Positions 1-42,999 of a stretch of 42,999 bases of DNA are shown here, in pieces (the stretch's first letter is position 1; each line of letters begins with the position of its first letter). A model generated the notes under the pieces. That model was given only the letters and a program-made list of their open reading frames with translations, made no database searches and had not been told where the DNA came from. Source of the stretch: Stenoxybacter acetivorans DSM 19021 (GTDB lineage Bacteria; Pseudomonadota; Gammaproteobacteria; Burkholderiales; Neisseriaceae). A program made the translations under genes and the position numbers. The stretch lies in the NCBI RefSeq assembly GCF_000745895.1, contig NZ_JQKE01000021.1, positions 1 through 42,999 of the forward strand. The letters run 5' to 3'.

Positions 1-1
1 A

Positions 2-283
2 TATATCAGCAGCTTATCAAACAATGCCGAATTGTTGAATCACGTCATACGCCTGCATTGGCGCATTGAAAACAGTTTGCATTGGTGCATGGATATTGCT
101 TTTAAAGATGATCAAATGCGAGCCAGAAATGGCTTCGCTGCTCATAACTTAGCCATATTACACCGCATATCTCTTAACCTAATCCGCCTATCACCTGTGA
201 AGCGCAAAGGTGGCATTAAAGTACAGCGATTACTGGCGGCTACCTCTGATAATTACCGTGAGCAACTACTGAAATTGAGTTAA
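2..283 (+). CDS. ISAs1-family transposase, C-terminal part (cut by window edge)
   Basis: This is the C-terminal end of a DDE transposase of the ISAs1 family (H-repeat type). The frame is open from base 2, reading YISSLSNNAELLNH before the first methionine, so the gene continues to the left of the window. The hallmark stretch is HWRIENSLHW followed by a D-x-x-F-K-D-D element, which carries the last catalytic acidic residues and the conserved tryptophans of this family. The tail NLAILHRISLNLIR is also typical. The terminal inverted repeat follows only four bases after the stop codon, as expected for an intact right end. Whether the element is complete and active cannot be judged from here. Confidence 0.9.
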   Translation, partial: YISSLSNNAELLNHVIRLHWRIENSLHWCMDIAFKDDQMRARNGFAAHNLAILHRISLNLIRLSPVKRKGGIKVQRLLAATSDNYREQLLKLS

Positions 284-287
284 ATTT

Positions 288-304
288 TTCATGCGATTGC
301 CCTG
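288..304. mobile_element. Right terminal inverted repeat of the ISAs1-family element
   Basis: The sequence TTCATGCGATTGCCCTG reads on the other strand as CAGGGCAATCGCATGAA, which matches the usual CAGGG...ATCGCATGAA tip of ISAs1-family elements. It marks the right boundary of the element; the left end lies outside the window, so the target-site duplication cannot be confirmed. Confidence 0.7.
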
Positions 305-370
305 ATTGCCTTAGCGGGAATTTATCTTATTACCGTGCTTTCTTTCATCAGCGAACCGCCATGCTGTTGA
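305..370 (+). pseudogene. Possible C-terminal scrap of a membrane protein cut by the IS
   Basis: Directly beyond the inverted repeat an open frame reads IALAGIYLITVLSFISEPP, two cysteines and a stop. It is hydrophobic and looks like the end of a membrane helix. It has no start codon of its own, so it would be the 3' remnant of a gene interrupted by the insertion sequence. The stretch is too short to name a family and could be chance. Confidence 0.3.
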
Positions 371-376
371 ACTTCC

Positions 377-1081
377 TTATACCACCTTCACGGTAATCGG
401 GCTTAAACCGTCGATTTCAGCGTGCATCACATCACCTTTCACTACTGCGCCCACGCCTTCAGGTGTACCGGTAAAAACCAAATCCCCCGCTTTAAGTTCA
501 AACAATTCAGACAATTTCGCGATGGTTTCTGCCACACACCAAGTTAAATGACTGATATTGCTGTGCTGGCGCGTTGTGCCGTTCACCATTAAAACAATAT
601 CGGCTGCCTGAATATTCTGTGAATCAGCAACCGTGTGCAATTCTCCAATCGGGGCGGAAAAATCAAAGGCTTTGGCAATCTCCCAAGGGCGTCCCATTTC
701 TTTCATGCTGGTTTGCAAATCACGCCGAGTCATGTCTAAGCCAACGGCATAGCCGAAAATGTGCTTATCGGCATCGGCAACCACAATGTTTTTACCACCC
801 AACCCAATCGCAACCACCAACTCTACTTCATGGTGATAGTTTTGGGTTGCCGTCGGATACGGAATTTCAGCGATTTCATCGGCTTTAATCGGCACAATTG
901 ACTGCGCATCATTGGCTTTACAGAAGAAAAACGGCGGCTCTCTATTGGGATCAAAGCCCATTTCCCGCGCATGCGCCGCATAATTGCGCCCGACACAATA
1001 AACTCGGCGCACCGGATACAAATCATCGCTGCCGTGAATCGGCAAACCCACAATCTTCATGGGTTCAAAAACATAAGGCAT
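377..1081 (-). CDS. Fumarylacetoacetate hydrolase family protein (fumarylpyruvate hydrolase-like)
   Basis: This 234-residue cytoplasmic enzyme belongs to the FAH superfamily, which cleaves or decarboxylates acylpyruvate-type compounds using Mg2+ or Mn2+. The family signature is clear: CVGRNYAAHA near the N terminus, the metal-binding acidic cluster HHEVELVV, the GYAVGLDMTRRDLQ segment, and the C-terminal TGTPEGVGAV loop. Length and start fit the short single-domain members such as fumarylpyruvate hydrolase (NagK) and YcgM-like acylpyruvases. The start is preceded by AAAGGA about nine bases upstream. No aromatic-degradation genes lie nearby, so the substrate is uncertain; an oxaloacetate-decarboxylase or housekeeping acylpyruvase role is equally possible. 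Confidence 0.9.
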   Translation of the reverse strand: MPYVFEPMKIVGLPIHGSDDLYPVRRVYCVGRNYAAHAREMGFDPNREPPFFFCKANDAQSIVPIKADEIAEIPYPTATQNYHHEVELVVAIGLGGKNIVVADADKHIFGYAVGLDMTRRDLQTSMKEMGRPWEIAKAFDFSAPIGELHTVADSQNIQAADIVLMVNGTTRQHSNISHLTWCVAETIAKLSELFELKAGDLVFTGTPEGVGAVVKGDVMHAEIDGLSPITVKVV

Positions 1082-1440
1082 TTCTTTTTTCCTTTAACAA
1101 TTGAGCAATAAACGATATATTACCTGTAAAAACATTGTTTTTGCGCATCAAATAATCTGTATTTCAAACCCGCGCCGCATCACTCATGGTGTTGATTAAA
1201 TACGGCTTGCTGTTACCAATCGGTTTGATTGGCAGAAAAATAACATGAAATTAAAAATATCCTATTTTACTGTTTTATTTTCTCTTCAAAAAAATTCCGT
1301 AATATTACTTAGCATGCTTTCCTTTCGGCGGCTTAAGTCAATAGTAAACCTCAGTAGAAATTTTTTTCACACATCAACCATCGACAGTTGTTTTTGCGCT
1401 ATTCTTTCGCGATTCAAAACCGAACCGATAATAAACTGCC
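1082..1440. other. Intergenic region between divergent genes
   Basis: This 359-base A+T-rich stretch separates the leftward hydrolase gene from rightward xseA and must hold both promoters. I see a short inverted repeat (CCAATC at 1216-1221 with GATTGG at 1227-1232) but no convincing promoter pair, operator or coding frame. The 67-codon frame at 1245-1448 has no good ribosome binding site and no family resemblance. Confidence 0.5.
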
Positions 1441-2790
1441 ATGTCTGATTTTTTTGCGCCCGCCGCTTTAAGCGTTTCTGAATTAAATGCCCTTGCCAAA
1501 CAATTATTGGAAGATAATTTATTCGGTTTGTGGGTAACGGGTGAAGTATCCAATTTCACTCGCGCTGCCAGCGGGCACTATTATTTTTCGCTGAAAGACA
1601 ACCAAGCTCAAGTACGGTGTGTGCTGTTTAAAGGAATTGCGGCACAACTGACTTCGCCCTTAAAAGAAGGCGATCACATTGAGGTATGCGGAAAAATCAG
1701 TTTGTATGAAGCGCGCGGAGAGTTCCAGATTACTGTGAACGCAGTGCGTCAAAAAGGTTTGGGGCAGCTTTATGAGGCTTATGAACGATTAAAGCAACAA
1801 TTACAAACTAAAGGTTTATTTGCGCCGGAAAAAAAACGCAGGCTGCCTGAATATCCCGCGGCAGTGGGCATTGTTACCAGTTTGGCGGCGGCCGCTTTGC
1901 GTGATGTAATCAGCACTTTACGGCGGCGGCACAGCGGTTTACAGGTGATTGTGTATCCGACAGCGGTACAAGGTGCAGGCAGTGAACATCAAATTGCCAA
2001 AGCAATTCAAACCGCCTCGGCGCGCTCGGAAGTTGACGTGTTGATCGTGTGCCGAGGCGGCGGCAGTATTGAAGACTTATGGGCATTTAATGAAGAAGCC
2101 GTGGTGCGCGCCGTTGCCGAATGCCGCATACCAACCATCAGCGGTGTGGGACACGAAACCGATTTCACCCTTACTGATTTTGCTGCCGATGTGCGCGCAC
2201 CCACACCCACCGCCGCCGCCGAGTTGGTCAGCCCCGATGCTGCACGCTTGCGGCAAAAAATTAATCAGCAGCAACACGTTTTGAAACAAAGCCTGCATCA
2301 GCGTTATGCCAATGCCAGCCAAAAACTGGACTGGCTGACACAGCAACTGCGGCATCCGCGCCAAAACCAAATTTTACAGCAGCAAAAATTGACTCAATGC
2401 AGCCAACAGTTACAGCACGGCTTTTATCAAAAATGCCGTCAATACCGCCAGAATCTGACGCTTGCCTTGTCTGCATTACAATACACACGCCCCAATCTTA
2501 CTTATTTCAGGGAACATTTACAGCACCAATGCCAACAGCTCAATCAGTTTCGCGTACAGTATTTTCAGGCAGCCGACAATCGTTTACAGCAACAGCAAAC
2601 CTTGCTTAATGCGGTATCGCCGCAAACCATTTTGGCACGCGGCTACAGCGTAGTCAGCGATGCTCGCGGGCGGATAATACACGATGCCAATCAATTGCGT
2701 TTCGGGCAAACCCTGCGCGTTCGCTTTGAACACGGCGAAGTCGGTGTACAAGTGAATACCCATGCGGCTCAATCGGATTTATTTGAATAA
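1441..2790 (+). CDS. xseA: Exodeoxyribonuclease VII large subunit
   Basis: XseA is the catalytic large subunit of exonuclease VII, which with several copies of small XseB degrades single-stranded DNA into oligonucleotides. The protein has 449 residues, the normal length. The N-terminal OB-fold (about 1-100) starts with the typical LSVSELNALAKQLLE and LWVTGEVSNF. The catalytic domain contains VGIVTSLAAAALRDV, the nuclease motif VCRGGGSIEDLWAFNEE and GVGHETDFTLTDF. A glutamine-rich coiled-coil segment (about 250-380) is followed by the conserved end ILARGYSVV. An uptake sequence lies inside the gene. xseB is not in the window. The 3' end overlaps the convergent transporter gene by 22 bases. Confidence 0.97.
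   Translation: MSDFFAPAALSVSELNALAKQLLEDNLFGLWVTGEVSNFTRAASGHYYFSLKDNQAQVRCVLFKGIAAQLTSPLKEGDHIEVCGKISLYEARGEFQITVNAVRQKGLGQLYEAYERLKQQLQTKGLFAPEKKRRLPEYPAAVGIVTSLAAAALRDVISTLRRRHSGLQVIVYPTAVQGAGSEHQIAKAIQTASARSEVDVLIVCRGGGSIEDLWAFNEEAVVRAVAECRIPTISGVGHETDFTLTDFAADVRAPTPTAAAELVSPDAARLRQKINQQQHVLKQSLHQRYANASQKLDWLTQQLRHPRQNQILQQQKLTQCSQQLQHGFYQKCRQYRQNLTLALSALQYTRPNLTYFREHLQHQCQQLNQFRVQYFQAADNRLQQQQTLLNAVSPQTILARGYSVVSDARGRIIHDANQLRFGQTLRVRFEHGEVGVQVNTHAAQSDLFE
1840..1851 (+). repeat. DNA uptake sequence (Simonsiella-type), intragenic; list of intragenic copies
   Basis: Exact AGGCTGCCTGAA inside xseA. Other exact intragenic copies are 9692-9703 (+) and 9909-9920 (-) in the copper ATPase, 15757-15768 (-) in coaE, 21252-21263 (-) in comEC and 29244-29255 (+) in leuC. 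One-mismatch copies include those near 2565, 5930, 16971, 20907, 27116 and 32050. In Neisseriaceae these 12-mers are bound by the minor pilin ComP and promote uptake of related DNA. Confidence 0.9.
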
Positions 2791-4175
2791 GCCGCCAAAA
2801 ACGCTTCCAATTGTTGCCGCGTGGTCAGTTGTTTGTCTATTTTCAAATAAACACCGCCCTCATCTGCCGCCACCAAGGCTTGGCAAACACCTGCCTGTTG
2901 CAGCAGCTGCCGTTGTAAATCTTCCGCATCAACCCATTCGTTTGGCAATGCCAAACGAACATTTGCCAAATACGGCGGCTCTCGCATGGATACACAGACA
3001 ACACCCCACAGCACGCACAAAAACGCACCTGCCAAAAACACAGCAGATACTGCCAAATGTTCAGCCAACCAACCGGAAATAATACCGCCCGCCGCAACAC
3101 CCAAAAACTGGCTGGTGGAATACACACCCATTGCGGTGCCCTTATAACCTGCGGGTGATTCTTTGCTCACCAGTGACGGCAATAAAGCCTCTACCAAATT
3201 AAAGGCAATAAAAAATAACTGCACCCCCGCCACCAAAAACCACAATCGCGCACTCGCCTGCCACAGCACGCACTCAGCCAGCAACAAAACGCCCACGCTG
3301 CCAATCAATACCCGCCGCATTCGGTGTGCTTTTTCTGCATAAATAATCAGCGGAATAATGGCAATAAAACCAGCCAGCATGGTAATAGAATACACCAGCC
3401 AATGTTTTGATACAGGCAATCCACTCGCTTGCAGTTCAATGGGTAAAGCCACAAAAGTTGCCATCAGCAATACGTGCATACAAAAAATACACACATTTAA
3501 CTTTAATAATTGCGGATTGGTCAGCACCAGCCGAAAACCGCCGCTCACCATACCGGATTCACGATTTAAAACATGCTGACTGCTGTTTGGCACCAAAAAC
3601 AAAGTAATCGCAATACCCACCAAAGAAAGCAATGCAATCAGCCAAAACAAACCGTTTAACCCAAAAGCATGAGTGATAACAGGACCCAAACCCATGGCAA
3701 CCGCAAACGTAATACCAAAGCTCACCCCAATAAAAGCCATGGCTTTGGTGCGGTTTTGTTCACGGGTTAAATCCGATAATAATGCCATCACTGCCGCCGC
3801 AATTGCCCCGCTTCCCTGCAATGCCCGTCCCAAAATCACGCCCCAAATGGAATGGCTCACAGCAGCCAATACACTGCCCAGTGCAAATAAAATCAAGCCA
3901 ATAACAATCAAAGGTTTACGACCAATTTTATCCGACCATAACCCAAATGGAATTTGAAAAACGGCTTGCATCAGCCCGTAGATACCAATTGCCAAGCCGA
4001 TTAAAGTTTCAGAAGCACCTTGCAAAGCCATGCCGTAAGTCGTGATAACCGGCAAAACCATGAACATACCCAGCATACGCAAAGAATAAACGCTGCCCAA
4101 ACCCAAAGTGGCGCGGCGTTCAAGCGGGGTCATGCGTTCATCGGCGGCTTGAGAAAAAGAAGAAGATGTGTTCAC
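2769..4175 (-). CDS. MFS transporter, YajR-like, with C-terminal ferredoxin-like domain
   Basis: A 468-residue inner-membrane transporter of the major facilitator superfamily with twelve predicted helices. The N-terminal half shows the family signature GLWSDKIGRKPLIV in the loop between helices 2 and 3, preceded by MFMVLPVITTYG in helix 1. The YajR-like assignment rests on the soluble tail of about 70 residues (YLANVRLALPNEW to the end), matching the position and size of the YAM domain of E. coli YajR. The substrate is unknown; relatives are listed as drug or proton antiporters. It is convergent with xseA and overlaps its 3' end by 22 bases. The window gives no regulator or partner. Confidence 0.85.
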   Translation of the reverse strand: MNTSSSFSQAADERMTPLERRATLGLGSVYSLRMLGMFMVLPVITTYGMALQGASETLIGLAIGIYGLMQAVFQIPFGLWSDKIGRKPLIVIGLILFALGSVLAAVSHSIWGVILGRALQGSGAIAAAVMALLSDLTREQNRTKAMAFIGVSFGITFAVAMGLGPVITHAFGLNGLFWLIALLSLVGIAITLFLVPNSSQHVLNRESGMVSGGFRLVLTNPQLLKLNVCIFCMHVLLMATFVALPIELQASGLPVSKHWLVYSITMLAGFIAIIPLIIYAEKAHRMRRVLIGSVGVLLLAECVLWQASARLWFLVAGVQLFFIAFNLVEALLPSLVSKESPAGYKGTAMGVYSTSQFLGVAAGGIISGWLAEHLAVSAVFLAGAFLCVLWGVVCVSMREPPYLANVRLALPNEWVDAEDLQRQLLQQAGVCQALVAADEGGVYLKIDKQLTTRQQLEAFLAAYSNKSD

Positions 4176-4235
4176 GTTTTATGGTACTTACCAATTTGGA
4201 ATAACAAAGAATAAAATCGAAAAAAATAATATCTC

Positions 4236-4574
4236 TTAATCGCCGTCTATTTTTCTGGATACTTTAATTTTGCATAAAGAACCGGATCGTTTTCCCGCCA
4301 GCACAGATGTTTGATATAGCTCGGGAATTTCCGAATCAATACAATCATTGATTCTCAAATCATTATAAGCGGTCAAACCACTCATTACTAAGTGAACTTA
4401 AGCAAGTTTGATCTGCACCATGAATAAAACCGGATAAGCAGCAATAAATTGCCTCCATCTCTATATTCAAATCCGAATTTTTGATATTTAACTAAATAAA
4501 TTAACCCAGTTTCGTTCTGATCAACAGAAAATCTCATTTCTTCACAGCAAAAATGTTTCTTTCTCTACACTCAT
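4236..4574 (-). pseudogene. Frameshifted small gene of unknown family (about 112 codons)
   Basis: Seventeen bases after the stop of the unknown 181-residue gene, a leftward start codon at 4574 has a fair ribosome binding site (AGAGGTGA). The frame reads MSVEKETFLL and stops, but the next frame continues as EEMRFSVDQNETGLIYLVKY, a third frame carries GFIHGADQTCLSSLSNEWF, and the first frame resumes with YNDLRINDCIDSEIPELYQ up to a stop at 4236. Three shifts of the same sign restore the original frame, and the total of 339 bases is divisible by three. The simplest reading is a decayed co-transcribed partner of the upstream gene. The middle frame assignment is the weakest part. I do not recognise the family. 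Confidence 0.5.
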
Positions 4575-4590
4575 AACTCACCTCTAAATT

Positions 4591-5136
4591 TTACGCCTCA
4601 GAATAAAACTGGCTGAACCGTTCATAAATGGATACATAACGGGTTAGAAATTCTATTTGCGTAATATCCTTTTGATGTATTTTTATAATTCCCATGTCTT
4701 CGCAGAGCGTGGAAACAGTTTTCACAAACAACGATTTCCTTGAAATTCGATTTATACTGCCAACCCATACAGTGTCCAAATATTTAAACTCAGGATGAAT
4801 TATCACAAAACTCTTTTTATGGTAAAGTTGATTCACAATAGCGTCAAAGCAATCTACATTCAAACCATTGGCTATATTTATCAGTCGTTTTGAAATCCTA
4901 TTGGCCAAAATTTCCGAGTAGAATTTTTTGTACTTGAAATCAAATTTAAAATTTAACCTCTGCCACATTGGAAGAATTACAAATCCATTTAATACAAAAA
5001 ACTCCTGATCAAATACGCTGACCAATGCAAAAGTATCTGTTGCCAACCAAAGATGCACGATCACATCAGGCATTTTACCCTCTCTAGTAATACAAACTAA
5101 GCGCAGGTTATCGGAATATTGAAAACAGTTTTTCAT
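4591..5136 (-). CDS. Hypothetical protein, 181 residues, unknown function
   Basis: I do not recognise this protein with certainty. It has no signal peptide and no long hydrophobic helix, and is rich in phenylalanine, isoleucine and lysine. Its last third (WVGSINRISRKSLFVKTV ... HQKDITQIEFLTRYVSIYE) follows a pattern seen in small standalone bacterial proteins: a beta-rich segment with a G-x-I...S-x-K-S-L motif and an I-T-x-I-x-F-x-x-R-Y motif, some of which sit near polymorphic toxins as candidate immunity proteins. That link is inference. I chose the ATG at 5136; an alternative GTG at 5181 with AGGA upstream would add 15 residues. The gene is distinctly A+T-rich and is followed by a frameshifted gene. 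Confidence 0.6.
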   Translation of the reverse strand: MKNCFQYSDNLRLVCITREGKMPDVIVHLWLATDTFALVSVFDQEFFVLNGFVILPMWQRLNFKFDFKYKKFYSEILANRISKRLINIANGLNVDCFDAIVNQLYHKKSFVIIHPEFKYLDTVWVGSINRISRKSLFVKTVSTLCEDMGIIKIHQKDITQIEFLTRYVSIYERFSQFYSEA

Positions 5137-5160
5137 CTTAAATATAACCTTCTCTATATT

Positions 5161-5235
5161 TCTGATTATGAACCAGCACACCGTTTTCCTGATGAAGAAG
5201 ATATAAGAGTTAGCAGCCCTAAGTTAAAGACCTGA
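5161..5235 (+). pseudogene. Possible 3' remnant of a lost gene
   Basis: In one rightward frame the stretch reads SDYEPAHRFPDEEDIRVSSP followed by KLKT and a stop, a polar, protein-like C terminus with no start codon and a stop codon shortly upstream (about 5086). An intrinsic terminator-like hairpin on the same strand follows at 5335-5372. This supports a deleted rightward gene whose tail and terminator remain. It overlaps the alternative start of the leftward gene, so at most one reading is likely to be real here. Confidence 0.3.
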
Positions 5236-5378
5236 ATGGTTTTCTGTTCGGTACGAATGTCGGCAATGGTAGCTGTATGCTCACCTAATAGTGCAATTAA
5301 TACAATTATATCACTAAACTTATTGCTAAAACCGAAGGCTGTTTTCAGGCAATATATTAAGCAGCCTTTTTTCGTCAA
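5222..5378 (-). pseudogene. Fragment resembling a CoiA-like nuclease domain
   Basis: A short leftward frame contains LLGEHTATIADIRTEQKTIQ, which resembles the E-H...I-A-D-I/V-x-T...V-I-E-F-Q element of CoiA-like competence and nuclease proteins. The expected F-Q-N/H-S continuation is missing and the frame ends soon after, so this would be a decayed scrap and not a working gene. The match is by eye only and short; a profile search of the six-frame translation is needed to accept it. Confidence 0.3.
5335..5372 (+). terminator. Terminator-like hairpin
   Basis: AAGGCTG (5335-5341) and CAGCCTT (5362-5368) form a seven-pair stem over a 20-base loop, with a run of T immediately after on the plus strand. 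The arms are half uptake sequences. It points at a rightward gene that is now missing or decayed. On the minus strand no T-run follows, so it does not fit as the cysE terminator. Confidence 0.45.
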
Positions 5379-5390
5379 ACTACCTATCGA

Positions 5391-6176
5391 TTAAATTCGC
5401 TGGTCCATTTCCTCTGCCGGAATATGACAGTCACCTGTTTTAATGACGCGGGCAGGAATGCCCACAGCAGTGCTGCCCGCCGGAATGTCTTCCACCACCA
5501 CGCTGCCCGCGCCGATTTTGGCGCAGGCATGAATGCGAATATTACCCAAAACAGACGCATTCGCTCCAATCATCACGCCATTATCAATTTTTGGGTGGCG
5601 ATCACCTGTTTCTTTACCCGAACCGCCTAAAGTAACCCCATGCAACATGGAAATATCGTTACCCAAAACGGCGGTTTCCCCAATAACAACGCCGGTAGCA
5701 TGGTCAATCATAATACCGTATCCCATTCGTGCGGCAGGATGAATGTCTACACCGAATACTTCAGACGCACGGTTCTGCAGAAAATACGCCAAGGTTTTGC
5801 GTCCTTGCCGCCACAGCCAATGATTAATCCGATGCGCTTGAATGGCGTGAAACCCTTTGTAATACAACAAGGGAAGGTTGTAGGCATCACATGCGGGGTC
5901 GCGTTCGTAATAAGCGATAATATCGGCTTGGGCTGCCTGAATAATATCGGGGTTATTTCCCAGTGCTTCTTCATAGGTTTCAAATAAGGCGCGGGCATCC
6001 ATCACCGAGCTGGATAATTTACTGGACAAATGAAACGCCAGCACTTGCGCCAAATTGGGATGCCGCAGCACCGTTAAATGCAAGAAACTTGCCAGTGCCG
6101 GTTCTTGCAGCACCGCCAATTCGGTTTCCATCCGAATGGTTTGCCACAAATATTCCGGTGAAATGGTTTTATTCAT
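5391..6176 (-). CDS. cysE: Serine O-acetyltransferase
   Basis: CysE transfers acetyl from acetyl-CoA to serine, making O-acetylserine, the first step of cysteine synthesis, in the cytoplasm. The 261-residue length is normal. The N-terminal helical domain (about 1-135) precedes the left-handed beta-helix made of hexapeptide repeats (IHPAARMGYGIMIDHATGVV, IGETAVLGNDISMLHGVTLG, GVMIGANASVLGNI). The catalytic aspartate-histidine pair lies in DIHPAA/IDHATG, and the second catalytic histidine in MLHGVTLGG. The C-terminal tail is where cysteine feedback inhibition acts in this family. It lies 137 bases downstream of rng on the same strand. The nearby TcyP-like cystine symporter is on the other strand. 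Confidence 0.97.
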   Translation of the reverse strand: MNKTISPEYLWQTIRMETELAVLQEPALASFLHLTVLRHPNLAQVLAFHLSSKLSSSVMDARALFETYEEALGNNPDIIQAAQADIIAYYERDPACDAYNLPLLYYKGFHAIQAHRINHWLWRQGRKTLAYFLQNRASEVFGVDIHPAARMGYGIMIDHATGVVIGETAVLGNDISMLHGVTLGGSGKETGDRHPKIDNGVMIGANASVLGNIRIHACAKIGAGSVVVEDIPAGSTAVGIPARVIKTGDCHIPAEEMDQRI

Positions 6177-6313
6177 ATTGTATTTTGCTGCCTTTGATTA
6201 ACTGTGGATTGCGGCTGATTTTATTGCTGCGGCCATTCCACTGTATTATTCAGAAGATAACCGTGTCTATTATCAACAAGCAGTTACATCACCCGCCTTC
6301 ATTTACCGAAGAC

Positions 6314-7822
6314 TTAAACTTTCATCAGCACCACATCATATTGTTCTTGGGTGTAGCAGCTTTCCACCGCCAAAGAAATCGGCTTGCCAATAAAATCAAT
6401 CAGCATTGCCAGTGATTGTGATTCTTCATCTAAAAACAAATCAATCACTGACGGAGATGCCAGAATGCGAAAGCTGTGTGCATCAAACCGCCGTGCTTCC
6501 CGCACAATTTCGCGTTGAATTTCATAGCACACGGTTTGTGCGGTTTTTAAACGCCCGCGCCCTTTACACACAGAACACGGTTCACACAAAATATGACTTA
6601 AGCTCTCGCGGGTGCGTTTGCGGGTGAGCTCCACCAATCCCAAGCTGGTAAACCCATTGAGCGTAACGCGGGTGCGGTCATAGCTCAATGCTTTAGCCAG
6701 CTCTTGCAGCACCGCATCTTGATGCTCGGTATTGGTCATATCAATAAAATCAATCACGATAATCCCGCCCAAATTGCGCAGCCGCAGTTCTCGGGCAATG
6801 GTATAGCACGCTGCCAAGTTGGTTTTAAAAATGGTTTCATCAAAATTACGCGCACCCACAAAACCGCCGGTATTGACGTCAATGGTGGTCATCGCTTCGG
6901 TGGCTTCAACAATCAGGTAGCCGCCGGTATTCAAATCAACACGCGGCTGTAAGGCTTGGTTAATCTCACTTTCCACTTCATGCGCTTCAAACAATGGCCG
7001 CTCACCCTGATACAACTCGAGTTTATTAACCGCACCTTGAACGTATTGTGCGGCAAAGGCGTGCATACGCTCATAATTTTCTTTGGAATCCACCAACAAA
7101 CGGCGGGTATTGTCGCTGAACATGTCGCGCAATACCCGCAAACCCAAAGATAAATCCTGATACAACATACTTCCCGCCGGGCTGGTTTTTGCCAAATACT
7201 GAATGTTCTTCCACACCTTGCTCAAATAATCAATGTCGGCTTGCAATTCACTGTCGCTGGCGGTTTCCGCACTGGTGCGGATAATATAGCCTCGGCAAGA
7301 ATCGGGCGGCAGTAATTGCTCAAGACGAGTACGCAAATGGGCGCGGTCTTCTTCACCTTCAATACGCTGCGAAATACCGATGTGCTCGTCTTGCGGCAAA
7401 TGCACCAAAAAACGCCCTGCCAATGAAATTTGGGTGGAAAGCCGCGCGCCTTTGCTGTTAATCGGGTCTTTAATCACTTGCGCCAAAATGGTTTGCCCCT
7501 CAAACAGCATGTGTTCTATTCGCTGATTTTCTTCGGGTTTTTGCCGCTGTTCCAATACATCAACAATGTGCAAAAAAGCCGCTCGCTCCAAGCCAATGTC
7601 AATGAACGCACTTTGCATGCCCGGCAACACCCGCCGCACAACACCCAAATAAATATTGCCCACCAAACTGTGTTCGCTGTTACGCTCAATGTGGATTTCA
7701 CAAACAGTATTTTCCTCCAATACCGCCACGCGGGTTTCCTGCGGGGTAATGTTCACCAACACCGTTTCCGGCGGGCGCACAATGTCTTTGGGCAAAGGAA
7801 TGCAATTTTCTGCAGATAACAT
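6314..7822 (-). CDS. rng: Ribonuclease G
   Basis: RNase G is an endoribonuclease that matures the 5' end of 16S rRNA and takes part in mRNA decay. The protein has 502 residues, typical of RNase G; the long C-terminal scaffold of RNase E is absent. The S1 RNA-binding domain lies around residues 50-130 (GNIYLGVVRRVLPGMQSAFI). The catalytic DNase I-like part shows the two metal-binding aspartates in TIDVNTGGFVGARN and GGIIVIDFIDM. The zinc-link cysteines that join dimer subunits are in CEPCSVCKGRGRL. The start MLSAENCIPL is a few residues longer than E. coli Rng, and an AGAGAG motif precedes it. cysE follows on the same strand. Confidence 0.96.
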   Translation of the reverse strand: MLSAENCIPLPKDIVRPPETVLVNITPQETRVAVLEENTVCEIHIERNSEHSLVGNIYLGVVRRVLPGMQSAFIDIGLERAAFLHIVDVLEQRQKPEENQRIEHMLFEGQTILAQVIKDPINSKGARLSTQISLAGRFLVHLPQDEHIGISQRIEGEEDRAHLRTRLEQLLPPDSCRGYIIRTSAETASDSELQADIDYLSKVWKNIQYLAKTSPAGSMLYQDLSLGLRVLRDMFSDNTRRLLVDSKENYERMHAFAAQYVQGAVNKLELYQGERPLFEAHEVESEINQALQPRVDLNTGGYLIVEATEAMTTIDVNTGGFVGARNFDETIFKTNLAACYTIARELRLRNLGGIIVIDFIDMTNTEHQDAVLQELAKALSYDRTRVTLNGFTSLGLVELTRKRTRESLSHILCEPCSVCKGRGRLKTAQTVCYEIQREIVREARRFDAHSFRILASPSVIDLFLDEESQSLAMLIDFIGKPISLAVESCYTQEQYDVVLMKV

Positions 7823-8008
7823 GAAAGGCTCTCTGAAAGATACAAATATTTTTGGCGGATAATCAACACCACTATTGGGCAGTTAACCGACAAAAACACC
7901 TGAAAGGCAGACAATATAGCAAAATAAAGCCATAAAGGGTATGCGCAATAACGCACCGCGGATACATATTCCTTAAGCAAATATCGGCTTTTATCGTACA
8001 ATTCGCAC
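7823..8008. promoter_or_regulatory. Divergent promoter region of rng and ccoI
   Basis: These 186 bases separate two divergent genes, so promoters for both should be here. I found no confident -35/-10 pair and no good FNR-type palindrome (TTGAT-N4-ATCAA), which might have been expected for a gene serving the cbb3 oxidase. Strong ribosome binding sites are also absent in front of the ATPase gene. Confidence 0.4.
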
Positions 8009-10456
8009 ATGGAAAAAGAAACGTGTTTTCACTGCGGGCTTGATGTGCCTGCGAATTTAAATCTGCCCATTGTCCTTGACAACGAACAGCATCACGCTTG
8101 CTGCGCCGGCTGCCAAGCGGTGGCGCAGAGCATTATCAATGCGGGGCTGGGTTCGTATTACCGCCGGCGCACTGCCGAAGCACAACAAGCCATCCTGCCG
8201 CCGCAGGAAGTGCTGGATCAAATCAAACTGTATGATTTGCCTGAGGTACAAGCGGAATTTGTTACCCGCCGTTCAGAGCACGAGCGTGAAGCGGTATTGA
8301 TGTTATCGGGCATTACCTGTGCTGCCTGTATTTGGCTGATTGAGCAGCGTTTACTGCGCTTGAAAGGCGTGTTGCGTGCGGACATCAATTACAGCACCGA
8401 ACGGGCGAGGGTAACATGGGACAGTAGCCAAACCGAATTATCCGCTATTTTGCGGTGCATACGCGATACCGGCTATCAAGCAACTCCTTATGATGCGGAA
8501 AAAGTAGAAGTTCACGCTCAAAAAGAACGCAAACAAGCCTTGGTACGCCTGTGGATTGCCGGCTTATCAATGATGCAGGTCATGATGTATGTTGTGCCGA
8601 CTTATCTTTACGGCGATGAAATTGAAACACCGTTTCTGTGGCTTTTGCATTGGGCAAGCATGGTATTGACTCTGCCCGTAATGCTGTTTTCCGCCGTACC
8701 ATTTTATAAAGGTGCGTGGCGTGATTGGAAAAACCGCCGTGCGGGCATGGATACACCGGTGGCCATTGCCATTGTAACGGCGTTTGCCGCCAGTTGTTAC
8801 GCACTCTTCAGCGGGCAAGAACACGGCATTTATTTCGATTCCATTTCCATGTTCGTGTTTTTGTTGCTAGGCGGACGTTATCTCGAACAAATGGCGCGGC
8901 GTAAAGCCGCCGGTGCTGCCGAACGTTTGATTAAACTGGTTCCCGCCTTTTGCCACTTATTACCCGATTACCCCAACAACGAACCTGTTCAGGAAGCCGT
9001 GGTTGCCAAATTACAAGCGAATGATGTGCTGTTGGTAAAACCCGGCGAAGTCATTCCCGTGGACGGCGAGATTGTCAGCGGCAGCACAACAGTCAACGAA
9101 GCCATGCTCACCGGTGAGAGTATGCCGATTGCAAAAAGCACGGGTGCATGGGTTACAGCGGGAACACTCAATCACGACAGCCCCATTTGCGTGCGTACCG
9201 CACAAGTGGGTGGCAACACGCGCTTGGCACATATTGTGCGTTTGCTGGATCGTGCGTTGGCACAAAAACCGCGCATGGTTGCCGTTGCCGACCGCTATGC
9301 TTCGTGGTTTGTCGCGACTCTGCTGATTTTGGCGGTATTGGTGTTTTCGGTATGGGCCTATCTCGCCGGCAGTGAGCGCGCTTTGTGGGTTACTGTGTCG
9401 CTGCTGGTTGCCACCTGTCCGTGCGCCTTATCACTGGCAACACCTGCGGCATTGGCAGCAGCCAGCGGCCATTTGGCAAGCAAAGGCGTGTTAATCAGCA
9501 GCGGACACAGTTTGGAAACTTTGGCACAAGTCAATGACGTGGTGTTCGATAAAACCGGCACACTCACCGAAGGGCGGCTCACTGTGTCCTCGGTTATCAT
9601 CGCCGCGCCTGATGCGGATAAAAACACTTTATGCGCCGTTGCCCGCGCTTTGGAAGCCCAATCCGAACACCCTGCCGCACAAGCGATACTCAGGCTGCCT
9701 GAAAAAAATCACCTCACGGTAACTGCCGAACAATACATTCAACGCGCAGGCTACGGCATTCGCGCCGACATCACCTTAAACGGCAAAACCGCTGTATGGG
9801 CGATCGGGCGGGCAAATTATGTCGCTGAAATTGCGGGCAAGCTGCCGCCTGAATTGGCAGATATTGCGCACAGCGGCAGTGTGGTGTATTTGGGTAACGA
9901 ACAAGGTTTTCAGGCAGCCTTCTTGTTGGCAGACACCATCAAAGACGGCGCGGCGGCGTTGTTGTCCCGCTTAAAGCAGGCGGGCGTACAGCGGCATTTA
10001 CTCAGCGGCGACCGTGAAGTGGCTGTTGCCGATTTATCAGCCCAATTGCAGTTGGATCACTACCGAGCCGAGGCTTCGCCAGAAGACAAATTGCGCTATG
10101 TGGGTGATTTGCAGCGGCTGGGTCATAAAGTATTGATGGTGGGCGACGGCATCAACGATGCACCGGTATTGGCGCAGGCCGATGTATCCGTTGCCGTTGC
10201 CGAAGGCGCGGACGCGGCACGCGACGGCAGCGATGTGGTATTGCTGAATAAAGACATCGGCACAGTGTCCGTTTTGCTGAACACAGCGCGGCGCACCCGC
10301 AACATTATTCGGGAAAACCTGCTGTGGGCAACCGCCTACAACGCCATTGCCGTACCTTTGGCGGCATTCGGTCATGTAACGCCGTGGCTGGCGGCTCTGG
10401 GCATGAGTTTGAGTTCACTGTTGGTACTGCTGAACGCGCTGCGTTTGCTGAAATAA
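8009..10456 (+). CDS. ccoI: Copper-translocating P-type ATPase, CcoI/FixI type
   Basis: This P1B-type ATPase pumps copper across the inner membrane; CcoI/FixI members supply copper for cbb3-type cytochrome oxidase assembly. The 815 residues begin with the cysteine-rich segment CFHCG ... CCAGCQAVAQ that marks the CcoI group, then a heavy-metal-associated domain with CAAC at 104-107. Eight helices are expected. Diagnostic motifs follow in order: TGES (actuator), CPC in TCPCALSLATPAAL (metal site, about residue 470), DKTGTLT with the phosphorylated aspartate (about 514), SEHPAAQAI (nucleotide-binding HP), and GDGINDAPVLAQADV. It stands alone here; ccoNOP and ccoGHS are not in the window. Two uptake sequences sit inside it. 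Confidence 0.92.
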   Translation: MEKETCFHCGLDVPANLNLPIVLDNEQHHACCAGCQAVAQSIINAGLGSYYRRRTAEAQQAILPPQEVLDQIKLYDLPEVQAEFVTRRSEHEREAVLMLSGITCAACIWLIEQRLLRLKGVLRADINYSTERARVTWDSSQTELSAILRCIRDTGYQATPYDAEKVEVHAQKERKQALVRLWIAGLSMMQVMMYVVPTYLYGDEIETPFLWLLHWASMVLTLPVMLFSAVPFYKGAWRDWKNRRAGMDTPVAIAIVTAFAASCYALFSGQEHGIYFDSISMFVFLLLGGRYLEQMARRKAAGAAERLIKLVPAFCHLLPDYPNNEPVQEAVVAKLQANDVLLVKPGEVIPVDGEIVSGSTTVNEAMLTGESMPIAKSTGAWVTAGTLNHDSPICVRTAQVGGNTRLAHIVRLLDRALAQKPRMVAVADRYASWFVATLLILAVLVFSVWAYLAGSERALWVTVSLLVATCPCALSLATPAALAAASGHLASKGVLISSGHSLETLAQVNDVVFDKTGTLTEGRLTVSSVIIAAPDADKNTLCAVARALEAQSEHPAAQAILRLPEKNHLTVTAEQYIQRAGYGIRADITLNGKTAVWAIGRANYVAEIAGKLPPELADIAHSGSVVYLGNEQGFQAAFLLADTIKDGAAALLSRLKQAGVQRHLLSGDREVAVADLSAQLQLDHYRAEASPEDKLRYVGDLQRLGHKVLMVGDGINDAPVLAQADVSVAVAEGADAARDGSDVVLLNKDIGTVSVLLNTARRTRNIIRENLLWATAYNAIAVPLAAFGHVTPWLAALGMSLSSLLVLLNALRLLK

Positions 10457-10644
10457 TGGCTTAAATTTGAAACCGCATCATTTATTAAAAATGGACAATC
10501 ATTATTGATTTAGCTTAAGTATATTACTTTATGTTATTTAACTGAATTGCCACACAGTATGTACCATACATATCGGCAATGGGCGTGGCTTACTTGAATG
10601 AAGTTGCCATGCCTTTATTTTCTTTGACTTAAAATGGAGAAGCA

Positions 10645-12012
10645 ATGCATATTTATTTAATCATCAACATATTGGTATTTATTGCCTTATTATTTTTGCT
10701 GCGGCAAACCGGTAAAAAGCAGTGGAGTTTATCGAAAAAAACACTGGCGGGTTTACTTATCGGCGTGATTTTCGGCTTCGGTTTGCAATGGATTTACGGC
10801 GTAGATAATGCTGTGATTTCGCAGTCCGTTGCTTGGTTTAATGTTGTCGGCAACGGCTATGTGCAATTGCTGCAGATGATTGTGATGCCTTTGATTTTTG
10901 TGTCCATTCTGAGCGCGGTGGCAAAGCTGCATAATGCCGCCTCTTTGGGCAAAATCAGCTTTTTAACGATTGGCACATTGCTGCTGACTACGGCAATCGC
11001 CGCTGTTATCGGAATTGTGATGACATTGTTATTTGGCTTGAGTGCGGAAGGCTTAGTGCAAGGCGCAAAAGAAACCGCCCGCTTGGACGCGATTCAATCC
11101 AATTATGTCGGCAAAGTGTCTGATTTATCCCTGCCGCAATTTATTTTGTCTTTGATTCCAAAAAATCCTTTTGCCGAATTGGCCGGTGCAAATCCCACTT
11201 CTATCATCAGCGTGGTCATTTTTGCCGCTTTTTTGGGTGTGGCGGCATTACGCTTACTCAATGACGATCCGGAAAAAGGAGAACGCGTATTGCGTGCCAT
11301 TGATGCGGCGCAGGGTTGGATGATGAAATTGGTGCGTTTGGTGATTCAATTAACGCCCTACGGCGTGTTGGCATTGATGACCAAAATGGCAGCATCATCG
11401 AATATTCATGATTTGATTCAATTGGGCGGTTTCATCGTGGCATCATACTTAGCGATTGCCTTAATGTTTGCCGTTCATGGGATATTAATTGGCTTCAGCG
11501 GTTTAAATCCCTTTCGGTTTTTCAAAAAAATTCTGCCTGTTTTGACCTTTGCATTTACCAGCCGCTCCAGTGCTGCCAGCATTCCCTTCAATGTAGAAAC
11601 GCAAACACAAAAAATTGGCGTACCCGAAGTGATTGCCGGTTTTTCAGCTTCTTTCGGAGCAACCATCGGTCAAAATGGCTGTGCGGGTATTTATCCGGCA
11701 ATGTTGGCAGTGATGGTCGCACCGACAGTAGGCATCAATCCATTTGATCCAATGTGGCTGGCAGTATTGGTTGGGGTAGTAACCATTAGCTCTGCCGGTG
11801 TTGCCGGCGTGGGCGGCGGTGCCACATTCGCGGCATTGATTGTACTGCCCGCCTTGGGTTTGCCGATTACTTTGGTGGCATTACTGATTTCGATAGAACC
11901 TTTAATTGATATGGGCAGAACCGCATTGAATGTAAGCGGTTCAATGACAGCGGGTACTGTAACCAGCCAAATATTAAAAGAAACTGATAAAGCAGTTTTT
12001 GAGACAGAATAA
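10645..12012 (+). CDS. tcyP: L-cystine symporter, TcyP/YdjN-like
   Basis: A 455-residue inner-membrane symporter of the dicarboxylate/amino acid:cation symporter (DAACS) family. Its N terminus ([20 protein letters not shown]) and the overall length match the TcyP/YdjN branch that takes up L-cystine, rather than the glutamate or C4-dicarboxylate branches. Family landmarks include [16 protein letters not shown], the re-entrant loop [17 protein letters not shown] (serine-rich HP1), [17 protein letters not shown], and [19 protein letters not shown] (HP2). A good ribosome binding site (GGAGAA) precedes the start. A paired uptake-sequence hairpin follows and probably ends transcription. Cystine uptake complements the nearby cysE gene, though they are not in one operon. 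Confidence 0.88.
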
Positions 12013-12036
12013 ACTGGTTTTGTGTGTGTACCAAAA

Positions 12037-12069
12037 GTTTTCAGGCAGCCTTTAAGGCTGCCTGAAAAC
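12037..12069 (+). terminator. Inverted uptake-sequence pair downstream of tcyP
   Basis: Two exact uptake sequences in opposite orientation (12040-12051 and 12055-12066) create a perfect 14-pair stem, GTTTTCAGGCAGCC with GGCTGCCTGAAAAC, over a five-base loop. Such pairs commonly act as intrinsic terminators in Neisseriaceae. It lies 25 bases after the tcyP stop and next to a separate rpsT terminator. Confidence 0.75.
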
Positions 12070-12070
12070 G

Positions 12071-12107
12071 CAAAAAAGCATCTTTAATTCAGTATTAAAG
12101 ATGCTTT
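12071..12107 (-). terminator. Intrinsic terminator of rpsT
   Basis: AAAGCATCTTTAAT (12075-12088) and ATTAAAGATGCTTT (12094-12107) form a perfect 14-pair stem with a five-base loop. On the minus strand the hairpin is followed by a T-run (complement of 12072-12077), 17 bases after the rpsT stop. Confidence 0.85.
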
Positions 12108-12124
12108 ATAAATCAAACAAGCAT

Positions 12125-12388
12125 TTAAGCCATGGCTTTGACGCGTGCAGACAAGCGGCTTTTATGACGAGCCGCTTTGTTTTTGTGAAACACACCTTTA
12201 TCGGCAATGCGGTCAATCACTTTGCTGGATTCTTGGTAAACGGCAGCGGCAGCTGCTTTATCACCTGCTTCAACGGCTTTAATCACTTTTTTCACCGCTG
12301 TGCGAAAAGCAGTTCGCAAGCTGGCGTTGTGAGCACGCTGTTTCAGTGATTGGCGTGCGCGTTTGCGGGCTTGTGCGCTGTTGGCCAT
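12125..12388 (-). CDS. rpsT: 30S ribosomal protein S20
   Basis: S20 is a primary binder of 16S rRNA in the small subunit. The 87-residue, lysine- and alanine-rich sequence shows the usual start [18 protein letters not shown], the central [20 protein letters not shown], and the end [19 protein letters not shown]. The ribosome binding site AGGAGA lies seven bases before the start. The gene is monocistronic by layout, with its own terminator at 12071-12107. Confidence 0.98.
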
Positions 12389-12462
12389 ACAATATCTCCT
12401 ACAGAAATCAAAATAATTTGTAAACCGTGTATTCTAAAAGATAACACGTTGTAAAGCAAGCA

Positions 12463-12918
12463 TCATTCCACAGGTATATTCAAAGAATCAGCCGTTTTGG
12501 GCGGACCGTTCAAAACCATATTATTCATGCTCATGGCGCAGATTAAGCGTTGATTTTCATCACGCACTTCCATTTCGGTATAGTGCATGGTGCGCCCTTT
12601 TCGTTTTAACACCGCCTTGCAAGTTACTTCACCGCTACGTATTGAGCGTAAATGATTGGCTTGAATATTCACGCCCACCGCTATTTTTCCCAAAGGCTTA
12701 ACCACCCAGTTGGACAGCGATGAAGCCACACTTTCTCCCAAAACCGCACTCGCGCCGCCGTGTAAAATTCCGATTGGCTGATGCACAATGGCATTCACCG
12801 GCATTTTCGCCACCAAATAATCTTCTCCAATATCAATAAATTCAATAGACAATACCGCCATTAAAGTATTTTTGGCACGTATATTCAGTGCGTCCAATTC
12901 CGCTTGCTTGTCTTCCAT
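12463..12918 (-). CDS. Hotdog-fold acyl-CoA thioesterase (PaaI/YdiI-like)
   Basis: A 151-residue hotdog-fold thioesterase, probably acting on acyl- or aroyl-CoA in the cytoplasm. The family signature is HQPIGILHGGASAVLGESVAS, where HGG and the following glutamate line the active site at the subunit interface. SIEFIDIGEDYLVAKMP, NIQANHLRS and GRTMHYTEMEV are the expected beta-strand segments of the YdiI/EntH/YbgC-like group. An AAGGA site precedes the start. No pathway partner is adjacent. YdiI-like (1,4-dihydroxy-2-naphthoyl-CoA) and EntH-like functions cannot be separated by eye. Confidence 0.85.
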   Translation of the reverse strand: MEDKQAELDALNIRAKNTLMAVLSIEFIDIGEDYLVAKMPVNAIVHQPIGILHGGASAVLGESVASSLSNWVVKPLGKIAVGVNIQANHLRSIRSGEVTCKAVLKRKGRTMHYTEMEVRDENQRLICAMSMNNMVLNGPPKTADSLNIPVE

Positions 12919-12993
12919 TTTGTATTATCCTTGATTTAAAACAATCTATTTGCAGATATTATGCCGAAAATTGATGCCATTGGGTGAAACCCT

Positions 12994-13028
12994 AACAGAA
13001 ACTGCCGACTTTGTCGGCAATTTCTGTT
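12994..13028. repeat. Long inverted repeat without T-tract
   Basis: AACAGAAACTGCCGAC and GTCGGCAATTTCTGTT pair over 16 positions with one mismatch (G-U on one strand) and a three-base loop. Neither strand has the T-run of a classical terminator. It could be an operator, an RNA hairpin or the remnant of a mobile repeat. Confidence 0.5.
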
Positions 13029-13242
13029 AAAACGATGCAGAATGGTTTTAAAAACAATAGGGTTGTTGTGATGTTTTTATAAATACGCTCGCATCACGCC
13101 AATCTATTTTCAAAAAACCAAGCCTGATTTCTTCAATATTTTGATAAATATGGCTTATAATTGCTGGGAACAAAGATACTTGATATTCTCAATAACGATT
13201 TTATTCATCACACCTTGTACTTTACAATAAAACACCCCTATT

Positions 13243-13275
13243 TTTCAGGCAACTTTTTAATCAGGCTGCCTGAAA
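13243..13275 (+). repeat. Uptake-sequence half pair upstream of pilG
   Basis: TTTCAGGCA (13243-13251) pairs with TGCCTGAAA (13267-13275); the right arm lies in an exact uptake sequence (13263-13274). Only 25 bases separate it from the pilG start, so it would form in the pilG leader if transcription begins upstream. Confidence 0.6.
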
Positions 13276-13299
13276 TACCCACGGCAATAGGACAACAGC

Positions 13300-14520
13300 A
13301 TGGCAACAGCAACAAAAGAAAACGGTAAACGCTTCAGTTTTGAAGGTAAAAATATAGAAACAGAATCAATGGTGCGCGGTGAAATCGTTGCCAAAGATGA
13401 AGCCGATGCCCGTGCCAAACTCACACGGCGAAAAATCAAAGTAGTACAAATCACCAAAGTCAAAACCAAACGCCAAAAGAAAATCACCCAAGCCGACATT
13501 ACGGTATTCACCCGCCAGCTCTCCACCATGATGAAAGCGGGTCTGCCGCTGATGCAGGCCTTTGATATCGTGGCAAAAGGACATTCCAATCCTGGCATGA
13601 CCAAATTATTGATGACGATACGCAGTGATGTGGAACAAGGCACTTCTCTTGCCAATTCTTTTGCCAAACACCCCAAAGAATTTGACCGCTTTTATTGCAA
13701 TTTAGTGGCAGCCGGCGAAGCCGGCGGTGTATTAGAAACCCTGCTCGACAAGCTGGCTGTGTATAAAGAAAAAACCCAAGCCATTAAGAAAAAAGTGAAA
13801 AGTGCCTTAACTTACCCCATTGCCGTAGTGGTGGTGGCAGTGATTTTGGTGATTGTGATGATGATGTTCGTGCTGCCCGAATTCGGTAAAGTGTATCAAG
13901 GTATGGGGGTGGCACTGCCTGCACTCACCCAGGTGATGATGAATATTTCCCAATTTTTTGTCTCCTATGGCTGGATGATTATTTTGGGCTTAGTCGGCAG
14001 CGTGATTGTCTTTGTCAAAATGTTAAAAAGCTCTCACAATCTGCAAACCCGTGTTGATGCGCTGCTCTTAAAAATGCCGATTTTCGGCAATATTGTGCGC
14101 ACTGCCACACTGGCGCGCTGGGCGCGAACCACCGCTACTTTGTTTGCCGCCGGCGTGCCTTTGGTTGAAGTTTTGGATTCGGTTGCTGGTGCATCAGGCA
14201 ACATTATTTACGAAGAAGCCACCAAAGGCATTCGTACTAAAGTTAATCAAGGCGTATCGCTTACATCCAGCATGATTGCAACCGATTTATTCCCCAATAT
14301 GATGATTCAAATGACCTCTATTGGTGAAGAATCGGGTGCAGTTGATGACATGCTCAACAAGGTGGCAGAATTTTACGAAGAAGACGTGGATACTGCCGTC
14401 GGGCAGCTGTCTTCATTGATGGAGCCGATTATTATGGTGGTGCTGGGCAGTATTATCGGTGTTATTTTGGTGGCAATGTATCTGCCAATCTTCAATATGG
14501 GTAATGCTGTCGGCGGATAA
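13300..14520 (+). CDS. pilG: Type IV pilus inner-membrane platform protein
   Basis: PilG (PilC/GspF family) is the inner-membrane platform on which the assembly and retraction ATPases act, needed for pilus growth, twitching and DNA uptake. The 406-residue length is standard. Two repeated GspF domains are visible: the first contains FTRQLSTMMKAGLPLMQAFD and ends in LVAAGEAGGVLETLLDKLA; the second contains LARWARTTATLFAAGVPLVE and ends in SIGEESGAVDDMLNKVAEFY. Three hydrophobic helices fit the known topology (TYPIAVVVVAVILVIVMMMF, WMIILGLVGSVIVFV, PIIMVVLGSIIGVILVAMYL). AGGA lies seven bases before the start. pilD follows after 172 bases. No pilF gene is adjacent. Confidence 0.97.
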   Translation: MATATKENGKRFSFEGKNIETESMVRGEIVAKDEADARAKLTRRKIKVVQITKVKTKRQKKITQADITVFTRQLSTMMKAGLPLMQAFDIVAKGHSNPGMTKLLMTIRSDVEQGTSLANSFAKHPKEFDRFYCNLVAAGEAGGVLETLLDKLAVYKEKTQAIKKKVKSALTYPIAVVVVAVILVIVMMMFVLPEFGKVYQGMGVALPALTQVMMNISQFFVSYGWMIILGLVGSVIVFVKMLKSSHNLQTRVDALLLKMPIFGNIVRTATLARWARTTATLFAAGVPLVEVLDSVAGASGNIIYEEATKGIRTKVNQGVSLTSSMIATDLFPNMMIQMTSIGEESGAVDDMLNKVAEFYEEDVDTAVGQLSSLMEPIIMVVLGSIIGVILVAMYLPIFNMGNAVGG

Positions 14521-14692
14521 TGTTGTCTGATTTTTTGCAGGTATTATCGTGGTTTGATTTCGGCAGGTTTCAACAACAACACTGTATCAAGTAAATACGA
14601 CAATGGTGAAGAGACAGCGCGGTAACCAAAAACCGCAGCCATAATTTAAAAAACACTAAACCAAAAATTTTTAAACAGGGATATGTACATCA

Positions 14693-15538
14693 ATGTTGTT
14701 TATTTATGTTGTTTTCGCTGCACTGTTCGGCTTGATGGCCGGCAGTTTTTTAAATGTGGTGATTTACCGTCTGCCGATTATGCTGGAACGCAGTTGGCAG
14801 CGTGAAGCACGACAGGTATTGGATATTGAAAACACCGAAGCTGAAACGCCGTTTAATTTATCAATTCCGCGCTCTGCCTGTCCAAAATGCCGTGCGCCGG
14901 TTAAAGCGTGGCAAAATATTCCCGTAATCAGTTTTCTGTTGCTACGAGGACGCTGCGCTAACTGCCATACCCCCATTTCTTGGCGTTACCCCTTAGTAGA
15001 ACTCATCACCGCCGCAGCCTTTGCCACTGTGGTTTGGCGTTTCGGCTGGACACCGACCGCATGGTTCGGCTTGGCATTAACCGCCGCACTGATTGCCTTA
15101 TTTTTTATTGATGCAGACACTCAGCTCCTGCCAGACAGCATCACCTTGCCTTTATTGTGGCTGGGATTATTATTTAACTTGTTTTTCTCATTTGTTTCAT
15201 TGCAGCAAGCCGTACTCGGCGCGGCGGCAGGTTACTTGAGTTTATGGCTATTGTTTCAAGCATTCAAACTCATCACCGGCAAAGAAGGCATGGGCTTTGG
15301 CGACTTCAAACTTTTAGCCGCGCTGGGCGCGTGGCTGGGCGTCTCTGCTTTACCGCTCATTATATTGATGGCGGCATTGGTGGGCATTGCCGCTTCAATT
15401 GCATTAAAAATAGGCCGCGGACAACCCATGGCATTTGGTCCCGCGCTCGCCTTTGCCGGTTGGATTATCTTCCTGTTCCATCAAGAAGCAGGGCAAGCCA
15501 TTCATTGGTGGTTGGCTTCATCGGGATTCGCAACATGA
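14693..15538 (+). CDS. pilD: Type IV prepilin peptidase
   Basis: PilD is the bifunctional inner-membrane aspartic protease that cuts the leader of prepilins and N-methylates the new end. The 281 residues show [12 protein letters not shown] in the first loop, the two CxxC pairs CPKC and CANC of the cytoplasmic zinc-like domain, and the two catalytic aspartates in [12 protein letters not shown] and [12 protein letters not shown] (the GxGD motif). Seven to eight membrane helices fit. It overlaps coaE by four bases (ATGA), so the two are translationally coupled. The ribosome binding site is poor (AGGGA, twelve bases before the start). Confidence 0.97.
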
Positions 15539-16146
15539 CCCTGTGGGTTGGTTTATCCGGCGGCATTGGCAGCGGCAAATCCACCGTTGCCGACTGTTTC
15601 CGTCAATTCGGCGTGTTGGTTTTAAATGCCGATGACATCGCCAAAACATTAACCCAAATAGACGGAGCGGCTCTGCCCGCCATTCGTACCACTTTCGGTG
15701 ATGCCGTGTTTCACCCCAACGGAGAACTCAACCGCCAAGCCCTGCGCGAACTGATTTTCAGGCAGCCTGAACAAAAACAGCAATTGGAAAACATCTTACA
15801 CCCTTTAATCTACCACACTTTGGACAACGCACGGCAACAAATATTGCCGTTTGGCTACGGCATCATGGAAATTCCCTTGCTGATCGAAAAACCACTGTTT
15901 CAGCAATTGGTTAATCGCATTTTAATTATTGATGCGTTTGAGCAAACACAAATTAATCGAGTAAAACAACGCAATGCACTCTCAGACAGCGACATTCATG
16001 CTATCATGACACAGCAAGCCTCACGGCAGGCGCGTTTAGCCATTGCCGATGATGTTATTGCCAACAACGGCGATTTGGCGCATTTACAGCAAGCTGTAAC
16101 AAAACAACATCAAATTTATCTGGCTTTAACCGGGTTCACTTCATGA
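15535..16146 (+). CDS. coaE: Dephospho-CoA kinase
   Basis: CoaE phosphorylates dephospho-CoA in the last step of coenzyme A synthesis. The 203 residues begin [20 protein letters not shown], with the Walker A P-loop GGIGSGKS at the N terminus. [10 protein letters not shown], the [10 protein letters not shown] segment and EIPLLIEKP are family features. The start chosen overlaps the pilD stop (ATGA); a longer open frame beginning at 15244 reads through pilD and is not used because the P-loop must be N-terminal. The stop overlaps the zapD start. The coaE-zapD-yacG order downstream of pilD is usual in beta- and gammaproteobacteria. Confidence 0.97.
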
Positions 16147-16916
16147 ACAGCTTTATTCATTTTGAGTATCCTTTACATGAACGCATACGCAGCTTTCTGC
16201 GTATTGAGTTTCTGTTTCACCGCTTTGATGAAACCTACCCTGCCAACAACGTTCACACACAGCACTTGGCTTTGTGTACACTGTTTGAAATCATGGAAGC
16301 CGCTGCCCGATCCGATTTAAAACTGGATATTCTGCAAGAATTAGACCGCCAAACGAGCTTACTGCCTCAATACTGCCGATTGTCTGAAGAAGAGAAACAA
16401 GATCGTGCTGAAAAATTGTATCAAGCCAAGCTGGGTTTACAAAACATTCAACAAAAACTCGGGCAGCACCTGCGTGAAAATGAATGGTTAATGGCGATTA
16501 AACAACACATTCATATCCCCGGCAGCACCAGTCCTGTTGATATGCCGTCTTACTACTTCTGGCAAAATTTGCCTGTAGATGTTCGTAAACAGCAATTGCA
16601 AACATGGCTGCAAAATTTCTTACCCACACGCAACGCCATTCACTTACTGCTCAGCATTCTGCGTCAAAACGCATACTCAACGGAATGTATCGCCCTAAAA
16701 GGTGATTATCGTTGCAACCTTGCTGTGAAAAATGCAAAACTTTTAGCCATTGACGTTGCTTCCTCATATGCCGTCTGCCCCGATATTTCCTCCAATAAAT
16801 ACCTAACCTACATACGTTTTTTAGCCGCCTCTCAACAACACACCCACGGCAAGCTCATTAATATTGATATTCCGTTTACCCTCACTTTGTACAGTTTTGA
16901 TCCGGTTAATCCCTAA
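16143..16916 (+). CDS. zapD: Cell division protein ZapD
   Basis: ZapD (DUF1342) bundles FtsZ filaments at the division ring. The 257 residues match the normal size. The typical beginning FEYPLHERIRSFLRIEFLF, an alpha-helical domain, and the beta-strand end (LAASQQHTHGKLINIDIPFT) are present. It starts in the coaE stop (ATGA overlap) and its stop is followed directly by the yacG start. The gene is therefore part of the coupled pilD-coaE-zapD-yacG unit. Confidence 0.95.
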   Translation: MNSFIHFEYPLHERIRSFLRIEFLFHRFDETYPANNVHTQHLALCTLFEIMEAAARSDLKLDILQELDRQTSLLPQYCRLSEEEKQDRAEKLYQAKLGLQNIQQKLGQHLRENEWLMAIKQHIHIPGSTSPVDMPSYYFWQNLPVDVRKQQLQTWLQNFLPTRNAIHLLLSILRQNAYSTECIALKGDYRCNLAVKNAKLLAIDVASSYAVCPDISSNKYLTYIRFLAASQQHTHGKLINIDIPFTLTLYSFDPVNP

Positions 16917-17105
16917 ATGAATTCCCCAACACCCACCGTTATTTGCCCTGTTTGCGGCAAATCCGTTCAATGGCTGCCTGAAAACCGCTTCCGTCCGTTT
17001 TGCAGCGAACGCTGTAAACTCATTGATTTGGGTGCATGGATAAATGAAAACTATCCGCTTAAAGCCGAAGAATTACCCGCGCAAGACTCAAGCGTACACG
17101 ACTAA
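16917..17105 (+). CDS. yacG: DNA gyrase inhibitor YacG (zinc-binding)
   Basis: YacG is a small zinc protein that binds GyrB and blocks DNA binding by gyrase. The 62 residues hold the four zinc ligands in CPVCG and [14 protein letters not shown], the last also being the family signature. The start codon follows the zapD stop with no gap (TAAATG). A one-mismatch uptake sequence lies inside the gene. Confidence 0.95.
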
Positions 17106-17540
17106 ATCAATTTATCATTGCACACGAAAAATTCATGCTGCCTGAAATACATCACAAAAATTGCCTGAGCTATTGTGATGGCTAAACGGCTGTTTTTTAC
17201 ACATGGATACGGCTTTTTATTTCGGTTTCTACCATACAAGGCTTGATTGTTTTGGATTGCTGCGTGATAAAAAAAGGGGCTATAGCAGCATAACAAGTCA
17301 ATCTGTTTTGATGCTCCGCAGCTTAGCCAAAAATTTATTCTCGGCTTCACGCTTTCGCAATGACGGCTGCTGATGTACCAACTGTTTTCAGATAACCTCA
17401 ATCCCAAACAATCTTATCGGCAAATCATAAAACAACGCAGCAATCGTGTGCCTCAATATTCAATAACACAAAACAATAAATAACCACGCCGCACACAAAA
17501 AATACAGTGGCGGCGTGTATAACAATCTAATATCTCGGCA
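17106..17540. other. Intergenic region between convergent yacG and the siderophore-binding gene
   Basis: This 435-base region holds a near-uptake sequence at about 17139 and the hairpin at 17485-17517. A 101-codon leftward frame (17102-17407) has no ribosome binding site or recognisable domain and is probably not a gene. The rest shows nothing I can name. Confidence 0.45.
17485..17517 (-). terminator. Terminator-like hairpin after the siderophore-binding gene
   Basis: CACGCCGC (17485-17492) pairs perfectly with GCGGCGTG (17510-17517) over a 17-base loop. On the minus strand the stem is followed by GGTTATTTATTG, a loose T-tract, 24 bases past the stop at 17541. Confidence 0.55.
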
Positions 17541-18479
17541 TTATTTATTCAATGCTTCTTTAATTTTGCCAATATCGGTTTGCAATTGCTGCACGCCGCC
17601 GGATGCCAAATAAGATGCACTGCTCAAATAGACCACATGCCCATTTTTCCAAGCCTTGGTTTGGCGCACCAAGGGATTATCCAACAACACCTGTGCTGAT
17701 TTTCCTTCCTGACCAATCGCTGCACCACGGTCCATCACAAACAACCAATCCGGATTGGTTTTTTGTAAATATTCAAACGATACCGATTGACCATGCCCTT
17801 TAGAATTGATGTTCGCATCTGCCATGGGAAAACCCAAATTGGTATGAATCCAACCAAAACGGGAATCAGGACCAAATGCCGCCATTTTGTCGCCGTTCAC
17901 CAAAATCATCAGCCCATTGCCTTTGTTTTTTGCCAAAGCCACTGTTTCATTAATCAATTGCTGCAAATTTGCATGAAGTTTTTCCGCTTCCGCTTGTTTA
18001 CCAAATAATTTTCCATAATTATCAATCAAATGAAATGCGTTATCAACAATACCATTGCTGTTGGCGGTTACATCAATCGTTGGTGCAATTTTGATCAATT
18101 CATCGAATTTTGGTGCAGTGCGGTGTGAAATAATAATTAAATCGGGATGTAAAGCGTGCAATGCCTCATAATCAGGTTCAAACAAAGTACCAACATTTGC
18201 TGTATCACGAATGGCTGCCTGCAAATAAGGAATATGCACCTTTTTTGGTGTGCCTCCTGCTTTCACACCCAGCGCGGTTAAAGTATCCAGCGATGACAAA
18301 TCAAATACCGCAATATTTTTGGGTACAGCTGAAAAATTCACTTCTCCGCGAGCGGTGGGCATGTTTACTTGCACACCACCCTCACTCTGCTTAACTGCAT
18401 TTTGTGAATGACCGTCGGCGGGCGAACAAGCCGCCAAAATTGCCGCACAACCCAAGCCTGTCAAAAACTGTTTAAACAT
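17541..18479 (-). CDS. Siderophore ABC transporter substrate-binding lipoprotein (FetB/FatB-like)
   Basis: A periplasmic, membrane-anchored binding protein for iron-siderophore uptake, of the FatB/CeuE/FetB type. The 312 residues start with a lipoprotein signal, LAAC lipobox with the modified cysteine at position 18. The mature part shows the two-lobe pattern of the TroA-like fold: IAVFDLSSLDTLTALGV near the start, YEALHALHPDLIIIS, and the closing VVYLSSASYLASGG. The start at 18479 is preceded by GAGAGGA. The permease and ATPase genes that normally accompany such a protein are absent on both sides, so they must be elsewhere or lost. The promoter carries a Fur box, so iron-starvation induction is expected. 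Confidence 0.9.
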   Translation of the reverse strand: MFKQFLTGLGCAAILAACSPADGHSQNAVKQSEGGVQVNMPTARGEVNFSAVPKNIAVFDLSSLDTLTALGVKAGGTPKKVHIPYLQAAIRDTANVGTLFEPDYEALHALHPDLIIISHRTAPKFDELIKIAPTIDVTANSNGIVDNAFHLIDNYGKLFGKQAEAEKLHANLQQLINETVALAKNKGNGLMILVNGDKMAAFGPDSRFGWIHTNLGFPMADANINSKGHGQSVSFEYLQKTNPDWLFVMDRGAAIGQEGKSAQVLLDNPLVRQTKAWKNGHVVYLSSASYLASGGVQQLQTDIGKIKEALNK

Positions 18480-18543
18480 ACAATCCTCTCTTACAAAATA
18501 AGTAATCAAACCACATGAGGCATCAATTCAATAATGCCGCCAG

Positions 18544-18572
18544 TATATAATATAAATGATAATCAATATCAA
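18544..18572 (-). promoter_or_regulatory. Promoter with Fur box for the siderophore-binding gene
   Basis: On the minus strand TTGATA (18567-18572) and TATATA (18544-18549) are spaced by exactly 17 bases. Between them AATGATAATCAATATC (18555-18570, plus strand) matches 15 of the last 16 positions of the 19-base Fur consensus. Fur bound here would block RNA polymerase directly. The start codon lies 65 bases downstream. Confidence 0.8.
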
Positions 18573-18660
18573 TTGAAGTAAGAATATCATATTTGACATG
18601 CCTTTCAAATAAAATTATTTCTTTATTTGTGCCAAAACGCAGAAAAGGAGATTTTTATAC

Positions 18661-18689
18661 TTAACACGCCATAGGGTTATTTGTATAAT
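18661..18689 (+). promoter_or_regulatory. Strong sigma-70 promoter of a short leader or RNA
   Basis: TTAACA (18661-18666) and a perfect TATAAT (18684-18689) are separated by 17 bases, giving 11 of 12 consensus positions. Transcription would start near 18696. It drives rightward transcription toward the terminator at 18849-18873 and the membrane-protein gene at 18903. Confidence 0.7.
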
Positions 18690-18695
18690 TGGCAA

Positions 18696-18873
18696 CGGTT
18701 TAGAATAATGACACTGTTTGAATTAAAGGCATTTTTCTTGATTGTTCGCCCATATCAAACACGTACAGAATAATCGGTGTATTCTCTTTCTTACCGATTA
18801 TTTTGAGCAGAATAATTGATGCAGCTTCCGATACAACACTTTAAAAGCAAGCCCTTTGCGGGCTTATTTTTTT
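18696..18873 (+). ncRNA. Putative small RNA or attenuated leader of about 180 nucleotides
   Basis: The segment is bounded by a near-consensus promoter and an intrinsic terminator, and contains no convincing open frame. An internal perfect ten-pair stem, AATAATCGGT (18769-18778) with ACCGATTATT (18793-18802), lies midway. It ends 30 bases before the start of the DUF4149-type gene. It could be a free small RNA or a leader whose terminator sets expression of that gene. I do not recognise it as 6S RNA, and the Fur box nearby belongs to the opposite promoter. No known RNA family is claimed. Confidence 0.5.
18849..18873 (+). terminator. Intrinsic terminator between leader and membrane-protein gene
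   Basis: AAGCCC (18849-18854) and GGGCTT (18860-18865) form a G+C-rich stem with loop TTTGC, followed by ATTTTTTT. It lies upstream, not downstream, of the nearest rightward gene. Confidence 0.8.
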
Positions 18874-18902
18874 GTTGGTATCTTTTAAAAAAAGGAAAAA
18901 AT

Positions 18903-19340
18903 ATGCTGATTCAGCGTGCTTTAGCAATATTGACGGGTATCTGGCTGGGAGCGCAGCTGATTGTCGGCTACGTGGTTGCACCAATTTTGTTTCAGCATCT
19001 GCCGAAAATGACAGCCGGTAATCTGGCGGGGGAATTATTTACCTTATTGTCTTACTTTGGACTGGCAGTATGGTTTGGCTTTGTAGCATTTCTCAGCCAC
19101 CGCATTCAGGCAACTGCTGTACGCGTGTTATTGGCTGTGTTGTGCTTGTTGATTGCCGCAAACCAATGGCTGATTACGCCGGTAATTGAAGCCTTAAAAA
19201 CCCAAGGTCAAAATTGGCTGCTGTCTTGGCTCGGCGGCAATTTTGGTATGTGGCACGGTATTTCCGCCGTTGTTTATTTGCTGGTAAGCCTAATCGGCGG
19301 TTATCTTGTGTGCCGTTTTTTGCGTTTGAAAATGCACTAA
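18903..19340 (+). CDS. DUF4149-type inner-membrane protein
   Basis: A 145-residue protein with four predicted membrane helices, resembling the DUF4149 (TMEM205-like) family of unknown function. Helix 1 (LAILTGIWLGAQLIVGYVV) with the following PILF, the central FGLAVWFGFVAFLSH, and NQWLITPVIEAL plus FGMWHGISAVVYLL near the C terminus are the usual landmarks, with the tryptophan-histidine pair in the last helix. I chose the ATG at 18903, which has AAAGGA before it; a start at 18816 would overlap the terminator hairpin. The 3' end overlaps convergent comEC by 51 bases. Confidence 0.75.
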   Translation: MLIQRALAILTGIWLGAQLIVGYVVAPILFQHLPKMTAGNLAGELFTLLSYFGLAVWFGFVAFLSHRIQATAVRVLLAVLCLLIAANQWLITPVIEALKTQGQNWLLSWLGGNFGMWHGISAVVYLLVSLIGGYLVCRFLRLKMH

Positions 19341-21605
19341 AGGTTTGCGCTGCCAATAGGGTTGATGCGCAATCGAACTTTGCCATTCAGCCCCATTTTT
19401 ATCCAGCTTTAGCCGAAGCCCGCCCATGGTATCGGTGCGCAATAACTCAATGTGCCGAGCAGATAAAATGGCTTGTATTTCCTTGTGGGGGTGTTTGTAG
19501 CGGTTGTCCCAGCCTGCCGATGCCACTGTCCACTGCGGCGACACCGCATTCACAAAAGCAGCAGAATTAGAAGTGCGGCTGCCGTGATGACCCAATACCA
19601 GCACTTGGCTGTATAAATCATCACCATATTTTTCAAGCAAAACTGCTTCACCTCCTTTACCCAAATCACCTGTTATCAATACCGCCTGATCTGCTGCCAC
19701 CACGCGCAAGACACAACTCAAATCATTGTCTTGATAATGCGACAAAGGCGGCGGTGTCAGCCACTCCAGCCATACCCCGTCCCACTGCCAGTACATGCCG
19801 CCGGCACAATATTGTGTTGCAAACGGATACGCATTCGGTTGTCCGCCATAAATCTGATTGGGTTTCATTGCAACTTGCAGCAATGCTGCGCCGCCATCGT
19901 GATCAATATCATTGTGCGACAGGGTCAGCGCATCTAATCGGCGAACACCCTGTGCACGAAGTTCAGGCAGCACCTGCATTTGCGCAGCATAGTGTGTACC
20001 GGTATCAAACAGCAGATTGTGGCGGTGTGTTTGCAGCAATACCGATAAACCCTGCCCCACATCTAAAAAAGTAAGCCATGCTTCACCTGCTTTCGGTTTG
20101 GGCGGTTGATAGCAAAACGGCAATAAAAACAACAGCAATGCCAAGGGCTTTAAACCCAAGCCGCGCGGTGTCCACAACAACAGTACACCAATAATTGCCG
20201 CCAAATACACAGGTAAAGGCGCATGTGCCACGGCATACTCCGGTGCGTATTCAGCCAGCCGTAGCAATACACGCATGGTATATTCCGCCGTTGCGGCGGC
20301 AAATTGTGAAAACCAAGAAAACGGCAATAATAATGCCAGCAGCGCAAACGGCACCAATACCCAAGAAAACCAAGGAATTGCCGCCATATTCACCAAGGGT
20401 GATAACAACGGTACTGTGCCAAAAAAATACGCAGTGAGCAGTAAACCGGCTGCCAGCACCACGGCTTGAGCCCGCACAAGTGTGCGCCAAGCCGATTGAC
20501 GCACACCATTACCCGCCCACAACAGCATCGCCACCAACAAAAACGACAACCAAAACCCTGCTGACAAAGCCGCAAATGGGCTAATCAACAACACTGCCGC
20601 CATTGCCAACCACCATGCCGTCCACGCACCGTAAGACCAATGACGCCACCACGCCCATGCCGCAAAAGCCAACATCAGCAATGCGCGTTGTGTTGGCACG
20701 GCAAAACCCGACAAAGCAGCATAAGCAAAAGCCGCACCCGCACCGCCAAGCAAAACCCAAAGGCGCGGTTTTCTGACGGCAATCGGCACAACACGCAAAA
20801 TTTTTGACAATAGCCAACCTGCCAAAAGAGCGACCATACCGATGTGCAAACCGGAAATACTGACCAAATGATTTAATCCCAAAGGACGAAACGTCTGCCA
20901 TGCCGTTTCAGGCAGCCCCGATTGGTCGCCCACACTTAAGGCCTGCATTAAACCCGCCCCCAAAGGATATGTTTCAGCCAGCCCTTGCCACTGTTTGCGT
21001 AAGGCTTCACGCGGCTTTTGCCACAATCCGCTTAAAGAGAAAGCAGCATAACCGTCAATACTTTGCCGATTGCGCCCAATGGCGGCTGAACCGTCCAAAC
21101 CGTGGCTCAATGCCCACGCTTCACGATTCCAACCCACTCCATTCACTTCTCCCAGCAGCGGGCGAATACGCAAACTGCTTTGCCAGTGTTCACCAACCTG
21201 CCATTCACGCAAATGATAATCAGACAATTGCAAACGGTATTCACGTCCGCTTTCAGGCAGCCTGACTTCTGCGGTAAAACGCACACGTTGCGGCAAAATT
21301 TGCGGCGGTGAAATTACCGTAAATACAGCTTGATGCACACGGGCAGGCTCAACCTGCCAAACATGCCGCATGGTTAATTCTCCGCGCCACCAACCATAAT
21401 TGATGCCCAGCAGACACGCCAGCATCAATAACAAATGAGAAGACCGCCAACGAATATAAACAAGAAGCAATACGAAAAATACAGCCAAGCCCCAAATCCA
21501 CATCGGCGCGGGCGAAGCCAAAGACAACAACACACCAATGACCCAAAACGGCAAAGCGGGCAAGACAAAGCGCGATTGATTATGCGAGAGCAGCTGATAT
21601 GACAT
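19290..21605 (-). CDS. comEC: DNA internalisation competence protein ComEC/Rec2 (ComA of Neisseria)
   Basis: ComEC forms the inner-membrane channel through which one DNA strand enters during transformation. The 771 residues show the three expected parts. An N-terminal OB-like DUF4131 region (about 30-180) follows two short helices. The Competence domain has LNHLVSISGLHIGMVALLAG, its best signature, and many helices. A C-terminal metallo-beta-lactamase-like domain begins at LTFLDVGQGLSVLLQTHRHN, with LLFDTG, the metal motif LSHNDIDHDGGAALL, and VLGHHGSRTSNS. It works with the pilus genes pilG and pilD nearby and with the uptake sequences. Its end overlaps the DUF4149-type gene. Confidence 0.96.
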   Translation of the reverse strand: MSYQLLSHNQSRFVLPALPFWVIGVLLSLASPAPMWIWGLAVFFVLLLVYIRWRSSHLLLMLACLLGINYGWWRGELTMRHVWQVEPARVHQAVFTVISPPQILPQRVRFTAEVRLPESGREYRLQLSDYHLREWQVGEHWQSSLRIRPLLGEVNGVGWNREAWALSHGLDGSAAIGRNRQSIDGYAAFSLSGLWQKPREALRKQWQGLAETYPLGAGLMQALSVGDQSGLPETAWQTFRPLGLNHLVSISGLHIGMVALLAGWLLSKILRVVPIAVRKPRLWVLLGGAGAAFAYAALSGFAVPTQRALLMLAFAAWAWWRHWSYGAWTAWWLAMAAVLLISPFAALSAGFWLSFLLVAMLLWAGNGVRQSAWRTLVRAQAVVLAAGLLLTAYFFGTVPLLSPLVNMAAIPWFSWVLVPFALLALLLPFSWFSQFAAATAEYTMRVLLRLAEYAPEYAVAHAPLPVYLAAIIGVLLLWTPRGLGLKPLALLLFLLPFCYQPPKPKAGEAWLTFLDVGQGLSVLLQTHRHNLLFDTGTHYAAQMQVLPELRAQGVRRLDALTLSHNDIDHDGGAALLQVAMKPNQIYGGQPNAYPFATQYCAGGMYWQWDGVWLEWLTPPPLSHYQDNDLSCVLRVVAADQAVLITGDLGKGGEAVLLEKYGDDLYSQVLVLGHHGSRTSNSAAFVNAVSPQWTVASAGWDNRYKHPHKEIQAILSARHIELLRTDTMGGLRLKLDKNGAEWQSSIAHQPYWQRKPLVHFQTQKTAHKITAD

Positions 21606-22033
21606 AAAAAAGAGAATAGCGTATGAATGGATTGGCTACCAGTGGTTTTGTCTCAATGATGAATACAGATGGTTGTTATATGGTATCCGAACAACAATCC
21701 AATCTCAAATAACTTCCTCATAAAAATAAGGAGCTTCTCTAACTTTTCGGATTGTTTTAAACAAATTTATCCTACAAAGACAAAATATAACAGAAATAAA
21801 TATTTCAAAACAAAACAAAACAAAACAAAACAAAACAAAACAAAACAAAACAAAACAACCTAGAGTAACTATTTCGTTATTTTTTCATTTAAAATAAATA
21901 TCATTATTTTACCTTTTATTCCATTAAAAAATATTTTCTGCATCACTTTTGATGACATGCCCTGTCCAAGCCCGATGTTAGACTAATGCCATAACAATCC
22001 AGTTATCCATTTATTCCTTGAGGGGGATCAAAA
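21606..22033. other. Long regulatory intergenic region between comEC and the WYL-TerB operon
   Basis: This 428-base, strongly A+T-rich stretch lies between divergent transcription units and holds a (CAAAA)10 repeat. A weak promoter candidate, TTTACC (21908-21913) with TATTTT (21932-21937) at 18 bases spacing, lies between the repeat and the microprotein gene. A 64-codon frame over the repeat is an artefact of the repeat. I found no uptake sequence here. Confidence 0.5.
21806..21855 (+). repeat. Pentanucleotide tract (CAAAA)10
   Basis: Ten perfect tandem CAAAA units, followed by CAACC. Copy number of such tracts changes by slipped-strand mispairing. It lies about 180 bases before the first gene of the WYL-TerB operon and about 200 bases before comEC on the other strand, outside any plausible gene, so changes would alter promoter geometry, not a reading frame. 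Confidence 0.95.
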
Positions 22034-22114
22034 ATGTTTGCAGTCTTCTTAATGGCATGTGTCGCCGTATTTTTTGCTTACCTGTATGGTAAAGCAAGCG
22101 GCGGCAAACAATAA
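22034..22114 (+). CDS. 26-residue membrane microprotein
   Basis: The frame encodes 26 residues, MFAVFLMACVAVFFAYLYGK plus a short basic tail ending SGGKQ. Residues 2-18 form one hydrophobic helix and the tail carries two lysines, which predicts a single-pass inner-membrane peptide with a cytoplasmic C terminus. It has the strongest ribosome binding site in the area, GAGGGGG seven bases before the start. It lies 31 bases ahead of the WYL regulator gene on the same strand. Size and shape recall CydX, KdpF or small toxin and regulator peptides, but no family is recognised. Confidence 0.6.
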   Translation: MFAVFLMACVAVFFAYLYGKASGGKQ

Positions 22115-22145
22115 CGGCTTTGTCAAATTTTCAGGAATCCCCGTA

Positions 22146-23048
22146 ATGTCCGAAAAACAAAATGAAAAATTGGCAAACCGTTTGTCAGCAATACTTATCC
22201 GCCTGAACGACGGCGAGCGTTTAAACATAGACGAATTGGCAAGAGATTATTCGTGCAGCACGCGCACCCTGAAGCGTGATTTTCATGATCGGTTGATTAT
22301 GATGGATTTTCAGGAATACGGACCGAAATATTATCGGCTGGATAACCGCAAACTCGGCTATTTGAGTGATAAACACATTCAGCGTTTTGCCCGCTTTGCT
22401 GCCGTGCAAGATTTATTTCCGAAAATCGACCGTGATTTTTTTCAGGAAAAACTGCGCGAAAGCGTATTGGTAAAAGGTTTTCAATATGAAGACATAAAAG
22501 GCAAACAAAACGACTTTGATTTATTGAGCCAAGCCATAGCCGAATGCCGCTTGGTTGAATTTCACTATCAAAAAGTAATCGACAAGCCCGAAAGCGGCAA
22601 AGATTACCGCATCGCCCCGCATCGGCTGCTCAACAAAAACGGTGTGTGGTATTTAATCGGCACAGAGCAAAGCAAAGTAAAAACCTTTTGTTTCACCCAA
22701 ATCAGCCGTTTACAGCTGCAAGAAGAACATTTTGAGCGCGATGAAACTTTGCTGGCAGAGATTAACACCACCGACAGCATTTTCTACGGCAATCAAATCA
22801 GTGAAATTTTGATTCAGGTGAATGCCGTTGTTGCAGGCTATTTCAAACGCCGCAATTTACTGCCCAATCAAGAAATCATTCACAAAGCAGACGACGGCAA
22901 ATTATTGCTGGCATGTAAAAACGTAAACTCTGCTGAAGTTGTGCCGATTGTTCAGTATTGGCTGCCGCATCTGCGCATCATCAGCCCTGAATCAATCCAG
23001 CAGCAAATGGAAAACGGGCTGCATGAGTATTTAGGCAAATTGCTTTAA
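22146..23048 (+). CDS. WYL-domain transcriptional regulator
   Basis: A 300-residue cytoplasmic regulator. The N-terminal winged helix-turn-helix (about 1-65) contains LARDYSCSTRTLKRDFHDRL, the recognition helix region of the DeoR/YafY-type fold. The WYL domain (about 125-200) holds the literal motif in NKNGVWYLIGTEQ (W168, Y169, L170) with preceding CRLVEFHYQK. A C-terminal WCX-like extension follows. WYL domains bind nucleic acids or nucleotide ligands and often control defence and DNA-damage genes. I chose the ATG at 22146 after AGGAA; a start at 22059 would overlap the microprotein. As the first large gene of a same-strand run it probably regulates the locus. Confidence 0.88.
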   Translation: MSEKQNEKLANRLSAILIRLNDGERLNIDELARDYSCSTRTLKRDFHDRLIMMDFQEYGPKYYRLDNRKLGYLSDKHIQRFARFAAVQDLFPKIDRDFFQEKLRESVLVKGFQYEDIKGKQNDFDLLSQAIAECRLVEFHYQKVIDKPESGKDYRIAPHRLLNKNGVWYLIGTEQSKVKTFCFTQISRLQLQEEHFERDETLLAEINTTDSIFYGNQISEILIQVNAVVAGYFKRRNLLPNQEIIHKADDGKLLLACKNVNSAEVVPIVQYWLPHLRIISPESIQQQMENGLHEYLGKLL

Positions 23049-23095
23049 ACACAGCAAACCATAAATTGATTTTTCACCCACCACCGGAGCTTATC

Positions 23096-23485
23096 ATGTT
23101 TGTACAAAATCTAAATCCTGCCCAACAAGCAGCCTTATTGCATTTAGCAAAAGAAATCATCAATGCCGATAATCAATTGGCAGATGAAGAAACGGCAATG
23201 CTGGCTGCCGCCTTAAAAGAGCAAACGGCTACCGATGTAACAGCGCAAGCGATTACGGCTGCCGAGCTGCCTGCCCTATTCAGCAGCGAACGCGCCAAAT
23301 GCTCTTTATTGCTGGAATTATTGGGCTTCGCTCATGCCGACAGCAATTATCACCCCAGTGAACGCAATTTGATTAGCCAGTATGCCCAAGCATTAAATAT
23401 CGGCTCAGAAAAATTAGCCCAAATGGATAATTGGGTGGTGCAGCAATTGGCTTTAATGCAGCAATCAGAAAATTTTTTTCATTAA
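23096..23485 (+). CDS. TerB-like helical protein
   Basis: A 129-residue all-helical protein resembling the TerB/TerB-like (DnaJ-associated) family. Two similar acidic elements are visible, NADNQLADEETAML (about 23-36) and HADSNYHPSERNLI (about 80-93), which correspond to the D-G-x-x-x-x-x-E metal-binding repeats of TerB, with D-N and D-S in place of D-G. TerB proteins bind divalent metal and associate with membrane stress complexes. The start has CCGGAGC six bases upstream; a start ten codons earlier is less likely. Eponymous tellurite resistance should not be assumed, since terA, terD and terZ are absent. Confidence 0.65.
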   Translation: MFVQNLNPAQQAALLHLAKEIINADNQLADEETAMLAAALKEQTATDVTAQAITAAELPALFSSERAKCSLLLELLGFAHADSNYHPSERNLISQYAQALNIGSEKLAQMDNWVVQQLALMQQSENFFH

Positions 23486-23514
23486 TGTTTCACGAGAATA
23501 AAAGGAAATAAACC

Positions 23515-24600
23515 ATGCCATTACCATTTATATTAGCAGCCGCTGCGGTTGCCGCCGCAGGATATGGCGCAAAAAAAGCCTACGACGGCTATACCGATAA
23601 AGAAGCAGCAGAACGTATTGTATCTGGTGCAAAACGGAGGTATGAAGCCGCCAAAGATAATTATGACTTTACCAGAGAGAAAGTGGATACAGGATTGGAA
23701 GAATTGGGGCAGTTGCAATTAGATATTGGGCAATCCTTTACAGAATTTGAACGTCTGGCAAAAGATCTTTCGGAAAAATTAAATACCCATAATCCAAAGA
23801 ATGCCAGAAAATTTGAATTGCCGTTATCTCAACAAAAGCTGGACAGAATGAAGGCTTTGGAAATTTCAACCACTTCTTTTTTAGCCACTGCCGGTGTGGC
23901 AGGTATTGCCGGTATCGGTGCGGCATATGCTACTTATGGCGGAGTGATGGCATTGGGGGCAGCCTCAACCGGCACTGCGATTTCCGCACTCTCCGGCGTA
24001 GCCGCCACAAACGCCACTCTGGCGGCTTTGGGCGGCGGCAGTTTGGCAGCCGGCGGTTTTGGCATGGCTGGCGGAACACTTATATTGGGTTCGGTTGTCG
24101 CCGCCCCCATTCTCGCCATTGCCGGCTGGGCTTATGCTAACCACGGTGAAGAAGCCCGCTCTAAAGCAAGAGAAATCGATCGTGAAGCCAATAAAGCCGT
24201 CAAAAGCTACCACGCGGCAAAAAGCAAGCTGGAGAGAATATCGAGTTATATTTCAGAAATTGATCATCACACCCGCAAGTTATTTGCAGAATTCAAGGTA
24301 GATTACTTTGATGAACTGAAAGAAATCAGCTTTTTTCTGGAAAATGTCGAAAATAAAGAAGACAGGAAAATACACCTAGACAGCCAAGGAAATGAAATCA
24401 TAAAACGTCTTGAGAATGGCTATATTTTAGCTGCGATTCTCACCGATTTGGTATTAACCCCATTATTCAAAAGTGAAACCAATGATGACGGCGAACCGGA
24501 ATTGGAAAAAGACAATCTGGGTTTACCGATATTAAATGATGAAGCCTTAGATGCTGCCATTGAAAAAAAAGACAATGAGTTAGATGATTTTGAAAAATAA
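23515..24600 (+). CDS. Glycine-zipper membrane and coiled-coil protein
   Basis: I do not know a function for this 361-residue protein. A hydrophobic N terminus (PFILAAAAVAAAGYGAKKAYDG) is followed by a charged, probably coiled-coil segment (about 28-95). Residues 120-208 are extremely rich in glycine, alanine and threonine with GxxxG-type spacing (GVAGIAGIGAAY, ALGGGSLAAGGFGMAGG), forming two or three membrane helices. Residues 211-262 form a second charged helix, and the tail is acidic. The plan recalls glycine-zipper, pore- or membrane-remodelling proteins and a widespread uncharacterised family with a near-identical N terminus. AAAGGAA precedes the start. It follows the TerB-like gene by 29 bases. 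Confidence 0.75.
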   Translation: MPLPFILAAAAVAAAGYGAKKAYDGYTDKEAAERIVSGAKRRYEAAKDNYDFTREKVDTGLEELGQLQLDIGQSFTEFERLAKDLSEKLNTHNPKNARKFELPLSQQKLDRMKALEISTTSFLATAGVAGIAGIGAAYATYGGVMALGAASTGTAISALSGVAATNATLAALGGGSLAAGGFGMAGGTLILGSVVAAPILAIAGWAYANHGEEARSKAREIDREANKAVKSYHAAKSKLERISSYISEIDHHTRKLFAEFKVDYFDELKEISFFLENVENKEDRKIHLDSQGNEIIKRLENGYILAAILTDLVLTPLFKSETNDDGEPELEKDNLGLPILNDEALDAAIEKKDNELDDFEK

Positions 24601-24626
24601 AAAGCAATTGTATGATTAGACAATAA

Positions 24627-24673
24627 TGCAACCCGGAAAACCCCATGCTGAGTATTCTAACTTCCGGGTTGCA
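24627..24673 (+). other. Intercistronic hairpin without T-tract
   Basis: TGCAACCCGGAA (24627-24638) and TTCCGGGTTGCA (24662-24673) are perfect 12-base complements around a 23-base loop, in the 120-base gap between the two large genes of the operon. No T-run follows on either strand, so it fits an RNA processing or stability element or an operator better than a terminator. Confidence 0.6.
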
Positions 24674-24720
24674 CGCTATCTATTTCGCCGTATTTAACCT
24701 TTATTACAGGAAACCGCATC

Positions 24721-26364
24721 ATGAATACCCATATCCCGAATGAGCAAGAATTTAATCCTGTGGCAGAATTACACCAAGTTATGGTAAAAAGTTTGACTAC
24801 CTCTTTTGGTTTGGATTTTTTACTGTTACAGGATAAAGAGGGCGGTGATGTGGATACGGTACACAATGTCCGCAAAGGCATCTATGCAACAGACGAAGAA
24901 AAGAAAGCATATGATGACAGAGGGGATTATGATTCCAAACTTTATCATCAAGATAAAAACTATATAGAAAAGGGCAGGCAAGATAAAAAAGAACAGATTA
25001 ATGGAACATTATATGACTCCTATAGCGGTCAAACCATGAAAAGCAATGATAAGCGCGATTTGGATCATATGATTTCTGCCAAAGAAATTCACGATGACCC
25101 GGGCAGAGTATTGGCAGGATTGGACGGCGTGCAATTGGCGAATCAAGAGAGCAATTTAAACTCCACTTATGAATCCATTAATCGCTCAAAAAAAGCCATG
25201 CCTGCCGATCAATTTGTGAATGAATTTTGCCCAAAGAAAGTGGAAAACCTGAGCCGACAAATAGAAAAAGACACAGCCCAATTGGCAAACATGCCAAATA
25301 CAACGCCGAAACAGCGGGATCAACGCAGGAAAATGGAAAGTAAAATCAATAAAAATAAACAAGATAAAGAAAACTTTGAAGCCGTGATCAATAATAAAGA
25401 AGAATTTTTGGCAGCAGATAAAAAAGCAAGGAAAAATTATAACCAATCTGTTAATACATATTATTCCAGCTTCAAATTTTTAAAAAACAGTGGATTGGCT
25501 GCTGCCAATACCGGTTTACGAATGGGGGCTAGGCAAGCAATGGGCTTAGTGTTGGCAGAGATTTGGTTTGAATTGAAAGAAACCTTAACCGATATTTATC
25601 AGCAATGCAAACAGGGTTTTGACTTAGGTGATTTTTTACAACGTATTAAAGCCAGTTTAAAAAATATTTGGCGGCGGGTAACAAACCGCTTTAAAGACAT
25701 GCTGGCTGCATTTAAAGATGGGGCTGTCGGCGGTATTCTCAGCAGCATCAACACCACTTTAATCAATATTTTCGCAACCACAGCAAAACAATCAGTCCGC
25801 CTGATTCGTGAATTATGGAATAACTTGATTCCGGTAATCAAACTTTTGGTATTTAATCCAAAAGGATTAAGCGGTGCTTCATTGGTACAAGAAGTTTTTC
25901 ATATTCTGGGAGCGGGCTTGGCGGTACTCACGGGCGTTTTCATCAATGAGGCATTGAATAAATTTATGGTTGCCATACCGTTTGGCACAGAAATTTCCGC
26001 TTTTTTAAGTGCATTGATTACCGGCGTGCTTACTTTAGGCGTGGTGTATTTTCTCTACCACAGCCCAACCATGAAAAAATTATGGGCTTGGTTGGAAAAC
26101 ACATTGAAAAGCCAATACCAAAAAATATTGGAAGAATATCAAGCGATCAACGCCGAATTAGATCGGCATTTGCTGGAATTGGCAAAAATTGAATTTAATT
26201 TAAACACCGACGAATTGAAACAATTTTCCGACAGCTTAATAGTTGCCAATGATGAATTAGCACGTTCATCGATTTTAATCGCAGAAGCCAACCGCCGTAA
26301 TTTGAATTTACCGTTTGAACCGGATAATTCGGATAGTACCCGCAGCTGGCTGGTAAAATGCTGA
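24721..26364 (+). CDS. Membrane protein with N-terminal HNH-like nuclease motif
   Basis: A 547-residue protein, not matched to a named family by me. Residues about 95-160 carry a pattern like the beta-beta-alpha metal (HNH) nucleases: YSGQTMKSNDKRDLDHMISA with D115-H116, then ANQESNLNSTYESINRSKK with N145 and N154, matching the D-H...N...N-R spacing seen in HNH domains including Cas9. A charged coiled-coil region (175-245) follows. Amphipathic helices lead to two membrane helices (about 395-412 and 425-447), then a C-terminal coiled coil. So a possible nuclease head is tethered to the membrane. AGGAAA precedes the start. The stop overlaps the next gene by seven bases. Confidence 0.7.
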   Translation: MNTHIPNEQEFNPVAELHQVMVKSLTTSFGLDFLLLQDKEGGDVDTVHNVRKGIYATDEEKKAYDDRGDYDSKLYHQDKNYIEKGRQDKKEQINGTLYDSYSGQTMKSNDKRDLDHMISAKEIHDDPGRVLAGLDGVQLANQESNLNSTYESINRSKKAMPADQFVNEFCPKKVENLSRQIEKDTAQLANMPNTTPKQRDQRRKMESKINKNKQDKENFEAVINNKEEFLAADKKARKNYNQSVNTYYSSFKFLKNSGLAAANTGLRMGARQAMGLVLAEIWFELKETLTDIYQQCKQGFDLGDFLQRIKASLKNIWRRVTNRFKDMLAAFKDGAVGGILSSINTTLINIFATTAKQSVRLIRELWNNLIPVIKLLVFNPKGLSGASLVQEVFHILGAGLAVLTGVFINEALNKFMVAIPFGTEISAFLSALITGVLTLGVVYFLYHSPTMKKLWAWLENTLKSQYQKILEEYQAINAELDRHLLELAKIEFNLNTDELKQFSDSLIVANDELARSSILIAEANRRNLNLPFEPDNSDSTRSWLVKC

Positions 26365-26627
26365 ATCCGCCATTTCCTTGCAATCAATGTGGGCAATGTT
26401 GTCGTCATGTTCACTTCAGCAACGAAACCATTTACCTGAACCGCGGCGACGGTGTATGCCGATATTTTGATGAGGCAAGTAATTTATGCACGATTTATGC
26501 GCAGCGTCCATTGATTTGCCGTGTGGAAGATTATTACCGCATTCATTATTTGAAACAATATTCATGGGAGCAGTTTATTGAATTAAATCTAACAGTCTGC
26601 AAAACATTACAAAAAGCGGCAGATTAG
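26358..26627 (+). CDS. YkgJ-family cysteine-cluster protein
   Basis: An 89-residue protein of the YkgJ (CxxCxxCC, formerly UPF0153) family, thought to bind zinc or an iron-sulphur cluster. CNQCGQCCRHV holds the N-terminal cluster cysteines, and CRYFDEASNLCTIYAQRPLIC supplies the remaining ones with the conserved Y-x-x-R-P-x-x-C ending. The start lies inside the end of the preceding 547-residue gene (seven-base overlap), implying translational coupling and a shared role. Its function in any organism is unsettled. Confidence 0.88.
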   Translation: MLNPPFPCNQCGQCCRHVHFSNETIYLNRGDGVCRYFDEASNLCTIYAQRPLICRVEDYYRIHYLKQYSWEQFIELNLTVCKTLQKAAD

Positions 26628-26691
26628 TTTTCGCAGCAACAGCGCACTCAAATGAAATTGGGGTAAACCATTTTATCTAAAGGATAATAAC

Positions 26692-26892
26692 ATGATACCT
26701 ATTCCGCCGCGCACTTTCCGTTGCGCCGATTGCGGCTGGTCAAAAACAGTTGAACGAAGCAGTGATGTAGTGACAGAGGGATACAATATTTTCAGCAGCT
26801 GTCCAAAATGCCGCAGTAACAATATTATTTCACACAAACACCTCAGTTTCGCGGCAATCATTGTTGATTTTTTAACGCAGTTAAAAAAGTAA
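26692..26892 (+). CDS. Small zinc-ribbon protein
   Basis: A 66-residue protein with a single zinc ribbon: FRCADCGWSK near the N terminus and SCPKCRSNNI in the middle give CxxC and CxxC ligands, followed by a hydrophobic C-terminal helix (HLSFAAIIVDFLTQL). AAAGGA lies before the start. It is the last gene of the run and lies 64 bases after the YkgJ-family gene. Small ribbons of this kind may bind nucleic acid or protein partners; no specific family is claimed. Confidence 0.75.
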   Translation: MIPIPPRTFRCADCGWSKTVERSSDVVTEGYNIFSSCPKCRSNNIISHKHLSFAAIIVDFLTQLKK

Positions 26893-27020
26893 TGGGCTCA
26901 GTGCCGATTTTTCATGGCTGACCAATACAGGGCAGGCTTGCCATTTATGCGGTCAATTGCACATTTTTTAATGATGATTTAATTTCGCCTCCGACAAAAC
27001 AATATTATTTGCATCAGCAA

Positions 27021-27050
27021 AAAAATCAGCCAACGACGCAGCTGATTTTT
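27021..27050 (+). terminator. Bidirectional terminator between the WYL-TerB operon and leuD
   Basis: AAAAATCAGC (27021-27030) and GCTGATTTTT (27041-27050) form a perfect ten-pair stem over a ten-base loop, with the T-run as the outer part of the stem on both strands. It can serve the rightward operon ending at 26892 and leftward leuD ending at 27115. Confidence 0.75.
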
Positions 27051-27114
27051 ACAGATCAATCAATGATTTTATGTATATGCAAAGCTACCGGATATTTTAT
27101 TCCGTTCTGCCCAT

Positions 27115-27759
27115 TTAAGCTGCCTGAAACAACCACGGTTGCTGTGCTTTGTGTTTATTTTCAAAGGCTTTGATGTCGTCAGCGTGTTGCAAGGTTAATC
27201 CAATTTCATCTAAACCATTGAGTAAACAATGTTTGCGGTGTTCAGTGATGTCAAAAGCAAAACTTTTTCCATCAGGCGTGATCACTGTTTGCTTTTCCAA
27301 ATCAATACGCAAACGATAGCCTTCTTGCGCTTCGACAGCATGAAATAAATCATCAACCGCTTCTTCGGGCAAGACAATTGGCAATAAGCCATTTTTGTAG
27401 CAATTGTTGAAGAAAATATCGGCAAACGAGGGCGCAATAACGGCACGAAAACCGTAGTCGTCCAAAGCCCACGGCGCGTGTTCACGGCTGGAGCCGCAGC
27501 CGAAATTTTTACGTGTCAGCAAAATTTGTGCGCCTTGATAGCGCGGCAAATTTAAAGAAAAATCGGGATTAAGCGGGCGTTGGCTATTGTCGATACCCGG
27601 TTCACCGTGATCTAAATAACGCCATTCATCAAAGGCATTGGGACCAAAACCGCTGCGTTTGATTGATTTCAAAAATTGTTTGGGAATAATGGCATCGGTA
27701 TCAACATTGGCGCGGTCTAAAGGGGCAACCAACCCAACAAGCGTGGTAAAAGATTTCAT
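27115..27759 (-). CDS. leuD: 3-isopropylmalate dehydratase small subunit
   Basis: LeuD is the swivel-domain partner of LeuC; together they isomerise 2- to 3-isopropylmalate in leucine synthesis. The 214 residues match the usual length. Landmarks are [39 protein letters not shown] (the substrate-binding serine loop) and [26 protein letters not shown] precedes the start. Unlike the usual adjacent leuC-leuD arrangement, about 600 bases and a small lipoprotein gene separate it from leuC, and its leader carries a tandem 18-base duplication. Confidence 0.97.
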
Positions 27760-27771
27760 GCGGGCTTCCTG

Positions 27772-27807
27772 TATCTGCTTTGATTTAAATATCTGCTTTG
27801 ATTTAAA
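27772..27807 (-). repeat. Tandem 18-base duplication in the leuD leader
   Basis: TATCTGCTTTGATTTAAA occurs twice back to back (27772-27789 and 27790-27807), immediately upstream of the leuD ribosome binding site. It looks like a recent slippage or duplication event. Confidence 0.95.
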
Positions 27808-27977
27808 AAATTATTTTTCAATGCGTTGAAGATAAAATTAAGATGGCTTGATAAAACAGCAATCAATGGCTTATGTTGTTTACAGGCAAAGCGATTGCAT
27901 TCGGCAACCATTGATATTGCAATCAACAGCATCATAAAAGTAAGCTGTTTCAACCCTCAGCCGCAATACACAACGTA

Positions 27978-27998
27978 CTTTTCAGGCAGCCTGAAAAG
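27978..27998. repeat. Fused palindromic uptake sequence
   Basis: CTTTTCAGG and CCTGAAAAG flank a three-base centre. The core TTCAGGCAGCCTGAA contains the Simonsiella-type sequence on the minus strand (27981-27992) and, read on the plus strand, AGGCAGCCTGAA (27984-27995), the Kingella-type dialect. It may also act as a terminator after the entericidin-like gene. Confidence 0.8.
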
Positions 27999-28119
27999 CA
28001 GCAATTGGCGAGTGTAGGCAACAATACGGTAATCCATTTTTAAAGTGATTAGACCGTAAGACAGACTGCCGTGCCATTTTATAGAACCCGAAACAACCGC
28101 ATTTAAAATTCAGCTTTAA

Positions 28120-28131
28120 AGGCTGCCTGAA
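28120..28131 (+). repeat. DNA uptake sequence downstream of the entericidin-like gene
   Basis: Exact AGGCTGCCTGAA, 47 bases beyond the stop of the small lipoprotein gene. Confidence 0.9.
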
Positions 28132-28178
28132 AATAACAACAGCCAAAATCGCTGTGATTAAAAAAACAACGCAACGTT

Positions 28179-28322
28179 CTATTGCATCTTCGCTTTAACT
28201 TCTTCAGCGGTATTACTCATTGCCTGACCACCGGCTTTTAAATCCTGACCGATACCGGAAACAGTATTGCATGCAGTCAATAAAGCAGCACTCGCAACAA
28301 AAACAAACAATAATTTTTTCAT
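28179..28322 (-). CDS. Entericidin A/B-family small lipoprotein
   Basis: A 47-residue lipoprotein of the entericidin family. It starts MKKLLFVFVASAALLTAC, a complete lipoprotein signal with the modified cysteine at position 18, followed by NTVSGIGQDLKAGGQAM and an amphipathic tail ending EVKAKMQ. In E. coli the EcnA/EcnB pair acts as antidote and bacteriolytic toxin; single members elsewhere are envelope-stress lipoproteins of unclear role. AAGGAG lies six bases before the second of two adjacent ATGs, which I use. The gene begins 35 bases after the leuC stop and precedes leuD, an unusual placement. Confidence 0.85.
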   Translation of the reverse strand: MKKLLFVFVASAALLTACNTVSGIGQDLKAGGQAMSNTAEEVKAKMQ

Positions 28323-28357
28323 CATTCTCTCCTTACGGTTGATTAAGGCAATACATA

Positions 28358-29770
28358 TCACATCGGCATCTGCCGCACATCAATAAATCGCCCTGCTATG
28401 GCGGCAGCGGCTGCCATAGCAGGGCTGACTAAGTGGGTACGCCCGCCGTTGCCTTGACGGCCTTCAAAGTTGCGGTTAGAAGTGGAAGCGCAGCGTTCTT
28501 GCGGATTCAAGCGATCGGCATTCATTGCCAAACACATGGAACAACCCGGTTCGCGCCACTCAAAACCCGCATCAATAAAAACCTTATCCAAGCCCTCAGC
28601 TTCGGCTTGGCGTTTCACCAAACCGGAACCGGGCACAACCAATACACGACTAACATTATCGGCTTTCCTACGCCCCCTAGCAACGGCGGCGGCGGCGCGT
28701 AAATCTTCAATGCGGCTGTTGGTACATGAACCGATAAACACCACGTCAACGGCAATGTCGGCTACCAATGTATTCGGAGACAACCCCATATATTTCAACG
28801 CTCTATCCATGCCTTCTCGTTTAACAAGATCGGTTTCATCAGCAGGATTAGGCACTTTGCCGTCAATCGCAATCACCATTTCCGGCGACGTACCCCAAGT
28901 AACTTGCGGCTGAATATCAGTAGCATTGAATTTGATTACTTTATCAAACACCGCGCCCTCATCAGACACCAGCGTTTTCCAGTAAGCAACCGCTTTATCC
29001 CAATCGTTGCCTTTGGGTGCGAATGGGCGGTTTTTTACATAATCAATGGTGATGTCGTCCACCGACACCAAGCCCGAGCGCGCACCGGCTTCGATTGCCA
29101 TATTGCATAAGGTCATGCGCCCTTCTACAGACAGGCTGTGTATGGTATCTCCGCCGAATTCAATGGCATAACCCGTGCCGCCTGCCGTGCCGATTTGTCC
29201 AATGATATAAAGGGCAATGTCTTTGGCAGTAACCCCTGCATTCAGGCTGCCTGAAACCTCAATCAGCATGGTTTTGGATTTTTTGGCAGTAATACACTGT
29301 GTTGCCATCACATGCTCTACTTCAGAGGTACCAATGCCGTGCGCCAACGCACCAAACGCGCCGTGTGTTGACGTATGCGAGTCGCCGCAGACCACGGTCA
29401 TGCCGGGCAAAGTTGCGCCTTGTTCCGGTCCCATCACATGCACAATGCCTTGACCAATGTCTTGAAACGGAAAATACGCCAGCGCACCGAATTCTTTAAT
29501 GTTTTGATCTAAGGTATCCACTTGTAATTTAGAAATCGGATCTTGAATACCCGCTTCCCAATGATCTGTGGGGGTATTGTGGTCGGCAGTAGAGACGATG
29601 CTGTCTTTGCGCCACAACACACGATTTGCCAGTTTCAAACCTTCAAAGGCTTGCGGGCTGGTTACTTCATGCACCAAATGGCGGTCAATATAGAGCAACA
29701 CCGTGCCGTCGGCTTCTTCGCGGACGATGTGGCTGTTCCAAAGTTTGTCGTAAAGGGTTTGTGCGTTCAT
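28358..29770 (-). CDS. leuC: 3-isopropylmalate dehydratase large subunit
   Basis: LeuC carries the [4Fe-4S] active site of isopropylmalate isomerase. The 470 residues have normal length. Landmarks: [48 protein letters not shown], and the three cluster cysteines in [17 protein letters not shown] and [15 protein letters not shown], followed by [20 protein letters not shown]. It is the upstream gene of the leftward leucine group; an entericidin-like gene and leuD follow. An exact uptake sequence is inside. The ribosome binding site is weak (AAAGAA). Confidence 0.98.
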
Positions 29771-29830
29771 GGATTATTCTTTATTAAAGGGGATTTGTGC
29801 TGAAAAACAGCAAATTCAAATAAAACCTTT

Positions 29831-29842
29831 TTCAGGCAGCCT
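29831..29842 (-). repeat. DNA uptake sequence between htrA and leuC
   Basis: Exact TTCAGGCAGCCT (plus strand), six bases past the htrA stop codon. Confidence 0.9.
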
Positions 29843-29847
29843 GTCAT

Positions 29848-31326
29848 TTAAGGCAAACTCAACGCAAAAAATAAGGTATTGCCACCGCGTTTAACCAATA
29901 ACGGAATATTGTTACCGGCATCTTGAACCGCTTTTTTTATTTCATCTTCATTGCTGACCAATATTTGCCCCACACGCACAATCACATCGCCGCGGCGCAA
30001 ACCCGCTTTGGCGGCAATACCCGTGCTTTGTACAATATACAAGCCGCCGTGAACAGCTTGCAAGCTCAAACCCAAGGGTTCGATAGTAAAACCGGGCTGC
30101 GTTTGCGCCAGTGCACCTGCTTGCTGCGGCACGTCATCGGCAACGCTTAAATTCATGCCGTCCAAAACCACTTTGATATTTTCACTTTTGCCGCTGCGCC
30201 ATACGGAAAGAGTAACTTCTTTACCGGGCGGCAAAATACCCACCATCACCGGCAAATCACTGGAATTTTTCACTTCTTCACCGTTCACGCTTTGCACAAT
30301 ATCACCCACTTGCAAACCGGCTTTGGCGGCGGGGCTGCCCGGTAATACCTGTGAAATCAATGCACCGCTGGCACGTGCCAAACCAAATGATTTTGCCAAA
30401 TCATAAGACACTTCCTGAATAATCACACCCAAGCGGCCGCGCTCCACTTTGCCGGTGGTTTTTAATTGATTTGCCACATTCATCGCCACATCAATCGGAA
30501 TCGCAAAAGAAATGCCCATAAATCCGCCGCTGCGGCTGTAAATTTGCGAATTAATGCCCACCACCTGTCCTTTAAGGTTAAATAAAGGACCGCCGGAATT
30601 TCCGGGGTTAATCGCCACATCGGTTTGAATAAACGGCGTGTAGTTCTCATCGGGCAAACTGCGTCCTTTTGCCGACACAATACCGGCAGTAACGCTGTTA
30701 TCAAAACCAAACGGCGCACCAATCGCCGCAACCCATTCACCCACTTTCAAGTCTTTGGGGTTGCCGATATGCACTGCCGGTAAATTATCAGCATCAATTT
30801 TAATCAATGCGACATCGGATTGCGTGTCCATGCCAATCAATTTGGCGGCAAATTCACGCTTGTCGTTGAGCAAAACTTTAATGCTGCTCATGCCGTTTAA
30901 TACGTGTGCATTGGTGAGAATATAACCATCGTTGCTGATGATAAAACCCGAACCAAAGCTGTAGCCTTCGTCTGATTCCTGCGGCACAGGCGGCATATTC
31001 GGTAATAACCGCTTGAAAAATTCATAAAACGGATCGTTTTCCGGATACCGGTTTTGATCGCCGCTCTGAACATTGCCGGCGGCGGTGCTACGTGAGGCTT
31101 GAATATTCACCACAGCCGCACCTTCTTGCGCCACCAGCTGGGTAAAGTCAGGCAAAAGCATAGATACGGCATTACCATTTGCCTCACCGGGCGGTATGGT
31201 TTGCACAAAACCTGCGTCTGAAGCAGCCGGTGATTCTTTGTTATTCGGCTGATTTATTTTGTCGCAAGCACCCAAACCCAGCAGAGCAAAAATGGCAATT
31301 AAAGCTATTTTTTTATTATTTATCAT
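29848..31326 (-). CDS. HtrA/DegP-family periplasmic serine protease, lipoprotein type
   Basis: A Do-family protease and chaperone that removes misfolded envelope proteins. The 492 residues start with a lipoprotein signal ending LGLGAC (modified cysteine 21), as in neisserial HtrA, so it is membrane-anchored rather than free. The trypsin-like domain has all three catalytic residues: H141 in LTNAHVLNG, D171 in SDVALIK, S244 in GNSGGP. Two PDZ domains follow (about 300-390 with SPAAKAGLQVGDIV, and about 410-490 with AAKAGLRRGDVIV). The start at 31326 follows GAGGA; a start 23 codons upstream would spoil the signal peptide. nth lies upstream on the same strand. Confidence 0.95.
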   Translation of the reverse strand: MINNKKIALIAIFALLGLGACDKINQPNNKESPAASDAGFVQTIPPGEANGNAVSMLLPDFTQLVAQEGAAVVNIQASRSTAAGNVQSGDQNRYPENDPFYEFFKRLLPNMPPVPQESDEGYSFGSGFIISNDGYILTNAHVLNGMSSIKVLLNDKREFAAKLIGMDTQSDVALIKIDADNLPAVHIGNPKDLKVGEWVAAIGAPFGFDNSVTAGIVSAKGRSLPDENYTPFIQTDVAINPGNSGGPLFNLKGQVVGINSQIYSRSGGFMGISFAIPIDVAMNVANQLKTTGKVERGRLGVIIQEVSYDLAKSFGLARASGALISQVLPGSPAAKAGLQVGDIVQSVNGEEVKNSSDLPVMVGILPPGKEVTLSVWRSGKSENIKVVLDGMNLSVADDVPQQAGALAQTQPGFTIEPLGLSLQAVHGGLYIVQSTGIAAKAGLRRGDVIVRVGQILVSNEDEIKKAVQDAGNNIPLLVKRGGNTLFFALSLP

Positions 31327-31451
31327 ATTGTTAATCCTCGGTAAATTGCGTACCATCATGTGTGTTTTGCTGCCCGATAAAAGCAATAACGGCAAGCATC
31401 AGCAACGCGTCATTGTATCGAAAAGATTTTTTTGATACAACGGCTTAATCT

Positions 31452-31463
31452 TTCAGGCAGCCT
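31452..31463 (-). repeat. DNA uptake sequence at the 3' end of nth
   Basis: Exact TTCAGGCAGCCT (plus strand) that overlaps the last codons and stop of nth, so the uptake sequence encodes the C-terminal residues EAA. Confidence 0.9.
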
Positions 31464-32094
31464 CTACGGTTTTAGCGGCATATTCACACAAATCATCTAT
31501 CAAACACTGTTCACACAATGGCTTGCGGGCTTTACACACATAACGCCCGTGCAAAATCAGCCAATGATGCGCATTCAATAAATAGGGTTTGGGAATAACT
31601 TTTAATAATTTATCTTCCACTTCACGCACGGTTTTACCGGGAGCCAAACGCGTTCGGTTGGCCAAACGGAAAATATGGGTATCCACCGCCATGGTCGGTT
31701 CACCGAAAGCCGTATTCAAAACCACATTGGCGGTTTTCCGCCCCACACCGGGCAAGGCTTCCAAGTCTTCACGGCAGCGAGGCACTTCACCGTGGTGTTT
31801 TTCCACCAAAATACGGCATGTTTGTATGACATGACGCGCCTTGGTTTGGTATAAACCAATGGTTTTAATGTAATTTTTTAACTTATCCTCACCCAAATCC
31901 AGCATCGCCTGCGGACTATCGGCAACAGCAAACAAAGGCGCAGTGGCTTTGTTTACCGACACATCAGTTGCTTGTGCCGACAGCAATACGGCAATCAGCA
32001 GTTCAAACGGATTGCGGTACACCAGCTCAGTAGTCGGGTGTGGATCGGCTGCCTGAAAACGGGCGAAAATTTGTTCACGTTTTTGCTGATTCAT
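31453..32094 (-). CDS. nth: Endonuclease III
   Basis: Nth is the DNA glycosylase/AP lyase that removes oxidised pyrimidines in base-excision repair. The 213 residues match E. coli Nth. The helix-hairpin-helix LPGVGRKTANVVLNTAFG contains the catalytic lysine, and the catalytic aspartate is in AVDTHIFRLANR. The [4Fe-4S] ligands have the canonical spacing C-x6-C-x2-C-x5-C in CKARKPLCEQCLIDDLC. It lies 18 bases downstream of the thermonuclease gene, so the two are probably co-transcribed. Confidence 0.98.
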   Translation of the reverse strand: MNQQKREQIFARFQAADPHPTTELVYRNPFELLIAVLLSAQATDVSVNKATAPLFAVADSPQAMLDLGEDKLKNYIKTIGLYQTKARHVIQTCRILVEKHHGEVPRCREDLEALPGVGRKTANVVLNTAFGEPTMAVDTHIFRLANRTRLAPGKTVREVEDKLLKVIPKPYLLNAHHWLILHGRYVCKARKPLCEQCLIDDLCEYAAKTVEAA

Positions 32095-32112
32095 GCCTCT
32101 TGTCCTGCAACT

Positions 32113-32688
32113 TTACGGTTGCCGATGCCGAAATTGCCACGGCGGCACGGCTTGGTTTGATTGCCACAAGCCCGCTCGTGCGGCTTGTGCCTGTGTTTGA
32201 ATGCGTTGATAAACCGCATAGTCCCAATCATTTTGTTCGCGTTTGGCAATACTTTTGTAGTGCCAAGCCCAGCCGTTTTCAATCAGCCACGCATTAATGT
32301 CTTCTTTATTTAACACAATTTTAGCGATTTCCCGTTGATATTGATCTTTGCCAAAATACACCACATCAACACGTTTTCCTTGAACTTTGCCGCGCAAAGC
32401 ATCACGTGCGGCAAAACCGCCTGCTTGCTGTAATTCGGGCGCATCAATATACGCCAAGCGAATTTTGTGCGTGTAGCCCTTGTCATCACGCACCCGCAAG
32501 GTATCGCCGTCGTGTACCGACAATACTTTGCCGCTGTAATCAATACGCAAAGCGGTTACAACGTTTTGCGCGGCGGTTTTAACGGTATCCCACTTTGTTT
32601 GCGCAGAAAGCAACGCACTGCACAGCATGACGGCAATACAAAAAAGGCAATGGTATTTTCTGAATCTGAATAAAGACAAAACGTTCAA
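32113..32688 (-). CDS. Exported thermonuclease (SNase family)
   Basis: A staphylococcal-nuclease-like enzyme that cleaves DNA and RNA with Ca2+. The 191 residues begin with a signal-like segment (CLFCIAVMLCSALLSAQ), so export is likely. The OB-fold shows SVHDGDTLRV (metal aspartate), KIRLAYIDAPE (arginine and the catalytic carboxylate) and YQREIAKIVL (second arginine), so the active site looks complete. The assumed start is TTG at 32688, with AAGG upstream; the ATG at residue 21 is a shorter alternative but would lose most of the signal. The gene is upstream of nth on the same strand. Confidence 0.88.
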   Translation of the reverse strand: MNVLSLFRFRKYHCLFCIAVMLCSALLSAQTKWDTVKTAAQNVVTALRIDYSGKVLSVHDGDTLRVRDDKGYTHKIRLAYIDAPELQQAGGFAARDALRGKVQGKRVDVVYFGKDQYQREIAKIVLNKEDINAWLIENGWAWHYKSIAKREQNDWDYAVYQRIQTQAQAARAGLWQSNQAVPPWQFRHRQP

Positions 32689-32853
32689 ACGGCAAACCTT
32701 TTTTTCTTATGGCGGCTGATGGCTTCAATTAACAAGGTATGCGGCAATTGTACCGCAGCGGCGGCAGACAACATGATGCCCAATCCTGAAGAAATCAAGT
32801 CTTGCCTGTTTCAATCCGATAATAGCCGTTACAATAACCGCCCCTCTACCAAC

Positions 32854-32865
32854 AGGCTACCTGAA
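32854..32865 (+). repeat. Eikenella-type uptake sequence variant upstream of trkA
   Basis: AGGCTACCTGAA differs from the local uptake sequence by one base and matches the dialect described for Eikenella. It lies five bases before the trkA start codon, where a ribosome binding site would be expected. Confidence 0.6.
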
Positions 32866-32869
32866 TAAC

Positions 32870-34267
32870 ATGAAAATCGTGATTCTTGGCTGCGGACAAG
32901 TCGGTTCTACTGTAGCACAAAATTTGGCGGTTATTCCCAACAATGACGTTACCATTATTGATGTTGATGAAAATACACTGAAAAACCTAAGCAACAAACT
33001 TGATGTGCAAACCATTTTGGGCAATGCCGCTTCGCCCGTTATTTTGGCATCTGCCGGTGCCAATGACGCCGATTTACTGTTGGCACTGACACGCAGCGAT
33101 GAAACCAACTTGGTTGCCTGTAAAATTGCCGCCACTTTGTTTAACGTTCCCGGTTGTGTGGCACGCATCCGCCGCAGTGAATATTTGGAATACAAAACCG
33201 GACTTGAAGACCACCCCACAAGTTTGAGTTTGTTTGATATAACCGAATCCATCAATCCGGAACAATTGGTAACCGAACAATTGGTTGGTTTGTTAAAACA
33301 CACGGGTTCTTTGCAAGTATTGCGTTTTGCCGATGATAAGGTACGCATGGTTGTGATGCGGGCAACAAAAGGCGGCTTGTTGGTGGGCAAGCCCCTGTCG
33401 GATATTCCTGCACACTTACCCGTTGGCGTGGATTGTCAAATTTGCGCGGTGTACCGCAACAATCGATTGATTATTCCTTCAGCTCAAACCGTATTGATTG
33501 AAGGCGATGAAGTCTTTTTCCTCGCCGCCACTGACCGTGTATCGGAAGTGATGCGTGAACTGCGTCCCGACGGTCAGCGCACCCGCCGAGTCATGATTGC
33601 CGGCGGCGGCAATATCGGTTTCAGACTGTCCAAACAAATAGAAAATGATTTTGACATCAAAATCATCGAATTAAATCCCAAACGGGCTGAATGGCTGGCT
33701 GAAAACTTAAACAGCACTTTGGTGCTGCAAGGCAGTGCCACCGACGAATCTCTGCTGGAAAATGAATATATTGATGAAATTGATGTCTTTTGCGCCCTCA
33801 CGAACGATGATGAAAACAACATCATGTCGGGCATGTTGGCAAAAAATCGCGGTGCAAAAAGAGTAATGTCATTAATCAACCGCTCCAGTTATGTGGATTT
33901 ACTGGAAGGCAACACCATTGATATTGTGATTTCACCGCATTTAATCACCATAGGATCAATTCTCACGCATGTGCGCCAAGGCGATATTGTGGTGGTTCAC
34001 CCTTTGCGGCGTGGTGAGGCGGAAGCCGTGGAAGTGGTGATACACGGCGACAAACACACGTCCCGTTTAATTGGACGCGCCGTAGAAGAGCTGGTGCTGC
34101 CTGAAGGTTGTTACGTGGGCGCGGTCGTGCGCGGCAACGAAGTATTTATGGGACACAAAAACACAATACTGGCAGACGGCGATCATTTAATTTTCTTTAT
34201 GTCCCGCCGCCATGCCATTCACGAGTTGGAAAAATTGATTCAAGTAAAAATCGGCTTTTTTGGTTAG
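32870..34267 (+). CDS. trkA: Trk potassium uptake system, NAD-binding subunit
   Basis: TrkA is the cytoplasmic gating ring of the Trk potassium transporter and binds NAD(H) or ATP. The 465 residues contain two RCK units: the first Rossmann motif is MKIVILGCGQVGSTVAQNL at the N terminus, with a TrkA-C domain at about 140-225; the second is VMIAGGGNIGFRLSKQIE at about 240, with its own TrkA-C domain near the end. trkH follows 28 bases later. The start has no clear ribosome binding site because an uptake-like 12-mer occupies that position. Confidence 0.97.
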   Translation: MKIVILGCGQVGSTVAQNLAVIPNNDVTIIDVDENTLKNLSNKLDVQTILGNAASPVILASAGANDADLLLALTRSDETNLVACKIAATLFNVPGCVARIRRSEYLEYKTGLEDHPTSLSLFDITESINPEQLVTEQLVGLLKHTGSLQVLRFADDKVRMVVMRATKGGLLVGKPLSDIPAHLPVGVDCQICAVYRNNRLIIPSAQTVLIEGDEVFFLAATDRVSEVMRELRPDGQRTRRVMIAGGGNIGFRLSKQIENDFDIKIIELNPKRAEWLAENLNSTLVLQGSATDESLLENEYIDEIDVFCALTNDDENNIMSGMLAKNRGAKRVMSLINRSSYVDLLEGNTIDIVISPHLITIGSILTHVRQGDIVVVHPLRRGEAEAVEVVIHGDKHTSRLIGRAVEELVLPEGCYVGAVVRGNEVFMGHKNTILADGDHLIFFMSRRHAIHELEKLIQVKIGFFG

Positions 34268-34295
34268 ATTCGATTGAATTATCAAGGCTTAAAAT

Positions 34296-35750
34296 ATGTA
34301 CAAAATTGCGCCCATTATTCACGTTATTGCCAAAATCGGCTTTTTGTTTTGCCCGATATTATTGATTCCGGCATTGGTGTCGCTGCGGTATCACGACGGT
34401 GTTTTTTCGGCTTTCGGCAGCGCGGCATTGATTACCTTATTGCTGTCTTTTGCCGCTTGGTTATTAACCATACGCCACCGCCGAGAAATGCGTACCCGTG
34501 ATGGTTTTACATTGGTGTTTTTAATGTGGATTGGTTTTTCAGTATTGGCGTCTTTGCCCTTTTATTTATTTTTGCCGAATTTAAGTTTTACCGATGCGTT
34601 TTTTGAAGCCATTTCCGGTTTAACCACCACCGGTGCCACCATTTTTACTGATTTAAACCACCTTGCGCCCTCTTTGAATTTTTGGCGGCACATGCTCAAT
34701 TGGCTGGGCGGCATGGGCATTATTGTATTGGCAGTCGCCATTTTGCCGATGCTGGGCGTAGGCGGTACACAGCTGTTCAAAGCAGAAATTCCCGGCATTA
34801 ACAAAGACAGTAAAATGGCACCGCGTATTTCACAAACGGCCAAAAATCTGTGGATTATCTATGTATTTTTCACCTTAATCACCTTTATTGCCTTGCGTTT
34901 GGCGGGTATGGGCTGGTTTGATGCCATTTGCCATGCCATGTCGGCGTTTTCTCTGGGCGGTTTTTCCACTTACGACAACAGCATTGCGCACTTTAATTCC
35001 ATTGCCATCGAAATTGTTTTGTCAATTGCATCCATCATCGGTGCCATTAACTTTACCAACCACTTTTATGCTTTCCGTCACAAAACCCTGCGCCACTACT
35101 GGCAAGATGAAGAAGTACGCACCACTTTAACCTTGCTTTCAGCCAGCATTGTGGTGATTGCTTTGTATTTGTGGTTTAAGGATTTTTACAGCTTAGGTGA
35201 ATCATTTCGCCACGTGGGTTTTAATGTTATCTCCATTGCATTGGCAAATGGCTATGCCAGTGTGGATTTTGCCCTGTGGCCGCTGGTTGCTTCGTTATGG
35301 ATGTATTTTTTGGCAAACATCCTCGCCAATGCCGGTTCTGCCGGCGGCGGTATCAAAACCATACGCGCCATTGTGCTGTTTAAATTCAGTCTGCGCGAAA
35401 TGATGATTATGATGCACCCCAACGCTGTGCGCACCGTTAAAATCAACGGTAAAAATATTTCCGACCGCATTGCATTGACGGTATTGGCATTTATTTTTGT
35501 GTACTTTATGACTGTAGTAATGTTCACCTTTTTGCTGATGATAAGCGGCTTGGATTTTATTTCTTCGATGACCGCAGTCATCGCCTGCATCACCAACGCC
35601 GGGCCGGGTTTGGGCGCAGTCGGTCCTGCCGGCAACTATGCTTTATTGTCTGACCTGCAAAAATGGTTGTGCACCGCCGTGATGCTGCTCGGACGGTTGG
35701 AAATTTTCACCGTATTTATCTTGTTTACACCCGCATATTGGCGCAAATAA
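34296..35750 (+). CDS. trkH: Trk potassium uptake protein, membrane subunit
   Basis: TrkH is the inner-membrane potassium channel subunit of Trk. The 484 residues include four M1-P-M2 repeats with selectivity-filter-like loops: ISGLTTTGATIF, MSAFSLGGFSTYD, NILANAGSAGGGIKTIRA (intramembrane gating loop) and CITNAGPGLGAVGPAGNYA. The N-terminal helices and GGMGIIVLAVAILPMLGVGG are typical. Length equals E. coli TrkH. It is co-transcribed with trkA, and an uptake-sequence hairpin follows. Confidence 0.97.
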   Translation: MYKIAPIIHVIAKIGFLFCPILLIPALVSLRYHDGVFSAFGSAALITLLLSFAAWLLTIRHRREMRTRDGFTLVFLMWIGFSVLASLPFYLFLPNLSFTDAFFEAISGLTTTGATIFTDLNHLAPSLNFWRHMLNWLGGMGIIVLAVAILPMLGVGGTQLFKAEIPGINKDSKMAPRISQTAKNLWIIYVFFTLITFIALRLAGMGWFDAICHAMSAFSLGGFSTYDNSIAHFNSIAIEIVLSIASIIGAINFTNHFYAFRHKTLRHYWQDEEVRTTLTLLSASIVVIALYLWFKDFYSLGESFRHVGFNVISIALANGYASVDFALWPLVASLWMYFLANILANAGSAGGGIKTIRAIVLFKFSLREMMIMMHPNAVRTVKINGKNISDRIALTVLAFIFVYFMTVVMFTFLLMISGLDFISSMTAVIACITNAGPGLGAVGPAGNYALLSDLQKWLCTAVMLLGRLEIFTVFILFTPAYWRK

Positions 35751-35751
35751 A

Positions 35752-35798
35752 GGCTGCCTGAAAAAGCCATTAATCGTGTTAATGTCTTTCAGGCAGCC
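35752..35798. terminator. Uptake-sequence inverted pair between trkH and terC
   Basis: GGCTGCCTGAAA (35752-35763) pairs with TTTCAGGCAGCC (35787-35798) over a 23-base loop. The left arm is an exact uptake sequence (35751-35762), the right arm has one mismatch. It lies between convergent genes and starts one base after the trkH stop, a likely shared terminator. Confidence 0.65.
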
Positions 35799-35870
35799 CA
35801 AAACAAACCGATAACAATTGCCTAAATAGTTTTAATAAATGGGTTAAATCAATTTAATCCATTTATCGCT

Positions 35871-36845
35871 TTATGCTTCATCGGGTTTGTGAAACACCCA
35901 TGATGCCGCCACCGACAAAATCAATGCCGTAAAAATAACCGCCAAAGAAATGGTTACCGGAATATGAAACCAATGCGAAATCAGCATTTTGACACCAATA
36001 AAAGTCAGCACAAACGCCAAGCCGTATTGCAGATAAGCAAATCGTTCCACCACATTGGCAAGCAAGAAATACATGGCACGCAAGCCCAACACGGCAAATA
36101 AATTAGAAGTCAGCGCAATAAACGGATCGGTGGTTACCGCAAAAACGGCAGGAATGCTGTCCACGGCAAAAATCACATCGCTTAGCTCCACCATAATCAA
36201 CACCAATAACAATGGTGTGGCAAGCCGTTTGCCGTTTTCAATGGTAAAGAATTTTTCTCGGTCTAAATTTTTACTGATGCGCATGTGGCGAGTCAGCCAT
36301 TGAATAAGGCGATTGTGTTCAAAATCCGGATCTTCTTCTTTTGACGGCACCATCATTTTCAAGCCGCTGTATATCAAAAATGCACCGAAAAAATACAGTA
36401 TCCATTTAAATTCACCCACCAATACCGCACCGAAACCCACTAAAATGGTACGTAAAATAATCGCACCAAACACGCCATACAGCAATACGCGATGCTGATA
36501 CGCGGCAGGAATTTTGAAATAGCTGAAAATCATCACAAACACAAAAATATTGTCCACCGCCAATGATTTTTCCAGCACATACGCCGTGATAAACAGCAAA
36601 ACATGATCTCGCGCCGATTCTGAACCAATGGCGGGGTTATCTGCGAACCTGAAATACAGCCACAATGCAAACGCCATAGATACCGTTACCCAAGTCACAC
36701 TCCATATCAAAGCCTCTTTAGTGCTGACTTTATGTACACCTTCTTTTTTTAATGCCAGCATATCAATGGCAATCATCACCAAAATAACGGCAAAAAATAC
36801 CGCATAAAACATCGGAGTACCCACAGTGTGTACGTGGTGTTGCAT
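35871..36845 (-). CDS. TerC/Alx-family membrane protein (putative manganese exporter)
   Basis: A 324-residue inner-membrane protein of the TerC family, closest in plan to E. coli Alx, which exports manganese. About nine helices are expected. The two conserved acidic motifs are LEKSLAVDNIFVFVMIF and ELSDVIFAVDSIPAVFAVTT, and NLFAVLGLRAMYFLLA and YLQYGLAFVLTFIGVKM follow as usual. Only 102 bases separate the start from rpmE, so there is no room for the yybP-ykoY manganese riboswitch that precedes alx in other bacteria. It has no operon link to the TerB-like gene at 23096. Confidence 0.9.
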   Translation of the reverse strand: MQHHVHTVGTPMFYAVFFAVILVMIAIDMLALKKEGVHKVSTKEALIWSVTWVTVSMAFALWLYFRFADNPAIGSESARDHVLLFITAYVLEKSLAVDNIFVFVMIFSYFKIPAAYQHRVLLYGVFGAIILRTILVGFGAVLVGEFKWILYFFGAFLIYSGLKMMVPSKEEDPDFEHNRLIQWLTRHMRISKNLDREKFFTIENGKRLATPLLLVLIMVELSDVIFAVDSIPAVFAVTTDPFIALTSNLFAVLGLRAMYFLLANVVERFAYLQYGLAFVLTFIGVKMLISHWFHIPVTISLAVIFTALILSVAASWVFHKPDEA

Positions 36846-36903
36846 GGTGTTGTCTTTCGTTAATCAATTGAATAAAATAAAATTTTCATTCTGAGCCACT
36901 GTA

Positions 36904-36933
36904 AAAAAAGACTGCTGTAACAGCAGTCTTTTT
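36904..36933 (-). terminator. Intrinsic terminator of rpmE
   Basis: AAAAAGACTGCTG (36905-36917) and CAGCAGTCTTTTT (36921-36933) form a perfect 13-pair stem with a three-base loop, 15 bases after the rpmE stop. T-runs flank it on both strands. Because terC begins 60 bases further on, read-through would feed terC. Confidence 0.85.
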
Positions 36934-36947
36934 CAGGCAACAAACGA

Positions 36948-37166
36948 TTACCCCCGTTTGAACATATTGCCGAATTTCTGGTTGAATTTATCCACTCGTC
37001 CGGTTGAGTCAACAATTTTCTGTTTGCCGGTATAGAAAGGATGGCATTCAGAGCAAACCTCAATATTGAAGTGGTCTTTTCCCATTGCTGAACGGGTAGT
37101 GAATGTATTGCCGCAAGAGCAGGCAATGGTTACATCGTGGTAATCGGGGTGAATATCGGTTTTCAT
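36948..37166 (-). CDS. rpmE: 50S ribosomal protein L31 (zinc-binding type)
   Basis: L31 bridges the ribosomal subunits. The 72 residues start [20 protein letters not shown] and contain the zinc ligands in CSCG and [14 protein letters not shown], marking the C+ (zinc-loaded) paralogue; the zinc-free RpmE2 is not in the window. The ATG at 37166 has AAAGGA upstream; the TTG just before it is not needed. The gene is followed by a strong terminator. Confidence 0.97.
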
Positions 37167-37290
37167 CAAAAATCCTTTCGGTCAGCGGGCACAGGGGTTT
37201 TGCCTGCGCTTCATTAGCAATCATGGCGAATAGCCAAACGTTGGATTATACACAAATATTCTTTGCCAATCAAGTTGGCAGCAGATGGTC

Positions 37291-37800
37291 TCATTCTGCT
37301 TTCGCAACATCACTCATTAACACTGTTCCTGCCAAATAATCATACAAAAATTGACGTTGCAGATTAAAAAAAGCAAAGCCCCAAGGCAAAATCCACCACA
37401 GTAATGCCGCAAATACTGCCTGTTTGGCGGCAATATCCGCATGGCGTAATGCCCAATAAGCCAATAATGGTATCAGCACCAAAAACAAACACGCCCAAAT
37501 AAAACGCATACGCAGCTGCAATCTGTTTGGCGGTTGCCCTGCCGTATTTTGCAAATGAATACGCCATACTTTCATTGGTAAAGTTTGCCCGCGCCGCCAA
37601 TTGGTTTGGCAATACCACCACCAAGCGGCCAGAAAAGACACGCTCACCGCCAATTTAGCCAACACGGGAACATCGGGCAAAAATGTAACCAATACACCGC
37701 TGAACACCGCCGCTGCCGCACTTACTGCCGCCAGCAGCAAACCTTCGTAGCACAGTGCAGCAAAACGGCGTTTCAGTGAAGCAGGCGCAGAATACAACAT
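37291..37800 (-). CDS. RDD-family membrane protein
   Basis: A 169-residue inner-membrane protein with an RDD domain. The first helix starts with the family arginine in ASLKRRFAALCYEGLLLAAV, although the usual R-x-x-D-D reads as R-x-x-x-x-Y-E here. QTNWRRGQTLPMKVWRIHL is the typical cytoplasmic loop after helix 2, and the last helix precedes FLYDYLAGTVLM. Function is unknown; some RDD proteins act in ion transport. It is the last gene downstream of dapB in the leftward group. Confidence 0.88.
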   Translation of the reverse strand: MLYSAPASLKRRFAALCYEGLLLAAVSAAAAVFSGVLVTFLPDVPVLAKLAVSVSFLAAWWWYCQTNWRRGQTLPMKVWRIHLQNTAGQPPNRLQLRMRFIWACLFLVLIPLLAYWALRHADIAAKQAVFAALLWWILPWGFAFFNLQRQFLYDYLAGTVLMSDVAKAE

Positions 37801-37845
37801 ATTATTTCTTCTGTTTATTTTAAAAATCGATATTAAAACAATTGG

Positions 37846-38664
<819 letters not shown>

Positions 38665-38710
38665 TCAGTACTTTCTTTCATTTTTATCTGATTGAATAAC
38701 AAAATTATCA

Positions 38711-39082
38711 TTACAACGATTTGCCCGTATCGGCTGCGGGAGCAATTTTAGGCATTGCATCACCGCTGAATTCAGTTAATACATCTTCTTCATTGAAAAA
38801 TAAGGTGAGTGAACGCTCTTCTTCAACCACACCGTTTCGTGAAACGGTAAACACATAATCCCAGCGATTGCGGTGAAGTGGGTCTCGCAATAGCGGTGTA
38901 CCCAGCAATATTTGCACTTGCTGGCGAGTCATACCGATTTTGAGTTGGCGCAGCGCATCGGCATCCAACTCATTACCTTGTATTACTTGCAGTTTGTAGG
39001 AAGGAAAATTCGACACCCGATCGGCGGAACACGCACTCAAACCCAGAGCCAATACGACCGATAAGCAAAGACTTTTGTTCAC
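38711..39082 (-). CDS. bamE: Outer-membrane assembly lipoprotein BamE
   Basis: BamE (SmpA/OmlA) is a small lipoprotein of the BAM complex that inserts beta-barrels into the outer membrane. I choose the GTG at 39082, preceded by GAGG, giving 123 residues: VNKSLCLSVVLALGLSAC with the lipobox LSAC. The longer frame from 39151 would bury the signal peptide. The SmpA/OmlA domain shows QLKIGMTRQQVQILLGTPLL and NRWDYVFTVSRNG. dapB follows 52 bases later and fur is divergent. Confidence 0.95.
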   Translation of the reverse strand: MNKSLCLSVVLALGLSACSADRVSNFPSYKLQVIQGNELDADALRQLKIGMTRQQVQILLGTPLLRDPLHRNRWDYVFTVSRNGVVEEERSLTLFFNEEDVLTEFSGDAMPKIAPAADTGKSL

Positions 39083-39198
39083 GGAAAACCTCAATTCAGA
39101 AGAAAGCGGCAACCGCACCTTGCCAGACAAGAATGAAGTGCAATCACCCAAAAATGTGCGTATTATAACGGCTATTGACCAATATGGGACGATTGTCC

Positions 39199-39636
39199 AT
39201 GAATGAAAACATTACCCAATTAAAAGACAGCGGCTTGAAAATCACCGGACCGCGATTAAAAATTTTGGATTTGTTTGAAACCCGTCCTGATGAACACATG
39301 AGCGCAGAAGACGTGTACCGTGTTTTGCTGGAAGAAGGCATTGAAATTGGTGTAGCTACCATTTACCGCGTGTTAATGCAATTTGAGCAAGCGGGTATTT
39401 TGCTGCGCCACCACTTTGAAACCGGCAAAGCCATCTACGAATTAAACCGCGGCGGGCATCACGACCATATTGTGTGTATTAAATGTGGCAAAATCACTGA
39501 ATTTTGCAATAACGAAATCGAAGTCCTGCAGAAAAAAATTGCCAAAGACAACGGTTATCGAATTGTGGACCACGCGCTTTATATGTATGGCGTATGTACT
39601 GATTGTCAGCAGCAAGGAAAATATAATAAATTTTAA
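39199..39636 (+). CDS. fur: Ferric uptake regulator
   Basis: Fur represses iron-uptake genes when loaded with Fe2+. From the ATG at 39199 the protein has 145 residues starting MNENITQLKDSGLKITGPRL. The winged helix with SAEDVYRVLLEEGIEIGVAT and TIYRVLMQFEQAGILLRHHF covers the first 80 residues. Metal sites are in GGHHDHIVCIKCGKITEFC and in the C-terminal CTDC. Starts at 39184 (ATG) or 39175 (TTG) would add a few residues; none has a clear ribosome binding site. A likely target in the window is the Fur box at 18555-18570. Confidence 0.97.
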   Translation: MNENITQLKDSGLKITGPRLKILDLFETRPDEHMSAEDVYRVLLEEGIEIGVATIYRVLMQFEQAGILLRHHFETGKAIYELNRGGHHDHIVCIKCGKITEFCNNEIEVLQKKIAKDNGYRIVDHALYMYGVCTDCQQQGKYNKF

Positions 39637-39643
39637 CGTTTTC

Positions 39644-39655
39644 AGGCTGCCTGAA
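39644..39655 (+). repeat. DNA uptake sequence downstream of fur
   Basis: Exact AGGCTGCCTGAA seven bases beyond the fur stop. With flanking bases, TTTCAGG-CTG-CCTGAAA makes a short hairpin that may help end fur transcription. Confidence 0.85.
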
Positions 39656-39846
39656 ACAGTATTACCGATCAATGCTTTCATATTACTTATTAGCCGATTA
39701 TAAATAACCCTTCAGGGCGGTAGCCTAAAAATCGGTGAGTCAATTTTTGTGTCATCACCGCGCAGTATGAATTTTTCAGTATCTTGTGCTGATAGATGCG
39801 GCGGCATAACCGCAAACTTTTAAATTCTGCAAAAGAGGAAATAACA

Positions 39847-42285
39847 ATGTGGAGTATTATTTTAATGTTGGTACTGCTGGGTGTCGCTGCTTATTGGCGG
39901 GCCGGCGGCTGGACTATGGCAGTTGCCGCCATTGTTGGTTTGGCTTTGGGCGGCGGTAGCCTTTGGTTTGTGGGTGCAGTATTGGTGGCAGTCATCGCCG
40001 TATTGTGTTGTTACCCGACGGTGCGCCGTTTCATCACCGAACCGATTTTTGCTCTGTTCAAAAAAGTAACACCCGCCATGTCAGAAACCGAGCAAGAAGC
40101 CATCAATGCCGGCACGGTTTGGTGGGACGGTGAATTGTTTTCAGGTAGCCCAGACTTCAATCAATTACGCGCCTACCCCAACCCCGTATTAAGTGAAGAA
40201 GAGCAAGCATTTCTGGATGGTCCGACAGAAGTTCTGTGCCAAATGCTCAATGACTGGGACATTACCCATACTCGCCGTGATTTACCGCCTGAAGTGTGGC
40301 AATTCATCAGAAACAATGGCTTTTTGGGCATGATTATTAAAAAGAAATATGGCGGCTTAGAATTTTCCAATTATGCCCATGCCAAAGTGGTTACTAAAGT
40401 TGCCACGCGTTCCGCTACCGCCGCAGTAACGGTGATGGTGCCGAATTCTTTGGGACCGGGTGAGTTATTACAACACTACGGTACAGACGCCCAAAAAGAC
40501 TATTATTTACCGCGCTTGGCGAAAGGCATTGATATTCCCTGCTTTGCCTTAACCAGCCCTTATGCCGGCTCTGATGCCAACAATATTCCCGATTTCGGCG
40601 TGGTGTGCAAAGGTGATTTTACCGACCCCATCAGCGGTGAAGAGCGCAAAGATATTCTCGGTATTCGCGTGTCATGGGAAAAACGCTGGATTACCTTAGC
40701 TCCGATTGCCACCGTATTGGGGCTGGCATTCAAAATGTACGATCCCGATGGTTTATTGGGCGATAAGAAAGACATTGGCATCACCTGCGCCTTGGTGCCA
40801 ACACAAGTAGCGGGTGTGAACATTGGGCGGCGGCATTACCCTGGCGGTTGCGTGTTTATGAACGGACCAACTTGGGGCAAAGACGTATTTATTCCGCTGG
40901 ATTATGTCATCGGCGGCGTGGAATACGCAGGGCGCGGCTGGCAAATGCTGATTGAATGCCTGTCGGTTGGCCGTTGCATTTCTTTGCCTGCCAATTCTGT
41001 GGCAGCCGGCAAAACAGCCAGTTATACCACTGCTTTGTACGCCCGTATCCGAGATCAATTTGGGTTGCCTATTGGTCGGTTTGAGGGTGTTGATGAAGCC
41101 ATTGCCCGCATCGGTGCATATACCTATCAAATGGAAGCGGCACAAGACTTGGCGCTCACCGCCTTAGATTTGGGCGAAAGACCAAGCGTGATTTCAGCAA
41201 TACTGAAATACCACAACACCGAACGTTACCGCAAAGTAATCAACGATGCCATGGACGTACACGGCGGACGCACCGTGGTTTTGGGACCGCGCAACTATTT
41301 GGCGGGCGGCTACCAAAGCATACCGATTGCCATTACCGTAGAAGGCGCAAACATTCTTACCCGCAGCCTGATGATTTTCGGACAAGGAGCAATTCGCTGC
41401 CACCCGTTTGTATTAAAAGAAATGCAAGCGGCGCAAAGCAACGATTTCAAATCTTTTGATCAATTGCTTACCGATCACATTCACTTTGCGTTTTGTAACA
41501 GCTACCGCAGTTTTTGGCTGGGCTTAACCAACGGCTATTTCAGCAAATCCCCCACACGGGGTGTAACTGCCCCGTATTACAAACAAATGACACGTCTTGC
41601 TGCCAACTTTGCCCTGCTGGCAGACATGTGCATGTTGAGTTTGGGCGGCAAACTGAAATTCAAAGAAAAATTATCTGCACGTTTGGGCGATGTGTTATCA
41701 CAACTCTACATCTGCAGTGCCGTACTGAAACGTTTTGAACGCGATGGTAGCCCCAAAGCCGATGAACCATTAATGCGTTATGCCGCTCAACAAGCCTTGT
41801 ACGATGCGCAAACCGCCATTGACGGCGTATTAAAAAACCTGCCCTTGCGCCCCTTGGCATGGAAACTGCGCATACTCATTTTACCGCTTGGTTTACACAT
41901 CACCCCGCCAAGCGACAAATTGGGCAGTGAAACAGCAAAAGTGATGATGCAAGGCGATGATACCTTGGCTCGGCTGACTCAAGGCATGTTTATACCAAAA
42001 GACGAAAGCGATCCTGTGGGCGTGTTAAAAACCGCACACGAAGCCGTTATTGCCGCCGAACCCACAGAGAAAAAACTGCACAAAGCACTGCGCAGCGGCG
42101 AATTAACTGCACCATCACCTGCCGCTCAATTGCAAGAAGCATTGGATAAAGGATTGATAACACAAGAAGAGTTTGAACAGCTTACTCGCTCACGCCAATT
42201 GAAACGCGATTGCATTATGGTGGACGACTTTGATATGCAGTTACAGCAACACGATACTGACTTACTTAACCGCCATGTGTTCTAA
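39847..42285 (+). CDS. fadE: Acyl-CoA dehydrogenase FadE (membrane-linked)
   Basis: FadE catalyses the first oxidation step of fatty-acid beta-oxidation. From the ATG at 39847 (AGAGGAA upstream) the protein has 812 residues, matching E. coli FadE. Two N-terminal hydrophobic helices (SIILMLVLLGVAAYW and following) precede the acyl-CoA dehydrogenase core: FIRNNGFLGMIIKKKYGGLE, CFALTSPYAGSDA (FAD-binding), and the catalytic C-terminal part with YHNTERYRKVINDAMDVHGG. The last 250 residues are the DUF1974 extension specific to FadE. A strong terminator follows. It stands alone between fur and a broken small gene. Confidence 0.96.
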   Translation: MWSIILMLVLLGVAAYWRAGGWTMAVAAIVGLALGGGSLWFVGAVLVAVIAVLCCYPTVRRFITEPIFALFKKVTPAMSETEQEAINAGTVWWDGELFSGSPDFNQLRAYPNPVLSEEEQAFLDGPTEVLCQMLNDWDITHTRRDLPPEVWQFIRNNGFLGMIIKKKYGGLEFSNYAHAKVVTKVATRSATAAVTVMVPNSLGPGELLQHYGTDAQKDYYLPRLAKGIDIPCFALTSPYAGSDANNIPDFGVVCKGDFTDPISGEERKDILGIRVSWEKRWITLAPIATVLGLAFKMYDPDGLLGDKKDIGITCALVPTQVAGVNIGRRHYPGGCVFMNGPTWGKDVFIPLDYVIGGVEYAGRGWQMLIECLSVGRCISLPANSVAAGKTASYTTALYARIRDQFGLPIGRFEGVDEAIARIGAYTYQMEAAQDLALTALDLGERPSVISAILKYHNTERYRKVINDAMDVHGGRTVVLGPRNYLAGGYQSIPIAITVEGANILTRSLMIFGQGAIRCHPFVLKEMQAAQSNDFKSFDQLLTDHIHFAFCNSYRSFWLGLTNGYFSKSPTRGVTAPYYKQMTRLAANFALLADMCMLSLGGKLKFKEKLSARLGDVLSQLYICSAVLKRFERDGSPKADEPLMRYAAQQALYDAQTAIDGVLKNLPLRPLAWKLRILILPLGLHITPPSDKLGSETAKVMMQGDDTLARLTQGMFIPKDESDPVGVLKTAHEAVIAAEPTEKKLHKALRSGELTAPSPAAQLQEALDKGLITQEEFEQLTRSRQLKRDCIMVDDFDMQLQQHDTDLLNRHVF

Positions 42286-42305
42286 ATCAACTAATTGATT
42301 ATTCT

Positions 42306-42344
42306 GAAAACTTCCAACGCTGTTGGAAGTTTTCCTGTTTTTTT
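42306..42344 (+). terminator. Intrinsic terminator of fadE
   Basis: GAAAACTTCCAAC (42306-42318) and GTTGGAAGTTTTC (42322-42334) form a perfect 13-pair stem with loop GCT, followed by CTGTTTTTTTA. It lies 20 bases after the fadE stop. Confidence 0.9.
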
Positions 42345-42395
42345 ATTGAAGCATTTTTCAAGAAACTGACGGTATCATTTTAATGAAAGAAAACG

Positions 42396-42722
42396 ATGAG
42401 TCATAAAATTCGTATCGTTTTTCGTGGAGAAATAATTGAAGGAAAAGCGAAAGCAGAAGTTAAAGCGCATGCTGCCCAATTATTTAAAATTTCACCTGAA
42501 CGGATTGATCGGATTTTTTCCGGCAAACCGATTGTGTTGAAAAAAGATCTATCGGCAGATGAGGGGTTGCGTTACCAAAATGCACTGGAAAAAATTGGTA
42601 TGCGTGCTCATATTGAAACAATGGAAGAAATATTGAAACCAGTAAATACATCTTCACAATCGCACAATAAAAAAGAGGCGAACTCTATTTCGAGGGCGTT
42701 CAAAATTCTGTGTCAGTGTTAA
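42396..42722 (+). pseudogene. Small gene truncated by an IS256-family element
   Basis: The 108-residue frame begins MSHKIRIVFRGEIIEGKAKA and continues with LFKISPERIDRIFSGKPIVL and LRYQNALEKIGMRAHIET. This resembles a small domain found at the N terminus of some RDD- and DUF805-type membrane proteins of proteobacteria. The last nine residues (RAFKILCQC) are encoded by the insertion sequence: from about base 42694 the frame runs into its terminal repeat. The original protein was therefore longer and probably had a membrane part, now lost or displaced beyond the element. Confidence 0.65.
42694..42720. mobile_element. Terminal inverted repeat of the IS256-family element
   Basis: GGGCGTTCAAAATTCTGTGTC read on the minus strand gives GACACAGAATTTTGAACGCCC, a tip common to IS256-family elements. 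It marks the left boundary; the other end is outside the window. Confidence 0.6.
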
Positions 42723-42725
42723 ATC

Positions 42726-42999
42726 CTACAGTTTGATTATATCATCGAGTCTTCCTTCGAAATAAATGGAAAATTGGCTGACCGCCTGCCCCCAATTCTG
42801 TATGGGCATCGTCCATTTTTCTGATGCCTTATTGATGCCGACATACAAAAGCTTCAGCAGACTGTCCTCATTGGGAAACGCACCTTTGGTTTTGGTCAGC
42901 TTGCGGAATTGACGGTGTACCGCTTCCACCGCATTGGTGGTGTAAATCGGTTTGCGTATCGCTTCAGGATAACGGAAATACGCCGACAAAAGCGGCCAT
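42726..42999 (-). CDS. IS256-family (mutator type) transposase, C-terminal part
   Basis: The leftward frame is open to the window edge and ends at 42726. It reads WPLLSAYFRYPEAIRKPIYT, then TNAVEAVHRQFRKLTKTKGA and EDSLLKLLYVGINKASEKW, which is the conserved C terminus of Tnp_mut transposases of IS256. The glutamate in NAVE is the last residue of the DDE triad. The N-terminal two thirds lie to the right of the window. Confidence 0.92.
   Translation of the reverse strand, partial: WPLLSAYFRYPEAIRKPIYTTNAVEAVHRQFRKLTKTKGAFPNEDSLLKLLYVGINKASEKWTMPIQNWGQAVSQFSIYFEGRLDDIIKL

Follow-up and report, generated by a model that had tools for sequence, protein, structure and literature searches.

In the type II Zorya system, ZorAB are reported to draw the soluble HNH nickase ZorE to the membrane when a phage infects, and ZorE to damage phage as well as host DNA (PMC11890865). 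Here, we analysed a window of 42,999 nt (the whole stretch of DNA under study; Stenoxybacter acetivorans DSM 19021, contig NZ_JQKE01000021.1) with a gene for a 547-residue protein that may, by analogy, likewise place an HNH domain at the inner membrane in phage attack, its membrane location being predicted. In contrast to ZorE, which is soluble and recruited, the HNH part belongs to the membrane protein itself, and no ZorA or ZorB model matched among the six window proteins scanned with PADLOC. A built-in nuclease would need no recruitment, and control would therefore have to lie in the membrane partner, the YkgJ cysteine cluster or TerB, which are encoded next to it.

The Cas9-type HNH domains (HNH_4, PF13395) resemble the protein in several details: an aspartate or glutamate followed by histidine on strand 1, two asparagines about nine residues apart, N-x-x-K in the helix, and a Y-T/S-G turn before strand 1. 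They differ in that the 547-residue protein has 15 extra residues between H and N as well as a fused membrane hairpin, and neither RuvC nor any other Cas9 domain was found in it with Pfam and NCBIfam at E 0.1. The membrane part weakly matches the DUF808 membrane proteins (PF05661; E 3.6e-4, 20.1 bits), below the Pfam cut-off of 28.4 bits. Elsewhere in the same genome, an HNH_4 domain lies in a 1142-residue open frame (G000:C3:17042-17206, L102), which is probably Cas9.

Two PADLOC families from the series of phage defence candidates (PDC; PMC11514479) are represented at the locus. The HNH protein matches PDC-M40B and its glycine-zipper-like membrane partner matches PDC-M09A; PADLOC leaves both undescribed, whereas here the two families stand together in 79 of the best 80 of 109 GTDB loci. 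Among the papers listed by searches of the open-licence literature, outside of which most subscription papers and preprints fall, none names PDC-M40 or PDC-M09 and none describes the cassette. Ter stress-response and conflict systems share a membrane component and TerB, which is present in 17 of these 80 cassettes; among the eight window proteins scanned with Pfam, TerB was detected and TerC, TerD, TerF and TelA were not. Combinations of WYL domains with HNH and TerB domains are mentioned in a paper from 2014 (PMC4012209). Because the gene and its partners recur together in many kinds of bacteria, on plasmids and in a few giant phages, often with antiviral genes nearby, we consider it likely that they make up an as yet unstudied form of immunity, one that could act at the cell membrane.

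A predicted HNH domain on a predicted membrane hairpin

A first-pass annotation of the window had proposed an HNH-like active-site pattern in a protein with two membrane helices. The 547-residue reading frame and the quoted residues 113-157 (D-L-D-H ... N-R-S-K) read as it gave them, and positions 25036-25200 correspond to residues 106-160. The features of the gene are as follows.

24721..26364, plus strand: HNH protein of 547 aa, membrane-anchored by prediction; ORF with ATG start, PADLOC PDC-M40B match (E 1.6e-43)
24805..24873, plus strand: conserved N-terminal motif, residues 29-51 (F29, D38, G41, G42, V44, R51), six residues invariant
25003..25200, plus strand: core of the putative HNH (beta-beta-alpha metal) domain, residues 95-160, from AlphaFold, Pfam on relatives and Foldseek/VIA
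25063..25068, plus strand: D115-H116, predicted metal ligand and general base at the end of beta strand 1, from conservation
25153..25155, plus strand: N145, candidate for the central asparagine of an HNH motif, immediately preceding beta strand 2 (78/78 and 16/16 sequences)
25180..25191, plus strand: N154-R-S-K157, within the alpha helix, candidates for the final asparagine and the lysine of an HNH motif; from conservation, and aligned on the HNH_4 N..K
25873..26061, plus strand: predicted two-helix membrane hairpin, residues 385-447, from AlphaFold helices and hydrophobicity

Relatives were collected by scanning GTDB genomes with a query seeded on the D-H stretch. Alignment A2 combines the window protein with 77 full-length proteins drawn from the best 80 of 109 loci; L062, L080, L086 and L090, which are split or cut, were excluded. 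All 78 rows match the PDC-M40B model, and among the six window proteins scanned with PADLOC no other PDC-M40 model was matched. (Alignments A3, A4 and A5 hold 51 of 76, 65 of 76 and 47 of 72 offered rows, respectively.) In A2, D115, H116, N145 and N154 are invariant, while K157 is kept in 69 of the 78 rows and replaced by methionine or leucine in nine. Given that the scan query contained the D-H stretch, conservation of residues 114-123 is biased in this alignment; N145 and N154 are free of this bias. A second, diverse set of 16 rows (the window protein plus 15 relatives at 22-51% identity) was obtained by full-length tblastn or genome search without use of the motif; nine of its members were picked from distant plasmid matches, and two were found when 398 genomes of the phylum were searched. 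Distant plasmid relatives outside this set include four Klebsiella records, in which the match begins at residue 111, and a short Pseudomonas aeruginosa match.

H116, N145 and N154 are each present in 16 of 16 diverse sequences, and thus in every aligned full-length relative of both sets; D115 appears as 15 D and one E, and K157 is kept in 15. Neighbouring positions that look invariant among closer relatives drift here (E122 in 12/16, D126 in 11/16, T149 in 10/16, R129 in 5/16), and the DHxIP form is found in 4/16. Retention of three residues while their neighbours drift is what one would expect at a catalytic site. At the N-terminus, F29, D38, G41, G42, V44 and R51 are invariant across the 78 rows of A2, and in the diverse set D38 is found in 16/16, G41 and G42 in 15/16, and R51 in 7/16.

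Read from a single sequence, the motif is weak. A loose version of the pattern arises in 314 of 20000 shuffles of the protein and in 6 of 1194 ORFs outside the family, and the HNH stretch of the window protein itself has no HNH family match in Pfam. These observations would suit a helical membrane protein that resembles the motif by chance, an explanation that we consider scarcely credible in light of the conservation, the predicted fold and the family matches. On the alignments, it is conservation rather than the single-sequence pattern that places the motif beyond chance. The loose pattern is also missed by 13 of 93 family ORFs, ten of which carry M or L for K157, and three are copies of the C-terminal piece of one broken gene (G043, see below).

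The predicted structure is in line with this assignment. AlphaFold modelled the full protein with a mean pLDDT of 85.8 and a pTM of 0.59, block means exceeding 90 over residues 51-250, and residues 70-188 alone with a pLDDT of 94.3. Both models contain a beta-beta-alpha arrangement by DSSP (strand 112-116, strand 146-150, and helix 151-157, which contains N154), and the beta-beta-alpha fold that the first-pass annotation had proposed to look for is thus predicted, with D115-H116 closing the first strand. The Cas9-like spacing that it had also claimed stood in one half. N145 and N154 are nine residues apart, as in 22 of the 28 HNH_4/Cas9-type domains measurable out of 30 (ten in the other six), but the 29 residues from H116 to N145 disagree with the 13-14 of these domains. 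The core contains no cysteine (Cys 170, 296 and 547 lie elsewhere), which leaves no cysteine zinc knuckle.

Matches to known families and folds point in the same direction, each of them being weak alone. Among 51 members of the subdomain compared with Pfam at E <=1, HNH_4 was matched by 17 (best E 4.7e-4), GmrSD_C, which we take to be an HNH-type family, by 11 and GH-E, likewise of HNH type, by seven; another 17 families are each matched by only one or two members. Alignment of profiles with hhalign gave E 0.012 and a probability of 1.6% against HNH_4 domains, compared with E 0.22-0.94 for four unrelated control profiles; in this alignment, D-H, N, N and K coincide with their counterparts in HNH_4. 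Foldseek with the full-length model returned helix-dominated matches alone, none of them significant, and the domain was therefore predicted by itself. The isolated domain had no PDB match at E 0.001; the best was a type II restriction enzyme (E 0.064), followed by the Gme HNH nicking endonuclease and Cas9 HNH domains. The titles of 40 of the 50 matches listed name a Cas9, an HNH nuclease, a restriction enzyme or another endonuclease, and seven more are presumably of nuclease type as well (six CBASS Cap5, one SpRYmer); DotN (two) and a retron Ec83 complex make up the remaining three. The weight of this search lies in the uniformity of the list, each match being marginal alone. VIA-align scored the Gme HNH nicking endonuclease (4h9d_B; rmsd 3.4, 83 aligned) at Z 6.4 and several Cas9s at Z 5.0-5.6, values below 8 that, according to the tool's own warning, may reflect a common arrangement only. 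In a viral library, the single match at E <=0.001 was a relative from LAh10, which is a member of the family; rows 2-50 of the matches listed include 32 with a name, and in 22 of these the name is HNH.

Considering conservation, predicted fold and these matches jointly, the proposed pattern of D-H, N and N-x-x-K holds up, and the domain is very probably an HNH domain. Neither of the two outcomes that the first-pass annotation had named as refuting it, a predicted fold lacking the beta-beta-alpha site and loss of H116, N145 and N154 among homologues, was obtained. Similarity in fold never shows function, and together with the M or L at K157 in nine of 78 rows this leaves some room for an HNH-fold unit that binds nucleic acid or metal without catalysis. 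The retention of H116, N145 and N154 in 16/16 sequences, even at 22-30% identity, makes this very unlikely.

The membrane anchor is predicted as well. Two membrane helices had been proposed near residues 395-447, and AlphaFold places helices at 385-416 and 422-447 with long helices on both sides, in agreement with Kyte-Doolittle segments at 388-406, 415-433 and 423-447. The hairpin is hydrophobic across the family and not just in the window protein. Lysine and arginine flank the hairpin on both outer sides of its short loop, which suggests that both of its ends are in the cytoplasm.

Other searches with the protein yielded little. PHROGs returned weak tape-measure matches only, and the matches of a PDB-sequence profile search were chance-like (gamma-tubulin complex, E 0.022; Fap1). 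Some public records use the name 'ATP:cob(I)alamin adenosyltransferase', which was rejected, as no adenosyltransferase model matched in Pfam or NCBIfam at E 0.1.

Genes of the cassette

The HNH gene lies on the same strand as its presumed partners, in a block with a G+C content of 41.6% compared with 46% on either side:

19290-21605, minus strand: ComEC, flanks the block
22059..23048, plus strand: WYL-domain regulator, likely start ATG at 22146 (PF13280, E 2.3e-10)
23066..23485, plus strand: TerB-domain protein, likely start ATG at 23096 (PF05099, E 5.6e-8)
23515..24600, plus strand: glycine-zipper-like membrane partner of 361 residues (PADLOC PDC-M09A, E 1.4e-30)
26358..26627, plus strand: YkgJ/CxxCxxCC cysteine-cluster protein (PF03692, E 1e-7), overlapping the nuclease gene by 7 bases
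26692..26892, plus strand: small zinc-ribbon-like protein, loosely associated (relatives in 5/80 loci)
27115-27759, minus strand: aconitase C-terminal-domain protein, probably leuD, flanks the block

Iterated profiles applied to the best 80 of 109 GTDB loci found the glycine-zipper partner within 5 kb and on the same strand in all but one of them, the YkgJ protein in 72, WYL in 41 and TerB in 17; relatives of the zinc-ribbon-like protein, within the same distance and on the same strand, account for the five mentioned above. Given that 38 of these 80 loci are shorter than 15 kb, partners missing from those may be cut off. The gene order is mostly partner, nuclease and YkgJ in Proteobacteria and nuclease, YkgJ and partner elsewhere, with other orders at few loci (L052, L055, L070 and L080). 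The partner is itself named 'chemotaxis protein' in some records, and Pfam assigned its family (A5) no consistent domain, at most three of 47 members sharing one.

In twelve distant loci, two of them only about 3.5 kb long, the profiles detected neither the membrane partner nor YkgJ nor TerB, and WYL in two cases; all twelve retain the HNH domain and the hairpin. Their neighbours are unnamed proteins, with a 'glycine zipper family protein' in one and an AAA ATPase further on in another. The absence of the partners from these loci indicates that the cassette is confined to the main subfamily, in which the nuclease gene forms the core of a mobile cassette.

Several local features of the cassette deserve mention. 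In the window, 10.6 perfect copies of a CAAAA pentamer occupy 21806-21858, about 0.3 kb upstream of the WYL gene, and this repeat could switch cassette expression by slippage. A perfect 12-nt inverted repeat with arms 23 nt apart (24627-24673) separates the glycine-zipper and nuclease genes; the genome contains a single instance of its 11-nt core pattern, and the repeat is possibly an attenuator or a regulator site. A possible hydrophobic small protein of 26 aa (22034-22114) is encoded just upstream of the WYL gene, overlapping the listed WYL ORF in another frame, and an exact 18-bp tandem duplication (27772-27807) is found just upstream of the leuD-like gene. Promoter-like sites (12, compared with 14.0 after shuffling) are below and terminator-like sites (10, compared with 6.5) slightly above expectation. 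At other loci, the partner itself varies: three glycine-zipper-type ORFs surround the nuclease in Anaerobiospirillum (L076; 2835-4763, 8596-10671 and 10917-12077), two of which are nearly twice the usual length, and in Oceanisphaera (L019:4435-6915) the gene is split into two parts with about 1.3 kb between them, as if interrupted.

Distribution and genomic surroundings

Single-protein pattern scans of the genome and viral contigs found no relative, whereas the alignment query recovered 109 loci in GTDB genomes, the best 80 of which were kept, and one viral contig. By record title, the GTDB loci include Pseudomonas, Citrobacter, Acetobacter, Lachnospiraceae, Ligilactobacillus and Treponema, as well as Desulfovibrio, Fibrobacter, Helicobacter, Paraprevotella, Gastranaerophilales and Atopobiaceae; we take these to range from Proteobacteria to Bacillota, spirochaetes and Bacteroidota. 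Presence is patchy. Counting S. acetivorans itself, relatives are found in 2 of 101 related genomes and in 4 of 398 genomes of the phylum; a near match to a Raoultella gene occurs in 3 of 5426 E. coli genomes. Mobile elements contribute further copies, with relatives in 73 of 72,556 plasmid records and in seven records of four Aeromonas phages. One distant relative, on the conjugative E. coli plasmid pGD27-31 (L135), is located about 6.5 kb from mcr-1.

The sole other relative among the 101 related genomes (G043:C27:82668-84228, L091-L093) is broken: stops and a shift of frame disrupt its nuclease gene, as one would expect if the gene is costly. This copy, the split one at L062 and the regularity with which two partners accompany the gene in the main subfamily would suit an abortive-infection or toxin-antitoxin module, in which the HNH head attacks host DNA or RNA once freed from inhibition by the membrane neighbour or YkgJ, the membrane serving in sensing only. 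ZorE of type II Zorya is reported to damage the host chromosome as well (PMC11890865). However, no antitoxin family matched among the scanned neighbours, and the distant relatives retain HNH and hairpin without these partners; we regard such a module as rather unlikely.

The plasmid records, together with ComEC adjoining the cassette in the window, raise a different question, namely whether the HNH domain, instead of defending against phages, helps to take up DNA, to control conjugation or to maintain plasmids by excluding rival ones. Ter genes have been described as fertility-inhibition factors of some plasmids (PMC7824862), which would agree with such a role. On the other side, phage copies and a chromosomal copy in a tRNA-Sec island fit it poorly, and ComEC is not named among the annotated neighbours in the tables of other loci, so that the argument from ComEC to competence was rejected. 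A role in transfer is, in our view, improbable.

While the cassette of the window sits between ComEC and the leuD-like gene with no visible defence island, other copies keep different company. In E. coli AH21, the cassette is bordered on one side by an integrase at tRNA-Sec and on the other by a helicase/DNA-methyltransferase/helicase cluster, and further relatives are found near a Sau3AI-type enzyme, a type I R subunit, a TIR protein with AbiEi, and an AbaSI or PD-(D/E)XK protein; several annotated contexts contain no named defence gene. For a comparison with PADLOC at E 1e-20, we used 20 loci picked by the amount of sequence around recA rather than by flank content. With the cassette genes removed, 120 of 135 flanking ORFs were scanned, and 14-kb regions about 21-36 kb from recA in the same 20 genomes (120 of 203 ORFs) served as controls. 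The flanks matched 110 models compared with 22 in the controls, and 15 compared with one at E <=1e-100, an enrichment that is suggestive but not a rate, since each listed model stands for one protein and one protein can match several. The flank matches listed (25 of 110) are headed by DUF499/DUF3780, RADAR RdrA and RdrB, ZacB and ZacC, methyltransferase and restriction subunits of type III systems, LeoA, type IIG enzymes and candidate models; the controls were mainly helicase types (DrmD, DpdE, BrxH, HmaA) and RtcR, with DrmA, MzaA, mad3 and PDC-S31 in addition. On this evidence, the cassette tends to adjoin defence genes, albeit not everywhere.

A candidate effector at the inner membrane

We favour the interpretation that the protein is the HNH nuclease effector, carried on a membrane hairpin, of a mobile cassette protecting cells, plasmids or resident phages from invading elements, and assign it a probability of roughly 0.68. 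A membrane-tethered nuclease effector of a defence system is the most likely function in view of the motif, its conservation, the predicted fold, the hydrophobic hairpin, the cassette and the defence-rich surroundings; metal binding, nuclease activity, the cytoplasmic side, the trigger and the target are inferred.

Under such a mechanism, the WYL regulator, TerB, the glycine-zipper membrane protein, the HNH membrane protein and the YkgJ cysteine-cluster protein would form the cassette. The catalytic head (residues ~70-170), joined by long helices to the hairpin at 385-447, would most likely face the cytoplasm. The membrane partner, together with TerB or YkgJ, might sense invasion or a disturbance of the membrane. 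D115, H116, N145 and N154 would form a metal site with H116 as the general base, and the tethered head could then nick or cut nucleic acid near the membrane, so that either the invader would be cut or the host cell would kill itself. A more far-reaching version is possible yet doubtful, namely a widespread and undescribed form of innate immunity in which an HNH protein lodged permanently in the inner membrane, a glycine-zipper sensor and a cysteine-cluster switch nick DNA at the point of cell entry, used in several bacterial phyla, on plasmids and by jumbo phages against their rivals.

The HNH assignment provides a testable function for proteins that are recorded as 'cobalamin adenosyltransferase', 'chemotaxis protein' or hypothetical. 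If true, the combination of an HNH head and a membrane anchor in one chain would make the policing of DNA entry at the inner membrane directly testable.
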